Of a DNA stretch of 64,000 nt, positions 1 through 64,000 are shown piece after piece. The notes under the pieces are model-generated. The model saw only the letters and a list, made by a program, of their open reading frames with translations. It searched no databases and had not been told where the DNA came from. This DNA is from Micromonospora musae (lineage in GTDB: Bacteria > Actinomycetota > Actinomycetes > Mycobacteriales > Micromonosporaceae). The first letter of the stretch is position 1, and each line of letters starts with the position of its first letter. The stretch covers positions 496,001 through 560,000 of the forward strand of contig NZ_RAZT01000002.1 of NCBI RefSeq assembly GCF_003626635.1, given 5' to 3'. Both the position numbers and the translations under genes were made by a program.

Positions 1-771
1 CTGTCCCAGTCGCGCCGCGACATCGTCGATCGCGTCGCCGCCGACCCCGGCGAGGCGGGCGGTGAAGTAGGCCCGCGACTCCTGCGCACTGAAGACACCG
101 ACCTCGACGGTCGCCGCGCGGCCGGACGACGCGATGGGGCCGGGCAGGCGCGTCGTGGCCAGGAACCACCCGGTCGGGGAGTGCCGCTGCGGCCACCACT
201 CAGCGACCTGCTCAGGGTCGGTGATGCCGTCGAACACGATCAGCCAGGTGCGGTCGGTGTCGTTGAGCCAGTCGAGCAGCGCCCGCGCGTCCTCCTCGGG
301 ATCGGTCTCGCCGCGGCCAGGCGCGCCGACGAGCGCCGCGGCCATCGCGAAGGCCGACATGACCGCTTCGGGCCCGGTGGGATCAACCCACACCACCAGA
401 TCCGCCCGGTCCCGCACGGCCTGATGGGCGTACCACGCCGCGAGTTGCGTCGTGCCCACCCCACCCGGCCGGCCATCGGCACTGGCCAGCACGACGTCGC
501 GGCCTTCGGCCCGAGCGGCGTCCACGCCTGCCCGCAGGTCGCCACGAGGTTGGAACGCCGGCGCCTGGGCCGGCAGCGGCCCCATCCACACCCCGGCCGG
601 CGCGGTCCGCGACCGGTACACAAGGGCGGCTACGCCTATCACCGGTAGCGGGATCAGAGCCCACCACGGCCAGCCCCGGACGACACCCGACACGAGAGCG
701 ACAAGGGAGCCGAGCGCCAGGACGGCGGCGATCCGCCGGGCCGAAGCCGGCTTCCGGGAACGAGTCAGCAT
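1..771 (-). CDS. Membrane-anchored STAND/NB-ARC-like protein, N-terminal part (runs off the window)
   Basis: The frame starts at ATG 771, preceded by a GAGAGGA ribosome site, and stays open to the left edge, so only 257 residues are visible. Residues about 14-30 and 35-52 are two hydrophobic helices that would tether the protein to the membrane. The soluble part resembles the nucleotide-binding core of actinobacterial STAND ATPases. A P-loop-like GRPGGVGTTQLAAWYAHQ lies at about 100-117 and a Walker-B-like WLIVFDGITDPEQV at about 176-189. The usual GGVGKTQLA lysine is a threonine here, so ATP binding may be weak or lost. STAND proteins usually carry C-terminal repeats or effector domains, which would lie outside the window. 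The family call comes from motif order and is moderate; the specific role is unknown. Confidence 0.6.
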   Translation of the reverse strand, partial: MLTRSRKPASARRIAAVLALGSLVALVSGVVRGWPWWALIPLPVIGVAALVYRSRTAPAGVWMGPLPAQAPAFQPRGDLRAGVDAARAEGRDVVLASADGRPGGVGTTQLAAWYAHQAVRDRADLVVWVDPTGPEAVMSAFAMAAALVGAPGRGETDPEEDARALLDWLNDTDRTWLIVFDGITDPEQVAEWWPQRHSPTGWFLATTRLPGPIASSGRAATVEVGVFSAQESRAYFTARLAGVGGDAIDDVAARLGQ

Positions 772-881
772 CGACGGTCCTCTCTGCTCATCGGCACCCT
801 ACGGCAGGGTGGCGGTCCAGAGTGGATCCTCGGGGTCGTGCCGGAGGCGGCGGCGCTGATCAGCCACCCGTGGCAGCGGGG

Positions 882-1733
882 TCAGCGCAGCCGCCGGGCG
901 GTGAATTTCGCGGGCGGCTCGGCGATCGCGTCCTGGGCCGCGATCAGCTGGAGCTCGCGGGTCCCCGCCGTGAGGGTCGCCTCGAGGACGGCGAAGACGG
1001 AGCCGATGGTGCGCTCCAGCGCGGTCGCCGGCGAGCGCGTCGTCCACAGATGCGCGAGGTACAGGGCGGCCGTGATGTCGCCGCCGCCATTCGGGTTGAT
1101 CGGCAGCAGCGGCGTGGTCACCGCCCAGGCGCCCTCGTCCGAGACGGCCACCACCTCCAGCGAGCCCTCCGGCACGTCGCCGTGCAGCACGCTGGTGACC
1201 AGGACGTGTCGCGGCCCGCTCTCGCGCACCGTGTCGACGGCGTCCAGCAGCTCCGCCAGCGTGTTCGTCGTCCGGCCGGCGAGGAAGTCCAGCTCGAAGT
1301 GGTTCGGGGTGATGATGTCCGCGCGCGGCACGACGACGTCGCGCAGGTACTCGGGGATGCCCGGGCGGACGAACATGCCGCGGCCGACGTCGCCCATCAC
1401 CGGGTCGCAGCAGTACACCGCGTCCGGGTTGGCCGTCTTGACCCGCTCCACCGCGTCGAGGATCACGGCGCCCATCGCCGGGTCACCCTGGTACCCCGAG
1501 AGCACCGCGTCGGCGCCGCCGAGCACCCCCCGGTCCTCGATTCCCGCGATCACCTCTGCCACGTCAGCCGGTGCCAGGAGCGGCCCGCGCCACGCGCCGT
1601 ACCCGGTGTGGTTGGAGAAGTGGACGGTCAGCACCGGCCAGACCTCGTGCCCGAGCCGCTGCAGGGGGAAGGCGGCGGCGGAGTTGCCGACGTGGCCGTA
1701 CGCGACCGAGGACTGGATGGACAAGATTCTCAC
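882..1733 (-). CDS. pdxY: Pyridoxal kinase PdxY
   Basis: Pyridoxal kinase phosphorylates pyridoxal to pyridoxal 5'-phosphate in the vitamin B6 salvage pathway, in the cytoplasm. The 283-residue product matches the family length (about 285). It begins with the family N-terminus RILSIQSSVAYGHVGNSAA and carries YCCDPVMGD and the C-terminal anion-hole/catalytic loop NPNGGGDITAAL, whose aspartate is the expected catalytic base. The usual G-S/T-G-D of this loop is GGGD here, a mild deviation. GTG 1733 is chosen because it puts the conserved RILSIQS directly after the start; no in-frame ATG lies nearby. It follows the ATP-grasp gene by 83 bases on the same strand and may be cotranscribed with it. 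Confidence 0.9.
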   Translation of the reverse strand: MRILSIQSSVAYGHVGNSAAAFPLQRLGHEVWPVLTVHFSNHTGYGAWRGPLLAPADVAEVIAGIEDRGVLGGADAVLSGYQGDPAMGAVILDAVERVKTANPDAVYCCDPVMGDVGRGMFVRPGIPEYLRDVVVPRADIITPNHFELDFLAGRTTNTLAELLDAVDTVRESGPRHVLVTSVLHGDVPEGSLEVVAVSDEGAWAVTTPLLPINPNGGGDITAALYLAHLWTTRSPATALERTIGSVFAVLEATLTAGTRELQLIAAQDAIAEPPAKFTARRLR

Positions 1734-1816
1734 CGCCTCATCATGGCGGGTGCCGCCGGTGCCATCCGCACTGGCCGTCGGACGTGTCGGCCGAGACACG
1801 CCCGTCGGCGGTGTCG

Positions 1817-2701
1817 TCACGGCCGGGACGTCGCAGCCTCCGCACTCCGCTCCCGGTCCCCTTGGATCAGCGCCGCGATGATCTCCTCCGGCGGGAGGCC
1901 GGGCGGCCGGTCGCTGACCTGCCCGTCGCCGAGCTCCACCACCCGCCACGCGCCGTCGTCGCGCAACACGAGGTCCACGGTCACGAAGGGCAGCGCCAAC
2001 GCCGTCACGAACGGGATGAGCCAGTCCAGGTCGAAGCCGTCCGGCGGGGGTGCGCCGGGAGTGTCGGGGTGCGCCCCGACCAGGACGCACCGGCCCTCCA
2101 CCCACCAGGTCCGCGCCTCCGCCGAGGTGAACGACTCGAACTCCCGCAGCACGAACCCGCCGACGAACTCGTCGTCCCGCAGCTCCCGCAGGCGGGCAGC
2201 GATCCGCCACGCGCCGTCGGCGTCCGCGACGTCCGGGATGAACGTCGCCTCGTCCCAGTGGTGCTTCATCGATTTGACGTAGTCCCGTACGACCGCGGGG
2301 CCCGCACCGAGACTCCGCAGCGCGTGGTCGAAGTCCGTCCGGTCCGAGCCGGTGGTCCAGACCGAGCGGGGGGTCACCGGCGCCAACGCCGGATACCAGC
2401 CGGGCAGCTCGTGGGCCCGCCGGTACTGCTCCGCGCTCGTACGCACGGAGACGCCACGTTCGGCGAGCACCCGCGCGAGGGCCGCGTACCGATGGCTGGG
2501 GAGCATCCAGCCCCGGTAGACGGCGGTCTCGCCGGCCGGCAGGGCCGGCACCGCACGCTCCGGTTCGGCACCTCGCAGCAGCGCGTCATGGTCGACCACG
2601 GCGACGGTCAGGCCCGCCTCCCGTGCCGCCCGCGCCTCCGACGCGAAATGCTCGTCGGGACGGCGCGGCCGCAGCGGATCGGCGGGGACGAGTAACAGCA
2701 C
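1817..2701 (-). CDS. ATP-grasp domain protein (DUF4343-like)
   Basis: This 294-residue cytoplasmic protein looks like an ATP-grasp ligase of the DUF4343 type. The evidence is DYVKSMKHHWDEATFIPD in the middle, GGFVLREFESF, and the metal-binding style end WRVVELGDGQVSDRPPG. ATP-grasp enzymes join a carboxylate to an amine or thiol by way of an acyl-phosphate, but the substrate cannot be read from the sequence. GTG 2701 (VLLLVPADPLRPRRPDEHF) is chosen because nothing resembling the family lies upstream. The only nearby purine run, GGAG, is too close to serve as a ribosome site, so the message may be leaderless with a weak CAGTAT -10. Its partner pdxY lies 83 bases downstream. It is divergent from the LtrA gene, with about 220 bases of shared upstream DNA. 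Confidence 0.72.
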   Translation of the reverse strand: MLLLVPADPLRPRRPDEHFASEARAAREAGLTVAVVDHDALLRGAEPERAVPALPAGETAVYRGWMLPSHRYAALARVLAERGVSVRTSAEQYRRAHELPGWYPALAPVTPRSVWTTGSDRTDFDHALRSLGAGPAVVRDYVKSMKHHWDEATFIPDVADADGAWRIAARLRELRDDEFVGGFVLREFESFTSAEARTWWVEGRCVLVGAHPDTPGAPPPDGFDLDWLIPFVTALALPFVTVDLVLRDDGAWRVVELGDGQVSDRPPGLPPEEIIAALIQGDRERSAEAATSRP

Positions 2702-2924
2702 ACTCCGGATACTGCCCGGTGCGACGGCACCGCCTCCACCGGATATCCCGCAGGTGGCCCCGGACCGCGGATGAATGGGGGGCGGTGATCCAGGCGAAGC
2801 AATAGGAATTTCACAAGAAAAACTCATTCTCTGCCGTCGCCTCCGGCTGCACCCATTACCACCTGACCGGTTCTTCCGGCGTGGTACGAATAGCTGGTTG
2901 CACGATCGGCGAGGCGGGCGAGCT

Positions 2925-5219
2925 GTGGCGCGGACCAGGTGGGAACGGCTCATCCGGACTCCCCAACAGCCCCGCGAGATCACGTTCGTCGAACTCTTCT
3001 TCGACCTTGCGATCATCTTCGCGCTCATGCAGCTGTCCCGGCGTTTCCTGCGCGATTTCGGCTGGGAGAATTCGCTGCAGACCCTGCTCCTGCTGGCGGC
3101 GGTCTGGTGGATCTGGGTGGGAGCGGCCCGCACCACCGACTGGCTGGACCCGAATCAGCGTTTCACGCAGGGCATCGTCATCGGGATGATGTTCGCGGGT
3201 CTGGTGGCCGCCGCCTCCGTGCCCGAGGCCTTCGGCGAACACAGCGTCGTCTTCGCCGCGGCGAACGTCGCGGCGCACCTCGTGCGACATTTGTCGATCA
3301 TCGCGGCGCTGCACGGTCATCCGGTGGGAGCGCGGTCGATGCGCGCGGCGATCTGGTTCGCCTCGACCGCGCCGCTCTGGATCGTCGGAGCGTTCCTGCC
3401 CACGACGCCGCAGCTGGTGCTCTGGTCGGTGGCCATCATCCTGGACTACGCGGGCGTCGGCGTCGGCTGGCGAGTACCCCGCCTCGAGCCGCTGCCGGAG
3501 GAGCACCTGCGGGTACGCGGCGACCACATCGCGGAGCGGCACCGACAGGTCTTCATCATCGCGGTCGGGGAAGTGATCCTGACCAGCGGTATCGCCCTCA
3601 GTCGGGCCGGTCTCGACGGTGTCCGGATCGGCGCCTTCGTCCTCGCGTTCGCGATCGCCGGACTGATCGCCCGGGCCTTCTTCCTGCCGCGTGGCCTCGC
3701 TCTCCAGGAGGCCGTCGACCGTCGACCGTCGACGGTCTCCGTCCGCGCCTCGTACCTCCACCTGATCATGATCCTCGGGACCGTCCTCACCGCGATGGGC
3801 GCCGAGATCCTGATCTCCCAGCCGCTCGGCGAGGCCCGGGCCGAGTGGTCCGCCGCCATCCTGGCCGGGCCGCTGATCTTCCTCGGCGGACGCGCCCTGT
3901 ACGCCCTGCGCGTGTTCCAGCGGCGCCCCTGGCGAGCCCCGACCGGGATGCTTCTCCTCCTGGCCATCTCCCCGGCCATGGTGCGACTGCCGCCGCTCGC
4001 CGTGGCCGGAACCGTCGCCGTGGTGCTGCTCGGCATCGTGTTCAGCTACGGCCGGATCGGCGCCGACCCGCCCCGGGCGGAGACCCCGTTGGCGCAGCTG
4101 CTGCAGAAGCGCGAGAACCCTCGGCAGCTCTCCGCCTACGAGCTCTTCTTCGATCTCGCCATGATCTTCGCCCTCACCCAGGTGTCGCAGCGTCTGCTGG
4201 CCGACCTCAGCCTGGGCAACGTCGCGGAGTCGATGGTGCTGCTGGCCGCGGTCTACTGGGTCTGGGTCGCGACGGCGTGGTCGACGGACTGGTACAACCC
4301 CGACGATCCCCGGCTGCAACGGCTCATCATCGTCGTCATGCTCGCCGGACTACTGATGGCGGCCGCGGTGCCGACCGCCTTCGGCGAACACGGCCTGCTC
4401 TTCGCCGGCGCGTACGCCGGGACCCACCTCGTCCGGGGCCTGGTGATCGTTCCGGCGCTGCGCGGGTCTCCGCTGCAGGCGCGCTCGCTGCGGGTGGTCA
4501 TCTGGTTCGGCATCTCGGCCGTCCTGTGGCTGGTGGGTGCCTTCCTTCCGGCCTCCGACCGGCTCTTCCTGTGGGCGGCGGCGATCGTCGTCGACGGCGT
4601 GAGCGCGTGGTTCGGCTGGCCGGTGCCGGGGCTGCGCGCGCCGCAGTCACACCTGCGGGTGATCGGCGAGCACATCGCCGAGCGGTACCGCCAGGTCTAC
4701 ATCATCGCCCTGGGCGCGCTGGTCCTGATCAGCGGCCGGGCCTACAGCAGCGCCGGCTTCGACGACTTCCGCACGCTCGCCTTCGCCCTCGCCTTCACCA
4801 GCGCGGCGCTGATGCTCTGGAGCTACTTCCTGCCATCCGGTCGGGATCTCGGGACCGTGGTCAACTCGACAGCACCGAAGGTCGCGGTCGCCGCCGGGTA
4901 CTGCCACGGGATCATGATCGCCGGCACGGTCGTGGTGGCGGCCAGCGCCGAGGTCTACATCCGAAGCCCGATCGGGCCGGTGAACGCCGCGTGGACGCTG
5001 CTCATCGTGGGCGGGGTAGCCCTGCACATGGTCGGGCGGACCCTCTTCGGCCTGGTGATGTACGGGGCGAGACATCCGTGGCGCGGACCTCTGGCCGTGC
5101 TCGTGCTCGCCGCCATCACGCCCGGGTTGCTGATGGCGCCGCCCCTCGTGGTGGCCGTCCCCGTCATCTTCGTCGCCTTCCTCCTCACCGTGCTTTACGC
5201 GCGCTCCCCGGTCCGCTGA
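2925..5219 (+). CDS. Tandem-duplicated LtrA-family membrane protein
   Basis: LtrA (low temperature requirement A) proteins are polytopic membrane proteins of about 380-400 residues with no firmly established function. This 764-residue product contains two full copies end to end. Copy 1 starts with EITFVELFFDLAIIFALMQL near residue 18. Copy 2 starts with RQLSAYELFFDLAMIFALTQ near residue 400. Both then repeat the same landmarks: VWWIWVGAARTTDW versus VYWVWVATAWSTDW, VPEAFGEH versus VPTAFGEH, and HIAERHRQVFIIAVGE versus HIAERYRQVYIIALGA. Each copy predicts about ten helices. GTG 2925 places the first signature at the usual distance from the start, although an upstream TTG is possible. It is a single gene with no obvious operon partner. 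Confidence 0.9.
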   Translation: MARTRWERLIRTPQQPREITFVELFFDLAIIFALMQLSRRFLRDFGWENSLQTLLLLAAVWWIWVGAARTTDWLDPNQRFTQGIVIGMMFAGLVAAASVPEAFGEHSVVFAAANVAAHLVRHLSIIAALHGHPVGARSMRAAIWFASTAPLWIVGAFLPTTPQLVLWSVAIILDYAGVGVGWRVPRLEPLPEEHLRVRGDHIAERHRQVFIIAVGEVILTSGIALSRAGLDGVRIGAFVLAFAIAGLIARAFFLPRGLALQEAVDRRPSTVSVRASYLHLIMILGTVLTAMGAEILISQPLGEARAEWSAAILAGPLIFLGGRALYALRVFQRRPWRAPTGMLLLLAISPAMVRLPPLAVAGTVAVVLLGIVFSYGRIGADPPRAETPLAQLLQKRENPRQLSAYELFFDLAMIFALTQVSQRLLADLSLGNVAESMVLLAAVYWVWVATAWSTDWYNPDDPRLQRLIIVVMLAGLLMAAAVPTAFGEHGLLFAGAYAGTHLVRGLVIVPALRGSPLQARSLRVVIWFGISAVLWLVGAFLPASDRLFLWAAAIVVDGVSAWFGWPVPGLRAPQSHLRVIGEHIAERYRQVYIIALGALVLISGRAYSSAGFDDFRTLAFALAFTSAALMLWSYFLPSGRDLGTVVNSTAPKVAVAAGYCHGIMIAGTVVVAASAEVYIRSPIGPVNAAWTLLIVGGVALHMVGRTLFGLVMYGARHPWRGPLAVLVLAAITPGLLMAPPLVVAVPVIFVAFLLTVLYARSPVR

Positions 5220-5352
5220 GCGGATCCACCGGCCACGTCGAGGTGCCGGTCCCGCTGCGCAAGCCGCGATGAGCATTCCCGGCACCTTGACCTGCACCAG
5301 AGTTCAGCTCGGAGACTGTCCTCCCCGTCGGAGCGAGCTGGGAGCTGACCGA

Positions 5353-5775
5353 GTGAACGACCGTACCGGGGGCGTCCGCCCCGCACCGCTGCCACCGGCC
5401 GTCGAGGCCCGGCTGGCCCACGACCCGCGAGCTTGGCTCTGCACCCTGCGGCCGGACGGCTCACCCCACGTGACGCCGGTCTGGTTCGTCCACACCGGCG
5501 GCACCTGGTGGGTCGGCTGCGCCGAGCAGAGCGTCAAGGTCCGTAACGTGCTGGCCGATCCGCGGGTGTCGCTGGCCCTGGAGGACGGGATCGCACCGGT
5601 TGTGGCCGAGGGCGTCGTCCGGGTGTGGCGCAGCGACTTCCCGGCGCCGGTCGTGGCGGCCTTCGCGCGCAAGTACGACGGGTGGGACGTACGGCGGCCG
5701 GAGGCTCCGCAGAATCGACGGGTGCTGCTGGAGATCCCCGTCCGACGGTGGCTGCTCGCCGGCAGAGCCCAGTAG
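5353..5775 (+). CDS. PPOX-class FMN/F420-binding split-barrel protein
   Basis: This 140-residue protein has the pyridoxamine-5'-phosphate-oxidase-like split barrel: DPRAWLCTLRPDGSPHVTPVWFVHTGGTWW-type strands at the N-terminus, KVRNVLADPRVSLALEDG in the middle, and a VLLEIPVRRW end strand. Actinobacterial members bind FMN or F420 and act as small oxidoreductases or haem/biliverdin-type reductases. The substrate is not predictable here. GTG 5353 is preferred over ATG 5269 because GGAG lies 8 bases upstream and the domain begins about 20 residues later. It is transcribed alone, 130 bases after the LtrA gene. True PdxH is longer, so despite pdxY nearby I do not call it pdxH. Confidence 0.82.
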   Translation: MNDRTGGVRPAPLPPAVEARLAHDPRAWLCTLRPDGSPHVTPVWFVHTGGTWWVGCAEQSVKVRNVLADPRVSLALEDGIAPVVAEGVVRVWRSDFPAPVVAAFARKYDGWDVRRPEAPQNRRVLLEIPVRRWLLAGRAQ

Positions 5776-5815
5776 GCCGAGCCGGCCATCGACAGGAAGC
5801 CATCTCCATCGGCTC

Positions 5816-5842
5816 TTGACATCGACGATGTTAACGATAACA
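5816..5842 (+). promoter_or_regulatory. Promoter with LacI-type operator for the GH127 gene
   Basis: TTGACA (5816-5821) matches the -35 consensus exactly. Eight bases later lies TGTTAACGATAACA (5829-5842), an inverted repeat TGTTA-N4-TAACA of the kind bound by LacI-family sugar repressors in actinobacteria. It overlaps the expected spacer and -10 region, so binding would block initiation. No lacI gene is in the window, so the repressor must be encoded elsewhere. The 146 bases from here to the GH127 start carry no other clear signal. Confidence 0.72.
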
Positions 5843-5987
5843 GTGCCGATAGCCAGGTGCCCCGCCCAACCACTGCGTGCACCCGATCGCGCCGGCCCCT
5901 GGGCACGTTCACAAGTACGGACCACCGCGATCGGCGCAGGGCCCTCACCAAGGAGTCCGGCCCCGGCCGGACCAAGGAGAGTGAGAC

Positions 5988-8891
5988 GTGACCAAGCAGT
6001 TCACCCGACGACGCCTGCTCCAGTTGGGCGCGCTGGCAGCCGCCGCGCCCACCACGCTCGCCATCACCTCGACCTCCGCCTCGGCGGCGGCCGCCCACAC
6101 CGGCGGCGCCAGCGGTGCCGGCGGTGGCCCGGTCGAACCGTTCGCCCTCGACCGGGTCGCCCTGCACGACGGCGTCTTCCGGCAGAAGCGCGACCGGATG
6201 CTCAACTACGCCCGGAACTACCCGGGCACCGGAGGCGTCCTGGACGGTCCGGACCGGATGCTGCACCTGTTCCGGGCCAACGCCGGCCTGCCGGCGCCCG
6301 CCACCTGGCCGGGCGGCTGGGACACCCCGAACCACCTGCTGCGCGGGCACTTCACCGGGCACTACCTGACGATGCTCTCCCAGTCCTACGCCGCGACGGG
6401 CGAGGAGATCTTCCTCGAGAAGCTCGACTACCTGGTCGAGGAGCTGGGCAAGTGCCAGCGCGCGCTGGACGCCCGGGCGGTGGGCCGGGTGACGGGCCGG
6501 TCCGGCAAGGCGGTACGGCTCAGCGACCCGCACCCGAACCAGTACGTGTCGCTGCCCGAACGGATTCTCGACGGCGTCACCGACGTGACGTTCGCGGTCT
6601 GGGTGCGGCTCGCCGCCACCCAGAGCAACGCCCGGATCTTCCACTTCGGCGCCGGCACGAACAGCTACCTGTCGCTGTCGCCCTGGGTGTCGGCGAACAT
6701 GGGTCCGCGGTTCGTCATCACCACCGGCGGGAGCGGCAACGAGCAGCGGGTCGACGGCGCGAGCAACGCGATCCCGGTCGGCGAGTGGGCGCACGTGGCG
6801 GTGGTCGTCTCCGCCGCCGAGACCGTCGGCCGGCTCTACGTAAACGGCGTCCAGGTCGGCGAGGGCGCGATCGGGCTGACCCCGGCCGACCTGGGCCCCG
6901 CCGTGAACAACTGGATCGGACGGTCGTCGAGCCTCAACGACCCGTACCTCAACGCGAGCGTGGACGACTTCCGGATCTACCACCGGGCGCTGACCGCCGC
7001 CGAGGTGCAGGCCCTCGCCACCGCTGACCCGGCGGCGCAGCCGCCGACCCCGACCGACCTGGTGGCCTGGTACCGCTTCGAGGAGGAGGGCGAGACCGCC
7101 GCCGACCACTCGGGGAACGACCGTGCCGCCACCATCGTCGGGACGAGCTACCCCGGTTATCTCGCCGCGTTCCCGGAGGGCCAGTTCAGCCGCCTCGAAC
7201 CGCCGACGCTGCGGCCGAACAGCGGGGCGAACGCGGTCTGGGCGCCGTGGTACACCTGCCACAAGATCATGAGAGGGCTGCTCAACGCCTACCACCTGAC
7301 CGGCAACGAGGACGCTCTGGAGATCGTCTTCCGGATGGGCGACTGGGCGCACCAGCGGCTGAGCCGCTACGACCAGACCCAGCTGGACCAGATGTGGAAC
7401 ATCTACAGCGCGGGCGAGGCCGGCTCCATGAACGAGGTGATGGCCGAACTCTCGGCGCTCGCCCGGAACCGCGACGCGAAGGACCGGTACCTCCGGACCG
7501 CCGAGGCGTTCACCTTCACCACGCTCTTCGACGCCTCGATCGAGGATCGCGACGTGCTGGACGGGCGGCACGCCAACCAGTACATGGCGCCGAACATCGG
7601 CTACCTGCGGATCTTCGAGCAGACCGGCGCCGAGGAGTACCACACCGCGGCGAAGAACTTCTGGGGGATGGTCGTGCCGCACCGCACCTTCAGCAACGGT
7701 GGCGCCGGGCGCAGCGAGCACTTCGGCGTACGCGGGGTGATCACCTCCGGCTTCACCTCGAACTCCGATCCCCGGCACGCCGAGACGTGCTGCGCCTACA
7801 ACATGCTCCGGCTGACCCGGAACCTGTTCTTCCACGACCAGGATCCGGCCTACATGGACTTCTACGAGAAGGCGCTGCACAACCAGATCCTCAGCTCACG
7901 CCGGGACGTCGACAGCGTCACCGCCACCGAGGTGACCTACCACCAGAACATGTGGCCGGGACGGTCCCGGCAGATCGGCAGCTTCGTCGAGTACAGCCGG
8001 TACGGCGGCAACGGCAGCTGCTGCAACGGCACGGGCCTGGAGAGCCACACGAAGTACCAGGAGTCGATCTACTTCCGCTCCGCCGACGAGTCGACGCTCT
8101 TCGTCAACCTCTTCATCGCCTCGACGGTGACCTGGCCCGGCCGTGGATTCGTGCTCACCCAGGAGACGCGGTACCCGACCGAGGGTGCGACCCGGCTGCG
8201 CTTCGACCGGGGCAGCGGCCGGCTCAAGGTCAAGCTGCGGGTGCCGTCGTGGGCCGTGCAGGGCTACACCGTCCGGGTCAACGGCGTCCGCCAGCGACTC
8301 ACGGCCACCCCCGGCAGCTACGTCACGGTCGATCGCCGCTGGTCGCGCGGGGACACCATCGACATCAGCATGCCGTTCAGCTTCCGGGTGGAGAAGGCGC
8401 TCAACGACAAGTCGGTCCAGTCCATCCTCTACGGGCCGACGCTGATGGTGGTCCGCGACGCCACCCCCAGCTACCGGGAGTTCTCCTTCTACGCCGACCT
8501 CAAGCTCGACGGCGACCTGGCGGCCGCCATCGCGCCCACGACCGTCCCGATGCACTTCACGACGCACGGCTACACCCTGGCGCCCTACTACGAGGCCGAC
8601 CCGGTGCCCGGCCAGTTCAACGCCTACCACCCGTACATGAAGCGGGTGGAGCCGGAGGTGGTGTTCGGCTCGCAGGCCACCGGCGTACCCAACGACGCGC
8701 TCCGCGACGACGCGGGCGAGACGTTCCTCGACCGGGTCTGGGAGGCGGCGCCGTTCCGCAACCACGGGCACTTCGTCCAGCGGGTGGCTCAGGTGTCGGG
8801 CGAGTGGCTCAGGGCCGGGCGGCACACCGAGGCGCAGCGCAAGGCCGTTCTCGTCGCCGCCGCCCGCTCCGTCGGGGACCTGCGGCCGTGA
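5988..8891 (+). CDS. Tat-exported GH127 (DUF1680) beta-L-arabinofuranosidase with inserted LamG domain
   Basis: The enzyme is expected to release terminal beta-L-arabinofuranose from plant glycans or glycoproteins outside the cell. The N-terminus TRRRLLQLGALAAAAP is a twin-arginine signal ending in an Ala-rich cleavage region near residue 36. The GH127 fold starts with FALDRVALHDGVF and GHFTGHYLTML. It is interrupted at about residues 158-390 by a concanavalin/LamG-like module (FAVWVRLAATQSNARIFHFG, GEWAHVAVVV, VDDFRIYHRALT), then resumes with WAPWYTCHKIMRGLLNAYHL. The zinc/nucleophile motifs of the family are present: E599-T-C601 and the Cys pair 678-679 in GSCCNGTGLESHTKY. Length 967 exceeds a plain GH127 (about 650) because of the insert. 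ATG 5988 follows AAGGAGAGTGAG. It is monocistronic and ends in a strong hairpin. Confidence 0.92.
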   Translation: MTKQFTRRRLLQLGALAAAAPTTLAITSTSASAAAAHTGGASGAGGGPVEPFALDRVALHDGVFRQKRDRMLNYARNYPGTGGVLDGPDRMLHLFRANAGLPAPATWPGGWDTPNHLLRGHFTGHYLTMLSQSYAATGEEIFLEKLDYLVEELGKCQRALDARAVGRVTGRSGKAVRLSDPHPNQYVSLPERILDGVTDVTFAVWVRLAATQSNARIFHFGAGTNSYLSLSPWVSANMGPRFVITTGGSGNEQRVDGASNAIPVGEWAHVAVVVSAAETVGRLYVNGVQVGEGAIGLTPADLGPAVNNWIGRSSSLNDPYLNASVDDFRIYHRALTAAEVQALATADPAAQPPTPTDLVAWYRFEEEGETAADHSGNDRAATIVGTSYPGYLAAFPEGQFSRLEPPTLRPNSGANAVWAPWYTCHKIMRGLLNAYHLTGNEDALEIVFRMGDWAHQRLSRYDQTQLDQMWNIYSAGEAGSMNEVMAELSALARNRDAKDRYLRTAEAFTFTTLFDASIEDRDVLDGRHANQYMAPNIGYLRIFEQTGAEEYHTAAKNFWGMVVPHRTFSNGGAGRSEHFGVRGVITSGFTSNSDPRHAETCCAYNMLRLTRNLFFHDQDPAYMDFYEKALHNQILSSRRDVDSVTATEVTYHQNMWPGRSRQIGSFVEYSRYGGNGSCCNGTGLESHTKYQESIYFRSADESTLFVNLFIASTVTWPGRGFVLTQETRYPTEGATRLRFDRGSGRLKVKLRVPSWAVQGYTVRVNGVRQRLTATPGSYVTVDRRWSRGDTIDISMPFSFRVEKALNDKSVQSILYGPTLMVVRDATPSYREFSFYADLKLDGDLAAAIAPTTVPMHFTTHGYTLAPYYEADPVPGQFNAYHPYMKRVEPEVVFGSQATGVPNDALRDDAGETFLDRVWEAAPFRNHGHFVQRVAQVSGEWLRAGRHTEAQRKAVLVAAARSVGDLRP

Positions 8892-8951
8892 CCGGGGGCT
8901 CCGGCCGTCCTCGACCGCGACGACGACCCTGAGCCGAGCGCACCGTCCCGC

Positions 8952-8988
8952 ACGGCGCGCTGCGCGGAGGTCTAGCGCAGCGCGCCGT
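8952..8988. terminator. Bidirectional hairpin terminator between convergent genes
   Basis: ACGGCGCGCTGCGC (8952-8965) pairs perfectly with GCGCAGCGCGCCGT (8975-8988) around a 9-base loop. It sits between the GH127 stop and the end of the acetamidase gene and includes that gene's last codons. There is no U tract, as is usual for such GC-rich genomes. Confidence 0.85.
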
Positions 8989-9898
8989 CGCGGAGCACCG
9001 CGTGCGCGCCGACGGTCTGGTTGACGATCTGCGTCACCCGCACGTCGACCGCGACGCTGGCCAGCGCCACCGCGTCCGAGCGGCTGACCTCGTGCAGCCG
9101 TTGCAGCAGGGTCAACATCGAGTCCAGCGCCATGAACGTGGCGTCGTCGAGGGTCGCGCCGACGCCGAGGGTCAGCCAGGAGTCCGCGGTACGGGCCACC
9201 GGGGCGTTGATCGGGAAGTCGTCGCGGACGTCGAAGGTCAGGCTCACCTCCTCCATCGGACACTCGATCGCGGTACCGCCGATCTCCCCGTCGCCCTGCG
9301 CGGCGTGCCCGTCGCCGACCGAGAAGAGCCCGCCGTCGACGGCGATCGGCAGCAGCAGGGTGGTGCCGGCCGTCAGCTCCTTGCAGTCCAGGTTGCCGCC
9401 GCAGCGCCGGGGCGGGACCGTCGAGTGCAGCCCCGGTTCGGCCGGCGGCATGCCGAGCACCCCCATGAAGGGGCGCAGCGCCACCGTGTGCCCGTGCTGG
9501 TTACGGCCGACCATCGCCACCGGGTCGAGCTCCCAGGCGTGCACCACCGCGTGCTCCTCGACGCCGTACTGCTGGTTGAAGCTGCCCGGCCAGCCGCCGG
9601 CCACCGTGGTCCCCCAGGCGGCCGGGGTGATGGTGTCGATGCGTACCTCGAGGGTCTGGCCGGCGCGGGCGCCACGGACCGCGACCGGACCGATCAGCGC
9701 GTGCCCGTGGTCGGGCTGGTACTGCGGGGCCCGCGGGCGGTCCCGGTTCCGGCCACCGGGGTACGGTCCGGTCGACCACCAGCAGTCCAGCGTGCGGTAG
9801 GTGACGGTGTCGCCGGCGTCGATGGTGAGGGCCGGCGGGAAGTCGGGAGAGAAGTGTCCGTGCAGCGTGTCATCGCCTGGTGCGAGGATGTGTCGCAT
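8972..9898 (-). CDS. Acetamidase/formamidase (FmdA/AmdA) family protein
   Basis: Members hydrolyse small amides such as formamide or acetamide to the acid and ammonia. The 308-residue product is typical in length. It shows the N-terminal HGHFSPDFPPALTIDAGDTVTYRTLDCWW, the central PFMGVLGMPPAEPG, the metal/active-site region RRCGGNLDCKELTAGTTLLLP and the GLFSVGDGHAAQGDGEI loop, all family hallmarks. The start is probably leaderless: TAGCCT (9905-9910, minus strand) ends 6 bases before the ATG and there is no ribosome site. The gene stands alone and divergent from the peptidase gene, with 189 bases between them. The exact amide substrate is not known. Confidence 0.9.
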   Translation of the reverse strand: MRHILAPGDDTLHGHFSPDFPPALTIDAGDTVTYRTLDCWWSTGPYPGGRNRDRPRAPQYQPDHGHALIGPVAVRGARAGQTLEVRIDTITPAAWGTTVAGGWPGSFNQQYGVEEHAVVHAWELDPVAMVGRNQHGHTVALRPFMGVLGMPPAEPGLHSTVPPRRCGGNLDCKELTAGTTLLLPIAVDGGLFSVGDGHAAQGDGEIGGTAIECPMEEVSLTFDVRDDFPINAPVARTADSWLTLGVGATLDDATFMALDSMLTLLQRLHEVSRSDAVALASVAVDVRVTQIVNQTVGAHAVLRDGALR

Positions 9899-9904
9899 CT
9901 GCGC

Positions 9905-9910
9905 AGGCTA
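9905..9910 (-). promoter_or_regulatory. -10 box (TAGCCT) of a leaderless promoter
   Basis: Read on the minus strand, TAGCCT is followed by six bases and then the acetamidase ATG. Transcription should begin at or within a base of the start codon. No convincing -35 is visible. Confidence 0.6.
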
Positions 9911-10087
9911 GTTGCTGTCCCCCGCACGGGGTAGATGCAGCGCTCCCAGCGCGTGATCGACAGCGGGACGGCCCGACATATGTCGTAACACAGCAGAGCC
10001 CATCCACTACGGATGGTCATTGACTGGGCTGATCAATATCGATGACCATGCATCTGCCAGGTCTCTGGAGCTGACGGAGGTAGGGGC

Positions 10088-11992
10088 ATGGGAGTTGCGC
10101 GGCGATTGATAGCCGTGGGAGCGATCGTCGGGATGGCGGTCGTGAGCGCGCCCGCGGCGGCGAGCGCTCAGGTGGGGAAACCCCGGATCGTGGTGGAGAA
10201 CGGGCTGACCCAGCCGGTCTTCTCGTATGCGGAGGCGATCCAGGAGGTCGTCTACGTCGAGGCGCCGATGGACAGCGACGGCGACGGACGCCGGGATCTG
10301 ATCGAGGTCGACGTGGTCCGGCCGGCGGAGACCGAGGCGGGCCTGCGGGTGCCCACCATCATGGAGGCCAGCCCGTACTACGGCCGGGAGACCGGTGATC
10401 CGTTGCCGGATCAGACCCGCGGCTTCCCCGGCTGGTGGGACGAGTACTTCGTTCCCCGGGGCTACGCGGTCGTCCAGGTGGAAATGCAGGGCACCTCACG
10501 GTCGTTCGGCTGCCCCACCACCGGCGGACCCGAGGACACGATCAGCGCCAAGGCGGTGGTGGACTGGCTCAACGGCCGCGCCCCGGGCTTCCACCACGAC
10601 GGAAGCGTGGCGGTCGCCGACTGGAGCACCGGCAACGTGGGCATGCAGGGCGTCTCGTACGTCGGCACCCTGCCCAACGCGGTCGCCACCCAGGGCGTAC
10701 GGGGGCTGAAGACCGTGGTGCCGATCGCCGCGATCTCCAGCTGGTACCGGTACGTGAACGACCAGGGTGTCGCCTGGTCGACCTGGAGCGAGAACGTCGA
10801 CTTCCGGTACACCGAGTACCTCGCCGACTACGTCTCCACCGGCCGCACGCTCCCCGGCTCCGCGTCGGCGCCGGCCTGCGAGTCGGTCATCACGGGGATC
10901 GGCGACGCCGAGGAGGCGAGCGCCTCAGACTTCACCGAGTTCTGGCAGGAGCGGAACTACATTCCGGACGCCAAGAACATCAAGAAGGCGGGCACGTCGG
11001 TCTTCATGGTGCACGGCCTCACCGACTTCAACGTGAAGACCATGCACACTGCCGACCTGTGGCGCGAGATCGAGAAGCGCAACATGCCCCGCAAGATCTG
11101 GCTCCACCGGGGCGCGCACGTGAACCCGACCAGCTTCCGGCCGGCGGAGTGGCAGGCGGTCATGCATCGGTGGATGGACTACTGGCTGCACGACATCGAG
11201 AACGGGATCATGGACGAGCCGATGGCGGACATCCAGCGTCCCGACGGCAGCTGGGAGACCCACTCGAGCTGGCCGGACGCCGCCACCAAGGACGTCGACC
11301 TGCGCTTCGGTCCGGCCACCGCCGACGCGGCGGGCACGCTCTCGGCGCACGGGCCGAAGGGCAACCCCACGCAGAGCTACGCCGACCAGATCGAGTCGCA
11401 GGCCATCAAGATCGGCAACGCCGAGCAGGCCGCGCCGGGCCGGCTCGCCTACGTGACCCCTCCCCTCGCGAAGGAGGTACGTCTCTCCGGCACGCCCGAG
11501 CTGGCGGTCCGGATGTCGACGACGGCCGAGACGGCACTGCTCTCCGCGATGCTCGTCGACTACGGCCCCGGTCCGACCGTCACCGTGGCGGGCAAGGACC
11601 CGCTGGAGGTGGTGCAGGAGTCCTGCGAGCCCGAGGACCTGGCCAGCCGGACCGGGTGCGCCGAGCCGATGGCCGCGAGCACCGAGATCACCCCCGAACG
11701 CGTGCTCTCGTGGGGCCACATCGATGTCAAGAACTCGCCCGACCTGCGGCGGAGCCGGCCGTTGGAGCCCGGCAAGCAGTACAACGTGCGGTGGAAGACG
11801 CTCCCGTCCGAGCATGTCATCCCCGCCGGACACCGGATCGGGATCGTGATCACCGGCAACTACAACGCGAACCCGACGTCGAACCGGCCGGCCCGAGACG
11901 CGGCCGCGGTCGGTAGCGAGGTCACCGTGTACCTGAAGGGCAGCAGCGTGACGCTTCCGGTCGTCGGAGGCAAGGCTGCCCTGGGCTTCTGA
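10088..11992 (+). CDS. Secreted Xaa-Pro dipeptidyl-peptidase, CocE/NonD (S15) family
   Basis: The product should be an exported serine peptidase removing Xaa-Pro dipeptides, or a related CocE-type esterase. A Sec signal covers the first 28 residues (RRLIAVGAIVGMAVVSAPAAASAQ). The alpha/beta-hydrolase triad is readable: S190 in GVSYVGTLPN, D313 in VHGLTDFNVKTMHT and H344 in HRGAHVNP. The C-terminal half is the jelly-roll domain with VRLSGTPELAVRMS. Length 634 suits the family. ATG 10088 follows a strong GGAGG ribosome site. It is monocistronic and ends at a perfect 13-bp hairpin. S15 peptidase and CocE esterase cannot be separated by eye; the PP-type annotation is the commoner one. Confidence 0.88.
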   Translation: MGVARRLIAVGAIVGMAVVSAPAAASAQVGKPRIVVENGLTQPVFSYAEAIQEVVYVEAPMDSDGDGRRDLIEVDVVRPAETEAGLRVPTIMEASPYYGRETGDPLPDQTRGFPGWWDEYFVPRGYAVVQVEMQGTSRSFGCPTTGGPEDTISAKAVVDWLNGRAPGFHHDGSVAVADWSTGNVGMQGVSYVGTLPNAVATQGVRGLKTVVPIAAISSWYRYVNDQGVAWSTWSENVDFRYTEYLADYVSTGRTLPGSASAPACESVITGIGDAEEASASDFTEFWQERNYIPDAKNIKKAGTSVFMVHGLTDFNVKTMHTADLWREIEKRNMPRKIWLHRGAHVNPTSFRPAEWQAVMHRWMDYWLHDIENGIMDEPMADIQRPDGSWETHSSWPDAATKDVDLRFGPATADAAGTLSAHGPKGNPTQSYADQIESQAIKIGNAEQAAPGRLAYVTPPLAKEVRLSGTPELAVRMSTTAETALLSAMLVDYGPGPTVTVAGKDPLEVVQESCEPEDLASRTGCAEPMAASTEITPERVLSWGHIDVKNSPDLRRSRPLEPGKQYNVRWKTLPSEHVIPAGHRIGIVITGNYNANPTSNRPARDAAAVGSEVTVYLKGSSVTLPVVGGKAALGF

Positions 11993-12029
11993 CCGGGTGG
12001 CCCGGTCACCGGCCAGGTGACTCGATCGG

Positions 12030-12071
12030 CGGGTCCCTCACCAGCGGTCACGACCGTGGGTGAGGGACCCG
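12030..12071. terminator. Bidirectional hairpin terminator
   Basis: CGGGTCCCTCACC (12030-12042) pairs perfectly with GGTGAGGGACCCG (12059-12071). It lies between the convergent peptidase and F420-reductase-like genes. Confidence 0.85.
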
Positions 12072-12094
12072 TCGGTTCCCGCCTACGCCGTCTC

Positions 12095-12793
12095 CTACGG
12101 CGAGCCGATCCGGGCGGCGGCGACGACCCGGCCGCGCTCCGACTCCGGGAAGCGGTCGAGCATGGCCCGCACCTCGTCGGCGCTCACGTTGGCGCCGAAC
12201 AGCTCGCTGCCCGGTTCGAGGCGTACGCCCTCGGCGAGCGGGCCTGCGACGACCGGGTCGAAGCCGAGCCGGTCCACGAGGGTGGCGACGGCGTCGAGGT
12301 CGGCGGGGTCGTTCCCGGCGATCGCGATCGCCTTGCGACCGGGCGTGCCCGGCGGCCGCGCCTCGTCCTCGAGATCGTGGTATCCCATGTGGTTGAAGGC
12401 CTTGACGACGTGGGAGTCGGGCAGGAACGCCTGCACGGTCTCGCTCGACGAGGTGCTCGGGTCGGTGAGGTCGTCCCGGATGCCGTCCACCTCCCACCAG
12501 TAGTTCATCGCGTCGACGACGAGCTTGCCGCGCAACGCCTCGGCGGGGATGCCCCGGTACTTGCCCAACGGAAGGGCGAGGATCACGGTGTCGGCGCGCG
12601 CCACGGCGTCGGCCGCGGTGGTGGCGACCGCGCCGGGCGTGAGCACCTCGACGGTGAGGGCGATCTTCGCCGGATCGCCGGAGCCGGCGACGAGCACCCG
12701 GTAGCCGGCGGCGACGGAGAGCCGGGCGAGGACGGTGCCCACCTTGCCGGCCCCGAGGATGCCCAGGGTCTCCTGCCCGCTGCTGTCGTTCAT
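12095..12793 (-). CDS. NADPH-dependent F420 reductase-like Rossmann protein
   Basis: The 232-residue cytoplasmic protein opens with the nucleotide-binding fingerprint [16 protein letters not shown] and continues with [25 protein letters not shown] and [15 protein letters not shown]. This is the pattern of the NADPH:F420 oxidoreductase (Fno-like) family, which passes hydride between NADPH and deazaflavin F420. It is the third gene of an operon after two LLM-type flavin oxidoreductases, 26 bases downstream, so it may recycle reduced cofactor for them (inference). ATG 12793 has GGAGGAAG just upstream. The MarR regulator divergent from the operon probably controls it. Confidence 0.82.
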
Positions 12794-12819
12794 CTCTTCC
12801 TCCGGGTACCGCTGGGGTG

Positions 12820-13851
12820 TCAGCCGGCCAGCATGTCGCGGACCAGGGGAATCACCCGGCTGCCGTAGAGCTCCACAGCGCGCATTCGGGCGCTCACCGG
12901 CTGCGCGCCGGCGGTGTAGATGAGGTCGAACCGGCCGACCCCGAGGCTGCGGATCGCGTCGGCCATGCGGCGGGCCACGGTCTCCGGCGAGCCGATGTAG
13001 AGGGAGCCGTTCGCCACCTCGGCGTCGAACTCCGCGCGGCGGATGGGCGGCCAGCCGCGCAGCTTGCCGATCCGGTCGCGCATGACCCGGTAGTGCGGCC
13101 AGAAGATCTCCTTCGCCTCCTCGTCGGTGTCGGCGATGAAGCCCGGCGAGTGCATCCCGACCGGGTACGCGGTCGTGCCGAACTGCTCGGCCGCCCGCCG
13201 GTACAGGTCGAGGTAGGGCGCGAAGCGTTCGGGAGAGCCGCCGATGATGGCGAGCATGAGCGGGAACCCGTAGTGGGCGGTGCGCACGACCGACTGTGGC
13301 GAACCGCCGACGCCCACCCACGTGTCGAGGCGCCCCGAGTCCGTCTTCGGGAAGACGTCGGCGTTCTCCAGCGGGGCACGCACGGTGCCGCTCCAGCTGA
13401 CCGGCTTCTCGTCCAGCAGCTTCGCGAAGAGCTCGATCTTCTCCTCGAAGAGCACGTCGTAGTCACGCAGGTCGTAGCCGAAGAGCGGGAAGGACTCGGT
13501 GAACGAGCCGCGGCCGAGGATGACCTCGGCCCGGCCGTTCGACAGCGCGTCCACCGTGGCGAAACGTTGGAACACCCGGACCGGGTCGTCCGAGCTCAGC
13601 ACGGTCACCCCGGAGGCGAGCCGGATCCGCGAGGTCCGGGTGGCGATCCCCGCCAGCACCGTCTCCGGCGTCGACACCGAGTACTCCGGCCGGTGGTGCT
13701 CGCCGAGGGCGATGACATCGACGCCGAGTTCGTCGGCGAGCACCGCCTCCTCGACGACCTGCCGGATCGCGGCGGCGTGCGACACCGTCTTGCCGGAGTC
13801 GTCCTCCGGCACGTCGCCGAAGGTGTCGAGGCCGAACAGCAGATCAGACAT
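12820..13851 (-). CDS. LLM-class flavin-dependent oxidoreductase (second in operon)
   Basis: This luciferase-like monooxygenase fold protein (343 residues) uses FMN or F420 to oxidise an unidentified small organic substrate. It shows [80 protein letters not shown] and the late [26 protein letters not shown]. The upstream paralogue shares this architecture throughout, so the pair arose by duplication and may form a heterodimer, as LuxA/LuxB do (inference). Its ATG lies inside the end of the upstream gene (8-base overlap), which indicates translational coupling. Confidence 0.9.
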
Positions 13852-14893
13852 GAGCGGGCTCCTTCGCCAGTAGCTCCCGCACCCGCGGCGCGACCTCGCT
13901 GCCGAGCAGCTCGATCGTGCGGGCGCGGGCCTCGCGGGGCAGGTGCATGATGTCGTACTTCAGGTCGAAGCGGCTCAGCCGCAGGTCACGGGCGACCGTG
14001 GCGATCTTCTGGGCGACCGTCTCGGGTGACCCGACGAAGAGCGCCCCGTGGTCGATCTCGGCCTCGTAGCGCTTGCGGTCGGGCCGGTAGAAGCCGCGCT
14101 CCTCGGCGAGCGCCGCCACGACCGGCTGCCAGTACCGCCACCAGGTCTCGACGGCCTCCTCGTCGGTCTCCGCGACCAGCCCGAGCGAGTGCTGCCCGAT
14201 CGGCTGTACGGGGTTCCCGAACTGTTCGAGCGCCCGATGGTAGAGGTCGACGTGGCCGGCGAAGCGCTGCGGGCGCCCGCCGATGATCGCGAGCATGAGC
14301 GGGAGTCCGTAGCGGGCGGCGCGGATCACCGAGTTCGGGCTCCCGCCGACGCCGATCCAGGTCGGGATGCCACCGGAGGGCATCCGGGGATGCAGCCGCT
14401 GGGCCACCAGCGGGGTACGCACGGTCCCCGACCAGGTGACGGTCTCCTCCCGCTGGAGTCGTACGAAGAGGTCGAGCTTCTCCTCGAAGAGCCGCTCGTA
14501 CTCCGCCAGGTCGTAACCGAACAGCGGGAACGATTCGGTGGCGGAGGCGCGTCCGAGGACGAGCTGGGCCCGACCGTTCGAGACGGCGTCGAGCGTCGCG
14601 AACTCGTGGTAGAGCCGCACCGGGTCGTTGGTGCTGAGCACCGTGACCGAGGTACCGAGCCGGATCCGCTCGGTCGCCGTGGCGATCGCCGCGAGCAGCA
14701 CGGGCGTCGCGGAGTCGTTGTGGCCCTCGCGGTAGTGCTCGCCCACGCTGAACACGTCGAGCCCGACCGACTCCGCGAGCCGCGCCTCCTCGACGAGCAG
14801 CCGCAGGGTCTCCGCGTCACTCAGGGGCCGGCCACCGTCGGTCGCCACCTCCCCGAACGAGTTGAGCCCCAGTTCGAAGCCTTCCGCTGTCAC
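13844..14893 (-). CDS. LLM-class flavin-dependent oxidoreductase (first in operon)
   Basis: This 349-residue luciferase-fold flavoenzyme is a paralogue of the gene that follows it. Landmarks are [77 protein letters not shown] and TWIGVGGSPNSVIRAARYGLPLML. GTG 14893 is chosen over ATG 14968 because GAGGAGGAC sits at the right distance and the upstream ATG would lie inside the operator. The substrate is unknown. Control is visible: two MarR-type palindromes lie between this gene and the divergent marR gene. Confidence 0.9.
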   Translation of the reverse strand: MTAEGFELGLNSFGEVATDGGRPLSDAETLRLLVEEARLAESVGLDVFSVGEHYREGHNDSATPVLLAAIATATERIRLGTSVTVLSTNDPVRLYHEFATLDAVSNGRAQLVLGRASATESFPLFGYDLAEYERLFEEKLDLFVRLQREETVTWSGTVRTPLVAQRLHPRMPSGGIPTWIGVGGSPNSVIRAARYGLPLMLAIIGGRPQRFAGHVDLYHRALEQFGNPVQPIGQHSLGLVAETDEEAVETWWRYWQPVVAALAEERGFYRPDRKRYEAEIDHGALFVGSPETVAQKIATVARDLRLSRFDLKYDIMHLPREARARTIELLGSEVAPRVRELLAKEPAHV

Positions 14894-14950
14894 CGCGTCC
14901 TCCTCACGCCCGCGCCCCCGGGGTACCCCGCACCGCGGGTCTCCCTCTGC

Positions 14951-14994
14951 GATTGACACGTCAATCATGTTAGCCTGCTAATTGACATGTCAAT
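14951..14994. promoter_or_regulatory. Two MarR-type operators in a divergent promoter region
   Basis: GATTGACACGTCAATC (14951-14966, palindromic except at the centre) and the perfect palindrome ATTGACATGTCAAT (14981-14994) have centres 29 bases apart. They fill the gap between the LLM operon and marR. The second abuts the marR ribosome site, so the regulator probably represses both itself and the operon. Confidence 0.85.
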
Positions 14995-15006
14995 CAGGAG
15001 ATGCGA

Positions 15007-15495
15007 ATGACGAAGGCCACACCCGAGCGGCGGAAGGGGCGCCAACTTCCGACCGCCGAGGAGCTCCGGATCTGGCGCGACTTCATCGAGACGACCGACG
15101 TGCTCCGCTCCCGGATCGCGTCCCGCCTGCAGAGCGAGTCCTCGCTCTCACCGGGCGACTACTCCGTGCTGCTCGCCCTCAGCGAGGCACAGCAGCAGCT
15201 TCGCTCCTCCGAGCTCGCGACCCAGATCGGCTGGGAGCGCAGCCGACTCTCGCACCACCTCGGGCGGATGGAGCGGCGGGGCCTCATCAGTCGCCAGGAG
15301 TGCGCGACCGACCCGCGCGGCGCGGAGGTCCACCTCACCACGGCCGGGGCCGAGGCGTTCCGGGCCTCCACCTTCCCGCACCTGCGCGCCATTCGCGAGG
15401 TCTTCGTCGACGCCCTCACCCCGGACCAGCTCCGCGCGGCCGGTGAGATCGCCGAGGCGCTGCGCACCCACCTCGACGCGCCGCAGACGGAATAA
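15007..15495 (+). CDS. MarR-family transcriptional regulator
   Basis: This 162-residue winged-helix repressor has the MarR core ADYSVLLALSE-type start of the DNA-binding domain (here GDYSVLLALSEAQQQLRSSELATQI), the recognition helix ERSRLSHHLGRMERRGLISRQE and the wing DPRGAEVHLTTAG. MarR proteins bind as dimers and release DNA when a phenolic or oxidising ligand binds. It is divergent from the LLM oxidoreductases and flanked by two palindromes, so it most likely senses their substrate. ATG 15007 is preferred to ATG 15001 because GGAG ends only at base 15000, giving 6-base spacing to the second ATG and none to the first. Confidence 0.93.
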   Translation: MTKATPERRKGRQLPTAEELRIWRDFIETTDVLRSRIASRLQSESSLSPGDYSVLLALSEAQQQLRSSELATQIGWERSRLSHHLGRMERRGLISRQECATDPRGAEVHLTTAGAEAFRASTFPHLRAIREVFVDALTPDQLRAAGEIAEALRTHLDAPQTE

Positions 15496-15798
15496 TCAAC
15501 GGAGGGCGCGGGAAGCACGAGGCACCCGATCCGGAGCGCATCCGCCACGACCGTGGCCACCTCACGCCGCTCGTGCCCTGGCCCTTGACTCAGTCCAACC
15601 GGGCGGCCCGGGCCTCGAGATAGCGCTGCTCCGGAAGACTGATGGTCTGCCGAGCGGTTGGAGCAACCTGCACCGGTGGTGAGAACGGCGGGAAGCAGGC
15701 ACTGCGGCTACGGCCCGCACGATGGGGCGCTCGGCGGCCGGGACAGCGGCACGAGCATCCCCGCGTGGACCGGCGAGAGCTGCGGGCGTGCGCTGACG
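15496..15798. other. Apparently non-coding stretch between marR and a GNAT gene
   Basis: No frame has a recognisable protein. Around 15650-15680 a run resembling the D arm of a class II tRNA (GCCGAGCGGTTGGAGCAACC) appears, but no acceptor pairing or T-loop GTTCRA follows. I see no clear terminator. It may be degenerate DNA or 3' untranslated sequence of the two convergent genes. Confidence 0.4.
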
Positions 15799-16395
15799 TC
15801 AGGTGCGCTCCTCGTCGCCCCGGATCCGGGCGTGCAGGTGCATGTCGTGCCGGCCGTCGGCGTGCACGGCGTCGCTGCGCTTCGTGCCCTCCAGCCGGAA
15901 ACCGGACTTGACGGCCACTCGGCAGGAGGCCCCGTTACGGGTCGAGTGATCGAGCTCCAGGCGGTGGAAACCGGCCTCGCCGAGGGCCCACCCGCTCACC
16001 GCGGCGAGCGCGCGGGGGGCCACGCCCGCACCGCGGGCGGCCGGAAGCACCCAGTACGCGCACTCGGCGACACCGTCGTCGAGGTCGAGTCCGCGCAGCG
16101 CGATGCGCCCCAGCACCTCGTCACCGTCTCGGGTCACCGCCCAGTGCGCGCCCCGCTCCTGCGCCCAGTCCCGGCGGTACTGGTCGAACCACTCCCGGAC
16201 CTGATCCTCGGAGCCCGGCTGTCGGGTGTGCCAACGCTGGATCTCGGGATCGCGGTAGGCGGCGAGGAAGACCGGCGCGTCGGTCGCCGCCCAGGGCCGC
16301 AGCAGCAGACCACCCCCGGCGGAGAGCAGCGGTTGCGGGCCGACGGAGAGCGTGCCGGCCGAGATGGCGGGCGGCGTCGTGAGGGCGGACGTCAT
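15799..16395 (-). CDS. GNAT-family N-acetyltransferase (RimJ/RimL type)
   Basis: This 198-residue acetyl-CoA-dependent acetyltransferase shows LLLRPWAATDAPVFLAAYRDPEIQRWHTRQP, the conserved strand pair GDEVLGRIALRGLDLDDGVAECAYWVLPAARGAGVAPRAL (motif A, acetyl-CoA pyrophosphate loop R-GAG-VA) and HRLELDHSTRNGASCRVAVKSGFRLEGTKR (motif B). This pattern is typical of RimJ/RimL-like enzymes that acetylate ribosomal proteins or small amines; the acceptor is unknown. ATG 16395 is selected because AAAGGA lies 7 bases upstream; the ATG 36 bases earlier has no support. It is divergent from the PP2C-like gene. Confidence 0.88.
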   Translation of the reverse strand: MTSALTTPPAISAGTLSVGPQPLLSAGGGLLLRPWAATDAPVFLAAYRDPEIQRWHTRQPGSEDQVREWFDQYRRDWAQERGAHWAVTRDGDEVLGRIALRGLDLDDGVAECAYWVLPAARGAGVAPRALAAVSGWALGEAGFHRLELDHSTRNGASCRVAVKSGFRLEGTKRSDAVHADGRHDMHLHARIRGDEERT

Positions 16396-16514
16396 CGCCC
16401 ATCCTTTCCCCGTGCCCCGGAAGCGTGTCAAGTTGTCGGAGCGACGCGGGACGCGGCGAGCGCGCCGACGCTCGCCCGGTCCCGGCCCCTACCGGCGAAG
16501 GGTGGCCGAAGAAC

Positions 16515-17309
16515 ATGCGGGTGACCATGACGACCGCCCCGGCACGGCGCGGTCGGCGCAACGAGGATTTCACCGGCGCCGTACCGACGGCCGCGGTGCT
16601 GGTCGACGGCGCCGGCATCCCGGGCGCGGAGGCGATCTGCCGGCACGGTGTGGCCTGGTACGCCGACCGGCTGGGCGGCACCCTCCTCGGCCTCCTGGCA
16701 CTCGTCCGCGACCGCAGCCTCCCGGAGCTGCTCGCCACGGCGATCGAGCAGGTGACGGACGCCCACCGGGACAGCTGCGAGGTCGCCGACCCGATCAGCC
16801 CCTCGGCCGCCGTCGCCGTCCTACGCGTCTCGGACGGCCTCGTCGAGCACCTGCTGCTCGGTGACGCGGTCCTCGTCCTCGACCGGGTGCAGGGCGCGCC
16901 GCTGGTCGTCGCCGATCCACGCGAGGTGGTCATCAGCCGGTCGTACCAGTCCGCGATCGAGGCCACCGCCGAGGGCAGCGACGAGCACCACCGGCTGCTG
17001 CGGGAGCTGCGCGCCAACCGGAACCGACCGGGCGGATTCTGGGTGGCCAAGGACGACCCACGGGCCGCCGACGAAGCGATCACGGGAAGCTGCCCGGCCG
17101 CCGAGCTGACCAGCGCCGTCCTGCTCAGCAACGGCGCCAGCCGCATCGTGGACCGGTTCCGGCTCGCCGACTGGCCGGAGGTGCTGTCCGTCCTCGGGTC
17201 CACCGGACCCGCCGAGATCATCCGACGGGTCCGGCGGGCGGAGGCGCAGCAGGCCGTGGCGGCGGACGACGCGACGATCACGTACTGCACCGACCTCGGC
17301 GAGTTCTGA
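16515..17309 (+). CDS. PP2C-fold phosphatase-like protein
   Basis: The 264-residue product resembles actinobacterial integrator-type PP2C proteins. It has an early NEDFTGAVPTAAVLVDGAGIPG strand pair (D in LVDGAG as a likely metal ligand), a central SAAVAVLRVSDGLVEHLLLGDAVLVLD and a late SAVLLSNGASRIVDRF, corresponding to the GD and DG landmarks of PPM phosphatases. The strict DGxGG of classic PP2C is absent (DGAGI), so activity is uncertain. Two further starts, at 16521 and 16527, are possible; none has a clean ribosome site. It is convergent with the P450 gene and separated from it by a hairpin terminator. Confidence 0.65.
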   Translation: MRVTMTTAPARRGRRNEDFTGAVPTAAVLVDGAGIPGAEAICRHGVAWYADRLGGTLLGLLALVRDRSLPELLATAIEQVTDAHRDSCEVADPISPSAAVAVLRVSDGLVEHLLLGDAVLVLDRVQGAPLVVADPREVVISRSYQSAIEATAEGSDEHHRLLRELRANRNRPGGFWVAKDDPRAADEAITGSCPAAELTSAVLLSNGASRIVDRFRLADWPEVLSVLGSTGPAEIIRRVRRAEAQQAVAADDATITYCTDLGEF

Positions 17310-17317
17310 CCGCCGCC

Positions 17318-17346
17318 GGCCGGCTCGGCGCAGCGCCGGGCCGGCC
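17318..17346. terminator. Hairpin terminator between convergent PP2C-like and P450 genes
   Basis: GGCCGGCTCGGCGC (17318-17331) can pair with GCGCCGGGCCGGCC (17333-17346) with a single T-G wobble. The real loop is probably GCAGC closing a 12-bp stem. Confidence 0.75.
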
Positions 17347-17371
17347 CGTACGACGAACCGCCCGTGGCCGG

Positions 17372-18574
17372 TCAGCCGGTGGTGACCGGCAGCGTGGCGT
17401 ACCCGCGCAGCACCAGGCGGTCGCGACGCTCGGCCGGACCGGCCAGGCTCAGGCGCGGCAGCATCGCCAGCAGCAGCGGGAACGCGACCTGGGCCTCCAG
17501 CCGGGCCAGCGGCGCACCGAGGCAGTAGTGGGCGCCGCCACCGAAGGAGACCGGCTGGATGTTCGGCCGGTCCGGGTCGAAGCGGTGCGGGTCCGGATAG
17601 CGGGCCGGATCCCGGTTGGCCGCGCCGAGCAGCATGGTGACGTCCGCGCCGCCGGGGAGCCGCAGCCCGTCACCGAGCTCCAGTTCGACTGTCGTGAGCC
17701 GGCCGGTGAGCTGAACCGGCGAGTCGTACCGCAGGATCTCCTCCACGAACGCCGGCGCGAGCTGCGGGTCGGCGCGCAGCCGGTCGGCCTGCTCGGGGTG
17801 CTCCAGCAGGAGCTTGATGCCGGTGCCGAGCAGGTTCGTGGTGGTCTCGAAGCCGGCCACCAGCAGCAGCACCAGGTTGGCGAGCAGCTCCTCGCCGGTC
17901 AGTCCGACCCCGTCGGTGTCGTCGTGCACGGCGACGAGCGCGCTGGTCAGGTCCTCCTGCGGGGCACGGCGGCGCTCCTCGATCAGGTCGACGAAGTAGG
18001 CCTCCAGCTCGCGGCCGGCCACGTCGGCGAGGCGCATCTCGTCCTCGGTGCTGATCGGCTCCAGCACCACTGTCAGGTCCGCGGCCCGCTGCCGGAACCA
18101 CGACCGGTCCGCCTCGGGAACGCCGAGCAGCGCGCAGATCACGCCGATCGGCAGCGGGAACGCGAACGCGCTCATGAAGTCGGCGTCGGCCGGCATCGCC
18201 TTGATCAGACTCTCCGCCTGGGCGGTGATGACGTCCCGCATCTCGGCGACCCGGCGGGCGGTGAAGGTGGCCGCCGCCGCCCGGCGTACCCGGCCGTGGT
18301 CCGGCGGGTTGCTCTGCAGCATCGAGAGCACGATCGAGGCGACGCCACGGTTGCGCCGCCAGTCCGGCCAGAAGCCGTCGTAGTCGGCGGCGTCGGCGAT
18401 GCGCAGGCTCGGCTCCCGCAGCAGGCGGTTCGTGAGCGCGTGCGTGGTGACGAACCAGCGGCCGTCCAGCGCCTGAAAGACCGGCGAGTGGGCCCGGATC
18501 ACGTCGTAGGCCGGGTACGGGTCGACGCGTCCCTCCGGCAGGAACAGTGACGCCAGCGCGGTCTGGTAGTCCAT
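17372..18574 (-). CDS. Cytochrome P450
   Basis: This 400-residue soluble bacterial P450 is expected to hydroxylate or epoxidise a small organic molecule using O2 and electrons from a ferredoxin system. The visible hallmarks are the I-helix LLLVAGFETTTN, the K-helix EEILRYDSPVQLTGR (ExxR) and the haem-thiolate loop FGGGAHYCLGAPLARLEAQ, with the ligand at C351. ATG 18574 follows GGGGAGGCACGAGG. No ferredoxin, reductase or biosynthetic gene is adjacent, so its substrate cannot be inferred; redox partners must come from elsewhere. It is divergent from the DUF488 gene. Confidence 0.96.
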   Translation of the reverse strand: MDYQTALASLFLPEGRVDPYPAYDVIRAHSPVFQALDGRWFVTTHALTNRLLREPSLRIADAADYDGFWPDWRRNRGVASIVLSMLQSNPPDHGRVRRAAAATFTARRVAEMRDVITAQAESLIKAMPADADFMSAFAFPLPIGVICALLGVPEADRSWFRQRAADLTVVLEPISTEDEMRLADVAGRELEAYFVDLIEERRRAPQEDLTSALVAVHDDTDGVGLTGEELLANLVLLLVAGFETTTNLLGTGIKLLLEHPEQADRLRADPQLAPAFVEEILRYDSPVQLTGRLTTVELELGDGLRLPGGADVTMLLGAANRDPARYPDPHRFDPDRPNIQPVSFGGGAHYCLGAPLARLEAQVAFPLLLAMLPRLSLAGPAERRDRLVLRGYATLPVTTG

Positions 18575-18706
18575 CCTCGTGCCTCCCCTGTAGACGCGGG
18601 TGCCGCCTTGCATCATGCCCGGCGTCGCGTTCGTGACGGTCGGCTCCGGCCCGGCGGGTCGCCGGTTGACCGGCGCGACGACCGGGCGACGCGGGATGAT
18701 CTGCTC

Positions 18707-19252
18707 GTGGAGACGGCGGAGCGGGGGGTCCTGCTGACGGTCGGCCACGGACCGTTGCGCCGTGACGCGCTCGGCGGACTGCTGGCCGGGGCCGGGGTGG
18801 GGCTCGTCGTCGACGTGCGCCGCTTCCCCGGCAGCCGCGCCAACCCGGACGTCCACCGGGACGCCCTTTCGCGGTGGCTACCGGAGCTGGGGATCGGATA
18901 CCGCTGGGAGGAGCGCCTCGGCGGCCGGCGACATCGACCGGCCGGCGCGCCGGAGCACGACACCTGGTGGACCGTTGCGGCGTTCCGTGCGTACGCCGCC
19001 CACAGCCGGACACCACAGTTCCTGGCGGCGTTGGATCTCGTACTCGACGAGGTCGCTTCGGGCCCGACGGTCATCATGTGCAGCGAGAGCGTCTGGTGGC
19101 GCTGCCATCGCCGGCTGATCGCCGACGTCACGACCCTGAGCCGCGCCGTGCCCGTACGCCACCTGATGCCGGACGGACGGTCGACGCCGCACCCGGTGGC
19201 GGCCGGTGCCCGGCTGCGTTCCGACGGCACTGTCGAGTGGACCGGCGGTTGA
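18707..19252 (+). CDS. DUF488 family protein
   Basis: This 181-residue cytoplasmic protein belongs to the DUF488 family, whose biochemical role is not established. Diagnostic stretches are LTVGHGPLRRDALGGLLAGA, LVVDVRRFPGSRANPD, the EHDTWWTVAAFRAYA helix, and the late Cys/His signature CSESVWWRCHRRLIADV. GTG 18707 gives the conserved beginning; the hexamer GATGAT lies six bases upstream and could be the -10 of a leaderless transcript, as no ribosome site is present. It is divergent from the P450 and convergent with the membrane protein gene. Confidence 0.85.
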   Translation: METAERGVLLTVGHGPLRRDALGGLLAGAGVGLVVDVRRFPGSRANPDVHRDALSRWLPELGIGYRWEERLGGRRHRPAGAPEHDTWWTVAAFRAYAAHSRTPQFLAALDLVLDEVASGPTVIMCSESVWWRCHRRLIADVTTLSRAVPVRHLMPDGRSTPHPVAAGARLRSDGTVEWTGG

Positions 19253-19268
19253 GGGCGTCCGCGCCGGA

Positions 19269-19697
19269 TCAGGACGTGGCGAGCAGGAGGATCCCGAGGG
19301 CGAGCAGCGTGGCGGCCTTCGCCACCTCCAGCAGCACGTAGTTGAGGTGGCTGCCGGAGCGGGGCGCGTCCTCGCCCGCGAGCACCCGCCGGGTCCGGGC
19401 GTTCAGCCGGGGCCGCACCGCGACGAGTTGCACAAGCAGCACCGCCGCCGCCAGGCCGGTCACCGCGACGACGGGGGCGGCCGGCGCGCCGAGGAGCACG
19501 GCCGCGAGCAGGGTCAGCGCGAGACCGGACTCGATCACGTTGAGCGCCCGGAAAACGAGTCGTCCGATGCCGAGCCCGATGGGCACCGTGACTCCGGGGG
19601 CGCGGAACTTCAGCGGCGCTTCGAGGAACGAGATGGCCAGCACCATCCCGAGCCAGACGAAGACCACGGCGGTGGCGAGGGCTGACGGCAGGCTCAT
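19269..19697 (-). CDS. Small four-helix membrane protein, unknown function
   Basis: This 142-residue integral membrane protein has hydrophobic segments at about residues 5-22, 46-68, 75-92 and 120-141, with a charged loop (RPRLNARTRRVLAGEDAPRSG) between helices 3 and 4. I do not recognise a named family. It begins 9 bases after the truncated globin on the same strand, so it is very likely cotranscribed with it and may be part of the nitric-oxide response (inference from context). Confidence 0.75.
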   Translation of the reverse strand: MSLPSALATAVVFVWLGMVLAISFLEAPLKFRAPGVTVPIGLGIGRLVFRALNVIESGLALTLLAAVLLGAPAAPVVAVTGLAAAVLLVQLVAVRPRLNARTRRVLAGEDAPRSGSHLNYVLLEVAKAATLLALGILLLATS

Positions 19698-19706
19698 CGA
19701 CCTCTC

Positions 19707-20153
19707 CTATCCCTGTGGATGGTCTTCGGGCGCCCGGAGGACCGGACCGGCCAGCGGGATGCGGCTCGGAGCCTCGTTGCGGTCGCCGGCCAGCCGGCGC
19801 TGCATCGCTCCGGCGATCCGGCCCGCCTGGAGCTTGGCGTGCTCGGCGCGGGGCCCGGCGTGCCGGTCGTCGATGGTGGCTGTCCAGAGCGCGAGCCAGC
19901 GGGCGAAGTGCCGTTCGGTCAGCGGTTCGAGCCGGTGCAGGTCGAGGTGGAGCCGGAGGGCGTTGCGCCGGTAGGCGCCGGACTTGAAGATCACGGTCTC
20001 CCAGAAGTCGCACATGATCGGCAGATGCCGGTCGAGGTCGAGCTTGGCGACGTCGACGAAGACGTGCCCGAGGAGATCGTCGGCGAAGGCGCGGGAGTAG
20101 AAGTCGGTGATGACACCGGCGATGTCGCTGCGGTCGCTGATGTCGGTCACCAT
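19707..20153 (-). CDS. Group III truncated haemoglobin
   Basis: This 148-residue haem protein is of the 2-on-2 truncated globin class, group III. The pattern is ITDFYSRAFADDLLGHVF (helices A-B), HLPIMCDFWETVIFKSGAYRRN (helices C-E) and the proximal histidine H82 in LTERHFARWLALW. The C-terminal extension beyond the globin fold (residues about 120-148) is short and charged. Group III globins bind O2 and NO and are linked to NO or peroxynitrite detoxification. AAGGAG lies 8 bases before ATG 20153. It is divergent, 45 bases away, from a Cys-containing winged-helix regulator that probably controls it. Confidence 0.9.
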   Translation of the reverse strand: MVTDISDRSDIAGVITDFYSRAFADDLLGHVFVDVAKLDLDRHLPIMCDFWETVIFKSGAYRRNALRLHLDLHRLEPLTERHFARWLALWTATIDDRHAGPRAEHAKLQAGRIAGAMQRRLAGDRNEAPSRIPLAGPVLRAPEDHPQG

Positions 20154-20198
20154 CTCCGGCGCTCCTTTTTCACAATCTTCATCGTATATATTGGGTCG
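20154..20198. promoter_or_regulatory. Shared divergent promoter region, globin / Fe-S type regulator
   Basis: Only 45 bases separate the two starts. On the plus strand TATATT (20187-20192) ends 6 bases before the regulator's GTG, so that transcript should be leaderless. The AT-rich block AATCTTCATCGTATATATT is unusual for this genome and is the likely operator, but no clean dyad is visible. Confidence 0.6.
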
Positions 20199-20849
20199 GT
20201 GAGCAGCCACGTGAGCTACGGCGCACTCGCGGTCCCGACCCGCCGACACCTGCTGGACGTGCTTCGCGAGCAGCGCCGGCCGATGGGCCTGCGAGAGCTG
20301 GCCACGATCACCGGGCTGCACGCCAACACCGTCCGGTTCCACCTGGACGTGCTGACCAGCGCCGGATTCGTCGCCCGGGAGCAGGGCCCGCCGACCGGGC
20401 CGGGACGACCCGCGACGCTCTACCGCAGCACCAGCCCCGGCACCTCCGGCGGCGGCTACCGGCTACTGGTCGGGATCCTGGCCGACCGCCTGGCCGAAGC
20501 CGACACGGAGGGCCTGGCCGAAGAGGCCGGGCGGAAGTGGCTGGACGCCTCCGCGGCGGCCGATCCGCCCCCGGAGGGCGATCCGCTCGGCACCGCCACG
20601 ACCCGCTCGGTCGCCCTCTTCACGGAGCTCGGCTTCGCTCCCACCGCCGAGACGAGTACGTCCGGCAGCCGGATCGAACTACGCGCGTGCCCCTTCATCG
20701 ACGAGGCACGCAAGCATCCCGACGTCGTCTGCGGCGTACACCGCGGCCTCCTGCGCGGGGTCGCGGAGGCGGTCACGCCGGCGGGACTGACCACCCGGCT
20801 GACGCCCTTCGCCCGCCCCGGCGTCTGCCTCGCCGAGATCATCCGTTAG
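20199..20849 (+). CDS. Winged-helix regulator with Fe-S-type cysteines (SufR-like)
   Basis: This 216-residue DNA-binding protein has an N-terminal winged helix: TRRHLLDVLREQRRPMGLREL, recognition helix HANTVRFHLDVLTSAGFV and wing GPGRPATLYR. The C-terminal region carries C164 (ACPFIDEARKHPDVVC), C178 and C210, the layout of SufR-like repressors that hold an Fe-S cluster sensing iron, oxygen or NO. GTG 20199 is 6 bases after a TATATT -10, implying leaderless translation. Its position, divergent from a group III globin and 135 bases from hmp, argues for an NO-sensing role rather than control of an Fe-S assembly operon, which is not present here. Confidence 0.82.
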   Translation: MSSHVSYGALAVPTRRHLLDVLREQRRPMGLRELATITGLHANTVRFHLDVLTSAGFVAREQGPPTGPGRPATLYRSTSPGTSGGGYRLLVGILADRLAEADTEGLAEEAGRKWLDASAAADPPPEGDPLGTATTRSVALFTELGFAPTAETSTSGSRIELRACPFIDEARKHPDVVCGVHRGLLRGVAEAVTPAGLTTRLTPFARPGVCLAEIIR

Positions 20850-20903
20850 CGCCGAACGGCCCCGCCGCTCCGAGCGCCGGCGCAGCGGACGGTCGGGGCG
20901 CTG

Positions 20904-20948
20904 ATGCCCGGCTCGTGCCGGGAAGCAGCGCCCCGCGAGCCGGGGCAT
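20904..20948. terminator. Bulged hairpin terminator between convergent regulator and hmp
   Basis: ATGCCCGGCTCG (20904-20915) pairs with CGAGCCGGGGCAT (20936-20948), with one bulged base. The loop itself contains further G/C pairing. Confidence 0.72.
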
Positions 20949-20984
20949 GCGCCCGAAGGCGCAGCCCCGGCCCGGACGGGACCG

Positions 20985-22196
20985 CTAGGAGCGGCTACCC
21001 ACCCACGCGTCGGAGCCGAAGACCTCGTACCGGATCTGGGCACCGGGTACGCCCCGGTCCCGAAGCCGGCTCCGGACCGCCTGCATGAACGGCAGCGGTC
21101 CGCACAGGTACACCTGCGCCTCCGGTGCCAGCGGGATCTCGTCGACCTCGATCCGCCCGGCACGCACCTCGGTCGACCCGTCGGCCTCGTGCGGCGCCTG
21201 CCGCTCGTACCAGACCAGGTGCCGGAAGGAGCGCAGTCGGGCGCCGCTGCCGATGATGTCGGGTCGCAGGCAGTGGCGGGCGAGGCTGCGTTCGGCGTGC
21301 GCGACGACGACGTCGCGGTTCGGCTCGGTGCGGGATACGTGGTCCAGGATGGCGGCCATCGGCGTGATACCGACGCCGGCGCTGACCAGCACCAACGGCG
21401 CGGTCCCGGCGGTCAGGGTGAGATCGCCGTAGGGGGCGCTCACCTCCAGCCGGTCCCCGGTACGGACGTTGTCGACGAGGTGGCTCGACACGAGCCCGTC
21501 CGGCGCCCCGCCGACGCCCCGCACCCGACGTACGGTGATCCGCAGACCGCCCAGCCCGTGGGCCGCCTGAGAGAGGGAGTACTGACGGATCTGCCGCCCG
21601 CCGTCCGGCAGATCGACGGCGACGCTGACGTACTGTCCTGCCCGATAGCTCGGCATCGGCGCCCCGTCGGCGCTGGTCAGCACGAACGAGACGGTGTCCT
21701 GCGCCTCCTCGCGCCGGTGGCTGACCACGACCTCGCGCCACGGGTGCTCCGGGTCGATGTCGGCGTGGGCGTACAACCTCGCCTCCAGGCCGATCAGCCG
21801 GCAGGCGAAGAGCCAGTAGACCTCGTCCCAGGCGGCGGCCACCGCGGGCGTGACCGCGTCGCCGAGCACGGCGCCGACCGCGTTCAGCAGGTAACGACCG
21901 ACGAGGGTGTACTGCTCCGGGCGGATGCCGAGCGAGGCGTGCCGGTGGGCGATGCGGCGGATCACCGGGTCGAAGCTCGCCCCCTCGCCCACCAGGTCCG
22001 AGGCGAAGGCGATCACGGCGCCGGCGAGCGCCCGGCGCTGCTCACCGCTGGCCTGCGCGCTGCGGCTGAAGAGGCGCCGCAGCTCCGGGTTCTCGGCGAG
22101 CATGGTGTCGTAGAAGAGCGCGGTGATCGTTTCGAGGTGTGCGCCAACGGCGGGAAGGGTGGCGCGCACGGTCGCTTCGTGCGTGGAGGACAGCAC
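20985..22196 (-). CDS. hmp: Flavohaemoglobin (nitric oxide dioxygenase)
   Basis: Flavohaemoglobin converts NO plus O2 to nitrate using NAD(P)H through FAD and haem. The 403-residue protein shows the globin domain (TVRATLPAVGAHLETITALFY; proximal His in RIAHRHASLGIRPEQY), then the FAD domain (RQYSLSQ) and the NAD domain (VSAGVGITPMAAILDHV, VYLCGPLPFM). GTG 22196 is chosen over ATG 22208: GGGAG lies 5 bases before it, and the protein then begins LSSTHEATVRATLP, as other family members do. It lies 52 bases downstream of nsrR on the same strand, so NsrR very probably represses it until NO appears. Confidence 0.94.
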   Translation of the reverse strand: MLSSTHEATVRATLPAVGAHLETITALFYDTMLAENPELRRLFSRSAQASGEQRRALAGAVIAFASDLVGEGASFDPVIRRIAHRHASLGIRPEQYTLVGRYLLNAVGAVLGDAVTPAVAAAWDEVYWLFACRLIGLEARLYAHADIDPEHPWREVVVSHRREEAQDTVSFVLTSADGAPMPSYRAGQYVSVAVDLPDGGRQIRQYSLSQAAHGLGGLRITVRRVRGVGGAPDGLVSSHLVDNVRTGDRLEVSAPYGDLTLTAGTAPLVLVSAGVGITPMAAILDHVSRTEPNRDVVVAHAERSLARHCLRPDIIGSGARLRSFRHLVWYERQAPHEADGSTEVRAGRIEVDEIPLAPEAQVYLCGPLPFMQAVRSRLRDRGVPGAQIRYEVFGSDAWVGSRS

Positions 22197-22248
22197 GGGG
22201 TCTCCCATCAGCTGTGGTGGATCGATGACTCGGGCGGGGTCCGGTCGC

Positions 22249-22674
22249 TCACCGGCTGGTGAGCGAGAGGAGCAGGTCCCGGGTCGGTGCATGCAGCAGA
22301 TCGCCGACGGTCACCTCGTCGAGGCTGGCGTAGAAGGCCTCCTGCGCGCGGCGGAGGGCACCACGGAGCCGGCAACCGGTCCGCAGCGGGCAGGCGGGCG
22401 TGTCGCAGTTGACCACCTCGCCGTCGGCTTCGAGCCGCCGGATGAGGCCGCCGATGCTCGCCGAGGTCGCGCCGTCCGCGAGCAGGACGCCACCGCCGCG
22501 CCCGCGGATCGTCTCGATCAGCCCCAGGTGCTGGAGCCGCTGGACGATCTTCGCGAGGTGGTTCCGTGGCACCGCGAGGGACTGCGCCAGTTCGTCGACA
22601 GTGGTCTTACCGCCCCGGGTCCCCAGGAGCATCACGACTCGGAGGCCGATGTCCGTCGACTGATTGAGCTGCAC
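22249..22674 (-). CDS. nsrR: NsrR, Rrf2-family Fe-S nitric-oxide sensor
   Basis: This 141-residue Rrf2 winged-helix repressor keeps all four expected [4Fe-4S] ligand positions of Streptomyces NsrR in kind: Asp8 (QSTDIGLRVVM) and three cysteines, C90, C95 and C101, in CDTPACPLRTGC. The first spacing is four residues, rather than the five I recall for the Streptomyces protein. The DNA-reading helix is VPRNHLAKIVQRLQHLGLI and the wing is RGRGGGVLLADG. NO destroys the cluster and lifts repression of hmp-type genes. The GTG start follows TAGGCT by 6 bases, so the transcript is probably leaderless. It is cotranscribed with hmp. Confidence 0.93.
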   Translation of the reverse strand: MQLNQSTDIGLRVVMLLGTRGGKTTVDELAQSLAVPRNHLAKIVQRLQHLGLIETIRGRGGGVLLADGATSASIGGLIRRLEADGEVVNCDTPACPLRTGCRLRGALRRAQEAFYASLDEVTVGDLLHAPTRDLLLSLTSR

Positions 22675-22680
22675 AGCGGG

Positions 22681-22758
22681 AGCCTAACAAAACAGGTATT
22701 TGATATTCCTCTTTTGTGGGTCGGGTCACCGCCGCCGGTCGTACCCTCCGCCTACGCT
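22681..22758. promoter_or_regulatory. nsrR promoter with NsrR-like operator, and facing leaderless promoter of the glycosylase gene
   Basis: On the minus strand TAGGCT (22681-22686) is the -10 of leaderless nsrR. Just upstream, AGGTAT-TTGAT-ATTCCT (22694-22710) is a dyad with five of six matching positions in an AT-rich island, fitting autoregulation by NsrR. On the plus strand TACGCT (22753-22758) ends six bases before the GTG of the YcaQ-like gene. Confidence 0.7.
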
Positions 22759-22764
22759 CGGCCG

Positions 22765-23871
22765 GTGACCGTGCACCCGCTGTCCCGCACCGACGCGCGA
22801 CGCCTCGCCGTGCGCGCCCAACTCCTGGACGCGCACCGACCGGCCGGGATGTTCGACGTCGTCCGTCGGCTGACGCTGGTGCAGAACGATCAGACCGCGG
22901 CCGTCGCGCCCAGCGCCGACCTGGTCCTGTGGAGCCGCCTCGGCGACTCCTACTCCCCCGGGCAGCTGCGCGACGCCCTCGACGAGCAGACCCTGCTGGA
23001 GCTGCACGGCTTCGTCCGGCCGCCGGAAGACCTCGCGCTCCACACGGCCGAGATGGCCGAGTGGCCCGGCCGTCCCCCGCTACGCGTTTGGCAGGAGGAG
23101 CTGCAGGAGTGGGTGGCCGTGAACAACGGCTGCCGACTGGACATCCTCGCCCGGCTGCGCGCCGACGGGCCGCTGACCTCGCGCGAGCTTCCCGACACCT
23201 GCGTGGTGCCGTGGCGCTCCTCCGGCTGGACCGACAACCGCAACGTCACCAAGCTGCTCGACTTCCTCGTCCAGCGGGGCGAGGTCGCCGCCGCCGGCCG
23301 GCGCGGCAAGGACCGGCTGTGGGACCTCGCCGAACGGATCTACCCGGACGAGGTGGTGCCGTACGAGGAGGCGATGCGGCTGCGGAACGAGCGCCGGCTG
23401 CGGTCGCTGGGCATCGCGCGTGAACGGGCGCCGGTGAGCCCGGGCGAGCCGAACGACGTTCGGGCGGCCGGTGAGCCCGCCGTCGTCGAGGGGGTGAAGG
23501 GCCGATGGCGGGTCGATCCCGAACTGCTGGACCAGACCTTCACGGGCCGGACCGCGCTGCTGTCCCCGCTGGACCGGCTCGTCTTCGACCGGACGCGGAT
23601 CGCCGAGCTGTTCGAGTTCGACTACCAACTGGAGATGTACAAGCCAGCCGCCGAGCGGCGCTGGGGCTACTGGGCGATGCCGATCCTGCACGGGGACCGG
23701 CTGGTCGGGAAGCTCGATGCGGCCGCCGACCGCAGGGCCGGTGTGCTGCGCGTGCACGCCATCCACCAGGACACTCCGTTCACCAGCGCGACCACCGCCG
23801 AGGTGCGGCGGGAGATCGAGGCCCTGGCCGAGTGGCTCCGGCTGACCCTGGTGGTGACGAGTCCACGCTGA
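22765..23871 (+). CDS. YcaQ/AlkX-like winged-helix DNA glycosylase
   Basis: This 368-residue HTH_42 family protein is related to E. coli YcaQ and Streptomyces AlkZ, which excise bulky alkylated bases and unhook interstrand crosslinks. The catalytic Q-x-D/Q motif is visible as Q40-N-D42 in LTLVQNDQT, i.e. the QxD (YcaQ-like) subtype, followed by the family stretch LVLWSRLGDSYSP. Later landmarks are LDILARLRADGPLTSREL, NVTKLLDFLVQRGEVAAAGRRGKDRLWDL and LLSPLDRLVFDR with YKPAAERRWGYWAMPILHGDRLVGKLD. The start is leaderless, with TACGCT 6 bases upstream. It is a single gene ending in a 16-bp hairpin. Confidence 0.87.
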   Translation: MTVHPLSRTDARRLAVRAQLLDAHRPAGMFDVVRRLTLVQNDQTAAVAPSADLVLWSRLGDSYSPGQLRDALDEQTLLELHGFVRPPEDLALHTAEMAEWPGRPPLRVWQEELQEWVAVNNGCRLDILARLRADGPLTSRELPDTCVVPWRSSGWTDNRNVTKLLDFLVQRGEVAAAGRRGKDRLWDLAERIYPDEVVPYEEAMRLRNERRLRSLGIARERAPVSPGEPNDVRAAGEPAVVEGVKGRWRVDPELLDQTFTGRTALLSPLDRLVFDRTRIAELFEFDYQLEMYKPAAERRWGYWAMPILHGDRLVGKLDAAADRRAGVLRVHAIHQDTPFTSATTAEVRREIEALAEWLRLTLVVTSPR

Positions 23872-23893
23872 CCGTGCTGGGCGGTGACGCCCG

Positions 23894-23939
23894 ACCACCT
23901 CGGCTGCGGCACCCGGTGGGGCACCGCAGCCGAGGTGGT
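23894..23939. terminator. Long perfect hairpin terminator
   Basis: ACCACCTCGGCTGCGG (23894-23909) pairs perfectly with CCGCAGCCGAGGTGGT (23924-23939), a 16-bp stem with a 14-base loop. It serves the convergent glycosylase and carboxypeptidase genes. Confidence 0.88.
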
Positions 23940-23971
23940 GGTGGGCGGACGCGTCAGCCGATCGGCGGGCG

Positions 23972-26626
23972 CTACCGGAAGAGCTTCACCAGCTGGTCGG
24001 CTTCGACGTCCTCACCGGCGCCGTTGTACATGGCGTTGGTGACCACCGTCCAGCTGGCCCGGGGCCAGGTACGGAAGGTGATGTGGCCGCCGGCGATGGT
24101 GGCCTCACCCTCGCCGACGTCGAAGGTGGCGATGTTCGCCGCGCCGCCGATGGCGGAGGTGCCGTGCGCGTACCCGCTGACGAGCAGGTTCTCCTCCTCC
24201 GGGTAGGTGGAGGCGATCTGCGCGTCCCCGGTCACCTTGAACGCCGCGTCGTTGTTGAACCAGGTCGGCCAGGACTCCGGCATGCCCCAGACCGCCGGAA
24301 CGTCGGCGTCGTAGTGCTGCTTGAGCAGCGCACCCGGCGCGTTGAAGGCGGCCCGGTCGGTGGGCGTGACGTTCTGGACCGGCAGGCCGAGCGACGTGGC
24401 CGCCGTGCCGGACGCGCTGCCGAGCGCCACCAGGTTGCCGCCGGAATTCACGAACTGCTGGAGCTTCTCCAGGCCGTCGGGCACACCGCGAGCCCAGGCG
24501 AACTCGGGGGGATTCTTGGCGGGGTCGAGACCACGGGTGATGCTGTTCGCCGAGATTCCCGGGGCGAGCACGATGGTGTCGTACTTGGCGCCCAGGTCGG
24601 CGTAGTCGTCCGCGGAGACGACCTGGTAGTTCACCCCGATCTGGTCGAACATCCACATCATCCACCCGCCGGGCATGTTGTTGGGCCCGCGGATGAGACC
24701 CACCCGGGTGTCGTCCTTCAGCTTCACCGCGTCGACCTTCGGCACCGCGCTGGTGGCGTACACCGGCAGGCCGGTCTCCTGGCTGGCCTTGGTCAGCACC
24801 TGCCGCGCCTTCGAATCCTTCGACGGCACGAGCAGCGCACCGGCCGGCAGCTTCCTGCCCTCGACCGTGACGGCGGCCTTGGCACGGTACGCGGACACCC
24901 CGGCGTCCTGCAGGTCGGCGATGACCTGACCCAGGCCGTACGAGGTGGGGCTGAGGACGTAGGCGCCCCGCTGGCCGGGGTGGCCCGGCATCCGCTGTTG
25001 CACCGGCTCGACGCCCCGTACCCGGGTCGTGGCCGCCTCGAAGGGCGTGGTCACGGCGTCGACGTCGACTCCCAGGAGCAGAGCCAGATTGTCGGTGGTC
25101 TCGCTGTACGGCATGATCAGCGGGCACTGCGCGCACTTACGCGCGCTGTCCGGATATTCGTCGATCCGGAGCAGCTGGTCGATCCAGCGACCCATCGGCT
25201 GGCTGGTCTTGAGGATGTAGGAGCCCTCGGGGTATTTCTTGTCGCCCGCGGTGAACGAGCGCGTGGCCCGGTCGATCTCCGCCTGGCCGAAGTCGAAGAG
25301 CTTCAACATGTCGTACAGGGCGTACGGGTCCCGCTGGTTCGCCGGCACCACGTACGCGTACGGGCCGCCGGTCCAGTTCTCGCTGTTGCGGTTCGAGAGG
25401 TAGAGGTTGTTGTACAGCCACGACTTCGGGTCGCTGGAGACCGTCTTCATACCCGAGTAGGCGGCCGCGGCGCCGTACTCCACGATCTGCTTGAGCGTCC
25501 AGGTCTTGCTGTCGTACGGCAGCACCGACCGCAACGTGTTGTCGGCGGGTTCGAGGATCTTGTCGGAGGTGTAGGTGTACGCGAGATCCCGAACGGATGC
25601 GATCTCGGTCAACCAGGTCGAGGTGCCGAGGAACGGGCTGTAGCCGATGACGTCGGCGTTCCACAGAATGCCGTACGCGTCATTCCACTTCGAGCCCTTG
25701 CGGCCCTCCGCCACCAGGTCACGCTGGGTCTGCATGCCGAGCGAGTTGGACGCGGAGACCACGATCGGGTCCAACGTGTCGGACATCGGCTCGTCCCACG
25801 GCGGCGACCAGATCCGCGGGGAGGTGGCGCCCGCCTGGTGCATGTAGTGCTGGGCGACGGGGCGGTACTTCTGCTCGAGCCGGACCCGGGTCTGCGACTC
25901 CTTCTGGGTCATCATGAACCAGTCACGGTTGTCGTCGTGCCCGGTGTAGTGGTGGTACAGGTCCGGGTAGATCCGGTCGTAGCCGGTGCCCGCCGTCTTG
26001 TTGAAGTGGTCGATGACGAGATGCTGCCCGTCGGGATTCTGCGACGGGACGATGAGCAGGATCACGTTGTCGAGGACCTGCCGGGTGTAATCGCTGTTCT
26101 CCGTCGCCATCCGGTGCACGACGTTGACCAGAGACTGGGTGGCGCCGACCTCGGTCGAGTGGATCGTCGCCTCGATGTAGTACACCGGCACGCTCTTGGC
26201 CGCGAGCTGCCTCGCGTACTCGTCGACCGCGATTCCGGCCCGCTTCGCCTCGGCCTTCATGACCCGAGGATCGGAGAGCCGTTTGTTGATGTCGAGAACC
26301 TGGTCGATTCGCTTGAGGTTGTGCTTGTTGCTCATCAGCAGAATCGGGTAGTCGTTGCCGAGAGTTGTCTTGTCGACAACCTGGTATTCGGCCTCTTCGG
26401 AACGGTCCGCGACGAGTTTGAGGTAGCGTTTGACGCTGTTGAAGTCGGCGAGCTTTCCCTCATCTCCCATCTCGAAGCCGAAGAATTCCTTCGGGGTCGG
26501 GACACCTTTGACCTTGACGCCGGTCTGGGCTGCCACCCGCTCGCCCACCTGGGCCTGCACGGGGACAGCCACGAGCCCCACCATGGCCGTGACGATCGCC
26601 ACGGAGGCTACGTGCCGTAACCTCAT
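23972..26626 (-). CDS. Secreted M14 zinc carboxypeptidase with C-terminal GATase-like domain
   Basis: This 884-residue exported metallopeptidase has a Sec signal over residues 1-25 (HVASVAIVTAMVGLVAVPVQAQ). The M14 zinc motif HxxE is H156-STE159 in YIEATIHSTEVGATQ, the third ligand is His260 or His263 in AQHYMHQAG, and the substrate-binding SQNPDGQ lies between. After the catalytic domain (to about 480) the protein has a second part with AGALLVPSKDSKARQ and VLAPGISANSITRG, resembling a glutamine-amidotransferase-like fold often attached to such peptidases. ATG 26626 follows CGAGGAGGCG. It is a lone gene, probably for extracellular peptide degradation. Confidence 0.9.
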   Translation of the reverse strand: MRLRHVASVAIVTAMVGLVAVPVQAQVGERVAAQTGVKVKGVPTPKEFFGFEMGDEGKLADFNSVKRYLKLVADRSEEAEYQVVDKTTLGNDYPILLMSNKHNLKRIDQVLDINKRLSDPRVMKAEAKRAGIAVDEYARQLAAKSVPVYYIEATIHSTEVGATQSLVNVVHRMATENSDYTRQVLDNVILLIVPSQNPDGQHLVIDHFNKTAGTGYDRIYPDLYHHYTGHDDNRDWFMMTQKESQTRVRLEQKYRPVAQHYMHQAGATSPRIWSPPWDEPMSDTLDPIVVSASNSLGMQTQRDLVAEGRKGSKWNDAYGILWNADVIGYSPFLGTSTWLTEIASVRDLAYTYTSDKILEPADNTLRSVLPYDSKTWTLKQIVEYGAAAAYSGMKTVSSDPKSWLYNNLYLSNRNSENWTGGPYAYVVPANQRDPYALYDMLKLFDFGQAEIDRATRSFTAGDKKYPEGSYILKTSQPMGRWIDQLLRIDEYPDSARKCAQCPLIMPYSETTDNLALLLGVDVDAVTTPFEAATTRVRGVEPVQQRMPGHPGQRGAYVLSPTSYGLGQVIADLQDAGVSAYRAKAAVTVEGRKLPAGALLVPSKDSKARQVLTKASQETGLPVYATSAVPKVDAVKLKDDTRVGLIRGPNNMPGGWMMWMFDQIGVNYQVVSADDYADLGAKYDTIVLAPGISANSITRGLDPAKNPPEFAWARGVPDGLEKLQQFVNSGGNLVALGSASGTAATSLGLPVQNVTPTDRAAFNAPGALLKQHYDADVPAVWGMPESWPTWFNNDAAFKVTGDAQIASTYPEEENLLVSGYAHGTSAIGGAANIATFDVGEGEATIAGGHITFRTWPRASWTVVTNAMYNGAGEDVEADQLVKLFR

Positions 26627-26885
26627 TTCGCCTCCTCGCCTGAAATCTGGTGGCGATAGAGTCCTGGCGATGCCCGGGGGTGGTCAACCAGTACCACTGG
26701 GTAAGATCAAAATGAAGACGATCTTCCTGAAATCGATTGCTCGCGCGGCCATTCGTCCGCCGGTTGGCGGATCTTGAGACCTTTGATCCGCGCCTATACC
26801 AAATTCTGGGACAGTAGTTCGGTGCACCGACGGTGACCACGAGCGCTCGCCAATGGCTGTCGGCGCGTCGTCACGGCCCCCAAGC
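26627..26885. other. Intergenic region upstream of the carboxypeptidase and downstream of tetR
   Basis: I see a relatively AT-rich stretch near 26700-26730 containing GTAAGATC and GATCTTCC, an imperfect inverted repeat that could be part of the carboxypeptidase promoter. A 7-bp hairpin GCGGATC/GATCCGC (26767-26773, 26785-26791) may end the tetR transcript. No gene is evident. Confidence 0.45.
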
Positions 26886-27461
26886 TCAGCGCTGCGAGGC
26901 CCGGTTCTCGACGATGCGGCCGACGGTGGCGACGACGGCGGCGCGCATCTGCTGCCACCGCTCGGCGGTCCATGGGCCGCCGCTGTCGGCGACCTGGAGC
27001 CCCAGCGGGGTCAGCGCGAGAACCTGGTTGATGGCCCAGAGCACCGCGTAGAGGTCGGCGGGGGCGAGCGACTCGTCGGGCCGGGCCGCGGCCAGCGCCG
27101 CGAGGGCCTGCCGGTAGTAGTCGAGCTCCGGCTCGGTGGGCGCGGGTCGTTCGAGCTGACGCCACAGGGTCAGGCGCAGCCGGTCCGGGTCGGAGACGTA
27201 GTGGTCGAAGATCGCGCCGGCGAACGCGGGCAGGTCGTCCCAGGTGTCCGGCAGCGCCTCGCGGCTGGCTTGGAGGCGCGCGGTGACCACCTGGTCGAAG
27301 AGATCTTCCTTCTTGCCGAAGTGCTCGTAGATCGCGCGCTTGTTGGCCTTCGCGTTCTCGGCGATCCGATCGATGCGGGCACCGGCGAGGCCATAGGCGG
27401 CGAACTCGCGGTACGCCGCCTCGAGGATGCGCGCCTTGGTGGCGCCGGAGTCGTAGACCAT
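26886..27461 (-). CDS. TetR-family regulator of the adjacent aldehyde dehydrogenase locus
   Basis: This 191-residue TetR repressor has the N-terminal helix-turn-helix ARILEAAYREFAAYGLAGARIDRIAENAKANKRAIYEHFGKKEDLFDQVV. The C-terminal ligand domain contains FDHYVSDPDRLRLTLWRQLE, a TetR_C-type helix. ATG 27461 is preceded at 6 bases by TACACT, so translation is probably leaderless. Two GAACTAGTTC palindromes lie between this gene and the aldehyde dehydrogenase, so it most likely represses both directions. The ligand is unknown but is plausibly an aldehyde or the exporter's substrate. Confidence 0.9.
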   Translation of the reverse strand: MVYDSGATKARILEAAYREFAAYGLAGARIDRIAENAKANKRAIYEHFGKKEDLFDQVVTARLQASREALPDTWDDLPAFAGAIFDHYVSDPDRLRLTLWRQLERPAPTEPELDYYRQALAALAAARPDESLAPADLYAVLWAINQVLALTPLGLQVADSGGPWTAERWQQMRAAVVATVGRIVENRASQR

Positions 27462-27467
27462 GTGACG

Positions 27468-27529
27468 AGTGTAACGAACGAACTAGTTCGTACACGACGC
27501 GGGTCGACGTAGTCTGGCGAACTAGTTCG
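27468..27529. promoter_or_regulatory. Leaderless tetR promoter plus two TetR operators
   Basis: TACACT (27468-27473, minus strand) is the tetR -10. ACGAACTAGTTCGT (27478-27491) is a perfect palindrome abutting it. CGAACTAGTTCG (27518-27529) is a second copy, centre to centre 39 bases away, on the aldehyde dehydrogenase side. Confidence 0.85.
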
Positions 27530-27575
27530 TTCGGTTTCCGGACGCGGCAGCGCGCCGGTCGACCCGAGGAGTGAC

Positions 27576-28997
27576 ATGTCCGCTTTCGTCCTGCCCAAGC
27601 CCATTACGGCCACCATCGCGGGTGCGGCCTATCCCACCCGAGCGACGTTCGACGTGGTCAACCCGGCCACCGGCGAGGTCTTCGCGACCGCCCCGGACGC
27701 CTCGGCGGCCGACGTCGACGCTGCCGTACGGGCCGCGCACGACGCCTTCGCCGCCTGGCGTTCGGACCCGGCCGCGCGCCGAGCCGCCCTGCACGCCGCC
27801 GCCGACGCGCTGGACGCAGCTCGCGACGAGATTGCTCCGATTCTCACCGCCGAGCAGGGCAAGCCCCTGACCGAGTCGGCTCGTGAGGTGGCCATCGCCG
27901 CCGCCTACCTCCGGTACTACGCGGACATGCAACTCGAACGGCAGGTGATCCGCGACGACGCGCAGGCGCTGGTGGAGATCGCGCACCGCCCGCTCGGGGC
28001 GGTCGCGATCATCACCCCCTGGAACTTCCCGCTGATCATCGGTACGGCGAAGATCGCCCCGGCGCTCTCCGCCGGGAACACCGTGGTGCTCAAGCCGTCG
28101 CCGTTCACGCCGCTCTCCTCCCTGAAGCTCGGAGAGGTGCTGCGCGGCGTACTGCCGCCGGGCGTGTTGAACGTGCTCAGCGGCGGCAACGAGGCCGGAG
28201 CCGCAATGACGGAGCACCCACTTATCCGCAAGATCAGCTTCACCGGCTCCACCGCCACCGGCAAGGCGATCGCGGCCGCCGCCGCGGCCGACCTGAAGCG
28301 CACCACCCTGGAACTCGGCGGCAACGACGCGGCCATCGTGCTGGACGATGCCGACCCCGCCACGGTCGCCGCGGGTATCTTTCCGCGCGCCTTCTCCAAC
28401 ACCGGGCAGGTGTGTGTGGCGCCGAAGCGGGTCTACGTCCCCGAGTCACTGCGTGCCCCGGTCGTCGAGGCGTTCGCGGCGCTTGCCCGGAACGCCCGCG
28501 TCGGCGACGGCGCCGACCCCGCCACCCAGTACGGCCCGCTCAACAACCGTCCGCAGCGCGATCGGGTGGCGTCGCTGGTCCGCGACGCGGTGAGCCGGGG
28601 AGCGACCATCGCCGCCGGTGGCAGCGAGATCGCGGGGAACGGCTACTTCTACCAGCCCACCATCCTCACCGACATCAGCGACGGAACGCCCATCGTGGAC
28701 GAGGAGCAGTTCGGGCCCGCACTGCCGATCATCGGTTACCGCGACGTGGAGGATGCGCTGACCCGGGCGAACGCCACCCACTTCGGCCTGGGCGGCTCCG
28801 TCTGGAGTGGCGACCCCGAGCGCGCCACTGCCGTGGCCGAGCGCATGGAGGCCGGCATGACCTGGGTGAACACCCACACCGCCACGAGCTTCGACCAGCC
28901 GTTCGCCGGAATCAAGTGGAGCGGTATCGGTGTCGAGAACGGCCGCTGGGCACTGGAGGGCTTCACCGAGATGCACGTCATCCACCGCGCCCGCTGA
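27576..28997 (+). CDS. NAD(P)-dependent aldehyde dehydrogenase
   Basis: This 473-residue member of the ALDH superfamily oxidises an aldehyde to its acid. The features are cofactor-loop residues TPWNFPLIIGTAKIAPALSAGNTVVLKPS, FTGSTATGKAI, general base E246 in LELGGNDAAIVLDDAD and the nucleophile C280 in SNTGQVCVAPKR. The C-terminal EQFGPALPIIGY and the end SGIGVENGRWALEGFTE are typical of the succinate-semialdehyde/benzaldehyde branch, but the substrate is not settled. GAGGAG lies before ATG 27576. It is under the tetR operators and followed by an MFS exporter 182 bases later. Confidence 0.95.
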   Translation: MSAFVLPKPITATIAGAAYPTRATFDVVNPATGEVFATAPDASAADVDAAVRAAHDAFAAWRSDPAARRAALHAAADALDAARDEIAPILTAEQGKPLTESAREVAIAAAYLRYYADMQLERQVIRDDAQALVEIAHRPLGAVAIITPWNFPLIIGTAKIAPALSAGNTVVLKPSPFTPLSSLKLGEVLRGVLPPGVLNVLSGGNEAGAAMTEHPLIRKISFTGSTATGKAIAAAAAADLKRTTLELGGNDAAIVLDDADPATVAAGIFPRAFSNTGQVCVAPKRVYVPESLRAPVVEAFAALARNARVGDGADPATQYGPLNNRPQRDRVASLVRDAVSRGATIAAGGSEIAGNGYFYQPTILTDISDGTPIVDEEQFGPALPIIGYRDVEDALTRANATHFGLGGSVWSGDPERATAVAERMEAGMTWVNTHTATSFDQPFAGIKWSGIGVENGRWALEGFTEMHVIHRAR

Positions 28998-29179
28998 GCG
29001 GCCGAGGCCGGATCGGGCCGCGCACCGTCGTCACCTACGCGCGACCCGATCCGCGTCTCGCCGCCTGTCGGGGTACGCCGGCTGCTCTGGGCGAGGATCC
29101 CGCAGGCCGCCGCGGGCCCACGTCGCGCCGGAGCCGGCCGAGCCGTCGTCCACCGCGCGAGAGAGAAAGACGCACGATC

Positions 29180-30703
29180 GTGACTCACACTCCCCGAACT
29201 CTCGGCTCGCACCTCCGTGGGGCCCGGGCCGTGGGCACCGCGCCCACCGCAGGAGCAGTCGTCGCCGCCCTGGCCTTCGCAGGCCTGATGACCTCGATGG
29301 CCCAGACCGCCATGGTTCCCCTCGTACCGCTGCTGCCCCACCTCCTGCACACCTCGGCGTCCGGCGCGGCCTGGGCGATCACCGCCGCCCTGGTCGCCGG
29401 GGCGGCGGCGAACCCGGTCGTCGGGCGGCTCGGGGACATGTTCGGCAAGCGTCGCGTTTTGCTGTGGACACTTGGGGCACTGTTCACCGGCTCCCTCTTG
29501 TGCGCCTTCGGCGACACGCTGCCGACCGTGGTGGCGGGACGCGCGATCCAGGGTTGCGCGCTCGGAGCGATCCCGGTGGGCATCAGCCTCCTGCGAGAGC
29601 TACTTCCGGCGGCCCGGGTCGCCACGGCCACCGCGCTACTCAGCTCCATGGTCGGCGTCGGCGCGGCGCTGGCGCTCCCTGGCGCCGCACTGCTGATCCA
29701 GAGCGCCTCCTGGCATCTGCTCTACTGGGCCTTCGCGGCGCTGAGCCTGGTGGCGCTCGTCGGGGTGTGGATCGCCGTGCCCCGGCCGTCCCGCTCCAAA
29801 ACGGTCGTTCCGATGGACACCGGCGGAGCCGTCGGGCTCGCACTGGGCCTGGTCGCCCTGCTGCTGGCACTGTCCCAGGGCGGCGAGTGGGGCTGGACGA
29901 GCCCGCGCGTCGGTGGACTGTTCCTGGCCGCCGTGGTGGTGCTCGCCTGGTGGGGTCGGTGGGAGTGGCTGCGACCCCACCCGCTGGTGGACCTGCGGGT
30001 GTCGTCCGCCCGGCGGGTGCTCGTCACCAACGTGACCGCGATCCTGGTGGGTTACGCCACCTACGCCCTGGCGTACTCGATGAGCCAGCTGCTGCAACTG
30101 CCCACCGGCACTCACTACGGGCTCGGCCTGTCGCCCCTGGCCGCCGGCCTGTGCCTGGCGCCCTCGGGGGTCGTCATGCTGCTGTCCGCACCGCTGTCGT
30201 CGCGCCTGTCCGAACGGTTCGGCGCGCGGATCACCCTGGCGACGGGCTGCGCGGTGGTCACCTGCGGTTGGTCGCTGAGCCTGCTCCTCAGGCACACGCC
30301 CTGGCAGCTGGTGCTCACCAGCTGCATCATCGGCGCCGGGGTCGGGTTGGCCTACGCGGCGATGCCGCTGCTGGTCATGACCGCCGTACCGGCCGCCCAG
30401 ACGGCAGCTGCCAATGGCCTCAACACCCTGATGAGGTCGCTGGGCACCGCGTCGTCCGGCGCCGTACTCGGAATGATCCTGACCACCGGGGTGACGGTCT
30501 TCCAGGGTGCCAGCGTCCCCACCGAGGGCGCCTTCCGCACCGTGTTCCTCAGCGCGTTCGCCGCCGCCCTGCTCGCCACCGCGACGGCCCTGCTGCTGCC
30601 CTCGAACCGGCGAGCAGACGGCGGACGGGCGCCCTTGCACACCGAACCCCGACACGGGCAGGCGGGACAGCTGCGCTGGCGCGGGACGGCGTCCGGTCGG
30701 TGA
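29180..30703 (+). CDS. MFS drug/metabolite exporter (DHA2, 14-helix type)
   Basis: This 507-residue polytopic proton-driven exporter starts after a polar N-terminus with AGAVVAALAFAGLMTSMAQTAMVPLVPLLP, carries the motif A loop VVGRLGDMFGKRRVLLW and motif-C-like SMVGVGAALALPGAALLI, and has about 14 hydrophobic segments in total, as in EmrB/QacA. A hydrophilic tail follows residue 475. GTG 29180 is the only start that keeps the N-terminus short; the ribosome site (GAGAGAAAGA) is weak and distant. It may be cotranscribed with the aldehyde dehydrogenase, exporting a toxic compound sensed by TetR (inference). Confidence 0.9.
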   Translation: MTHTPRTLGSHLRGARAVGTAPTAGAVVAALAFAGLMTSMAQTAMVPLVPLLPHLLHTSASGAAWAITAALVAGAAANPVVGRLGDMFGKRRVLLWTLGALFTGSLLCAFGDTLPTVVAGRAIQGCALGAIPVGISLLRELLPAARVATATALLSSMVGVGAALALPGAALLIQSASWHLLYWAFAALSLVALVGVWIAVPRPSRSKTVVPMDTGGAVGLALGLVALLLALSQGGEWGWTSPRVGGLFLAAVVVLAWWGRWEWLRPHPLVDLRVSSARRVLVTNVTAILVGYATYALAYSMSQLLQLPTGTHYGLGLSPLAAGLCLAPSGVVMLLSAPLSSRLSERFGARITLATGCAVVTCGWSLSLLLRHTPWQLVLTSCIIGAGVGLAYAAMPLLVMTAVPAAQTAAANGLNTLMRSLGTASSGAVLGMILTTGVTVFQGASVPTEGAFRTVFLSAFAAALLATATALLLPSNRRADGGRAPLHTEPRHGQAGQLRWRGTASGR

Positions 30704-30723
30704 TGATCACCACGTCCGGTCAA

Positions 30724-30747
30724 CCCTCCCCTTACGGAAGGGTAGGG
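30724..30747 (+). promoter_or_regulatory. Candidate MerR-type operator upstream of the SulP gene
   Basis: CCCTCCCCTT-ACGG-AAGGGTAGGG is an inverted repeat with 9 of 10 positions matching. MerR regulators bind such short-spacer dyads between -35 and -10. TAGGGT (30743-30748) could be the -10. The merR gene two positions downstream is the likely binder. Confidence 0.65.
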
Positions 30748-30906
30748 TCGGTCGAGGTCGTCAGGGCGTGGCATGCGCTCCCCTGACGACCGTGTCGCGG
30801 CTCGGGGGAACGAGACGCGTCGTCGCTGATCGTTTCGTGGCCGTCCGCTCCGGCCGGGGCGCGGTCGCCGCGCGCCCACAGGTGCGCTTCGAGTGGAAAT
30901 GGCTGC

Positions 30907-32406
30907 ATGTCTGCTGCACTGTCCGCGGTCACCCGACCGCGCCTGCCCCGCCCGTCCTGGCTCTCCCCCAGGGTGTTGCGCACCGAGGTCCTCGCCGGCC
31001 TGGTCGTCGCTCTCGCCCTGATCCCCGAGGCGATCTCCTTCTCGATCCTGGCCGGGGTCGATCCGCGCGTCGGCCTCTTCGCCTCGTTCACCATGGCGGT
31101 CACCATCGCGATCTGCGGCGGCCGTCCGGCGATGATCTCCGCGGCGACCGGCGCCGTCGCCCTCGTCGTCGGACCGCTGGCCAAGGAGCACGGCCTGAAC
31201 TACCTCGTCGCGGCGGTGATCCTCGGGGGCGCGATCCAGGTCCTGCTCGCCGTGCTCGGGGTGGCGAAGCTGATGCGGTTCATTCCGCGCAGCGTCATGG
31301 TCGGCTTCGTCAACGCCCTCGCCATTCTGATCTTCACCGCGCAGCTCCCCCAGCTGCTCGGTGTGCCGTGGCTGGTCTACCCCCTCGTCGCGCTGGCGCT
31401 CGCCATCATCGTGCTACTCCCCCGGCTCACCCGCGCGGTCCCGGCCCCGCTGGTCGCGATCGTCGTGTTGACCGTCGTCACGGTGGTCGCCAAGGTCGCC
31501 GTGCCGACCGTGGGCGACGAGGGCGCCCTGCCGGAGAGCCTGCCCACGTTCGGGTTGCCGCAGGCGCCCTGGACCCTGGACACCCTCACCCTGATCGCTC
31601 CCTATGCCCTGGGCATCGCGCTGGTCGGGCTGATGGAGTCGCTGATGACCGCCAAGCTCGTCGACGACCTCACCGACACGCACTCGAACAAGACCCGCGA
31701 GTCGTGGGGGCAGGGCGTCGCGAACATCGTCACCGGCTTCTTCGGCGGCATGGGCGGCTGCGCGATGATCGGGCAGACGATGATCAACGTGAAGGCCTCC
31801 GGGGCGCGGACCCGTCTCTCCACCTTCCTGGCGGGCGTGTTCCTGCTGGTCCTGGTCGTACTGCTCGGCGACGTGGTCGCCGTCATCCCGATGGCAGCGC
31901 TGGTCGCTGTGATGATCATCGTCGCGGTCTCGACCTTCGACTGGCACTCGATCGCGCCGCGGACGCTGAAGCGGATGCCGTACGGCGAGACGATCGTCAT
32001 GCTGGCCACCGTCGCGGTCACGCTCGCCACCCACAACCTCGCCGTCGGGGTCGTCGTCGGCGTGCTCACCGCCATGGTGATCTTCGCTCGCCAGGTCGCC
32101 CGCCTGGTCGAGGTGACAAGCGTCCTCGATCCGGAGGGGACGACGCGGATCTACTCCGTCCACGGCGAGCTCTTCTTCGCCTCCAGCAACGACCTGGTGG
32201 GGCAGTTCGACTACGCCGGCGACCCCGACAACGTGGTGATCGACATGAGCCGCGCCCACGTCTGGGACGCCTCCTCCGTCGCCGCGCTGGACGCCATCAG
32301 CACGAAGTACGCCGCCCGGGGCAAGAGCGTCGAGATCGTCGAGCTGAACCAGCCGAGCGCCCGCATTCACGGCACCCTCGCCGGTCGACTCGGCGCCGGT
32401 CACTGA
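30907..32406 (+). CDS. SulP-family anion transporter
   Basis: This 499-residue membrane transporter of sulfate, bicarbonate or other anions shows the SulP start [30 protein letters not shown], the [18 protein letters not shown] region, [22 protein letters not shown] and about 11-12 helices. A cytoplasmic STAS domain follows from about residue 410 ([35 protein letters not shown]). The substrate cannot be chosen from sequence: no carbonic anhydrase and no sulfate gene is near. The merR start codon overlaps its stop, so the two are translationally coupled. Regulation by that MerR through the upstream dyad is likely. Confidence 0.93.
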
Positions 32407-32849
32407 TGGCCACCGCCGAGCGCCCCGCCGAGTCGGAGCAGAGCTCCGGCCCGGCATCGGGCCGGTTGATGCAGATCGGGGAGGCCGCCGAGCGCGTCAG
32501 GCTCAGCATCCGCACCATCCGCCATTACGAGGAGGCCGGCCTGGTCGTGCCCTCCGCCCGCAGCGAGGGCGGCTTCCGGCTCTACACCGACGCCGACCTG
32601 GATCGCCTCGTCGTGGTCAGACGGATGAAACCGCTCGGCTTCACCCTCGAGGAGATGCGTGCCCTGCTCGCCGTCCTCGACGCCCTGGACACCGCCACCG
32701 GCCGCGACCACGACGAGCTGCTCGACCGGCTCAACCTGTTCCACAGCACCGCGACCGCCCGGGTCACCGCGCTACGCGACCAGCTCGCCATGGCCGAGGA
32801 GTTCGCCGCCACCCTGCACAGCAGACTCGACCAGCACCGAGGTGGCTGA
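32406..32849 (+). CDS. MerR-family regulator coupled to SulP
   Basis: This 147-residue MerR protein has a flexible Ala/Ser-rich N-terminus, then MQIGEAAERVRLSIRTIRHYEEAGLVVPSARSEGGFRLYTDADLDRLVVVRRMKPLGFTLEEMRALL as the winged helix, and an anti-parallel coiled-coil (LDRLNLFHSTATARVTALRDQL). It has no Cys metal-binding loop, so it does not look like a metal sensor. The ATG shares one base with the SulP stop (TGATG). The SulP-MerR order suggests autoregulation at the dyad 5' of SulP. Confidence 0.9.
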   Translation: MATAERPAESEQSSGPASGRLMQIGEAAERVRLSIRTIRHYEEAGLVVPSARSEGGFRLYTDADLDRLVVVRRMKPLGFTLEEMRALLAVLDALDTATGRDHDELLDRLNLFHSTATARVTALRDQLAMAEEFAATLHSRLDQHRGG

Positions 32850-32904
32850 CCAGCCCGCCGCCCATTCCGAGCCTCGCTCGACGACCCGCCGTCCGTCCGT
32901 CCGG

Positions 32905-34014
32905 TTAGGCCGGCGCGGCCGGGTAGGTGCGGGTCTCGGTGGCCTTCACGGCCGCCCAGACCCGCTGGCCGGGCACGAGGTGCAGCTGGGCGGCGGCGAG
33001 CGGGGTGATGTCGGCGGCGACCTCGATCGGGCCGGAGAGCTGGACCCGGAGGTTGTCGCCGTTCGGCTGGATCCCGCTGATGGCGGCGGGCCAGGTGTTG
33101 CGGGGGCTGCCGGCGGGGCGGTCCGGGTGCAGGGCGACGGCTGACGGCGGGAAGGCGACGAAGACGTCGCCGTCGTGCTGCTCGGCCGTCGTCAGCCGGA
33201 ACCCGTCGGCGAGCAGCACCGTCTGCCCGCGGGCGTGACCGCGGAAGAGGTTGAGACCGACGAGCCGGGCGACGTAGTCGGTGCGGGGCTGCGCGGTGAT
33301 GGTGGCGGCGTCGCCTTCCTGGACCACCTGACCGTGCTCGATGATGACGAGCCGGTCGGCGAGGACGAGAGCGTCGAGCGGGTCGTGCGTGACCAGCAGG
33401 GTGGCGCCGGGATGCTCGGCGAGGTGGCGCTGGAGCTGGGCGCGGGTGTCGAGCCGGGTGCGGGCGTCGAGAGCGGCGAGCGGTTCGTCGAGCAGCAGCA
33501 GCGCCGGATCGACCGCGAGGGCCCGGGCGAGGGCGACCCGCTGGGCCTGCCCGCCGGAGAGCTGGCGTGGCTTGCGGCGGGCGTGCTCGGCGAGCCCCAT
33601 CCGGTGCAGCCAGTCGGCCGCCTGCCGCCGCGCCTGTCGCCGGTCCAGTCCGTGCCGGCGGGGGCCGAACGCGACGTTGTCCAACGCGTTGAGGTGCGGA
33701 AAGAGCAGGTAGTCCTGGAAGACCACACCGATCGGGCGTTGCTCGGTGGGAACCCAGCTCCGGCTGCTGGGCCCGTCGAGCACCTGCCCGGCGAGGGTGA
33801 GATGCCCGTCCGACAGGGCGAGCAGTCCGGCGAGCGCCCGCAGTGCGGTGGTCTTGCCGGCGCCGTTGGGTCCGAGGAGGGCGACGACCTCACCGGAGTC
33901 GATCGTCAACGGCAGGTCGAGCCGGAAGCCACCGCGATCCACGACGAGACGGGCGTCGAGCAGCGGCTCGGAAACCCGCTGCCGCGCCGCGTGGACGGTG
34001 AGGTCGACGGTCAC
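32905..34014 (-). CDS. modC: Molybdate ABC transporter ATP-binding protein
   Basis: This ATPase subunit of the molybdate importer is 369 residues long. It shows Walker A LLGPNGAGKTTALRALAG, the Q-loop VVFQDYLLFPHLNALDNVAFG, signature LSGGQAQRVALARAL, Walker B LLLLDEPLAALD and the switch TLLVTHDPLDAL. The C-terminal region from about residue 295 is a TOBE/Mop-like oxyanion-binding segment. GTG 34014 is chosen because it overlaps the modB stop as GTGA, the usual coupling in this operon; an in-frame ATG slightly upstream lies inside modB. It is the last gene of the mod operon. Confidence 0.93.
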   Translation of the reverse strand: MTVDLTVHAARQRVSEPLLDARLVVDRGGFRLDLPLTIDSGEVVALLGPNGAGKTTALRALAGLLALSDGHLTLAGQVLDGPSSRSWVPTEQRPIGVVFQDYLLFPHLNALDNVAFGPRRHGLDRRQARRQAADWLHRMGLAEHARRKPRQLSGGQAQRVALARALAVDPALLLLDEPLAALDARTRLDTRAQLQRHLAEHPGATLLVTHDPLDALVLADRLVIIEHGQVVQEGDAATITAQPRTDYVARLVGLNLFRGHARGQTVLLADGFRLTTAEQHDGDVFVAFPPSAVALHPDRPAGSPRNTWPAAISGIQPNGDNLRVQLSGPIEVAADITPLAAAQLHLVPGQRVWAAVKATETRTYPAAPA

Positions 34015-34856
34015 GGGGCACTGATCCAACGGTCGCGGAGGGTGGCCAGGATCGCCACGGAGACGGTGAGCAGGATGAGGCTGAGCACGATGGCGGCCTC
34101 CAGGTCGGTCTCCAGGGCGAGGTAGACGGCGAGCGGCATGGTCTGCGTACGACCCGGGAAGTTGCCGGCGAAGGTGATGGTGGCGCCGAACTCACCCAAC
34201 GCCCGCGCCCAGCACAGCACGGCGCCGGCCGCGATCCCGGGCGCCACGAGCGGCAGCGTGACGTGGGTGAAGGTGGTCCAGCGGTTCGCGCCGAGGGTGG
34301 CGGCGGCCTCCTCGTACCGGCTGTCGGCGCCGCGCAGCGCCCCCTCGACGGCGATGACCAGGAAGGGCATGGCGACGAACGCCTCGGCGAGCACCACCCC
34401 GGTGGTGGTGAAGGGCAGGGTGACGCCGAACGTGGTGTCGAGCCAGGAGCCGAGCAGCCCACGGCGGCCGAAGACGAGCAGCAGGGCCACGCCGCCGACC
34501 ACCGGCGGCAGGACGAGCGGCACGGTGACCAGGGCGCGCACGATCCGCCGGCCGGGGAACTCGATCCGGGCGAGCAGCCACGCCAGCGGTACGCCGAGCG
34601 CCAGGCAGAGCAGGGTCGCGAGGGTGGCGGTCAGCAGGGAGAGCCGGAGCGCGGTGAGTACGCCCGGCTCGGTGAGCCGCTGCGGCAGCGTCGTCCACGG
34701 GGCGCGGACGAGCAGACCGGCCAGCGGTAGCACGAGGAAGAGCAGCCCGAGCAGGGCCGGCAGGAGCAGGGCCAGTGGGATCCGACCGACGCGGCGGGGC
34801 CGATGCCGTGGCGCGGCCGGTCGGGGCCGCGCCACGGTGGTGTCGAGCTGGGGCAT
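34011..34856 (-). CDS. modB: Molybdate ABC transporter permease
   Basis: This 281-residue membrane permease has about six helices and the binding-protein-dependent transport signature EEAAATLGANRWTTFTHVTLPLVAPGI (EAA loop contacting ModC). The N-terminal 25 residues are Pro/Arg-rich and cytoplasmic. VPLVLPPVVGGVALLLVFGRRG and the end WARALGEFGATITFAGNFPGRTQTMPLAVY are typical of ModB. It starts 3 bases after modA and overlaps modC by 4 bases. Confidence 0.94.
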   Translation of the reverse strand: MPQLDTTVARPRPAAPRHRPRRVGRIPLALLLPALLGLLFLVLPLAGLLVRAPWTTLPQRLTEPGVLTALRLSLLTATLATLLCLALGVPLAWLLARIEFPGRRIVRALVTVPLVLPPVVGGVALLLVFGRRGLLGSWLDTTFGVTLPFTTTGVVLAEAFVAMPFLVIAVEGALRGADSRYEEAAATLGANRWTTFTHVTLPLVAPGIAAGAVLCWARALGEFGATITFAGNFPGRTQTMPLAVYLALETDLEAAIVLSLILLTVSVAILATLRDRWISAP

Positions 34857-34859
34857 CGG

Positions 34860-35657
34860 CTACGGGGCCTGGAACCCGGCCGTGGTGAGCACGGCCCGAC
34901 CCGGGTCGGAGAGCACGTACTCGACGAAGGCCTGTGCGGCCGGCTTGTTGGGCGCGTTCTTCAGTACGACGATCGGGTACTCGTTGATCGCTCCGGCCGA
35001 CTCGGGGAACTCGACGCCGTCGACGTCCGCGGCGGCGGACTTCGCGTCGGTGCGGTAGACCAGCGCGGCGTCGACCTCACCGAGCTTGACCTTCGACAGC
35101 GCGGCCTTGACGTCCTGCTCGAGGGTGACCGGCGTCAGCTCCACCCCGGCCGCGTCGAGCGCCTTCTTCGCCGCGGCGCCGCACGGGACCTGCTCGGCGC
35201 AGAGCGCGACCTTCACGTCCGGCTCGGTCAGATCCCTCAGGCCGCTGATCCCGCCGGGGTTTCCCTTGGGTACGGCGATGACGAGCTGGTTCTTCACGAA
35301 GGTCGTCGGCGTACCGTCGCCGTTGCCCTCGTCGGTGACGGTCTTCATGTTCGCCGGGGCGGCGGAGGCGAAGACGTCGGCCGGGGCGCCCTGGTTGATC
35401 TGGGTGGCGAGCGCGGAGCTGCCGGCGAAGCTGTAGGTGACGGTCGTCCCCGGGTTGGCCGCCTCGAAATCCTTGCCGAGCTTCGTGAACGACTCGGTCA
35501 GCGACGCGGCGGCGAAGACGGTGACGTCACCGGTGACGCCGGAGTTCGCGTTGCCCGGCTGCGTGCCGGTGGAGTCCTCGCCACCGCAACCGGCCAGACC
35601 CACCACCGCCAGCGCGGCGACGGTCGCCAGTACGGTGCGAAATCGTCGGGTCCTCAC
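34860..35657 (-). CDS. modA: Molybdate-binding lipoprotein
   Basis: This periplasm-side solute receptor (265 residues) captures molybdate or tungstate. The lipoprotein signal ends in the lipobox LAGC (Cys24), then comes the ModA core VTVFAAASLTESFTKLGKDFEAANPGTTVTYSFAGSSALATQI, QGAPADVFASA and VDAALVYRTDAKSA. The start is a GTG at 35657 whose bases overlap the upstream regulator's stop (GTGA). It is the second gene of the operon. Confidence 0.95.
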   Translation of the reverse strand: MRTRRFRTVLATVAALAVVGLAGCGGEDSTGTQPGNANSGVTGDVTVFAAASLTESFTKLGKDFEAANPGTTVTYSFAGSSALATQINQGAPADVFASAAPANMKTVTDEGNGDGTPTTFVKNQLVIAVPKGNPGGISGLRDLTEPDVKVALCAEQVPCGAAAKKALDAAGVELTPVTLEQDVKAALSKVKLGEVDAALVYRTDAKSAAADVDGVEFPESAGAINEYPIVVLKNAPNKPAAQAFVEYVLSDPGRAVLTTAGFQAP

Positions 35658-36076
35658 GAGCTGCTCCTCCCTCTGCTCGCCGCGATCACCGTCGGCTTCT
35701 CCACGACGACGTTCGTCGACTTGATCACGGCGACCGCCACCGTGCCGACCTCCAGACCCAATTCGTCGACGGCCTCGCGGCTCATCAGCGACACCACCCG
35801 GAAGGGGCCGGCCTGGATGTCCACCTGCGCCATGACGGCGTCCTTGACCACGGACGTGACGATGCCGCGCAGCCGGTTGCGCGCCGAGGACTCCTCGCGG
35901 CCCTCCGGGTCGGCGGACTGCGTCCGCACGAACGCGGCGAGGTCGACCCCGTCGACCACCCGGTGTCCCTGCTCGTCCCGACTCGCGGCGAGCCGTCCGG
36001 CATCCACCCAGCGCCGAACCGTGTCCACGCTGACGCCGAGCAGTTCGGCCGCTTCACTCATCCGAAACACCGTCAC
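35654..36076 (-). CDS. HTH-Mop (TOBE) molybdate-responsive regulator
   Basis: This 140-residue two-domain protein has a MerR/excisionase-type helix-turn-helix (MSEAAELLGVSVDTVRRWVDAGRLAASRDEQGHRVVDG) followed by a molybdopterin/TOBE oxyanion-binding domain (RNRLRGIVTSVVKDAVMAQVDIQAGPFRVVSLMSREAVDELGLEVG). It differs from E. coli ModE, which has an N-terminal winged helix and two Mop units. It presumably senses molybdate and adjusts the mod operon it heads. GTG 36076 follows TACCGT by 7 bases, with no ribosome site, so the whole operon mRNA would begin at this start codon. Confidence 0.9.
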   Translation of the reverse strand: MTVFRMSEAAELLGVSVDTVRRWVDAGRLAASRDEQGHRVVDGVDLAAFVRTQSADPEGREESSARNRLRGIVTSVVKDAVMAQVDIQAGPFRVVSLMSREAVDELGLEVGTVAVAVIKSTNVVVEKPTVIAASRGRSSS

Positions 36077-36083
36077 GAGGGAC

Positions 36084-36089
36084 ACGGTA
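36084..36089 (-). promoter_or_regulatory. -10 box (TACCGT) of the leaderless mod operon promoter
   Basis: Read on the minus strand, TACCGT is followed by seven bases and then the GTG of the HTH-Mop gene. With no 5' untranslated region there is no room for a molybdenum-cofactor riboswitch, so control must be by protein. Confidence 0.65.
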
Positions 36090-36213
36090 GCGGACGGAGC
36101 CTGCAACCCAGAAGGGCCGGAACGGGCTGCATGTGCAGCGAGTTGGCTCGTAGCCGAGCCGCATCTGCGGGCGGCGTTCGGCCCGCGCCGGGTGGCGCCG
36201 GAGCTGAGCTGCC

Positions 36214-37185
36214 CTAGAAGCCGGCCACCGGACGTGGCCGGTAGGGCGCCTCGAGCGCCTTGATCTCCTCGTCGGTCAGCTCGATGTCGAGCGCGGCGAC
36301 GGCGTCGTCGAGGTGGTACGGCTTGGTCGCGCCGACGATCGGCGCGGTGACCCGACCGGCCACCCAGGCCAGCGCGATCTGCGCGCGGGACACACCCCGG
36401 TTCTCGGCGATCGTCGCGACCGTCTCCACGATCCGCCGGTCGGTCTCCTCGTGGCCGCCGTAGAGGGTGCGGCCGAACTCGTCCGACTCGGTGCGGGTGG
36501 TGCTCGCGCCCCAGTCGCGGGTCAGCTTGCCGCGGGCGAGCGGGCTCCACGGGATCGTCGCGATGCCCTGGTCCGCGCAGAGCGGCAGCATCTCCCGCTC
36601 CTCCTCGCGGTACAGCAGGTTGTAGTGGTTCTGCATCGAGACGAACCTCGTCCAGCCGTTCAGGTCGGCCAGGTAGAGCGCCTTGGCGAACTGCCACGCG
36701 TGCATGGAGGACGCGCCGAGGTACCGAACCTTGCCCGCCTTCACGAGGTCGTGCAGGGCCTCGAGCGTCTCCTCGATCGGCGTCGCGTGGTCGAAGCGGT
36801 GGATCTGGTAGAGGTCGACGTAATCGGTCCCGAGCCGGCGAAGACTGTTGTCGATCTCGGCGTTGATCGCCTTGCGGGACAGGCCGGCGCCGTTCGGGCC
36901 GGGACGCATCCGACCGTGCACCTTGGTGGCGAGAACGACCTCGTCACGGCGCGCGAAGTCCTTCAGCGCCCGGCCCACGATCTCCTCGCTGCTGCCGTCG
37001 GAGTAGACGTTCGCGGTGTCGAAGAAGTTGATCCCCGCGTCGAGCGCCTGCCGGATGAACGGACGGGCCTCGTCCTCGGGCAGCGACCAGGCATGGTTGC
37101 CGCGACCCGGGTCGCCGTAGCTCATCGTCCCCAGGCAGACCCGGGAGACCTCCAGACCCGTCGAGCCCAGCCGCACGTACTGCAC
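36214..37185 (-). CDS. Aldo/keto reductase
   Basis: This 323-residue NADPH-dependent carbonyl reductase has the (beta/alpha)8 barrel. The catalytic tetrad context is visible in NFFDTANVYSDGSSEEIVG (Asp, Tyr), VVLATKVHG (Lys) and VDLYQIHRFD (His). The C-terminal cofactor segment TAPIVGATKPYHLDDAV is conserved. It resembles the YajO/Tas-like subfamily of potassium-channel-beta type; the substrate is unknown. It is divergent from a zinc alcohol dehydrogenase, with 152 bases between them, suggesting shared control of carbonyl metabolism, although no operator is obvious. Confidence 0.94.
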   Translation of the reverse strand: MQYVRLGSTGLEVSRVCLGTMSYGDPGRGNHAWSLPEDEARPFIRQALDAGINFFDTANVYSDGSSEEIVGRALKDFARRDEVVLATKVHGRMRPGPNGAGLSRKAINAEIDNSLRRLGTDYVDLYQIHRFDHATPIEETLEALHDLVKAGKVRYLGASSMHAWQFAKALYLADLNGWTRFVSMQNHYNLLYREEEREMLPLCADQGIATIPWSPLARGKLTRDWGASTTRTESDEFGRTLYGGHEETDRRIVETVATIAENRGVSRAQIALAWVAGRVTAPIVGATKPYHLDDAVAALDIELTDEEIKALEAPYRPRPVAGF

Positions 37186-37337
37186 GATTCCTCCATCATG
37201 GGCCGAGGGGATGACCCGTCGGTGCGCACGTTACTCCGCCCCAACGGCGGCCACCCCCGTCGGAACCGTTGCCGCCTCCGTCCGGACCCTCCCGCACTAC
37301 GATCATCACAAAGGGATAACGGAATTGAGGTTCACCC

Positions 37338-38351
37338 ATGCTCACGGCCGTTGCCACCGGCGTCGACGAGCCCCTCACGATCACCGAACGCGAGGTCCCC
37401 GAGCCCGGCCCGGGCGAGGTCCTGGTCAAGATCACCGCGTGTGGGGTCTGCTACACGGACCTGGACCTGCTCCAGGGACACTGGCCGATCGCCCGTTTCC
37501 CGGTCGTGCCGGGCCACGAGATCACCGGCGTGGTGACCGCCGCCGGCCCCGGCGTCTCCTGGCCGCCGGTCGGCACCGCCGTCGGCGCCCAGTTCCTCGG
37601 CGACTCCTGCCGCCACTGCGACTACTGCGTACGCGGCGAGCAGATCCTCTGCCCGCGCAAGCGGATCACGGGCATCGTCATGGACGGCGGATACACCGAG
37701 TACGCCGTCCTCAAGGCTGACTTCGTGACACCGCTGCCGGAGGGGCTCGACCCGGTCGCGGCGGCGCCGCTGATGTGCGCGGGCCTGACCGCCTTCAACA
37801 GCCTGCGGCAGGGCGGGATCAGCGGCACCTCGCGCGTCGCGGTCATCGGCACCGGCGGCGTCGGCACGCTGGCGGTACGCTACGCCGTCGCCATGGGCGC
37901 CCGGGTGACAGTCATCGGCCGGTCGCACCGGGGCGAGGCGGCGGCGCGGGAGCTGGGCGCCGAGCGGTTCATCGCCACCCAGGACACCGATCCGGGCGAA
38001 GCCCTCAAAGCCTGGGACAACTGCGGCGCGAACCTCGTCGTCAACGCCTCGCCGTCGACCTCCGCCGCGGCGGCGACCATCACCGGCCTGGCGCCCGACG
38101 GCTGGCTCGTGCTCTGCGGGTACGACCCGGAGCCGCTGATCCTGCCCACCCGGGTGATGGTCCTCAACCGGCTGCACGTGATGGTCAACCCGTCCGGCTC
38201 CCCGCACGACCTGCGCGACACCCTCGAGTTCTCGGCGGCGCACGGCATCCTGCCCGAGGTCACCCCGATCGGTCTGCCCGACGTCAACGCGGCGCTCGAC
38301 GGCATGGCCCAGGGCTCCTCCGGCAGACGGTCGGTCATCACCTTCGACTGA
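37338..38351 (+). CDS. Zinc-dependent alcohol dehydrogenase (MDR superfamily)
   Basis: This 337-residue medium-chain dehydrogenase oxidises an alcohol with NAD(P). The catalytic zinc site comes from the Cys in TACGVCYTDLDLLQGHW plus the downstream GHE motif. The four-Cys structural zinc loop is CRHCDYCVRGEQILC. The Rossmann fingerprint is VAVIGTGGVGTLAVRYAVAMGARV. The AdhP-like order of motifs suggests a primary alcohol or aldehyde substrate. ATG 37338 has GAGG about 8 bases upstream. It may be cotranscribed with the channel gene 92 bases downstream. Confidence 0.94.
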   Translation: MLTAVATGVDEPLTITEREVPEPGPGEVLVKITACGVCYTDLDLLQGHWPIARFPVVPGHEITGVVTAAGPGVSWPPVGTAVGAQFLGDSCRHCDYCVRGEQILCPRKRITGIVMDGGYTEYAVLKADFVTPLPEGLDPVAAAPLMCAGLTAFNSLRQGGISGTSRVAVIGTGGVGTLAVRYAVAMGARVTVIGRSHRGEAAARELGAERFIATQDTDPGEALKAWDNCGANLVVNASPSTSAAAATITGLAPDGWLVLCGYDPEPLILPTRVMVLNRLHVMVNPSGSPHDLRDTLEFSAAHGILPEVTPIGLPDVNAALDGMAQGSSGRRSVITFD

Positions 38352-38443
38352 CCGACCGGCGGTGGGCGCGGTTTGCATCGGGCGGCAGCGGGAAGGTCGG
38401 CCCGGTTGCTGACCGCGTCCGGTATCCGCCGAGGAGGTCCGAG

Positions 38444-39115
38444 ATGGCTCCCGCGAGGGACGACGCACGGACCAGCACCCCGATCGGCGCGGAGCGGGAT
38501 CCACGGCGGGTCGTCGCGTTCAGCGACGGAGTCATCGCCATCGCCATCACCCTGCTCGTCCTGGAGATCCGCCCGCCGGACGACACCCGTGACCTGCTCA
38601 AGGGGCTCGGCGAGCTCTGGCCCTCGTACACGGCCTACGGGATCACCTTCCTGCTCATCGGGCAGATGTGGGTGAACCACCACGTCATGTTCGATCACAT
38701 CCATTCGGCGGACCGCCTGGTGCTGCTGCTCAACACCCTGCTGCTGATGCACATCGCGTTCCTGCCGTTCGCCTCCGCCGTCCTGGCCGGCGCCTTCGAG
38801 TCCGGCCACGGGGAGCGGACCGCCATCGTCTTCTACGGGATCTCCTACGTGGGGGCGGCCATCCTCTTCAACGTCATCTGGGAGTACGCGCGGCACGGCC
38901 GGCGCCTCCTCGCGCCGACCATCGACGTGGCCGGCGCGAGGGCGATCAGCAGACGGTTCCGCCCGGCACCGGTGTGGATCGCCGTGGGGACGGGGCTGGG
39001 CGTACTGCATCCCCTCCTCGGCCTGGTGCTGGTCGCCGCCTTCATCCCCTTCTACTGGCTGCCCATCAAGGGCGAGATCGCCAGCGTCAAGCGCGCCCGC
39101 GAAAGCCTCCCCTGA
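38444..39115 (+). CDS. TMEM175-family potassium channel (DUF1211)
   Basis: This 223-residue bacterial TMEM175-like protein would assemble as a tetramer to form a K+-selective pore without the usual TVGYG filter. The signature RVVAFSDGVIAIAITLLVLEI (RxxxFSD at the start of helix 1) is present, and six hydrophobic helices follow, including MWVNHHVMFDHIHSADRLVLLLNTLLLMHIAFLPF. An N-terminal tail of 20 polar residues precedes helix 1. GAGGAGG lies upstream of ATG 38444. The physiological role in bacteria is poorly defined. Confidence 0.9.
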   Translation: MAPARDDARTSTPIGAERDPRRVVAFSDGVIAIAITLLVLEIRPPDDTRDLLKGLGELWPSYTAYGITFLLIGQMWVNHHVMFDHIHSADRLVLLLNTLLLMHIAFLPFASAVLAGAFESGHGERTAIVFYGISYVGAAILFNVIWEYARHGRRLLAPTIDVAGARAISRRFRPAPVWIAVGTGLGVLHPLLGLVLVAAFIPFYWLPIKGEIASVKRARESLP

Positions 39116-39158
39116 CCGCCCGCCGCCCGAGGGCTAGTTGGGCCGGCCAGGCGGGCCC

Positions 39159-40205
39159 TCACGCCCGCGACTCGGGGAGCTGCTCGACCGAGACGTAGGC
39201 GGAGAGCGCGCGGAGGAAGTCCGGCGCGTCGAAGATCGCGCCGGCGGAGGCGACGCCGGTCGTCCGGCAACGACCGTCGAGAACGCGGTGCAGCGCCTCG
39301 ACCACCAGCGGCGCGCTGACGGCGTAGATGTCCTGACCGCTGGCGACGACGCGCCGTCGCGTGTCGCCGGAGCGCACGACGACGTCGACGGTGAACGTCT
39401 GGGCGGAGCGGCCGCGCTCGTCGACCGCGGTCGGTGGCGCGTCGGCGGCGGCCAGGTCGCGGGCCGCGTCGGTGGTCATGTAGGTGCGCACCTCGGGGAT
39501 GGAGAGATGGCTGGGGACGGTGACGACGTCGGCCATCGTGAAGCCGTCGAGGACGGTCCGCGGGCCCGCCGGCGCCGGGAAGTCCCAGTTCAGCGCCGGC
39601 AGGTCGCTCTCGTCGAGGTAGTACTCCAGCCGCCCGCCGGTGTAGCGGACCCGTCGGCCGTCGCGGCGGTCGCGGGAGACGGTGCCGGAGGCGAGGGTTC
39701 CGGCCGTGGGGTGCCAGCTGCTCAGTCCGTACGCGACGTGCGCCTCGTCGGCCGTCGTCCAGTCGCCCATCGCGGTGGTCACGAGCAGGTCGCCGAGCCC
39801 GCCGAAGAAGGCCATCGCCGGGACCACCGCGACGCCTGCGTCGCACGCCCGGTCGGCGTAGTGCGTGAAGGTGTCGAGGTTCGCCTCGATCTCGGCCGCC
39901 ACGTCCAGGTACGGGATCCCGGCGCGCAGGGCGGCCTCGATGACCGGCCCGCCCGTCGAGGCGAACGGGCCGGCGCAGTTGATGACCGCGTCCGCGCCCT
40001 TCACCGCTGCGTCGAGCGAGGCCGGGTCGTCGACCGACGCCACCCGGTGTTCGAGCCCCGGATGCGACGCCGCCAGCGCCTGGAGCTTGTCCGCGTCCCG
40101 GCCGAGCAGAAGCGGGGTGAACCCGCGATCGCGCAACTCCGTCACCACGAACCGCCCGGTGTGCCCGTACGCGCCGAACACCGCCACGGTCTGCCCCGTA
40201 ATCAT
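39159..40205 (-). CDS. Saccharopine-dehydrogenase-like NAD(P)-binding enzyme
   Basis: This 348-residue protein begins with a Rossmann fold for NAD(P): VAVFGAYGHTGRFVVTELRDRGFTPLLLGRD. It then shows VINCAGPFASTGGPVIEAALRAGIPYLDVAAE and VVPAMAFFGGLGDLLVTTAM, the arrangement of saccharopine dehydrogenase/trans-acting enoyl reductase-like proteins. Most such stand-alone homologues have unknown substrates; the name reflects the fold only. GAGGAAG lies before ATG 40205. It is divergent from the GlxA-type regulator, 97 bases apart, and is probably its target. Confidence 0.88.
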   Translation of the reverse strand: MITGQTVAVFGAYGHTGRFVVTELRDRGFTPLLLGRDADKLQALAASHPGLEHRVASVDDPASLDAAVKGADAVINCAGPFASTGGPVIEAALRAGIPYLDVAAEIEANLDTFTHYADRACDAGVAVVPAMAFFGGLGDLLVTTAMGDWTTADEAHVAYGLSSWHPTAGTLASGTVSRDRRDGRRVRYTGGRLEYYLDESDLPALNWDFPAPAGPRTVLDGFTMADVVTVPSHLSIPEVRTYMTTDAARDLAAADAPPTAVDERGRSAQTFTVDVVVRSGDTRRRVVASGQDIYAVSAPLVVEALHRVLDGRCRTTGVASAGAIFDAPDFLRALSAYVSVEQLPESRA

Positions 40206-40220
40206 CTGCACTTCCTCCTC

Positions 40221-40295
40221 AGAAGATCGACTGAGAAGATCCTCTGCGCAGCGGGCGGCGCGGGCGAGTGTCTGGAACGCCATGCGCCATACAAT
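40221..40295. promoter_or_regulatory. Direct repeats and leaderless promoter between the enzyme and the GlxA-type regulator
   Basis: AGAAGATC occurs twice (40221-40228 and 40234-40241), 13 bases apart, upstream of the minus-strand enzyme gene; AraC-type proteins bind direct repeats. On the plus strand TACAAT (40290-40295) ends seven bases before the regulator's ATG. Confidence 0.6.
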
Positions 40296-40302
40296 TTCGG
40301 AC

Positions 40303-41259
40303 ATGGCTACTGTCGCGCTCGCCGCCACCGACGGAATGCTGCACTTCGAACTCGCCATGGCCTGCGAGATCTTCGTCCACGACCCGTCCGGCCTGGCCGA
40401 CCCGTGGTACGACCTCGTGGTCTGCGGCCCCGGCCCGGTCGGGGTCGGCCGGTTCCGGATGGAGCCCGACGACGGGTTGGACCGGCTGGCCCGCGCCGAC
40501 ACCGTGATCATCCCGGCCATCGAGGACGTCGACGCGGACGTGCCACCCGACCTGCTGGACGCCGTCCGCGCCGCGCACGAGGCGGGCGCTCGGCTCGTCT
40601 CGTTCTGCACCGGCGCGTTCGTGCTGGCCGCCGCCGGGGTGCTCGACGGGCTGCGGGCGACGACGCACTGGGCGCACACCGAGGTGCTGGCCGCCCGCTA
40701 CCCGCAGGTGGAGGTCGACCCGGACGTGCTCTACGTCGACAACGGCACCGTGCTCGCCTCCGCCGGCAAGGCCGCCGCGATCGACCTCTGCCTGCACCTG
40801 ATCCGCCGCGACCACGGCTCGACGGTCGCCAACGCGGTGGCCCGCCGCCTGGTCGTACCGCCGCATCGCGCCGGCGGTCAGGCCCAGTTCGTCACCACCC
40901 CGGTGCCCGCCCGCGACGACCATCCCCTCGCCGGCCTCTTTCCGTGGGCGATGGAGCGGCTGAACCGTCCACTGACCGTGGAGGATCTGGCCCGCCAGGC
41001 GAACATGAGCTCGCGCAACCTGGTCCGCCACTTCAGGTCGGCGACCGGCACCACGCCGCTGCAGTGGCTCTCCACGCAGCGGGTCCGCCGGGCCCAGGAG
41101 CTGCTGGAGCAGACCGACGACGGCATCGACGCCATCGCGGAGGCGGCCGGCATGGGCACCGCCACCACGCTGCGCCGGCACTTCCACCGCACCGTCGGGG
41201 TACCGCCGGACGCCTACCGTCGCACCTTCCGCAGCGCCGCTCCGGCAGCCGGTTGGTGA
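40303..41259 (+). CDS. GlxA-family regulator (DJ-1/PfpI domain plus AraC helix-turn-helix)
   Basis: This 318-residue transcription factor has an N-terminal class I amidotransferase-like domain (VALAATDGMLHFELAMACEIF to about residue 170; nucleophile-elbow-like VSFCTGAFVLAAAGVLDG) and a C-terminal AraC domain from about 205: RPLTVEDLARQANMSSRNLVRHFRSATGTTPLQWL and IDAIAEAAGMGTATTLRRHFHRTVGVPPDAYRR. The N-terminal domain usually senses rather than catalyses. ATG 40303 is 7 bases after a TACAAT -10, so it is leaderless. It likely activates the divergent saccharopine-dehydrogenase-like gene. Confidence 0.93.
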   Translation: MATVALAATDGMLHFELAMACEIFVHDPSGLADPWYDLVVCGPGPVGVGRFRMEPDDGLDRLARADTVIIPAIEDVDADVPPDLLDAVRAAHEAGARLVSFCTGAFVLAAAGVLDGLRATTHWAHTEVLAARYPQVEVDPDVLYVDNGTVLASAGKAAAIDLCLHLIRRDHGSTVANAVARRLVVPPHRAGGQAQFVTTPVPARDDHPLAGLFPWAMERLNRPLTVEDLARQANMSSRNLVRHFRSATGTTPLQWLSTQRVRRAQELLEQTDDGIDAIAEAAGMGTATTLRRHFHRTVGVPPDAYRRTFRSAAPAAGW

Positions 41260-41297
41260 CGTACCACCGTCGGACGCCGCGACGGCCGGGACCCACC

Positions 41298-41326
41298 CGC
41301 CCGGGTCGTGGTTGACGACCCGGGCG
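41298..41326. terminator. Hairpin terminator between regulator and tautomerase genes
   Basis: CGCCCGGGTCGT (41298-41309) pairs perfectly with ACGACCCGGGCG (41315-41326) around the loop GGTTG. Confidence 0.88.
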
Positions 41327-41358
41327 AGCCGGCTCCGGCCACCACTGTCCCGGCGGGG

Positions 41359-41598
41359 CTACTCGGACGACTGGGCGCGCTGCTGCGCGCGGTACCGGTC
41401 GACCGGCAGGCCGCCTCGGCCCCAGTTCTCGGTCTCGACCTCGTCGATGACGACGAAGGTGGAGTCCATCGGCTTGTGCAGCACGTCGAGCAGCAGCTTG
41501 CTGACGCCCTGGATGAGCGCCGCCTTCTCCTCGGCCGTGGCGGCCGACGCGCCGGGGCTGGTTCCCTCGCGGGTGATCTGGATCGTGACGATGGGCAT
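41359..41598 (-). CDS. 4-Oxalocrotonate tautomerase-family protein
   Basis: This 79-residue tautomerase-fold protein should have its N-terminal Pro (exposed after Met removal; the sequence begins PIVTIQITREG) act as the catalytic base. The middle EEKAALIQGVSKLLLDVLHKP and TFVVIDEVETENWGRGGLP are standard for the family. The tail is slightly longer than the classic 62-residue 4-OT. It lies 29 bases after the SDR gene on the same strand, so the two probably form an operon under the divergent TetR. The substrate is unknown. Confidence 0.9.
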   Translation of the reverse strand: MPIVTIQITREGTSPGASAATAEEKAALIQGVSKLLLDVLHKPMDSTFVVIDEVETENWGRGGLPVDRYRAQQRAQSSE

Positions 41599-41627
41599 CT
41601 CGGGTCCCTTCGGGAGGTTCGGCCGGG

Positions 41628-42338
41628 TCAGTTGCCGGCGTTCTGGCCGCCGTCGACGTGCAGGATCTCGCCGGTGACGAACGGTGCGGACTCGAGGTAG
41701 ACGACGGCGTCGACGATGTCGCTCGTCTCGCCCATCCGGCCCACGGGGTGCAGCGCGGCGAAGGTGTCGTGGTACTCGACCGGGTGCATCGGGGTCTTGA
41801 TGATGCCCGGGGCGACGGCGTTGACCCGTACGCCTCGGGTCGCGTACTCGATGGCGAGTGACTTCGTGGCGGAGCTGAGGCCGCCCTTGGTGAGCGACGC
41901 CAGTACGGACGGCACGTTGGAGTTGGGCTGGTCCACGAAGCTGGTGGTGATGGTGACGATGTGTCCGCCGCCGGTGGCCAGCAGGTGCGGCAGGACGCGC
42001 CGGGTGAGGTGGAAGAACCCTGCGAGGTTGACGCCGGTGAGCAGCGCGTACTCCTCGTCGGTGTAGTCGGTGAACGGCTTGGCGACGAAGACGCCGGCGT
42101 TGTTGACCAGGGTGTCGATCCGGCCGAAGCGCTCCAGCGCCGCGCTGACCACCCGGTCCGCGGTGTCGGCGTCGGCGATGTCGCCCTGGACGGTCAGCAC
42201 GTCCGAGTCGGCGCTGTCGGTGATCGAGCGTGAGGTGGCCACGACGGCGTAGCCGAGCTTGCGGTACGCCTCGACCAGACCGGCCCCGATGCCCTGGGAC
42301 GCTCCGGTGATCACCGCGACCTTCTGATTGGTACCCAT
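41628..42338 (-). CDS. SDR-family protein with an atypical active site
   Basis: This 236-residue short-chain dehydrogenase-like protein has the cofactor motif VITGASQGIGAGLVEAYRKLG, LVNNAGVFV and VNAVAPGIIKTPMHP. The catalytic YxxxK is altered: the segment reads SVLASLTKGGLS, with Ala where Tyr should be four residues before Lys. It may use a different proton donor or be non-catalytic. ATG 42338 is taken because GGGAGG is 6 bases upstream; the adjacent GTG is too close. It precedes the tautomerase and is divergent from TetR. Confidence 0.88.
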   Translation of the reverse strand: MGTNQKVAVITGASQGIGAGLVEAYRKLGYAVVATSRSITDSADSDVLTVQGDIADADTADRVVSAALERFGRIDTLVNNAGVFVAKPFTDYTDEEYALLTGVNLAGFFHLTRRVLPHLLATGGGHIVTITTSFVDQPNSNVPSVLASLTKGGLSSATKSLAIEYATRGVRVNAVAPGIIKTPMHPVEYHDTFAALHPVGRMGETSDIVDAVVYLESAPFVTGEILHVDGGQNAGN

Positions 42339-42378
42339 CACGATCCTCCCGATTGGTTGGTTTGCCCCCGGAAGTCCA

Positions 42379-42424
42379 CTAGACGACCGGTCAACTAAAC
42401 GCTAGCCGACCGGTCGGGTATCGT
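42379..42424. promoter_or_regulatory. Two TetR operators and leaderless tetR promoter
   Basis: CTAGACGACCGGTC (42379-42392) and CTAGCCGACCGGTC (42402-42415) are direct repeats 23 bases apart, each holding the palindrome GACCGGTC. TATCGT (42419-42424) ends seven bases before the tetR ATG. Confidence 0.85.
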
Positions 42425-42431
42425 CGAATGC

Positions 42432-43052
42432 ATGGGACGGACGAGTGACGCGCGAAACAAGATCCTCGAAGCGGCCGCCACGCTGATCGAGCAGCGCGGG
42501 TACTCGGCGCTGGGGGTCGCCGAGATCTGCTCGACGGCAGGTGTGCCGAAGGGCAGCTTCTACTACTTCTTCGAGTCCAAGCAGGCCCTCGCCCTCACCG
42601 TCATCGACGAGCACTGGTCGGCCCAGCGCCGGCAGTGGGTGGAGCTGCTCAGCAGCGATCGCGATCCGCTGCGACGCCTGCGGGACCTGTTCGAGGCGAC
42701 GGAGGAGGTGCAGCGCGCCGGGCAGCAGAAGGCCGGGCTGGTCACGGGCTGCCTCTTCGGCAACCTCGCCCTGGAGCTGAGCACCCAGGCCGAGGAGATC
42801 CGCAGCCGCCTGCAGGAGATCTTCGACGCCCAGATCGACCTGATCGAGCAGGTGGTCGTCGAGGCGAAGGAGCGCGGCCAGGCCGCCGCGGCGGTCGACG
42901 CCCGCGACGCCGCGCGCTCCATCGTCGCCCAGATCGAGGGACGGGCGCTGCTCGCGAAGTTGCTCAACGACCCGGCCCAGCTCGAAGCGCTCTGGCGCAA
43001 CTGCCTGGACCTGCTCCAGGTGCCGGCGCAGGAGCGCGCCGCGATCGGCTGA
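42432..43052 (+). CDS. TetR-family regulator of the SDR-tautomerase operon
   Basis: This 206-residue repressor has the helix-turn-helix KILEAAATLIEQRGYSALGVAEICSTAGVPKGSFYYFFESKQALALTVI. The C-terminal domain with KAGLVTGCLFGNLALELSTQAEEIRSRL is of the NemR/AcuR-like TetR_C type, often sensing electrophiles through the Cys in CLFGNL (inference from relatives). Leaderless: TATCGT lies 7 bases upstream. It is divergent from the SDR gene across two tandem operators. Confidence 0.92.
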   Translation: MGRTSDARNKILEAAATLIEQRGYSALGVAEICSTAGVPKGSFYYFFESKQALALTVIDEHWSAQRRQWVELLSSDRDPLRRLRDLFEATEEVQRAGQQKAGLVTGCLFGNLALELSTQAEEIRSRLQEIFDAQIDLIEQVVVEAKERGQAAAAVDARDAARSIVAQIEGRALLAKLLNDPAQLEALWRNCLDLLQVPAQERAAIG

Positions 43053-43183
43053 ACTCCGACCGACGGCCGTACGCACGCCACGTACCCGCTCGGAGCCCGC
43101 AGTCGGCGCGAGACCGACGTGCTACGGCTGCGACCCCCCGCCGCCGTAGGCTGCATCTCGCAGGCGAGGGACGGGAGGCCGAG

Positions 43184-43894
43184 GTGGCCGAGGCGACGCC
43201 GACCGGGACGACGGTGACCGAACTGCTGGCCGAGCTGGCCGCGCTCGACGACCCGAAGATGCGCAAGGTGAACGAGAGCCACGGTGACGATCACGGCGTG
43301 AACCTCGGCAAGCTGCGCGCCGTCGCGAAGCGGCTGAAGACGCAGCAGGACCTCGCCCGGCAACTCTGGGCGACGGACGACACCGCGGCGAGGCTGCTGG
43401 CGCTGCTGATCTGCCGCCCGAAGGCGTTCGAGCGGGACGAGCTGGACGCCATGTTGCGCGCGGCGCGCGCCCCCAAGGTGCACGACTGGCTCGTGAACTA
43501 CGTGGTGAAGAAGAGCCCGCACTCCGAAGCGCTACGCGTGGCCTGGTTCGCCGACGCGGATCCGGTGGTCGCGAGCGCCGGCTGGGCGCTGACCACCGAA
43601 CGCGTGGCGAAGAAGCCCGAGGGCCTCGACCTCCCGGGGCTGCTCGACGTCATCGAGGCGGAGATGAAGGACGCCCCGGAGCGCCTCCAGTGGGCGATGA
43701 ACCACTGCCTGGCGCAGATCGGGATCGAGCATGCCGCGCACCGCACGAGGGCGCTCGAGATCGGTGAGCGCCTGGAGGTGCTCAAGGATTACCCGACCTC
43801 CCCCGGCTGCACCTCCCCGTTCGCGCCCACCTGGATCAACGAGATGGTGCGCCGACAGCACGCCGCGTCCAGCCGTGGCGATCTCGTGGCCTAG
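43184..43894 (+). CDS. AlkD-like DNA alkylation repair protein
   Basis: This 236-residue all-helical HEAT-repeat protein belongs to the DNA_alkylation (AlkC/AlkD) family, which excises N3- and N7-alkylpurines. Landmarks are DDPKMRKVNESHGDDHGVNLGKLRAVAKRL near the N-terminus, DLARQLWATDDTAARLLALLI, HDWLVNYVVKKSPHSEALRVAWFADAD and the final LQWAMNHCLAQIGI. GTG 43184 has GGGAGGCCGAG upstream and is the only start that begins shortly before the conserved region. The gene stands alone, 131 bases after tetR. No adaptive-response gene (ada, alkB) is near. Confidence 0.85.
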   Translation: MAEATPTGTTVTELLAELAALDDPKMRKVNESHGDDHGVNLGKLRAVAKRLKTQQDLARQLWATDDTAARLLALLICRPKAFERDELDAMLRAARAPKVHDWLVNYVVKKSPHSEALRVAWFADADPVVASAGWALTTERVAKKPEGLDLPGLLDVIEAEMKDAPERLQWAMNHCLAQIGIEHAAHRTRALEIGERLEVLKDYPTSPGCTSPFAPTWINEMVRRQHAASSRGDLVA

Positions 43895-44124
43895 CGGGCA
43901 CTCTGCGTCACGAAGGCCACGTGACCTGCGCCTCAGGCGTACGACGTAGGCCGAAGTTTCCCTTGCGTTCCACTCCGTGGTGGCGAACATTCCCCGACGC
44001 GCGGCTTGCCCGGCGCACGGTCGGTCGGTGACGCGAGCCCGTCACCTGGCATCAGCCGCCAGGCGGCGGCTCCACAGCACCGAGACTCCGGCCGCGTCCC
44101 CGGAAAACCGAAAGGACCCGTTAC

Positions 44125-46809
44125 ATGGGTAACCCCCGCACGAGGTCGCGTCTCCACCCGAGATCCGCGATCGCCGCGGCGGCGACCATCGCCGTCGCCC
44201 TGACGCCGTTCGCGGCGGCCGGACCCGCGTCCGCGGCGACCGACGCCGCCGACGCGACTCCTCAGCACGTCGTGCTGACGCCCGCGGAGCACGCCGACAC
44301 CGCACAGTCCTTCACCTGGCAGACCGGCTCGAAGGTCAAGGACGGCCAGGTGCACTTCCGCAAGGCGGGCACGAAGCGCTGGGAGGTGGCCAACGCACGG
44401 GTCAACGAGGAGCTGGTGAGCTCCGGCGTTCCCACCCGCACGCACTCGGCGACCGTCGACCGACTGAAGCCCGGCACCCAGTACGAGTACTACGTGGGGA
44501 ACGCCGCCAAGGTCAGCGCCACCTACAAGTTCACCACCGCGGGCAAGGCCGGCGACCCCTTCTCGTTCATCTACTTCGGCGACGCGCAGAACGACATCGG
44601 TGCGAAGTGGAGCCCGGTCGTCGCGCAGGCGTTCCAGCGCTTCCCAGATGCCGTCGGCACGGTCAACGCGGGTGACCTCGTGGACGTGGGCAGCGACAAC
44701 GGCCTGTGGAACGAGTGGTTCGGCGCGATGGACGGCTACAGCCAGACCCGCAACGTGATCGCGGCCCCCGGGAACCACGAGTACAAGAACGCCGACGTCC
44801 TGCGGACCTGGAAGTCGAACTTCGAGTTCCCCGGCGACGGCCCGGTCGCCACCACCAAGTCGACCAAGGGCATGACCGACGGCGAGAAGCAGAAGGTCGC
44901 CTACGAGAAGCAGATCCAGATCGCCCTCGCGGAGACCGCGTACTACACGGACTACCAGGGGGTTCGCTTCATCTCGCTGAACGCGACCCGGTCCGAGGCT
45001 CTCGAGTTGATGACGCCGAAGGACCTGCCCGAGTGCCACGTCGCCTGCCCGAACCCGATCGAGCTGTGGCTCGACATGCAGCGCAAGTGGCTCGACTCGG
45101 TGCTCCGGAACAACCCCAACAAGTGGGCGATCGCGGTCTTCCACCAGCCCGTCTTCTCGGGCTCCGAGGGCCGTGACGAGGCCGACCTGCGCGCCGCGTG
45201 GCTGCCGGTCTTCGAGCGCGACGACATCGACCTCGCCCTCATGGGCCATGACCACAACTACGTCCGGGGTTACGTGGACGCCGACAAGACCGACACCCCC
45301 GGCATGACGACCGGTCCGGTCTACGCCATCTCGGTCTCCGGACCGAAGTACTACGAGCCCGCTCCGCAGGACGACAACACGTGGACGCAGAACGGCGCGA
45401 CCCAGGTCGTCCACGCCGCCCACACGTCGACCTTCCAGGGCATCAAGGTGACGAAGGACCAGATCCACTACGAGTCGGTCGTCGCCGCGAAGTGGGACGA
45501 CAAGTCGGACACGGACGTCCCCGTCGGTGGCACGCTCGACTCCTTCACCATCACCAAGTACGACGACGGTGAGAAGTACGTGACCGAGGCCGGCATGCCG
45601 ATCCCGAAGCCGAAGAGCACCGACAAGGTCAGCGGCAAGCGTACGGCGGACGAGGCCGCGGCCCAGGAGCCGGCGGAGGTGCCGCTCGGCCACGAGCGCG
45701 TCGGCACCCTGACCGCGCCGACCGTGGCGAAGCCCGGCCCGACGACCGTGAACCCGACCAACGGCGCCGTGTACGTCGCCGACGGCACGAGCACCGGCAA
45801 GGGACGGGTCGAGGCCGTCGACCCGAAGACCGGCAAGGTCACCGGCTCGTTCGAGGCCGGCGCGCCGATCAAGGACCTCACCTACGACCCGGCCTTCAAC
45901 GGCGTCCTCGTCGTCTACCAGGACGGTCGGATCGCGTCGTTCCTCGTCGCGCCGGGCAACTTCGGCGCCCCGTACATCCCGCCGATCGAGACCGGGATGA
46001 AGGTCGTCTCGACGCAGTACGACAGCCTGACCGGGCAGGTCTTCCTCGGCCTCGCAGACGGCACCGTCGTCTGGCTCGACGACGAGTTCAAGCCGGTCGG
46101 CCAGGCGAACGTGGGGGCGGGCCTCTCGGCCATCCGCATCGACGACGCCACCGGCACCCTGTACGTGACCTACGACAACGCCACCGACGGCCAGCCCGGC
46201 CTGCGGCTCTTCGACACCCGGAACGGGATGCGCAAGCTCGCCGAGTACAAGCTCGACGCCGGTGCCGCCTTCCTCGACGTCGACATGAAGGTGGGCGTCG
46301 CCTACGTCGGCCACTCGCCGGTGGCGGGGGACGCCCGCAACGGTGGTCTCTCGATCGTCGACCTGCTCGGCGCGAAGGTGACCCGCTTCGACAAGCCGGA
46401 GTTCGGCACCTCGATCGGCGGGGTGGGTGTCGATTCCGGAAAGGGCCTCGTCTACCTCGCCAGCGCCGACCGCTCCCCGGCCGCGATGATCGTCGTCGGC
46501 CGTAAGCAGGCACCGAGCATCGACCAGTCCCCGGTCGCGCGGATCGCGATCGCGGGCGAAACCGCGATCTTCGACGCGAGCGGCCACGGCATGCCCAACG
46601 TGACCGTGACCTGGGAGATGCGCAAGCGGGCCCCGGGCAGCGACAAGTGGACGCCGATCCGCGGCGCGACCTCCGACGTCCTCAAGGTCGCCGCTTCGAA
46701 GTCCGTCGACGGGACCCAGTACCGCGCCGTCTACACCAACACGATCGACGGCAAGGTCTACTCGACGCGCAGCGCGTCCGCGACCCTGCGGGTCGTGGGT
46801 AAGAAGTGA
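44125..46809 (+). CDS. Secreted purple-acid-phosphatase-like metallophosphoesterase with propeller-like and Ig-like domains
   Basis: This 894-residue exported protein has a signal peptide with Ala-rich cleavage near residue 38. A fibronectin-type/PAP N-domain (residues about 45-140, ending in LKPGTQYEYYVGN) precedes the metallophosphoesterase core: FGDAQND, VNAGDLVD, APGNHEY, AVFHQP and LMGHDHNYVRG (about 150-380), which bind two metals. After a linker, residues about 530-790 form repeated strands such as NPTNGAVYVADGT, DPAFNGVLVVYQDG and DDATGTLYVTYDN, resembling a YncE-like beta-propeller. The last 90 residues are Ig-like (TVTWEMRKRAPGSDKW). ATG 44125 follows AAAGGA. A strong hairpin ends the gene. 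Confidence 0.9.
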   Translation: MGNPRTRSRLHPRSAIAAAATIAVALTPFAAAGPASAATDAADATPQHVVLTPAEHADTAQSFTWQTGSKVKDGQVHFRKAGTKRWEVANARVNEELVSSGVPTRTHSATVDRLKPGTQYEYYVGNAAKVSATYKFTTAGKAGDPFSFIYFGDAQNDIGAKWSPVVAQAFQRFPDAVGTVNAGDLVDVGSDNGLWNEWFGAMDGYSQTRNVIAAPGNHEYKNADVLRTWKSNFEFPGDGPVATTKSTKGMTDGEKQKVAYEKQIQIALAETAYYTDYQGVRFISLNATRSEALELMTPKDLPECHVACPNPIELWLDMQRKWLDSVLRNNPNKWAIAVFHQPVFSGSEGRDEADLRAAWLPVFERDDIDLALMGHDHNYVRGYVDADKTDTPGMTTGPVYAISVSGPKYYEPAPQDDNTWTQNGATQVVHAAHTSTFQGIKVTKDQIHYESVVAAKWDDKSDTDVPVGGTLDSFTITKYDDGEKYVTEAGMPIPKPKSTDKVSGKRTADEAAAQEPAEVPLGHERVGTLTAPTVAKPGPTTVNPTNGAVYVADGTSTGKGRVEAVDPKTGKVTGSFEAGAPIKDLTYDPAFNGVLVVYQDGRIASFLVAPGNFGAPYIPPIETGMKVVSTQYDSLTGQVFLGLADGTVVWLDDEFKPVGQANVGAGLSAIRIDDATGTLYVTYDNATDGQPGLRLFDTRNGMRKLAEYKLDAGAAFLDVDMKVGVAYVGHSPVAGDARNGGLSIVDLLGAKVTRFDKPEFGTSIGGVGVDSGKGLVYLASADRSPAAMIVVGRKQAPSIDQSPVARIAIAGETAIFDASGHGMPNVTVTWEMRKRAPGSDKWTPIRGATSDVLKVAASKSVDGTQYRAVYTNTIDGKVYSTRSASATLRVVGKK

Positions 46810-46854
46810 TCCGGGGCCGCTCCACGCGGCACCGCTGATCACCGGCACTCACCC

Positions 46855-46895
46855 CGGACGGGGCCGTCGCGATCCTTTCGCGGCGGCCCCGTCCG
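46855..46895 (+). terminator. Strong hairpin terminator after the phosphatase gene
   Basis: The arm at 46855-46872 pairs with that at 46878-46895 (18 positions, one T-G wobble) around the loop TCCTT. A further purine-rich stretch and no T tract follow. Confidence 0.9.
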
Positions 46896-46971
46896 CGTCA
46901 CGCCCCGCGCGCCGGCCACGCGGCGCGGAAATTGGCGTGCATTGCCAGGACCGTCGCCCGAGAATGGCGGC

Positions 46972-47508
46972 GTGACCAGCACCGCCGCGCGCAGCCAGAG
47001 CTGGACCGTCACCTCTGCCGACGTCAGCTCACCCGAGGCGGCGGTGCTGCTACCGGAATACTTCACCGACGTGAGCGACCGCTACTTCCAGCTCCACCTC
47101 GGCCGCCCGTCGACGCCCACCGAGATCGAAGAGGGGCTCGCCGCCCACGCGAGTGACGACCTCGCCCCGCCCAGCGGCGTGTTCCTGCTGGCGCGACACG
47201 GCGACGAGCCGGCGGGCTGCGCGGGCCTGCGCGTCCTCGACCCGCGTACGGTCGAATTGACCCGGATGTTCGTGCGGCACGCGCTGCGCGGCACGGGAGG
47301 CGGCTCGCGCCTGCTGGCCGCGGCGGAGGAGGCCGCCCGCGGCCTCGGCGCGGAGCGGATCGTGCTCGACACCCGGCTCGACCTGGTCGAGGCGCGCGCC
47401 ATGTACGTCAGGCACGGCTACGCCGAGGTACCGGCGCACAACGACCACCGGTACGCGGAGATCTGGTACGGCAAGGAGCTGGGCTCCGCACCCACCGCGC
47501 CACGCTGA
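46972..47508 (+). CDS. GNAT-family N-acetyltransferase
   Basis: This 178-residue acetyltransferase has PPSGVFLLARHGDEPAGCAGLRVLDPRTVELTRMFVRHALRGTGGGSRLLAAAEEAARGLGAERIVLDTR as the acetyl-CoA binding core (the R-GTGGG-S loop is motif A) and VEARAMYVRHGYAEVP as motif B. This resembles the small stand-alone GNATs that acetylate amines or amino acids; the acceptor is unknown. GTG 46972 is chosen as there is no ribosome site upstream and GAGAAT six bases before it could be a -10. It is convergent with the DUF1028 gene. Confidence 0.87.
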   Translation: MTSTAARSQSWTVTSADVSSPEAAVLLPEYFTDVSDRYFQLHLGRPSTPTEIEEGLAAHASDDLAPPSGVFLLARHGDEPAGCAGLRVLDPRTVELTRMFVRHALRGTGGGSRLLAAAEEAARGLGAERIVLDTRLDLVEARAMYVRHGYAEVPAHNDHRYAEIWYGKELGSAPTAPR

Positions 47509-47599
47509 TCGGCGATCGTCCGCACGGTCGGTCTCGCGCTGAGGGGCCGGCGCTCGCGGCGGCCTCGACGCGCGGCGGGCAATAGGGCCGGAGCGGGGG

Positions 47600-48277
47600 C
47601 TACCCGAGCGCCTGCCGGGCGGCCTCGCCCATGGGATCGTCGCGGGTGGGCAGCCGATGGATGGTCGGCAGCACCTCCTCCCGGAAGACGCCGTGCAGCC
47701 GGCGCAGCTCGCGAGCCGGGTGGGTGGCGTCGTCGACCCGCACGTCCCAGATCGGGTACGGCTGATCACCGATCACCGTGACGGTCGCCGACCGCGCGCC
47801 GTGCCGGTCACCACCGTTCTCCTCGCCGGCCTCGACGGCCAGCAGGAGCCGCTCCGCCAGGTCGAGCTCCGTACTCTCCTCGAACACCCGGACGATCGCC
47901 GCGAGGGTCTCCGGGCCGACCAGACGGTTGCCCTGCGCCGCGTAACCCGGCCCGGTGTGGTGCCCCGCCCAGTCCTTCGCGCGGGAGCCGGTGAAGGCGT
48001 ACGCGCGGCCCTGCCGGTCGACCATGCCGACCTGCCGCACCTCCCGACCGGGATCGCCGGCCAGTAGCTGTGTCAGGACGTCCTGCGGCGAGCGGCCCGC
48101 GCCGAGCAGCGGCAGGCCGTCGTAGGCCAGGAACGGGTTGGGGGTGGCCTGCGTCGCGACCGCGCCGGCGCCCGCGTGGACGTGCGCGACGAGCTTGCCG
48201 ACCGCGGGCCTGGCGGTCAGCGCGCCCACCCCGAGCTGACCGGTACGCGGACACCGTGCGGCGATCGAGAAGGTCAC
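47600..48277 (-). CDS. DUF1028 family protein
   Basis: This 225-residue protein has an Ntn-hydrolase-like fold of unknown activity. The start VTFSIAARCPRTGQLGVGALTARPAVGKLVAHV is the family hallmark and argues for GTG 48277 over the ATG 69 bases upstream. GRAYAFTGSRAKDWAGHHTGPGYAAQGNRLVG follows. The end WDVRVDDATHPARELRRLH is also conserved. It stands alone; neighbours do not hint at its substrate. Confidence 0.88.
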   Translation of the reverse strand: MTFSIAARCPRTGQLGVGALTARPAVGKLVAHVHAGAGAVATQATPNPFLAYDGLPLLGAGRSPQDVLTQLLAGDPGREVRQVGMVDRQGRAYAFTGSRAKDWAGHHTGPGYAAQGNRLVGPETLAAIVRVFEESTELDLAERLLLAVEAGEENGGDRHGARSATVTVIGDQPYPIWDVRVDDATHPARELRRLHGVFREEVLPTIHRLPTRDDPMGEAARQALG

Positions 48278-48441
48278 GCTCGGCAGGTACCCGGAGGAGC
48301 GCGCGGCATGCCGCCCGCTGTCGGTTGCCCAGTTCGTCGCGCTCACCGCCAGAGAGACATTGATGTCCTTGCATGTCTTGCTTCGGCTCGTGTATGAAGA
48401 CTTACGACTCGTTAAGGCTCTGGTCTTCGGAAGGAGCGACG

Positions 48442-49668
48442 ATGAAAAACGCCCTGCGACGTCTGCGAACGGTGGCGGTCACCCTCGGCGCCTGCACACT
48501 CGGGCTGAGCCTGCTGACAGCGCCCGCCCAGGCGTACTCGACCCAACCTCTCTCGCCGCACTCCGACCGGGCACCGGAGTCGGATCAGTTCACGGCCGAG
48601 GGCGTGACGACCGTCGGTGAGCTGCGCACCGTCGACGGCTCGTTGTCGTACGCACGCAACGGTCGGACCCAGATCATCCGGCACCCCGGCGCCACCTACG
48701 TCAAGGTGCACTTCAGCTCACTGCAGCTCGCCCCCGGCGAGTACGTCACGGTGGCGAGCCCCGACGGCCGGGAGAGCTACCGGTACGACCGCCAGTTGAA
48801 CCGGGCCACCGGCTCGGACTACACCACCGACGGCCGGCCGGGCTTCTGGGCGATGTCGGTGGAGGGCGACACCGCTGTGGTGACCCTGCACAGCGACCGC
48901 CCCTCCGGTGGCGGCGCCGCGACCATCGACCGCTTCTGGCGCGGCTACGACCGCGCCGAGATCGCGCAGCACAACTTCTCCACGCAGTCGGTCTGCAGCA
49001 CCGACGCCCGCCGCGACGCGGTCTGCTACCGGACCAGCCACCCCACCGAGTACGCCCGCGGCAACGCGGTGGCCCGGCTGCTGATCAGCGGCGGCGGCAT
49101 GTGCACCACCTGGCGGGTCGGCGACACCAACCGCATGCTGACGAACAAGCACTGCTTCTCGACGCAGGCCGCGGTCAGCGGCAGCGAGATGCAGTTCAAC
49201 TACCAGTGCGCCACCTGCGGCGGGGCGAACCCCGGCGCCGGCACGAAGGTCAGCGGCGCGACGCTCTACCGGGTGAGCAGTGGGGGCTCCAACCAACTGG
49301 ACTACGCCCTCTACTCGGTGAACAACTTCGCCGCCATCCAGGGGTTCGGCACGCTCTACCTGGCGACGAGCGCCACCACCACCGGAACGCAGATGTACAT
49401 CCCCGGCCACGGCGACGGCAGCCCGAAGCGCTTGTCGATCTTCGAGGACTCCCAGAACGGCGCGAGGTGCACCGTCCGGAACGCGAACTACAACACCTGG
49501 AACATCAGCTACAGCTGTGACACCTCCGGCGGCAACTCCGGCTCGCCGGTGCTGAACAGCAGCCACCGGGTGATCGCCCTGCACCACCTCGGCGGCTGCC
49601 CGTCGAACCAGGGCGCGAAGGCGCACCTCATCTACAACGAGATCGCCAGCCTGATCGACAACGGCTGA
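48442..49668 (+). CDS. Secreted trypsin-like serine protease
   Basis: This 408-residue exported chymotrypsin-fold (S1-like) protease has a signal peptide over residues 1-30, ending AQAY. A propeptide-like region runs to about residue 195 (ATYVKVHFSSLQL and similar strands). The mature domain then shows the triad: His in MLTNKHCF, Asp in LDYALYSV and Ser in CDTSGGNSGSPVL. Six or more cysteines (VCSTDARRDAVC, YQCATCGG, ARCTV) can form disulfides, as expected outside the cell. AAGGAG precedes ATG 48442. It ends at a perfect 13-bp hairpin. Confidence 0.92.
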   Translation: MKNALRRLRTVAVTLGACTLGLSLLTAPAQAYSTQPLSPHSDRAPESDQFTAEGVTTVGELRTVDGSLSYARNGRTQIIRHPGATYVKVHFSSLQLAPGEYVTVASPDGRESYRYDRQLNRATGSDYTTDGRPGFWAMSVEGDTAVVTLHSDRPSGGGAATIDRFWRGYDRAEIAQHNFSTQSVCSTDARRDAVCYRTSHPTEYARGNAVARLLISGGGMCTTWRVGDTNRMLTNKHCFSTQAAVSGSEMQFNYQCATCGGANPGAGTKVSGATLYRVSSGGSNQLDYALYSVNNFAAIQGFGTLYLATSATTTGTQMYIPGHGDGSPKRLSIFEDSQNGARCTVRNANYNTWNISYSCDTSGGNSGSPVLNSSHRVIALHHLGGCPSNQGAKAHLIYNEIASLIDNG

Positions 49669-49680
49669 CCACGACGGGCG

Positions 49681-49709
49681 GTGTGGGGGCGCGGATCGCG
49701 CCCCCACAC
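49681..49709. terminator. Hairpin terminator followed by a short T-rich run
   Basis: GTGTGGGGGCGCG (49681-49693) and CGCGCCCCCACAC (49697-49709) pair perfectly around GAT; TGCTGTTT follows. This is the most factor-independent-looking terminator in the window. Confidence 0.92.
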
Positions 49710-49762
49710 TGCTGTTTGAGCCAGCGCCTCCGGACGGTTACCGCCCAGCCCGCGCCCGAGTC

Positions 49763-50533
49763 TCACTTGTCGTAGTAGAAGTCGGCGGCCTCACCGGCAT
49801 CCGCCGGCGGACTGACCTTCACCGGCTTCCCGTGCCCGCTCATGGTGGTGGTCATCGTCAGTTTCGGTCCGTTGCCGGGAGTCAACTCCACCTTGATCGA
49901 GGTGACCCAGCCCTGATCGTCGGTGATGATCGTGAAGGGCGACATGGGTGTGCCGATCGAGACGATGCTCGGGGCACCCACGGGGAGGAACGGCTTGGTG
50001 TCTTCGCCGTCTGGGTCGAAGCGGCCGGTGTAGGTGTTCGGGCCGGTGCGGTCCACCGAGGCGATCGACGAGGTGAATGCCTTCAGGCCGGTCGGGTCGG
50101 CCCAGTCGAAGCGCAGGAAGGGATCATCGCGCTTCACCCGCTTCAGATCGACGTGCACCCAGCGTTTCTCGCCGGCCGGCCGCACGTAACTGTCGGTGCC
50201 GATCACGACCCGGCTCCCCGCCGACGGATACTTCCCGCCAGTGACCTTGACCGTGGACTGGAAGCGACGTTTCTCGGGATCGAAAGCACCGGTGCCGCTG
50301 ACGTTCTGCCCCTCGGGCAGGCCGCCGCGCACCGCGTACCGGTGGGCGACGCCCTGCGACCGATGCAGCGCCGCGACCAGGTCGCCGCGGACGTCGGTCG
50401 TCGGTGACGGCGCTGCGGTGGCGGCCTCGGCCGGTCCCTCCACGCGGGTGGGATCCGTCGTTCCACCGCAGCCGGCGGCAAGGAGCAGACCGCCGGTCAG
50501 AGTCAGCGTGAGCAGGGCGCGGCGCAGTTTCAT
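49763..50533 (-). CDS. Secreted lipoprotein, LppX/LprG-like architecture
   Basis: This 256-residue lipoprotein has the signal MKLRRALLTLTLTGGLLLAAGC, ending in a lipobox LAAGC with Cys22. The body has FDPEKRRFQSTVKVTGG, YVRPAGEKRWVHVDLKRVK and a C-terminal TIITDDQGWVTSIKVELTP, strands that recall the LolA/LppX fold, but similarity is not strong enough to name it. ATG 50533 is the only start placing the signal peptide correctly. The function is unknown. Confidence 0.8.
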   Translation of the reverse strand: MKLRRALLTLTLTGGLLLAAGCGGTTDPTRVEGPAEAATAAPSPTTDVRGDLVAALHRSQGVAHRYAVRGGLPEGQNVSGTGAFDPEKRRFQSTVKVTGGKYPSAGSRVVIGTDSYVRPAGEKRWVHVDLKRVKRDDPFLRFDWADPTGLKAFTSSIASVDRTGPNTYTGRFDPDGEDTKPFLPVGAPSIVSIGTPMSPFTIITDDQGWVTSIKVELTPGNGPKLTMTTTMSGHGKPVKVSPPADAGEAADFYYDK

Positions 50534-50692
50534 GGTGAGATCCCCCGTGGACGGCCGGCTGGTAGCCGGGACACGAAACGATAGCGGGTTCCATCGACGT
50601 CGGAACCGACTGAACCGGCCCCTCCCCCACATCCCAGTGCGGACGGCATCGCGACGGTTCGCCAGCAGGGCCGCGCCAAGTCACGCACTCGA

Positions 50693-50767
50693 CCCCCGGG
50701 CTTCTTCCCGCGGGGATGCTTCGGCAGGTCCCTCCCGCGAGGGAGCACCTTCCCCCGTCGGCGGGGG
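50693..50767. repeat. Cluster of three small hairpins upstream of a membrane protein gene
   Basis: In succession: an imperfect C-rich/G-rich hairpin (50693-50715), TCCCTC-CCGC-GAGGGA (50729-50744) and CCCCCG-TCGG-CGGGGG (50752-50767). They end 35 bases before the ATG at 50802 and could attenuate its expression or end the upstream transcript. No ribosome site separates them from the gene. Confidence 0.5.
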
Positions 50768-50801
50768 CCGCCCGCCCCGGCGCGCGGGAAGCATCGAACG
50801 C

Positions 50802-51737
50802 ATGACGACATCGGCATCGATCGCTCGCGGGACCGGCCACGGGCTGACGTACGCAGTGCTCGGCTGGGCCGTGGCATACGGGGGCGTACGTCTGCTGTGG
50901 ACCGTCGGCGAGGCACCGGAGTTCGGGCCGTTCGGGTTGGATCTGCTCGGTTTCGCCGGCTGGCCGTCGGTGGTGTTGTGCCTGGCGGCGGGTGTTCTGG
51001 CGGTAGCCCTGGACCGGGCGGCGACCTGGCGGCCGGTGCTGGCGGGGCTCGCCTGGACGGTCACCGGGGCGCTGATCGCGGCAGCGGGAATCCTGCTGCC
51101 GGAGCTGGTGGGCTTCCTGCTGCTCACGGTCGGCCCGTACTTCGATCCGCTGGCGTTCCTCAGCCGGCTCGCTTGCGTCAGCGGGGCGGTGCTGCTCGGG
51201 CTCGCCACCGCCCACTACCAGCGGCGCACCCGGGGCGACTGCGCGGACTGCTGCCGTACGGGCCGACCGGGTCAGCGGCGGTCGACACCAGCACGATGGG
51301 CACTCTGGGCCGCGTACGTCGCGGTGGCCGGCCTTGTCACCCGCTTCGCGGCCCAGTTCGTCGCCGGCTTCGACGGCCTCGACCAGAGCGCCTCCCTGAT
51401 CGGGTTGGAGATCGGCCTGCTGCTGGCCGGGGTGCTCTTGCCGCTGGCCCTGGTACACCGCTGGGGCGAGATCTGGCCGGGCTGGGTGCCGCTGCTCGCC
51501 GGTCGCCGGATCCCCCGTCTGCTGCTGCTGGTGCCCGGCTTCGGGCTCGGGGTAGGCATCGTCGCCTACTTCGGCATGGGGATGGTGCAGGTGTCGTCGG
51601 GTTCGGTCAGCGAGTTCTCCGACGCGTTCCTCTGGGTGGCGATGTCGGCGTACTTCATCCTGGGGCTCGGCCTGCTCGCCGCGTCGAGCGACTACCACCT
51701 GCGCACCCGCGTCGCCTGCGACGCCTGCGGCCGGTGA
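50802..51737 (+). CDS. Multi-spanning membrane protein with cytosolic Cys motifs
   Basis: This 311-residue protein has about eight hydrophobic helices (GLTYAVLGWAVAYGGVRLLW, SVVLCLAAGVLAVAL and others). Two Cys clusters are notable: DCADCC at about residue 147 and CDACGR at the extreme C-terminus, each preceded by an identical-style element (HYQRRTRGDC versus YHLRTRVAC). This points to an internal duplication of two four-helix halves, with Zn-binding or redox cysteines after each. I recognise no named family. It is convergent with none and is followed by the TetR-TDT operon. Confidence 0.75.
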   Translation: MTTSASIARGTGHGLTYAVLGWAVAYGGVRLLWTVGEAPEFGPFGLDLLGFAGWPSVVLCLAAGVLAVALDRAATWRPVLAGLAWTVTGALIAAAGILLPELVGFLLLTVGPYFDPLAFLSRLACVSGAVLLGLATAHYQRRTRGDCADCCRTGRPGQRRSTPARWALWAAYVAVAGLVTRFAAQFVAGFDGLDQSASLIGLEIGLLLAGVLLPLALVHRWGEIWPGWVPLLAGRRIPRLLLLVPGFGLGVGIVAYFGMGMVQVSSGSVSEFSDAFLWVAMSAYFILGLGLLAASSDYHLRTRVACDACGR

Positions 51738-51754
51738 CTGCCGGTGGCCGGATT

Positions 51755-51784
51755 TTTGACCCAGAGGTCAAATACGCCTAGGCT
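51755..51784 (+). promoter_or_regulatory. Leaderless promoter overlapped by a TetR operator
   Basis: TTGACC (51756-51761) and TAGGCT (51779-51784) are spaced by 17 bases, close to consensus. The palindrome TTTGACC-CAGA-GGTCAAA (51755-51772) covers the -35 and spacer. The tetR ATG starts six bases after the -10. Confidence 0.9.
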
Positions 51785-51790
51785 GACCCC

Positions 51791-52360
51791 ATGGGACGAC
51801 CTGCGAAGTTCGAGCCGGCCGCCGCCGTGGAAATGGCGATGGATGTCTTCTGGCGCCAGGGGTACGGGGCCACCAGCCCACAAGGCCTCGCCGACGAGTT
51901 GGGTATCGGCAAGGGCAGCCTGTACAACACGTTCGACAGCAAGCACAACCTGTTCACCGAGGCGTTGCGCGCCTACACCGCGTTGCGCGCCACGGCTCTC
52001 GTCGAGATGTTGGACGGGCCCGACCCGGTACGGCCGAGGCTGCGGGCTGTCGTCGAGGAGATGACCGGTTTCGGCGATCACCGGCGCGGCTGCCTGGTGG
52101 TGAACGCGATCGCGGAGCTCGCCGAGGCGGACGAGGCGGTCACCCAGATCGGCAACGCTCTCTTCGACCGGATCGAGGAGGCCTTCCGTAAAGCCATCGC
52201 GCATGGGCGCTCCACTGGCGAGTTGACCGGCCACCAGCCCCCCGCCGACGCCGCGAGCGGCCTGCTGGCCACGATCATCGGCACCAGCGTCCTGGTCAGG
52301 GCCGGCGGCACCGACGAACGCGTGCGACGCATCGTGCACGCCGCCATCGAGCTCCTGTGA
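51791..52360 (+). CDS. TetR-family regulator of the TDT transporter
   Basis: This 189-residue TetR protein has the DNA-binding part EMAMDVFWRQGYGATSPQGLADELGIGKGSLYNTFDSKHNLFTEAL. The C-terminal region with HRRGCLVVNAIAELAEADEAV is that of the TetR_C_16 / YxaF-type group. It is leaderless under a promoter whose -35 is buried in a palindrome, so strong autorepression is expected. Its stop overlaps the transporter start (GTGA), making a two-gene operon that the regulator controls. The ligand may be the transporter's anion or a toxic oxyanion. Confidence 0.93.
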   Translation: MGRPAKFEPAAAVEMAMDVFWRQGYGATSPQGLADELGIGKGSLYNTFDSKHNLFTEALRAYTALRATALVEMLDGPDPVRPRLRAVVEEMTGFGDHRRGCLVVNAIAELAEADEAVTQIGNALFDRIEEAFRKAIAHGRSTGELTGHQPPADAASGLLATIIGTSVLVRAGGTDERVRRIVHAAIELL

Positions 52361-53517
52361 CCAGGATGTTCGACGCCGTGACACGCCGACCCCGCAGTGC
52401 CCGAGTCGTCCAGACCGAGGGCGACGTCGATCCACGGCTTCCCAACCGTGCCCGCTCCCCGCTGCCCACGGCGAACGACGAGGTTCGTCCGCTGCTCGGC
52501 CCCAGTTGGTTCGCGGCCGTGATGGGCACCGGGATCGTCGCCAACGCGGCGGCCACCCTGCCCCGAAGCTTCCCCGGGTTGCGGACCGCGGCCACGGTGG
52601 TCTGGCTGGCGGCCGGCCTGCTGCTCGTAGTACTGATGATCGGCTACGTCCGGCAACGGGTGTTGCGGCTGCACGCTGCCGATCCGATTCAAGCTCAATT
52701 CCTCGGCGCGCCGGCCGTGGCGCTACTCACGGTGGCCGCCGGGGCGCTGCAATTCGGTCAGCCCGTGATCGGGGCGCGGGCCGCGCTGGACCTGGGCGGG
52801 GCGCTGTGGTCGCTCGGTACCGCGCTCGGTCTTGCCACGGCCTGCGCGGTGCCGTACCTGATGATCACCCGGCATCGCTTCGCGCCGGACGCGGCGTTCG
52901 GTGGCTGGCTGATGCCGGTGGTACCACCGTTGGTCTCAGCCACGACAGGCGCGCTACTCGTTCCGCACACCCCTACCGGGCAGCCGCGGCTGGCTCTGCT
53001 GCTGGGCTGCTTCGCGTTGTTCGGGCTCGGCCTGGTGACGGTACTGCTGGTGCTCGCCATGGTCTACAGCCGCCTGGTGCACCACGACGCGCCCACCGGC
53101 GCCATGGTGCCCACCGTGTGGATCGGTCTGGGAGCTCTCGGTCAAGTCGTGACGGGGCTGAGCGCGCTGGCCGCAGCGGTGCCAGGCACCCTTCCCGCAC
53201 CGTACGTTCAGGGCGCGGCAGTCCTCGCGCTGCTGGGCGGAGTTGCGGTGTGGGGCTTCGCCATCCTGTGGCTGGCACTCGCGGTGGCGCTGACCGTACG
53301 GGAGTTCCGAGCGGGGCTGCCCTTCGCGCCCACCTGGTGGTCCTTCATCTTCCCCCTCGGGGCCCTCGTGACCGCCACCGCTGCCGCAGCCGCCCGCACC
53401 GACTCGCAGCTGTTCATCTGGCCTACCGTCGTCCTCTACACGCTGCTCGTCGCCGCCTGGCTCGTGGTTGCCTACCGCTCCCTACGCCATGCCGCCGCGC
53501 ACGCGTTCGGACGGTGA
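52357..53517 (+). CDS. TDT-family (TehA/SLAC1-like) transporter
   Basis: This 386-residue membrane protein of the tellurite-resistance/dicarboxylate transporter family also includes the yeast sulfite pump Ssu1 and plant anion channel SLAC1. The signature LGPSWFAAVMGTGIVANAAATLP lies at the start of helix 1; ten helices follow, ending with LFIWPTVVLYTLLVAAWLVVAY. A hydrophilic tail of about 45 residues precedes helix 1. The GTG start overlaps the tetR stop. The substrate (dicarboxylate, sulfite, tellurite or halide) is not decidable from sequence. Confidence 0.92.
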   Translation: MTRMFDAVTRRPRSARVVQTEGDVDPRLPNRARSPLPTANDEVRPLLGPSWFAAVMGTGIVANAAATLPRSFPGLRTAATVVWLAAGLLLVVLMIGYVRQRVLRLHAADPIQAQFLGAPAVALLTVAAGALQFGQPVIGARAALDLGGALWSLGTALGLATACAVPYLMITRHRFAPDAAFGGWLMPVVPPLVSATTGALLVPHTPTGQPRLALLLGCFALFGLGLVTVLLVLAMVYSRLVHHDAPTGAMVPTVWIGLGALGQVVTGLSALAAAVPGTLPAPYVQGAAVLALLGGVAVWGFAILWLALAVALTVREFRAGLPFAPTWWSFIFPLGALVTATAAAAARTDSQLFIWPTVVLYTLLVAAWLVVAYRSLRHAAAHAFGR

Positions 53518-53555
53518 CCACACGCACCGCCACGCGGGGGCGACTGCCGCAACGG

Positions 53556-54005
53556 TCAGGAGACCGCGGCCTTCACCAGCTCGGTGACCTTCTGCTCCAC
53601 GGCGGCGCTCCACTTCTGGATCGCGTACGACACCGGCCAGCTGTCTCCGTCGTCGAGCTTGGCCGCGTCCTGGAACTCCAGCGTCGAGTAGCGGGAGTTG
53701 AACTTGCCCGAGTTCTTGAAGGCGACCACGATCTTGTCGTCCGCGTTCGCGTAGGCGGGCATCCCGTACCAGGTCTTCGGCGACAGCTCGGGAGCGGCGG
53801 CGGTCACCGTGACGTGCACGCGCTCGGCGAGCGCACGATCCTCCGGCGTCATCTTCGCGATGCTGTCGAGGACCGCTTGCAGCCCGTCCGCCTTCTTCGC
53901 TCCCTTCTTGCCCTCGGCGCGCAGCTCGGCGGCGCGCGACTTCATCGCGGCACGCTCCTCGACGCTGAAGCCGTCGGATTCGGTCATGGCGTTCTTCGTG
54001 GGCAT
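53556..54005 (-). CDS. DUF1801 domain protein
   Basis: This 149-residue soluble protein has a charged N-terminus (RAAELRAEGKKGAKKADGLQ) before the DUF1801/YdhG-like core: LDSIAKMTPEDRALAERVHVTVTAAAPELSPKTWYGMPAYANADDKIVVAFKN, whose W-YGMPAY element is characteristic. The molecular role of the family is not known. ATG 54005 has an AAAGG upstream; a second ATG 18 bases later is also possible. It stands alone. Confidence 0.88.
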   Translation of the reverse strand: MPTKNAMTESDGFSVEERAAMKSRAAELRAEGKKGAKKADGLQAVLDSIAKMTPEDRALAERVHVTVTAAAPELSPKTWYGMPAYANADDKIVVAFKNSGKFNSRYSTLEFQDAAKLDDGDSWPVSYAIQKWSAAVEQKVTELVKAAVS

Positions 54006-54161
54006 CTCAGGCTGCCTTTCGACGCTCAGGGCTCGGCGAGTGCCGGCCGTCCTGAGGAAGCCTAGGATCGACGAACTCCGGCCGCTTCTCGAATCCTGAT
54101 CACATCGGCGGTCGGCCGCTCGCCGGGATCCACCGCCGGCCTAACGTGGTGACAGGGTCGC

Positions 54162-54509
54162 TCAGCGGTCTGCGGGCACCCCGTCCTCCAGTTGCCGGAT
54201 CATGGGGGCGAGGAGTTCGTTGAGTTCCCGAGCCACCGTCGCCGCGCAGGTCATGCTCCCGTCCCAGCGGCTCCGCGTGCAGGTCGCCGAGACGATCCGG
54301 CGGTGCCAGCGGACGTACCCGGGTGACAGCTCGGTGGCCAGCCGCCACGCGGTCGCGGCGAAGGCGACGGGGAGGATGTCGCCCCAGGTATCGGAGAACT
54401 CGTCGATACGTCGAAGCACCTCGGCCTCGTAGCGGCCGTGCCCGTCGGTGCCGCGCTCACGGTCGAACTGCTCGTCGAGCCAGAAGGCACGCGGTTCAGG
54501 CATCCTCAT
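54162..54509 (-). CDS. Hypothetical protein
   Basis: This 115-residue protein has strong G/C third-position bias, so it is very likely real. It starts RMPEPRAFWLDEQFDRE and contains SDTWGDILPVAFAATAWRLATELSPGYVRWHRRIVSATCTRS. It is helical and soluble, with two Cys in TCTRSRWDGSMTC. I recognise no family. A run of G residues precedes the ATG (GGGGG) as the ribosome site. Confidence 0.6.
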   Translation of the reverse strand: MRMPEPRAFWLDEQFDRERGTDGHGRYEAEVLRRIDEFSDTWGDILPVAFAATAWRLATELSPGYVRWHRRIVSATCTRSRWDGSMTCAATVARELNELLAPMIRQLEDGVPADR

Positions 54510-54641
54510 CCCCCGTCCAGGGCCGCCGCTGTCATCGCGTCTCGCTCACCGTGACGGTGTACCACGAACACGCGCGGTTGTCGGCCCGCCTCCGCCACCG
54601 GGGTCGCGACCGGCAGTGCTCTCGGCGGCGCCTAAGGCGGT

Positions 54642-55400
54642 TCAGGAGCCGGTCGTCTGGTATCTACGGAGCGCGGCCTCGGCGAGCTGGTCGAGGTACT
54701 TGTCGCCGCCGGGCTCGTTCGCCATCTCCTGAACGACCACCAGCGTGGTCCCGATCCGGACGAGAACGCTGTCGCCTTTCACCGTGACGGATTCGGACGT
54801 CCAGCTTTCGGTGACGTGGAGGCTCTCGTCGCCGATCCGCGGCCCTGGTGCCGTTGCGAAACGGAAGGTGTTCCCGTCCGGCGACGGCACGGTGGGGCAA
54901 CGGCTGATGACGGTCCGCAGGTCGCTCATCGCTCGCCGCGCGCCGTCGTCGGCGTAGGTCCGGAGGATTTCGCTCCACACCCAGAGGCGCTCGGGACCCT
55001 CGTCATAGCTGAGAGTGGCGGCGGCCATCGCTGATGGCGTGCCGGTCAGCCTCGTGCCCGACAGCAGCGGAATCATCTCGTCCGAACAGGGTCCTTCGGC
55101 GCCTGAATCCTCGTCTCCGGCATCCGACGACATGGAGGTCGCGATATCCACGCTGTATCCGGGCGGGAGCGAGTCCGTGGTCACCAACCGTGCGGAGAGC
55201 GTCGCGGAGTAGCCGGATCCGCCGGTCGCCGGAACCGCTGGGGAGGCCGGCTTCGTGGACGTGGCCGGGCCCGTCGCCTGGGCCGCGGACCGGGCGGGCC
55301 CGCCCGTCGGCCGATCCGAGGTTTCCGCCGCTGAAGAGCCGCAGGCGGTCACCATGCAGACGGCCACCACCGCGACTGACAGACGCAGCATCCTGAGCAC
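54642..55400 (-). CDS. Secreted lipoprotein, PknH-sensor-like region
   Basis: This 252-residue lipoprotein has a signal ending VTAC (Cys20), then a Ser/Pro/Thr linker. The folded part (SARLVTTDSLPPGYSVDIATS to the end) includes DLRTVISRCPTVPSPDGNTFRFATAPG and VRIGTTLVVVQEMANEPGGDKYLDQLAEAALRRY, which resembles the extracellular domain seen in mycobacterial PknH and related lipoproteins. Two Cys (GPCSDEM and SRCPT) could pair. GTG 55400 is preferred because GGAAG is 7 bases before it; ATG 55391 is the alternative. The function is unknown. Confidence 0.75.
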   Translation of the reverse strand: MLRMLRLSVAVVAVCMVTACGSSAAETSDRPTGGPARSAAQATGPATSTKPASPAVPATGGSGYSATLSARLVTTDSLPPGYSVDIATSMSSDAGDEDSGAEGPCSDEMIPLLSGTRLTGTPSAMAAATLSYDEGPERLWVWSEILRTYADDGARRAMSDLRTVISRCPTVPSPDGNTFRFATAPGPRIGDESLHVTESWTSESVTVKGDSVLVRIGTTLVVVQEMANEPGGDKYLDQLAEAALRRYQTTGS

Positions 55401-55482
55401 CGGACAGCTTCCACCTTTCAGACGAGCCCCGTCACGCTACCAGCGCAGGTGACTCCGCCCGCCGCGCGGCCTGTACCAGGGG

Positions 55483-56049
55483 TTACCGCTCCCTCGCCGG
55501 GACGGTGGCCGGCTCGGGGCGCGACACCGTCAGCGCTGCGACGTCGCGCCTGGAGAACTGCCCGGGGACGCTCAGCCCGGCCCGAGCATGCGAGTGGAAG
55601 TTGTTCATGGCGTTGACCCACTTGTCGGCGAGGGCGTGCCACGTTTCGTCATCCAGCTTCGTTCCCTGCCGAGCCGGCTGCTCGAGTTGCCAGACGGCAC
55701 GGTTCAGCTCATGCGCCGCCTCGACAGTCGCGGCGTCGGCGAGCAGGGGCAGTGCCTCGAACGCTTCGGATCGGCGTAGCTCGACGTCCGCCAGTTCGCG
55801 AAGCAGCGCGTCGAGGTCGGCTTCGGGCGCGCCGTTGCTGCGGCCCGCATGAACCTGGTTCGCGCGAGTACCGGCCAACTTCGCCGCGGAGACGTAGGAG
55901 ACGTACGCGTCCAGTCGACGCTGGTCCCACCGGACCTGCAACTCCCTGGCGAACCTGTCGCGATCGGTCAGTCTGCCGACGACGTACGTGCCGGCTGCTC
56001 CCGCAAGCACTGCGATCACGGTCGCCAACGCGGTGATTGCCTGATCCAT
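55483..56049 (-). CDS. Membrane-anchored hypothetical protein
   Basis: This 188-residue protein has one N-terminal hydrophobic helix (ITALATVIAVLAGAAGTYVVGRL) and a long helical cytoplasmic part with DRFARELQVRWDQRRLDAYVSYVSAAKLAGTRANQV and LRELADVELRRSEAFEAL, resembling four-helix bundles. I recognise no named family; its relatives are phage-unrelated chromosomal proteins of actinomycetes (impression only). GGAGGG lies about 14 bases before ATG 56049. It is divergent from the GIDE-like gene. Confidence 0.7.
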   Translation of the reverse strand: MDQAITALATVIAVLAGAAGTYVVGRLTDRDRFARELQVRWDQRRLDAYVSYVSAAKLAGTRANQVHAGRSNGAPEADLDALLRELADVELRRSEAFEALPLLADAATVEAAHELNRAVWQLEQPARQGTKLDDETWHALADKWVNAMNNFHSHARAGLSVPGQFSRRDVAALTVSRPEPATVPARER

Positions 56050-56352
56050 CTCGACACGTCCCTCCGCTCGTGCAGCGACGGCAAGCAGGTTAGCCAGGTG
56101 CTTCGAGCTCGCGATCCGGCGTCCAGGAAAGCTGTCACCTCGGCCGGGCCGAAGTGTGCTCGCGCCCGTGCCTGCGATCGAGCGCTCGCCACGCAGCCGA
56201 GTATGCCAACTGTCGGGTACGCCTCGCTGGAGGCGGATCAGGCAACACGCGCCGCCGCGAACTCGGTGCCGGCCGGTATGGATCCGGCCGATCAGCATCG
56301 GCGAGAATGGATCCATGGCGTGTCCGGCGGTACCGTCGTCCACGTCGGCCGT
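56050..56352. other. Divergent intergenic stretch with uncertain start of the GIDE-like gene
   Basis: About 300 bases hold the promoters of both flanking genes. I see no clean -10/-35 pair. An earlier in-frame ATG at 56278 could extend the plus-strand gene by 25 residues of no recognised fold. No RNA gene or repeat is evident. Confidence 0.4.
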
Positions 56353-57060
56353 ATGGCTCCGGTCGCGGCCGACGCCGTGAATTTCCTGATCATGTGCAGC
56401 TGTATCGGCGCGCTCTTCGCGGCCGGTGAGTCGGTGCGGGTGGCGGTGCGGTGGTGGCTGATCCGTCGTCGGCCGGTGCTGACCTGTGCCGAGTTCACCT
56501 CCGCCCAGCCCGGCACCGCAGTGGTGGTTGTCGGCCGTACGGCCGCTGGGCCGGTGATCACCGCGCCCCGCAGCGGCCTGGCCTGCGTCGGATACCAGTC
56601 CGTCCGCGTCCACGACCACGAGGTCAGCGACAACTACACGGAGACCACCACGGACCCCGGTTTCGAACAGGGCGACACGTGGCTGCACGGCGATGCCGAC
56701 GACGCGGAGATCCACCTCGCTCTCCCGGTACGCACCCGCAAGCTGTTCCACTTCAACAGCCCGATGATGGTCCGCGTGGCGCACATCGAGGATCGCGACA
56801 ACAGCCTCCGCGACCAGCGGGCCGAACAGGAGTTCATCGTCCCGGCGGACCGACCGGTCGTCGCGGCCGGAGTGGTCGCGGCGGCAGCCGGAGACTCGGG
56901 AAGGCTGTACCTGGACGGCGACGACTGGCCGAACGGAACAGCGCAGGGACGCGTCGGCGACCTCGCCCGCCGCTTCGCCCGCGACGTCGCCGTACTCCTG
57001 TGCACCGCCCTGGTGCTGACCGGACTGGCGACCGCACTGTTCCAGGTCGTCCGTCGCTGA
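56353..57060 (+). CDS. Two-helix membrane protein with GIDE/BAM-like domain
   Basis: This 235-residue protein has hydrophobic helix 1 at residues about 10-28 (VNFLIMCSCIGALFAAGESV) and a C-terminal helix (DVAVLLCTALVLTGLATALFQVV). Between them lies a domain with VGRTAAGPVITAPRSGLACVGYQSVRVHDHEV, strands such as IHLALPVRTRKLFHF and a late FIVPADRPVVAAGVV / RLYLDGDDWP. The layout TM, beta domain, TM resembles the BAM/GIDE domain of the mitochondrial E3 ligase MUL1, found in bacteria without the RING. The match is by pattern, so it is moderate. ATG 56353 puts helix 1 at the start but lacks a clear ribosome site. Confidence 0.62.
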   Translation: MAPVAADAVNFLIMCSCIGALFAAGESVRVAVRWWLIRRRPVLTCAEFTSAQPGTAVVVVGRTAAGPVITAPRSGLACVGYQSVRVHDHEVSDNYTETTTDPGFEQGDTWLHGDADDAEIHLALPVRTRKLFHFNSPMMVRVAHIEDRDNSLRDQRAEQEFIVPADRPVVAAGVVAAAAGDSGRLYLDGDDWPNGTAQGRVGDLARRFARDVAVLLCTALVLTGLATALFQVVRR

Positions 57061-57117
57061 GGCTCCCGGCAGACGCGGCGCAGCAGAGCAGGTATTCGTC
57101 CGATCACCGCGTACCCG

Positions 57118-57133
57118 CGCGCACTCGTGCGCG
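57118..57133. terminator. Small hairpin between convergent genes
   Basis: CGCGCAC (57118-57124) and GTGCGCG (57127-57133) can pair around a short loop. It lies between the GIDE-like gene and a GNAT gene. Weak evidence. Confidence 0.5.
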
Positions 57134-57187
57134 ATCGGCGAGCCGAGGGCGGCGCCGGCGCGACGCTGGGCGCTACGGAGCACGGAG

Positions 57188-57769
57188 TCAGCGGCCGGGA
57201 ACCGGCTCGGACGACGGCCGCCACTCCCGCCTGAGCAGCCCGTACACCCACGAGTCCGAGACCTCGCCGTTCACGACGCAGTCTTCCCGCAAGGTCCCTT
57301 CACGTAGGAACCCGAGCTTCTCCAGCACGCGGGCAGATGCCGCGTTGCGGGTATCGGCCTCGGCCTGGACTCGATTCAGCTCCAGCGTGTCGAAGGCCCA
57401 CTGCAGCAGGGCGCGCGCAGCTTCCGTCGCATAGCCGTGACCCCACGCGGCCTCGACGAAGCAGTAGCCCAGCGACGCGCTGCGGTACTCCGGATTCCAC
57501 CGGTTCAGGCTGCACCAGCCGAGAAACGCCCCGTCGGAGAGACGATCCACGCCGAGCCGCGCCCCGGTGCCCTCCGCTGCCATCTGCCGGCAAGCCGCGA
57601 TGAACCGCTCGGCGCGCGCACGATCGCTCCACGGCGGCGCGTCCCAGTACCGCAGCACGTAGGCGCTGCTGTGCAGCGCGAAGAGGTCGTCGGCATCCGC
57701 GTCGTCGAATGGACGCAGTCGGAGGCGAGCGGTGTGCAGCGTGGGGGCGGGCAACGACACTCCCGTCAT
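57188..57769 (-). CDS. GNAT-family acetyltransferase (RimJ/RimL type)
   Basis: This 193-residue enzyme has LHTARLRLRPFDDADADDLFALHSSAYVLRYWDAPPW, the motif A stretch SLGYCFVEAAWGHGYATEAARALLQWAFDTLELNRV and RNAASARVLEKLGFLREGTLREDCVVNGEVSDSWVYGLLRREW. This last tail is the hallmark of the RimJ/RimL ribosomal-protein alanine acetyltransferase group. GGGAGG precedes ATG 57769. It is 27 bases downstream of another GNAT gene, so the two are probably cotranscribed duplicates. Confidence 0.92.
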   Translation of the reverse strand: MTGVSLPAPTLHTARLRLRPFDDADADDLFALHSSAYVLRYWDAPPWSDRARAERFIAACRQMAAEGTGARLGVDRLSDGAFLGWCSLNRWNPEYRSASLGYCFVEAAWGHGYATEAARALLQWAFDTLELNRVQAEADTRNAASARVLEKLGFLREGTLREDCVVNGEVSDSWVYGLLRREWRPSSEPVPGR

Positions 57770-57796
57770 GCTCCCTCCCAGGAATGATGGCCGACG

Positions 57797-58453
57797 TCAG
57801 AGGCCGAACATCGGCCGACATGCTGTCATGCCGTCGACCCGTACGCCGAGCCGCTCTTGCCGGGTCATCCACTTCTGCCTGGTGAGCCGTAGGCGGTCGG
57901 AGACGAGCGCCTCGCCGTCGCGCGCGTCGACTGAGATGCCGTCGGCCTCGTAGCCGAGCTTGCGGGAAACTCCCTGCGAGGCGTGGTTGTCCTGGAACAC
58001 CTCGGTGAGCGCCGCCCGCGCGTCGAGGTGATCGAAGGCCAGCGTGAGCAGACCGACCCGAGCCTCGGTTCCGTAGCCCTTGCCCTGGTGTTCGAGCCCC
58101 AGCCACGAGGAGGTCGTGACCTCGCGGACAACCAGGAAGTCGCGTGCTCGCAGCGTGACCATGCCCAGCGGGTCTCCGTCGTGGAAGACCGCGAGTCCGA
58201 GGCTCCACCCGGCCACGCTCCACTCCGCGAGCCGACCCCAGTGTCCCTGCAGCACGGACCGTGCCCGGTCCTCGGGACTGCCGTCGGTCCACGGCGTCAG
58301 GAACGGACGCTCGTCGGCCCGGTGCACGCCGTCGCCCGCCAGGCGCGCGAGTGCGGCGAGCTCCTCCTCGCGGGGCAGCCGAAGTTCGAGTCGTGGCGTG
58401 ACGACGGTCAGGCTGTATTGGGGCCACAGGTCAGCAAGCACGGACCCGATCAT
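57797..58453 (-). CDS. GNAT-family acetyltransferase
   Basis: This 218-residue enzyme has VVTPRLELRLPREEELAALARLAGDGVHRADERPFLTPWTDG, then VVREVTTSSWLGLEHQGKGYGTEARVGLLTLAFDHLDARAALTEV as motif A (G-x-G-Y-G-T) and DNHASQGVSRKLGYEADGI as motif B. Its start lacks a strong ribosome site; TAGCGT, the likely -10, lies about 20 bases upstream. It is the first gene of a two-GNAT operon. The acceptor substrate is unknown. Confidence 0.9.
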   Translation of the reverse strand: MIGSVLADLWPQYSLTVVTPRLELRLPREEELAALARLAGDGVHRADERPFLTPWTDGSPEDRARSVLQGHWGRLAEWSVAGWSLGLAVFHDGDPLGMVTLRARDFLVVREVTTSSWLGLEHQGKGYGTEARVGLLTLAFDHLDARAALTEVFQDNHASQGVSRKLGYEADGISVDARDGEALVSDRLRLTRQKWMTRQERLGVRVDGMTACRPMFGL

Positions 58454-58673
58454 GACCGCTGGGCCAACGCCACGCTACTGAGTTGCCGGGGTGCGCGCTG
58501 TCATCGGCTACTTGTTTCATCGACCTACAACCGTGGCGCCGGCCAGCCGAAGCGCTGCCGAGCGGACTCCGTCGGCCCTCCGCGCTCATGCCGAAGCTCT
58601 ACGGTGAGGTGCATGCCCGGTGCCACGGCACCACCGGCGGCCAAACGAGTGGCGTGGCCAAGGGGAGGTTCAG

Positions 58674-58946
58674 ATGCTCTACCAGAGCCCTGCTGACTTC
58701 TGTGCCAAGTACGCCGAGGCGCACAACCGCGACCAGACCGATGAATCCGGTGCGACGACCGTGCTGGACAGGGTGACCATCGTCAGCGAGACGGCGGAGA
58801 CGGCCCGGATCGAGGCGGTCTGGTACACCTTCGGCCACGAGCCGGAATCCGGGTACTACGACGTCTTCGAACGCACCGCCTTCGTCCTGGTCAAGCGGCA
58901 CGACGGGTGGCGCCTGCACTCCGAAGAAAATCTCGGCTACGAGTGA
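58674..58946 (+). CDS. Small hypothetical protein, SnoaL/NTF2-like appearance
   Basis: This 90-residue protein has PADFCAKYAEAHNRDQTDESGATTVLDRVTIVSETAETARIEAVWYTF and DVFERTAFVLVKRHDGWRLHSEENLGYE. The ending W-R-L-H-S-E is common in NTF2-like proteins that bind a small ligand, but the protein is too short to be sure. ATG 58674 is supported by AAGGGGAGG 10 bases upstream. The function is unknown. Confidence 0.65.
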   Translation: MLYQSPADFCAKYAEAHNRDQTDESGATTVLDRVTIVSETAETARIEAVWYTFGHEPESGYYDVFERTAFVLVKRHDGWRLHSEENLGYE

Positions 58947-59017
58947 CAACTGATCACTGCAGGACGGCCCGGCGGTCATCACCAACGGGTGACCCGAGCA
59001 ACCTGGTCTTGCCGAAT

Positions 59018-59038
59018 GCGTAACACGGTGGTTACGCT
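59018..59038 (+). promoter_or_regulatory. arsR promoter with overlapping dyad
   Basis: GCGTAAC (59018-59024) and GTTACGC (59031-59037) are perfect inverted arms six bases apart. The second overlaps TACGCT (59033-59038), the -10 that precedes the leaderless arsR GTG by six bases, so ArsR binding would shut off its own promoter. Confidence 0.85.
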
Positions 59039-59044
59039 TTCCTG

Positions 59045-59407
59045 GTGGACGAGGTGGCTGCGGCGATCGCCGACCCGGTGCGGCGGGAGATCCTGGTGAT
59101 GCTGCGCGACCAGCGGCTCCCCGCGGGGGAGATCGCCGACCGGTTCGTCATCAGCCGGCCCGCCGTCAGCCGACACCTGCGGGTGCTCCGGGAGAGCGGC
59201 CTGGTCCGCGACACGCTCGTCGGCCGGCAACGCTTCTACGAACTGGACGCGTCGCGGTTCGCCGACTTGATCGAGTGGCTCGACCAGTTCGCTCGGGCCA
59301 CCAGTTGGGAACGTCGCCTCGACGCGCTGGAGACCGAGGTCTATCGCACCCGTCGCGAGCGCCGCCGGCGCGACACGGCGGAACAACGACAGGAGAAAAC
59401 GGCATGA
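59045..59407 (+). CDS. ArsR-family regulator of the SRPBCC gene
   Basis: This 120-residue winged-helix protein has AAIADPVRREILVMLRDQRLPAGEIADRFVISRPAVSRHLRVLRESGLVRDTLVGRQRFYELD, the ArsR DNA-binding core. It has no metal-binding Cys motif, so it senses something other than a metal. It is leaderless, with GTG six bases after TACGCT. Its stop overlaps the SRPBCC start (ATGA). ArsR-SRPBCC pairs are common in actinomycetes; usually the AHSA1-type partner binds the ligand or substrate. Confidence 0.93.
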   Translation: MDEVAAAIADPVRREILVMLRDQRLPAGEIADRFVISRPAVSRHLRVLRESGLVRDTLVGRQRFYELDASRFADLIEWLDQFARATSWERRLDALETEVYRTRRERRRRDTAEQRQEKTA

Positions 59408-59913
59408 GCAACCCGCCCACCGGCCGGCTCTTCCCGATCGCCGACGGCCACGATCTCGTCCTCAGCCGTACGTTCCGGGCACCCATCGAGGACGTGTGGG
59501 CCAGCGTGACCGAACCCGACCGCACCGCTCGGTGGTTCGGAGCGTGGGAAGGCGACGCCGCTCCCGGTCGCATGATCAAACTGCAGATGGCCTACGAGGA
59601 TCAGTCACCGTGGTTCGACGTACGGATCGACGCGTGCGACCCACCCCGCCGACTGGCCGTGTCGACGACCGACGAGTCCGGCAACTGGCGGATCGAGCTG
59701 AGGCTGTCGCAGACCGATGGTCACACCCAACTCCAGCTCGTGCACCACCTCGACAACACCGACCAGGTCGGCGAGATGGGTCCCGGCTGGGAGTACTACC
59801 TGGACATGCTGGTGGCCGCCCGAGACGGCTCCCCCACACCGAGCTTCGACGACTACTACCCGGCGATGAAGCCCTACTACTCCTCGCTGCCGGCCGAGGT
59901 CGACCCAGCGTGA
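59404..59913 (+). CDS. SRPBCC (AHSA1-like) ligand-binding protein
   Basis: This 169-residue helix-grip protein has LVLSRTFRAPIEDVWASVTEPDRTARWFGAWEGDAAPGR at the N-terminus and a long C-terminal helix GWEYYLDMLVAARDGSPTPSFDDYYPAMKPYY closing the pocket. The family binds hydrophobic ligands or, in some members, modulates chaperones. It is translationally coupled to arsR by a 4-base overlap. Function beyond the pair is unknown. Confidence 0.92.
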   Translation: MSNPPTGRLFPIADGHDLVLSRTFRAPIEDVWASVTEPDRTARWFGAWEGDAAPGRMIKLQMAYEDQSPWFDVRIDACDPPRRLAVSTTDESGNWRIELRLSQTDGHTQLQLVHHLDNTDQVGEMGPGWEYYLDMLVAARDGSPTPSFDDYYPAMKPYYSSLPAEVDPA

Positions 59914-59980
59914 CCTCGCGGCGCTGCTAGTGGGTAGCGCCCTCACGCCGACCCGAGGGCGACCATCTCGCCCGCTGATT

Positions 59981-60817
59981 TCAGGCGAAGATGGCCTTCA
60001 CCGAGTTCCAGAGCACGCCCCGGTTCTCCCGGCCGGGATACAGCGCCAGCACGGAGTCGTACAACTCCTGGTAGTTCGCCGCCTCTTCCCGCGTGGCGGC
60101 GAAGTCCTCGATGTAGCGGCGGGTGCGGCCGATGTCGTCGGGACTGTGCGGGTCGCCGTCGCGCTTGTGCCCGGAGACGACCGCGGTCGGGCGAAGCCCG
60201 TCGAGCGTGTCCAGTGCGTCGAGCCACCGCCGGCTGCCGTCGCCCGTGGATTCGGCCATATAAAGATGTACGTCGCCGTAGACGGCGTCGCCGGCCACCA
60301 CCAGTCCGATGGAGGGCACGTACAGCGAACTGGTGCTGTCGGTGTCGGTATGGCCCAGCTCAATGGCCTGCAGTTGCTCGCCTTCGAGTTCCAGTCGCCC
60401 GTCGGCGAGCGGCTCGACGCTGAACCGCTGGTCGCAGAGTTGACCGGGGAAACGGGGCTTCCAGTAGCCGTCGAGCCACTGAGGGCTCCACTGGGCGGGT
60501 ATCTGCTCGGCTACGCCCGGCACCGCGACGACCCGGGCGGCGGGGAACCGCTCCAGCACCGCGGGAGCTCCGAAGAAGTGATCACCGTGGGCATGGGTGA
60601 TGAAGATCGTGGTGACGTTCTTGCCGGTGGTGAGGATCCAATCGGTCAGGACCCTCGACTCGTCGATGGTCATCAGCGGATCCACCAGGACCGCGTCCCG
60701 CTCGCCGAAGATGAGCGTGGACGCGGTCGGCGACCACCGGCGGCGGTCCTCGCCCGGCGGGAGATCATCGGAGACGGCGACCTTGGCCGGCGCCACGTGG
60801 ACCGAATAGCTCAGCAT
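59981..60817 (-). CDS. Metallo-beta-lactamase-fold hydrolase
   Basis: This 278-residue enzyme has the zinc motif THAHGDHFFGAP (HxHxDH), a further ELGHTDTDSTSSLYVPSIGLVVAGDAVYGD, in which His and Asp complete the dinuclear site, and VVSGHKRDGDPHS for the last His. It resembles stand-alone MBL hydrolases close to lactonases and quinoprotein-associated hydrolases; the substrate is not predictable. ATG 60817 has GGTGGAAA upstream and begins LSYSVHVAPAKVAVS. An alternative start at 60895 is unlikely as it lacks a ribosome site. Confidence 0.9.
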   Translation of the reverse strand: MLSYSVHVAPAKVAVSDDLPPGEDRRRWSPTASTLIFGERDAVLVDPLMTIDESRVLTDWILTTGKNVTTIFITHAHGDHFFGAPAVLERFPAARVVAVPGVAEQIPAQWSPQWLDGYWKPRFPGQLCDQRFSVEPLADGRLELEGEQLQAIELGHTDTDSTSSLYVPSIGLVVAGDAVYGDVHLYMAESTGDGSRRWLDALDTLDGLRPTAVVSGHKRDGDPHSPDDIGRTRRYIEDFAATREEAANYQELYDSVLALYPGRENRGVLWNSVKAIFA

Positions 60818-61047
60818 GCCGTTTCCACCCCTCTTCGGTACGAGATCCCCGCGATGCCGGGGAGACACGGGGTTCAGCCGGTCGCCCGCGGTCACGATGT
60901 CGACGAGTCAGCTGGGGTACCCACTTCTGCGCGAGATTCCCGGCATGGGCCACGAGGGTTTGATGCGAGGTCATACGGCCAGCTGAGGCCCTTGTCGGCC
61001 TGGTTCGGCTCGCGTGGTTGCTGTACTTCGCTGCTGTACTGCTGGTC

Positions 61048-61221
61048 TCAGACGAGGCGCTGGATGCGGACCTTCGGTTGCTCGTTTCTCAGGTGGCCGT
61101 GCTTGTGCTGGCGGACCTGCTCGTTCCACACCTCCTGGCCGTAGTCCGGGTTCGGCGGGATCCACTTGTGGGAGCCGTCGCTGTAGTGGAACTTCTCGTC
61201 ACCGGGCCGCAGGATGCTCAT
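61048..61221 (-). CDS. Tiny protein, third of a coupled trio
   Basis: This 57-residue soluble protein has MSILRPGDEKFHYSDGSHKWIPPNPDYGQEVWNE-type composition, with aromatic and proline residues and a basic tail (RIQRLV end). I recognise no family. Its ATG overlaps the previous gene's stop (ATGA), so it is translated by coupling and not from its own ribosome site. Conservation could not be tested, but the reading frame has good third-position bias. Confidence 0.6.
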   Translation of the reverse strand: MSILRPGDEKFHYSDGSHKWIPPNPDYGQEVWNEQVRQHKHGHLRNEQPKVRIQRLV

Positions 61222-61436
61222 CGGATCCATCCGACGAACCGGTGATGCAGGTGGCCGGCGGGGACGTGGGCCAGGTCCTGGCTGGCGTCGACGAGCTGGG
61301 CGGCCAGGTAGAGGGCCAGCGACACCGGGGCGCTGTCGTACTCCGCCCGCAGCTCTCGCCGCCGGGTCTGACAGGGCCACTCCCCCGCACAGCCGCCGCA
61401 CGTCCAGGCCGGCTTGACCGGGTGGTGGGTGGTCAT
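61218..61436 (-). CDS. Small Cys-rich protein, second of a coupled trio (often named flavin reductase)
   Basis: This 72-residue protein has KPAWTCGGCAGEWPCQTRRRELRAEYDSAPVSLALYLAAQLVDASQDLAHV and a C-terminal RFVGWIR. Similar actinobacterial proteins are often labelled flavin reductase, but the CxxC-xxx-WPC N-terminus looks like a metal site and no flavin fold is visible at this length. It overlaps its neighbours by 4 bases on both sides. The function is unknown. Confidence 0.7.
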   Translation of the reverse strand: MTTHHPVKPAWTCGGCAGEWPCQTRRRELRAEYDSAPVSLALYLAAQLVDASQDLAHVPAGHLHHRFVGWIR

Positions 61437-61621
61437 CGCGGGCTGTCCTGGCTGGGCCAGTGGCCGCGGTTGATCGGGATGCAGTGAAGGCTGCGGCACG
61501 GCAGGCTCGCGCCGCATCGGCAGACGCGCCGCCAGCGCCGCCAGGACCATACGGGCCGATGCCTACGGGCGAGAGTCAGCGCGGTGGCCAAGAGGTATTC
61601 GTCGTACGAGACGCGCCGCAC
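61433..61621 (-). CDS. Tiny Cys-rich basic protein, first of a coupled trio
   Basis: This 62-residue protein has RRVSYDEYLLATALTLARRHRPVWSWRRWRRVCRCGASLPCRSLHCIPINRGHWPS. The CRCG-x4-C-x4-C pattern suggests a zinc knuckle on a basic surface, which could touch nucleic acid or a partner. The GTG start begins about 100 bases after the promoter. Its stop overlaps the next ATG. I recognise no family. Confidence 0.62.
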   Translation of the reverse strand: MRRVSYDEYLLATALTLARRHRPVWSWRRWRRVCRCGASLPCRSLHCIPINRGHWPSQDSPR

Positions 61622-61725
61622 GTGCCCCTCCCTCGTCGATCACGAGGGCGAGCTCCTCCCCCGTGGCTGAGAGGGACGCGGCGGCCAGGCGAGACCCGCA
61701 CCGCCCGCCGCATCCCGTGAGCAAG

Positions 61726-61769
61726 AAGCTACGGTCGGTTGCGGAGCGGAATGGGTATGGTTCGTACCC
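61726..61769 (-). promoter_or_regulatory. Candidate promoter and operator of the small-protein operon
   Basis: On the minus strand TAGCTT (61726-61731) is a plausible -10. Just upstream, GGGTATG-GTT-CGTACCC (61753-61769) is a 17-base dyad with six of seven positions matching, set beside the XRE stop. The XRE protein encoded upstream is the obvious candidate binder. Confidence 0.55.
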
Positions 61770-61774
61770 CTAGA

Positions 61775-62986
61775 TCACGAGAGCAGCCCGACCTTCACGG
61801 CGAGGTCACGGGCGTCGTCACGGGTGGAACGCGGGCCATCGAGCAGGTCCAGGGTGATCTGACGGGCGTACCCGTTGAAGCGGATCGTCTCCGGGGCCGA
61901 CTCGTACGCCCGCCGGAGGGTCACCACGGCCGCTTCCTGGTCGTTCTTGCCGTAGTGCGCCCGCGCCACCTCGATAAGATGGCGCGCCCCGCGCGGCCTC
62001 GACGGGATCGCTGCCGAATCGTGGCGGCGCGCCTGCCGCACCGCCTCACCTGACTTCTGCAACTCCACCGCCACGGTCACAGCATGAGCGCCCATGATGA
62101 CTCGGGAGAACGATGTCTGCGGTTGATAGAAGCCCTGCGGCAGGCGCTGCGCCATCCGGTCCGCGCGGTCCCAGTACCGCCAGGCCCGGCCTTCCTCGCC
62201 AGCACGAGCGGCGGTGTAGGCGACCTCGAAGTTCAGCGCGCCCCAGAGCGCCAAGAGGTTCGCGTTCCCGTCGGCCATCCTCGGCTCAAGAGCCGAGAGC
62301 ACGTCAAGAGTCACGGCCGTAGCGGTATCCCAGTCCCCGGCATCCCGATGCACCTGGCACAGGAACCATCCCGCGCATGCCACCGCCTCCGGATCACCAG
62401 ACTCCTGCGCCGCCACCATCGCCCGGTCCGCAACCCGCCACAACAGCTCGGCGGCAGGTTGGTAGGCAAGGAACATCTGCGTCAGCCCGAGCGCCTCCGC
62501 CAACAGGGCCTGCGCCTGCCGGCGCTCGTCACCCTCGTATGCCAACGCGGCGCGCTGCACGTCGCGCAGCAACCCCGGCAACAAGCCACCCAACACCGTA
62601 CGGTGATCGGACGCCTGATGGCGCGCCCGCCATGCCACCGCAAGCCGCTCCCTCAGGCTCGTCAACGACTCGACAGAAACCTCGTCGGAGAATACGAATC
62701 GGTTCACTGCGTCCCGGACGGACGCCAACGCTGGATGCTCCGGCCCGTTGACCACAGCAGACCGGGCGCCCAACTCGCCGGCCAGGGCAGAGACCTCAAC
62801 CTTGAGGGCACGCGCGATGCGATCCAGCATGTGAATGCGCGGCGGCAGGATCCGATCGGTCTCCACCGCCTTGACCCACTCAGCGCTACGGCCAACCAAC
62901 CCACCAAGCACCGCCCGAGTCTTCCCGGACCGCTCCCGGTAGACCTTCAACCGCTGCCCGAAAGTCAGTTCCGGCAAAGGTTCCAT
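61775..62986 (-). CDS. XRE-family regulator with large helical C-terminal domain
   Basis: This 403-residue protein has an N-terminal Cro/CI-type helix-turn-helix (TFGQRLKVYRERSGKTRAVLGGLVGRSAEWVKAVETDRILPPRIHMLDRIARAL, residues about 8-62) and a C-terminal series of helical pairs reminiscent of TPR repeats (for example AQALLAEALGLTQMFLAYQPAAELLWRVADRAMVAAQESGD and RHLIEVARAHYGKNDQEAAVVTLRRAYE). Such proteins sense peptides or partner proteins in actinomycetes. GAGGAGG precedes ATG 62986. Three tiny genes follow on the same strand after 153 bases, so it may regulate or partner with them. Confidence 0.9.
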   Translation of the reverse strand: MEPLPELTFGQRLKVYRERSGKTRAVLGGLVGRSAEWVKAVETDRILPPRIHMLDRIARALKVEVSALAGELGARSAVVNGPEHPALASVRDAVNRFVFSDEVSVESLTSLRERLAVAWRARHQASDHRTVLGGLLPGLLRDVQRAALAYEGDERRQAQALLAEALGLTQMFLAYQPAAELLWRVADRAMVAAQESGDPEAVACAGWFLCQVHRDAGDWDTATAVTLDVLSALEPRMADGNANLLALWGALNFEVAYTAARAGEEGRAWRYWDRADRMAQRLPQGFYQPQTSFSRVIMGAHAVTVAVELQKSGEAVRQARRHDSAAIPSRPRGARHLIEVARAHYGKNDQEAAVVTLRRAYESAPETIRFNGYARQITLDLLDGPRSTRDDARDLAVKVGLLS

Positions 62987-63277
62987 CCCGAACCTCCTCG
63001 TCGCACGGGCTGCACCATCGGCACCTAGGGCCGCCGTCCCACCAACGCTACCGAGCAGCCCGCACCCTCATAACCCCTCACACATAGCCCGTCCGCAATC
63101 CAAAGCCGAGACAGGCGCTCTCCTAGACTCCTCGCTTGTAAGTTCTGGGCGCCGTCCGGTGGAGTCCGTCCGCATCCCCGACCTCGGGCGGCTGTCCCCG
63201 CCCGGCCGCCAGTGGCTGCCCGCGTCCCGGCCCGTTGCTGTCAGCGTTGCTGTCGAGAGCATCGGGGCCATCACCGC

Positions 63278-63661
63278 TTAGTGCTGGTCGGCCATCGGCG
63301 CTTGCTGCCCGAAGAACTCGCGGAGGAGCCGGCAGAGGGTCGAGATGGCCCGCTTGTGGTCGTCATCGCTGACAAGGCGGTCCTCGGTGGCATTGTCACC
63401 GAAGGTCTCCGCTAGCGCCAGAGACCAGAAGGCGAGGCTGCTGCCACGGTGGCGGGCGGTCATCCACTCCTGGAACACCGCCAGCTCGCCCCGGCCACGC
63501 GCAAGGTCAAATCCGGTCAGCGCCGAGAACGCTCGGTCGTACCTTGGCCGCCCGACGTACAGACCCAGCCTGTGATCCACATGCCAAAGGAACTCTTCCC
63601 AGCCCACCGAGGCATTGTCTCTGACCATGACCGCTTCGGTGTGAACGCAGATGCGGGACAT
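63278..63661 (-). CDS. Hypothetical protein
   Basis: This 127-residue protein has VGWEEFLWHVDHRLGLYVGRPRYDRAFSALTGFDLARG and FQEWMTARHRGSSLAFWSLALAETFG, mostly helical. Third-position G/C is lower than in the rest of the window, hinting at a different history. I recognise no family; it may relate to small actinobacterial proteins found next to XRE genes, which is an impression only. A later ATG at 63628 could be the true start. Confidence 0.6.
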   Translation of the reverse strand: MSRICVHTEAVMVRDNASVGWEEFLWHVDHRLGLYVGRPRYDRAFSALTGFDLARGRGELAVFQEWMTARHRGSSLAFWSLALAETFGDNATEDRLVSDDDHKRAISTLCRLLREFFGQQAPMADQH

Positions 63662-63806
63662 CGTTGGGTGTCATCCGTCGCCGTCTTGGGCTGCAGGGCA
63701 AGCCTCATCTGCTGCTCAATGCCGTCTTCTACTGGCGGTTGCTGAGCGTTTCGATACCTCCTCGCTGCCTCTCTGGCCCCGGCCTGGGTTATACGCAGCG
63801 AAGGAG

Positions 63807-63998
63807 TCAGGGACGGTTCTCCTCGTGCCCCGCCTCTAATTGGTCTGCTCGGTGGTGAAGTTCTGCAGCGATGGTGTTCCAGTCCGGGCCGAAGGCACGC
63901 AGGTCGTTGGCCGCCCAATGCAACAGCTCGGCATCCTCCGGCCGTTGGAGGCAGGCCAACCGGAACGCGAGGTTCCGCGCCCAGACAGGCAGACCCAT
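63807..63998 (-). CDS. Hypothetical protein at the window edge
   Basis: This is a 63-residue reading frame, VWARNLAFRLACLQRPEDAELLHWAANDLRAFGPDWNTIAAELHHRADQLEAG in the middle, with good codon bias, so it is probably real. The ATG lies 3 bases from the edge, so it is equally possible that this is the C-terminal end of a longer protein. It looks helical and soluble. No family is recognised. Confidence 0.5.
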   Translation of the reverse strand: MGLPVWARNLAFRLACLQRPEDAELLHWAANDLRAFGPDWNTIAAELHHRADQLEAGHEENRP

Positions 63999-64000
63999 CC

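Follow-up and report, generated by a model that had tools for sequence, protein, structure and literature searches.

How does a soil actinobacterium that carries two nitric oxide (NO) defence units side by side control them? The question is raised by a short region of the Micromonospora musae genome, for which the initial annotation proposed an nsrR-hmp operon, a group III truncated globin gene partnered by one for a small membrane protein (mem), and, divergent from the globin, a gene for a Cys-bearing winged-helix regulator (reg). Analysis of the whole 64-kb stretch of DNA around these genes (hereafter, the window) bears out this gene content in full, with all five genes lying where they had been placed. 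The features are as follows.

19269 to 19697, minus strand: mem, a 142-aa four-helix membrane protein, putatively DUF4149/TMEM205-like
19707 to 20153, minus strand: group III truncated globin, 148 aa, ATG at 20153
20167 to 20190, no strand: predicted reg operator, TTTTCACAATCTTCATCGTATATA, between the divergent globin and reg starts
20199 to 20849, plus strand: reg, ArnR-like regulator with an ArsR-type winged helix and a Bet3/TRAPPC3-like domain; C164, C178, H181, C210
20850 to 20984, no strand: strong hairpins where reg and hmp converge, probably a bidirectional terminator, lacking a T run
20985 to 22208, minus strand: hmp, flavohaemoglobin, 407 aa
22249 to 22674, minus strand: nsrR, Rrf2-family repressor; D8, C90, C95, C101
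22691 to 22713, minus strand: predicted NsrR operator, AAGAGGAATATCAAATACCTGTT, 5′ of nsrR; the reference operator is printed in PMC9338935

No consensus promoters or T-tailed terminators were found at 19200-22800. Each NO-defence unit apparently answers to a separate iron-sulfur repressor acting at a separate DNA site. On balance, we lean towards a scheme in which an ArnR-like NO-sensing repressor governs its own gene together with globin and mem, while NsrR-hmp operates in parallel.

The window NsrR matches the Rrf2 domain (6.4e-29) and retains all four ligands listed in the initial annotation, that is, the Asp8 and three Cys that, together with the fold, define NsrR. Its best solved relative is Streptomyces coelicolor NsrR (1.9e-36), and it scores 94 against the NCBIfam NsrR equivalog, under the cut-off of 182. 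Hmp, encoded 40 bp downstream of nsrR, combines globin, FAD, and NAD domains in a single chain, as flavohaemoglobins do, and reaches 353 bits against its NCBIfam model, under the cut-off of 432. At nsrR's own promoter, as expected of NsrR, we predict an operator (22691-22713) identical at 17 of 23 positions to the crystallised S. coelicolor operator; this is the top score in the window, compared with peaks of 13-16 in ten shuffled windows. The operator model marks 15/15 nsrR upstream regions, which are its training set, and 0/63 reg upstream regions. In this first circuit, [4Fe-4S] NsrR would repress nsrR-hmp at 22691-22713, and NO would release NsrR, allowing flavohaemoglobin to be made.

The second unit centres on the globin, for which the ATG at 20153, with AAGGAG upstream, is the preferred start. 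Residues H42, W50, and H68 (numbered from the GTG at 20150), which we take to be those of the haem pocket, are invariant in 16 sequences. As a single sequence, the globin had no Pfam or PDB match at the limits applied; the best solved match of its family profile is the group III globin 2IG3 (1.5e-11, the next being 5.9e-5), so that, with the pocket residues kept and group III nearest among solved globins, it classifies as a group III truncated globin. It is present in 18 of 354 Micromonosporaceae genomes, in 14 of which reg adjoins it.

The initial annotation called the regulator SufR-like; the spacing of its ligands, the genes around it, and its profile scores favour ArnR-like instead. The reg protein carries the motif C-x13-C-xx-H-x28-C (Cys 164, 178, and 210, with His 181), kept in 13/13 reg proteins and in 43/43 further ones, whereas the host genome's own SufR, which adjoins SufB elsewhere, has C-x12-C-xx-E and scores 43 bits on the reg profile. 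The C-x12-C run of SufR is missing from reg, and its neighbours are the globin, mem, and hmp rather than suf genes; we therefore ruled out SufR as its name. With spacings of x13 and x31, reg is closer to ArnR (Cys 179/193/223 plus a conserved His, in a protein with a winged helix and a TRAPPC3-like domain; PMC12343034) than to SufR Rv1460 (Cys 203/216/244; PMC6034842). On the reg profile, two homologues score 132 and 123 bits, compared with 43-75 bits for SufR types, and the 132-bit homologue lies in an ArnR-like nar-mod setting. In the regulator tree, reg does not form one clean group (3 changes), and long branches meet, as the tool warned.

The AlphaFold2 model of reg (pLDDT 85, pTM 0.59) points the same way, with an ArsR-type wing at about residues 1-81 and a Bet3-like part at residues 82-216 (VIA-align to 2c0j: Z 11.8, rmsd 3.0, 128 aligned; all Bet3 rows at Z 11-12). 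The model thus combines the ArsR/MarR-type winged helix and TRAPPC3-like domain of ArnR types, and the C-terminal half holds their three Cys (x13, about x29) and His. Such a fold might instead belong to a protein that binds zinc or no metal and responds to a small molecule, with the Cys/His set playing a structural part, as it does in TRAPPC3 with bound zinc. In favour, the fold matches Bet3 and metal sensors of the ArsR type, and a zinc-bound TRAPPC3 template is mentioned in PMC12343034. Given that ArnR with the equivalent three Cys binds a [4Fe-4S] cluster, and that the set is strictly conserved in reg, we regard this as improbable. Since nsrR and hmp lack a reg operator here, whereas ArnR types control hmp and also nitrate reductase, reg is best described as a protein that works like ArnR rather than as ArnR proper.

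The predicted DNA sites support two separate circuits. A 24-bp reg operator palindrome was learned on 48 upstream regions from outside Micromonosporaceae; it is predicted at 20167-20190 in the window, with a score reached by 0/200 shuffles, and recurs in 15/15 held-out upstream regions and in 46/48 reg loci, counting three sites that overlap the start. Across 1.01 Mb, 39 of the 43 strong operators precede reg or mem, and motif runs on mem-only, hmp, and nsrR upstream sets returned no reg-like motif. In the host's own genome, the strict pattern has no match, the window site itself deviating from it; a looser one finds two sites, that of the window and another with two mismatches, against 1 match in the reversed control. 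In genome G954, a nar-modAB cluster ends with a reg homologue, but no reg operator was found there (best sites 10-11 bits); ArnR types may therefore recognise a different sequence. We found no description of this operator, or of a role for mem, in the openly licensed literature, covered mostly at the level of titles.

From the earlier proposal, the two regulators of different fold stand, and so does their division of labour: their predicted operators are distinct and do not overlap, that of NsrR lying at nsrR-hmp and that of the other regulator at the globin. The SufR identity does not stand. Nor does the suggested layering: no promoter in the window has both sites, so the circuits look parallel. 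The analysis shows the gene content, the predicted operators and how specific and conserved they are, the invariant Cys/His set, and the predicted fold; from the biochemistry of ArnR and NsrR, we infer that a cluster, NO as the signal, and repression apply to both. In the second circuit, a reg dimer with a [4Fe-4S] cluster on C164, C178, C210, and perhaps H181 would sit on the single operator in the 45-bp gap between the divergent starts and repress both sides; nitrosylation of the cluster would release it, and globin, mem, and reg would be made. The globin may then capture or dioxygenate NO, and our guess for mem is a membrane function that shields or sustains respiration when NO is present.

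How far does this arrangement extend beyond one genome? Conservation of the four-gene order, which was to be checked by genome search, proved limited: the order is complete in only two of the 354 Micromonosporaceae genomes (G000, G016) and partial in G020, and what is kept are the smaller units reg-globin, reg-mem, and nsrR-hmp-mem. Such rarity, with the globin itself in so few genomes, would suit a chance pile-up of accessory genes, with the two units functionally unconnected. We consider this improbable, because sub-units with operators recur in distant genera, the globin lies downstream of nsrR-hmp in G020, and profile matches to reg, nsrR, hmp, or globin around mem number 76 at <2.2 kb and 0 at 2.2-6 kb.

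The mem protein itself has four long helices (predicted-model pLDDT 95). Foldseek returned no solved fold at E 0.001, and the VIA-align matches, to designed or unrelated helical bundles, were rejected as kinship. Of 40 members of its family, 25 match PF13664 (DUF4149, also named TMEM205) when E values as high as 1 are allowed, 1.2e-8 being the best; the window member, at E 7.2, is under the cut-off. Among 80 named mem loci, the best 80 of at least 575 relatives, some of them close kin (e.g., Nocardia L064, L066, L068) and hence not independent events, reg, nsrR, or hmp lies directly upstream in 51. In 11 loci mem follows nsrR-hmp, and in a further 2 it follows nsrR or hmp; in 29, the immediate upstream neighbour is none of reg, nsrR, hmp, and the globin. 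Within Micromonosporaceae, reg or its operator accompanies mem in 25/30 loci. Of 37 mem genes without such an upstream neighbour in the set scanned, a strong reg operator precedes three (L048, L077, L113) and an NsrR site one (L044), and most have neither. Over 89 labelled tips of the mem tree, the setting changes 5 times between reg and NsrR, two labels being set from operators, the Micromonosporaceae ones assigned by hand, and tips without either setting excluded. The mem gene, initially taken for the globin's partner, does adjoin the globin here but is found far more often behind reg and is not globin-specific. The fact that mem recurs in units of NO genes points to a function under NO stress. 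The broader idea that mem (DUF4149-like, perhaps belonging with Rv2620c) encodes a membrane protein dedicated to NO defence in actinobacteria has, in our view, about an even chance. On this reading, control of mem would be kept by a repressor of ArnR type, with a [4Fe-4S] cluster and a conserved 24-bp operator, or else by NsrR, and would have switched between the two several times.

The neighbourhoods of reg also bear on the signal. A ferredoxin gene joins the reg operon, preceding reg, in 21/48 loci, the operator preceding ferredoxin in all 21, and some loci have COX1, DUF2249/hemerythrin, or methyltransferase genes running divergently from reg; such genes fit a wider respiratory or redox signal. 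A putative Fe-S cluster in reg could accordingly respond to oxygen or copper damage, hypoxia, or cellular Fe-S status, with the globin serving oxygen or redox chemistry and NO being one inducer among several. In M. tuberculosis, Rv2620c-Rv2622 respond to aldehyde treatment and Rv2621c to csoR loss (PMC10470581, PMC4801387), Rv2621c changes early after nitrite, and the group III globin of M. avium is induced by hypoxia via DosR. Against such breadth stand the mem genes behind nsrR-hmp, nsrR, or hmp among the best 80 relatives and the NO response of ArnR, an architectural match that hardly responds to oxygen (PMC12343034); a broader signal seems to us possible but rather unlikely. Counted against the preferred NO scheme are also the lack of a reg operator hit at the G954 nar cluster, the mem loci without upstream NO genes, the aldehyde and csoR responses, and 18 globin loci from a phylum-wide search, most without reg and without mem.

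These findings turn a one-genome curiosity into a regulon predictable from sequence, with a regulator, an operator, and a small target set, spanning Streptomyces, Nocardia, Mycobacterium, Kribbella, Actinomadura, and Micromonosporaceae. An unstudied membrane-protein family gains a concrete, testable hypothesis, and two NO sensors that seemingly swap common targets offer a natural comparison, which would extend to mycobacteria if Rv2621c-Rv2620c belong.

Several known systems come close to parts of the locus. The globin family profile finds its best solved match in Campylobacter Ctb (2IG3), but the regulator differs, NssR being tied to Campylobacter globins by the title of a reference. S. coelicolor NsrR-hmp (PMC4432287, PMC9338935) shares the Rrf2 repressor, its ligands, the 23-bp operator, and the adjacency of hmp to nsrR, whereas the window hmp lacks its own operator and follows nsrR in one operon. 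SufR, both Rv1460 and the host's own, shares with reg a winged helix, a three-Cys sensor, and a common superfamily; the SufR types examined differ in having Glu where reg has His. In M. tuberculosis, Rv2621c, called ArnR-like in PMC12343034, and Rv2620c place regulator and transmembrane-protein genes in one locus with the methylase gene Rv2622 (PMC10470581), an order shared by several Mycobacterium loci here, the likeness to reg-mem being drawn from description rather than sequence. Corynebacterium glutamicum ArnR (PMC12343034), compared by its published description rather than its sequence, resembles reg in the near-identical spacing of three Cys, the conserved His, the domain architecture, and the link to NO genes; ArnR controls narKGHJI and hmp, whereas the predicted targets of reg are the globin, mem, and reg itself.

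The initial annotation had listed a set of nitric oxide (NO)-defence genes in this stretch, and re-reading of the window genes bears out that list, to which two predicted operators are added here:

19269-19697, minus strand: mem, encoding a 142-residue membrane protein
19707-20153, minus strand: group III truncated globin gene
20167-20190: predicted reg operator, TTTTCACAATCTTCATCGTATATA, a match to a palindromic model
20199-20849, plus strand: reg, the regulator gene
20985-22208, minus strand: hmp
22249-22674, minus strand: nsrR
22691-22713: predicted NsrR operator, with 17 of 23 bases identical to the ScNsrR hmpA1 operator sequence given in PMC9338935

We infer that reg encodes a [4Fe-4S] NO-responsive repressor that would control the globin gene, mem and reg itself, alongside an NsrR-hmp unit independent of this circuit; for its cluster, its signal and whether it represses or activates, this reading relies on the biochemistry of ArnR and NsrR (PMC12343034, PMC4432287). 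As judged from the sequence, the globin preferably starts at the ATG at 20153, 45 bp from the GTG of reg at 20199. Between the convergent hmp and reg genes lies a gap of 135 bp whose predicted folding is much stronger than that of shuffled sequences on both strands (z of -4.3 and -5.4; 0 of 200 shuffles as good), and which is probably a terminator; no T-tailed terminator was found between 19200 and 22800.

The palindromic reg operator model was built from the upstream regions of 48 reg genes outside Micromonosporaceae; it found sites in all 15 held-out upstreams from this family, and in 14 of these the site starts 29-32 bases upstream of the modelled gene start. Where a ferredoxin gene precedes reg (21 loci), the operator invariably lies ahead of the ferredoxin gene, beyond the stretch used in training; the other loci carry it in 22 of 27 cases, and three further operators overlap the start (L127, L132, L133). 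Among 43 sites of at least 17 bits in 1.01 Mb scanned, 38 precede reg and 1 precedes mem; the other 4 fall at a single position shared by related Nocardia (L064 8096, L066 8107, L068 8106, L082 8109), ~1.7 kb past mem and before a small unannotated ORF, possibly an additional regulon gene. In the 7.07-Mb genome of the window, one of 354 family genomes searched, the window site is the sole match without mismatch to a loosened operator pattern. The NsrR model picks out all 15 nsrR upstreams, the same set on which it was trained and hence not independent, and 0 of 63 reg upstreams, and the reg model gives nothing above 6.5 bits on nsrR and hmp upstreams, which argues that, at the level of predicted sites, the two circuits are separate on the DNA.

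Across 80 mem loci in named genomes (the best 80 of at least 575), the direct same-strand upstream neighbor of mem is reg in 38, nsrR-hmp in 11, nsrR in 1, hmp in 1 and none of these in 29; profile matches to reg, nsrR, hmp or globin number 76 within 2.2 kb of mem and 0 from 2.2 to 6 kb. A tree of mem with 89 labelled tips requires 5 changes between the reg and the NsrR setting. Within the family, mem is present in 31 of 354 genomes; the 30 loci returned comprise 22 with reg in view, another 3 in which a reg operator precedes mem (a weak one at L242, 13 bits) and 5 with neither, and in genome G543 a mem-globin pair lies behind an NsrR site (L044, L224). The predicted structure of mem is a four-helix bundle, and its invariant or nearly invariant polar residues include E26, K30, R46, E56, R95, R101, E124 and K127; membrane-side protection of respiration would be a guess at its role. 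Fragments of mem at L024 (4288-4458, 6057-6209), and of both mem and reg at L264, represent either decaying copies or sequencing faults. At several loci (L049, L097, L121), the gene downstream of mem is small, conserved and, by eye, cupin-like, and contains a GGHxHxLRQT-like run.

The globin as a single sequence yielded no Pfam or PDB match at the limits used; the first match of a profile of 16 relatives was the Campylobacter group III globin 2IG3 (1.5e-11). It is rare, occurring in 18 of 354 family genomes (counting G211, a weak match with an internal stop). A divergent reg adjoins it in 14 of the 18, and mem is nearby in 10 (once in pieces), behind reg in 8 and behind the globin only in the genome of the window and in G016. 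In G020, the globin directly follows nsrR-hmp, with neither reg nor mem within the 9 kb read around it and no mem match listed in the family-wide search. At L021 (1890-1980), the globin follows hmp immediately, an inverted repeat separates the two genes, and neither reg nor mem occurs within the 9 kb read; this arrangement may be read as a natural rewiring of the globin to NsrR. At L034 and L035, where the globin has no reg nearby, a palindrome resembling GTCAACCATAGGTTGAC occurs twice upstream of the globin and is perhaps the site of another regulator. Group III globins of other bacteria are described in NO or hypoxia regulons, MAV_4008 of M. avium as DosR-dependent (PMC11876180) and bll6222 of Bradyrhizobium as NnrR-dependent (PMC6710368).

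Reg may instead respond to a broader, respiratory or redox signal, because of the other genes that share some reg loci: at L084, L102, L105, L110 and others, a ferredoxin gene, 7Fe-type by eye, lies between operator and reg, with divergent DUF2249/hemerythrin, COX1 or methyltransferase genes. Reported mycobacterial responses are a second reason: Rv2620c-Rv2622 are described among genes lowered by aldehyde treatment (PMC10470581), and Rv2621c is up in a csoR mutant (PMC4801387), in non-culturable cells (PMC4221891) and early after nitrite (PMC6593118). Gene order and annotation give a lead that Rv2621c-Rv2620c may correspond to the reg-mem pair.

The NO-responsive reading of reg draws on its putative ligands, C164, C178, H181 and C210, conserved in 13 of 13 family members, with the C-P-(F/L)...C-xx-H run present in all 43 other reg proteins. 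SufR differs: the SufR of the same genome, beside SufB, reads C-x12-C-xx-E, whereas reg reads C-x13-C-xx-H; the cysteines of SufR Rv1460 are given as 203, 216 and 244 (PMC6034842). The reg profile scores SufR types at 43 to 75 bits and two homologues, both from small genomes of a single genus, at 132 and 123 bits. One of these (G954) closes a nar cluster (narG called by model; narK, narH, narJ, narI, modA and modB by eye from reading frames), the setting described for ArnR, and by this setting we take it as ArnR-like. In ArnR itself, the cysteines are given as 179, 193 and 223, with a conserved His close by, and the sensor domain is TRAPPC3-like (PMC12343034); the predicted structure of reg has the same two parts as ArnR, a winged helix and a TRAPPC3-like domain.

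Follow-up and report, generated by a model that had tools for sequence, protein, structure and literature searches.

Control genes of integrative elements in actinomycetes are known mainly from pSAM2, namely KorSA, Pra and Pif. The pSAM2 circuit has KorSA as the repressor of pra, with Pra serving as the activator of repSA-xis-int (PMC8584621). In the Sco3937 element, a remnant, a KorSA-type GntR gene (a korSA homologue) and a pra homologue have a common divergent promoter region (PMC8584621). In AICEs, mdp-nud-xre sets, XRE and GntR genes, and Pif immunity have also been documented (PMC3218068).

Here, we describe an operon of three tiny genes (hereafter the trio) found in a stretch of 64,000 nucleotides from Micromonospora musae, the whole of which is referred to as the window. 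The source genome comprises 7.07 Mb in 33 contigs, and its named relatives are all Micromonospora. Elements carrying the trio share with pSAM2-type elements the tRNA 3'-end att repeats, a tyrosine integrase, Xis and RepSA, as well as a GntR gene divergent from a small-protein gene, and XRE and HD/NUDIX genes nearby. They differ from these elements in that the trio consists of tiny proteins without recognised similarity to Pra, and in that the associated GntR proteins are only 71–74 aa long and have no ligand domain. The window copy differs further, since its regulator is an XRE protein, it has no integrase, and its replication gene is present only as a RepSA fragment. XRE-DUF397 pairs of the WhiJ and Scr1/Scr2 type also place an XRE regulator beside a tiny protein, but nothing in the window trio matches DUF397, and the window XRE, which has a TPR-like part, is of the PHROG 5823 kind. 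In their lysogeny region, the temperate Streptomyces phages OnionKnight, Eklok and Chymera contain full-length relatives of this XRE (38–49%) followed by several small, partly overlapping and partly Cys-rich genes; however, their tiny-protein families are different, and the trio is not surrounded by phage genes.

Organization of the Locus

The genes are arranged on the minus strand in the order XRE, a gap of 153 bases that contains a 17-base dyad, orf62, orf72 and orf57, and the orf62/orf72 and orf72/orf57 junctions are each a 4-base ATGA overlap. This layout had been proposed by a first-pass annotation, and the coordinates of the 62-, 72- and 57-codon genes, of the gap and of the dyad all proved correct. 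orf62 (61433-61621, minus strand) has a GTG start and encodes an invariant CxC-x5-C-x3-H motif (C34-x-C36-x5-C42-x3-H46). orf72 (61218-61436, minus strand) has an ATG start and encodes an invariant CxxC-x5-C motif with WPC (C13-x2-C16-x5-C22) as well as three predicted helices. orf57 (61048-61221, minus strand) also has an ATG start, and its product contains no Cys, the invariant residues being H12, H18, W20, W32, H39 and H43. The Cys patterns pointed out earlier in the first two proteins are therefore borne out by the invariance of their Cys/His positions, and the spacing of these residues suggests that the small proteins, two of them with Cys motifs, are probably zinc-binding. None of the three has a Pfam or NCBIfam family match above cut-off. 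An AlphaFold2 model of the orf72 product (pLDDT 88) has a Cys-rich start followed by three helices; a fold search with this model returned nothing with E under 5, and the best Z in a second search was 4.1, under the noise level. The model of the orf62 product was poor (pLDDT 59). The earlier doubt about the label 'flavin reductase', which is attached to relatives of orf72, was justified, as a 72-aa protein of three helices without a family match above cut-off gives it no support.

The XRE/HTH_31 regulator (403 aa, 61775..62986, minus strand) is of the phage/integrative-element type, and has a C-terminal helical (TPR-like) region. It matches HTH_31 in Pfam (2.7e-12) and, over its full length, PHROG 5823 (1.1e-100), and XRE-like proteins with 38–49% identity occur in temperate Streptomyces phages. 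NCBIfam gave only a weak HTH match below cut-off (TIGR03070, E 0.057), and PADLOC only weak matches to HTH models. Directly upstream of the XRE gene lies a 127-aa ORF (63278-63661, minus strand) without a family match, the start of which overlaps an att-like 20-mer.

The dyad at 61753-61769 (GGGTATGGTTCGTACCC, unstranded) has the form GGGTA-N7-TACCC, which occurs once in the 64 kb where shuffles lead one to expect 0.01 occurrences. Among eight distinct places with a window-type XRE (>70% identity), seven have the dyad GGGGTAC-NN-ACC-N-TACCC, which is kept in L029, L088, L163 and L167 and is absent from every fetched locus without such an XRE. The dyad, confined in this way to loci with a window-type XRE, is the best candidate operator to which the XRE protein would bind. 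At L087 (G210:C1:4896351), the XRE is 87% identical to that of the window, and the exact dyad pattern is missing.

Conservation and Distribution of the Trio

All three ORFs are evolving under purifying selection, with a median dN/dS of 0.13 for orf57, 0.22 for orf72 and 0.13 for orf62, compared with 0.9–1.5 for wrong frames and downstream DNA as controls. The trio recurs as a set at about 80 Micromonospora loci, with different flanks and at non-orthologous sites, and the gene order and ATGA overlaps recur over these loci, save that the orf62-orf72 overlap is lost in some. Both the proposal that the three genes are translated as a unit and the expectation that they would be conserved together, the first and third proteins included, are upheld by this recurrence and by the low dN/dS values (0.13–0.22). 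Within the family, orf57 is present in 94 and orf62 in 130 of 301 genomes, usually in 1–6 copies per genome. In about 244 further genomes of the class from other families, the trio proteins were not found, save for one marginal orf62 match (E 1e-3, with stops). At class level, orf72 and orf57 matched only in Micromonospora, and so did orf62 apart from that one match, orf62 being essentially restricted to Micromonosporaceae. Searches of plasmid and phage collections with orf62, orf57 and orf72 gave nothing useful, and Bradyrhizobium IS66 matches of orf72 (E 6e-3) were rejected as they look like chance.

The source genome has three trio copies, on contigs C2 (the window), C6 and C14, the last with a stop in orf62, and nine copies of the orf72 family. 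Six orf72-family genes stand without orf62 or orf57 (L023–L028: G000:C2:382066-382278, C23:39164, C12:110687, C7:268029, C2:145579 and C2:215250), and the paralogues in L026 and L027 lie divergently beside an XRE + DUF397-like pair. An XRE gene is found near orf72-family genes at 13 of 33 fetched loci, which come from three genomes and include some loci fetched twice.

Interchangeable Regulators Upstream of the Trio

The regulator is interchangeable: the trio follows regulators of at least eight different kinds, with the tiny genes themselves unchanged. A divergent 71-aa GntR gene lies upstream at 26 loci, a second GntR gene (74 aa) at 22 and a third type at 9, and in the same locus set the window-type XRE precedes the trio at 5 loci and other XREs at 4. 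The other trio loci have HD+XRE, NUDIX+XRE, further XRE lineages, or no recognised regulator. At one chromosomal site, different species have a GntR gene (L102) or HD+XRE (L123), and the same site is empty in three genomes, with a spacer of roughly 50–130 bases; neither terminal repeats nor a target duplication was apparent there by eye. A transposon-like mobile cassette was considered, and was dropped after tRNA 3'-end repeats had been found. The regulatory link between the XRE and the trio suggested by the first-pass annotation is supported by the dyad, which is present at seven of the eight places with a window-type XRE and nowhere else. The XRE is just one of at least eight regulators.

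L098 (15778-16518), L123, L113 and L133 contain a variant of the cassette in which a divergent XRE (362 aa) is accompanied by an HD-domain hydrolase. In this variant, orf62 lies about 180 bases from orf72, and in L098 the gap between them is filled by an additional Cys-rich 59-aa ORF.

The Trio in tRNA-Integrated Elements

In many trio copies, the DNA downstream of orf57 terminates in a tRNA 3' half. In complete relatives, the order is tRNA-Val(CAC) or tRNA-Lys(TTT), integrase, Xis, RepSA, GntR, trio and finally 38–44 nt that repeat the 3' end of the tRNA. In L089, integrase, Xis, RepSA, GntR and trio are flanked on one side by tRNA-Val(CAC) and on the other by 44 nt that duplicate its 3' half exactly, and the G163 element (about 13.6 kb) has the same genes with an exact 44-nt att repeat; in L092 and L139, the repeat is a 38-nt one (97%) of tRNA-Lys(TTT). 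Domain matches in trio-bearing elements include Phage_integrase (1e-20), HTH_17 (Xis) and RepSA (PF20199, 3e-144), the last being the pSAM2 initiator family. Trio-bearing relatives therefore have both the att repeats and, between these repeats, the integrase, Xis and RepSA genes of a pSAM2/AICE-type element. The trio is very probably the attR-end module of such tRNA-integrated elements, and a real and conserved one. This membership, together with the interchangeable regulators, goes beyond what the first-pass annotation had proposed.

An FtsK/SpoIIIE-type transfer protein is encoded in the intact G228 element, the trio there being in an adjacent tandem remnant, and no FtsK-type transfer gene is listed inside the G163 trio element. 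The G163 element also contains a stand-alone homing-endonuclease/LAGLIDADG ORF with an intein-like start (L098:3748-4947). A RelE-like/YefM-like pair, recognised by eye, lies at L265:4033-4562 in the tandem remnant adjoining the intact AICE at tRNA-Lys, and comparable pairs are found in L263 and L178.

The window copy itself is a decayed remnant and not an element. The same strand carries an intact tRNA-Val(CAC) at C2:566690-566762, about 9 kb upstream of the trio and past the end of the window, and the DNA between it and the XRE gene holds fragments of RepSA (71%) and of a GntR gene (81%) as well as a 105-aa element gene (76%). The conserved non-coding tail past orf57 (60956..61047, minus strand), which in intact relatives runs into the tRNA 3' half (attR), ends in the window before the tRNA piece, which is lost. 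No integrase was found at the window locus, nor any clear attR; the only att-like piece is one of 20 nt, a 19/20 match to the 3' region of tRNA-Val(CAC) at 63628..63647 (minus strand), which is weak (E 8e-4 in the window) and may be an old att fragment. Rfam gave one sub-threshold match over 59–64 kb, which was taken as chance. The window locus thus does not combine an integrase of its own with both att sites, and it is classed as a remnant because it lacks an integrase, because RepSA, GntR and the 105-aa gene persist only as remnants, and because its tail stops short of the tRNA piece. The remnant perhaps derives from tandem elements.

A Possible Pra-Like Switch

The position of the trio suggests, with about even chances, that it fills the slot of Pra as a repressor-controlled switch made of tiny proteins. 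A repressor, which would be the XRE in the window and the divergent GntR of 71–74 aa in most relatives, would control the three-gene operon. On its release, the trio proteins would be expressed as a stand-in for pra, and, probably with bound zinc, would jointly switch on excision, replication or transfer. In most copies, the GntR gene is divergent from the trio. The placement in the Pra slot is based on the XRE-before-Pra layout in the intact G228 element and on the absence of Pra matches in four trio genomes. In the former, a 29% relative of the window XRE (7472-8668 of L265) lies 186 bases before a Pra-family gene, in the way that the window XRE lies 153 bases before orf62; this gene scores 77.2 bits for the SCO3933 family, slightly short of the 80-bit cut-off. 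In the trio-bearing genomes G000, G163, G267 and G184, the Pra-family profile found no match, though a diverged Pra could escape it, and in G194 and G283 the Pra match lies distant from the trio element examined. None of the three trio proteins has an NCBIfam match to the Pra (SCO3933 family) profile.

A pure activator of int and rep does not explain why the trio is kept, since it remains intact at most loci with a truncated integrase. orf72 and orf57 are intact at 76–84 of 92 loci, and, among the 20 loci where an integrase was matched, 5 have a near-full-length one, the upstream DNA being 6–10 kb at most loci. The survival of the trio beyond the integrase would be explained by a function which outlives the element, such as immunity, control in trans or addiction. 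A wider proposal, which we regard as tentative and rather unlikely to hold in full, is that three co-translated microproteins, of which two would bind metal, form a regulator-independent cassette able to work under repressors of at least eight kinds. This cassette would take over from Pra as the switch in a large clade of Micromonospora elements, and hosts would also keep it after decay of the element because it excludes or controls other elements in trans.

Conjugal immunity or exclusion, in which the regulator and the trio would block the entry or integration of related elements as Pif does in pSAM2, is unlikely on balance; it is likewise doubtful, though conceivable, that the module stays useful to host and remnant once the element has decayed. 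The regulator and trio are indeed intact in many remnants, HD and NUDIX hydrolases (the kind to which Pif belongs) adjoin some trio copies, and genomes contain several trio copies. However, NUDIX and HD genes are found at a minority of loci, the trio has no enzyme-like domain, and the several copies in many genomes argue against strong exclusion among carriers.

The first-pass annotation had also suggested a toxin-antitoxin-like module, a metal-binding relay or a morphogenesis switch. None of the three found direct support, and no known toxin, antitoxin or defence family matches the trio. Addiction of the kil-kor or toxin-antitoxin-like kind is retained as an alternative, in which at least one trio product would be harmful unless repressed by GntR or XRE, with the result that repressor and trio are kept jointly; we consider it quite improbable. 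It is favoured by the trio surviving where the integrase is broken and by remnants which retain repressor and trio together, and in these elements kil-kor systems are known and deletion of a korSA homologue proved impossible (PMC8584621). Nevertheless, orf72 or orf57 is broken at up to about one fifth of loci, some trio copies have no detected regulator, PADLOC matched the trio to no toxin-antitoxin or defence system, and a related XRE-DUF397 pair, predicted to be a toxin-antitoxin system, proved not to be toxic (PMC6262351).

A phage-derived lysogeny module, in which the XRE would be a repressor of the prophage type and the tiny genes would be early phage genes captured by the element, is very unlikely. 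The full-length PHROG 5823 match would agree with it, and so would the XRE relatives of OnionKnight, Eklok and Chymera, which lie directly after the lysis genes and before 2–4 small genes, some Cys-rich; OnionKnight and Eklok also have an integrase nearby. The IMG/VR contig L231, where an XRE occurs with two small genes, one orf72-like gene and one recombinase-like gene, would agree with it as well. Against it, the small proteins of the phages are no homologues of orf62 or orf57, neither of which was found in viral contigs, the trio has RepSA and GntR element genes rather than phage structural genes as neighbours, and the att/RepSA evidence largely counters it.

Significance

Micromonospora is an antibiotic-producing genus. 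In its elements, an unnamed operon, encoding the same three proteins under many repressors, would take the place of the control genes of pSAM2. Three families of tiny proteins thereby gain a context and a testable candidate operator, and the question becomes whether they act as an activator, in immunity or in addiction.
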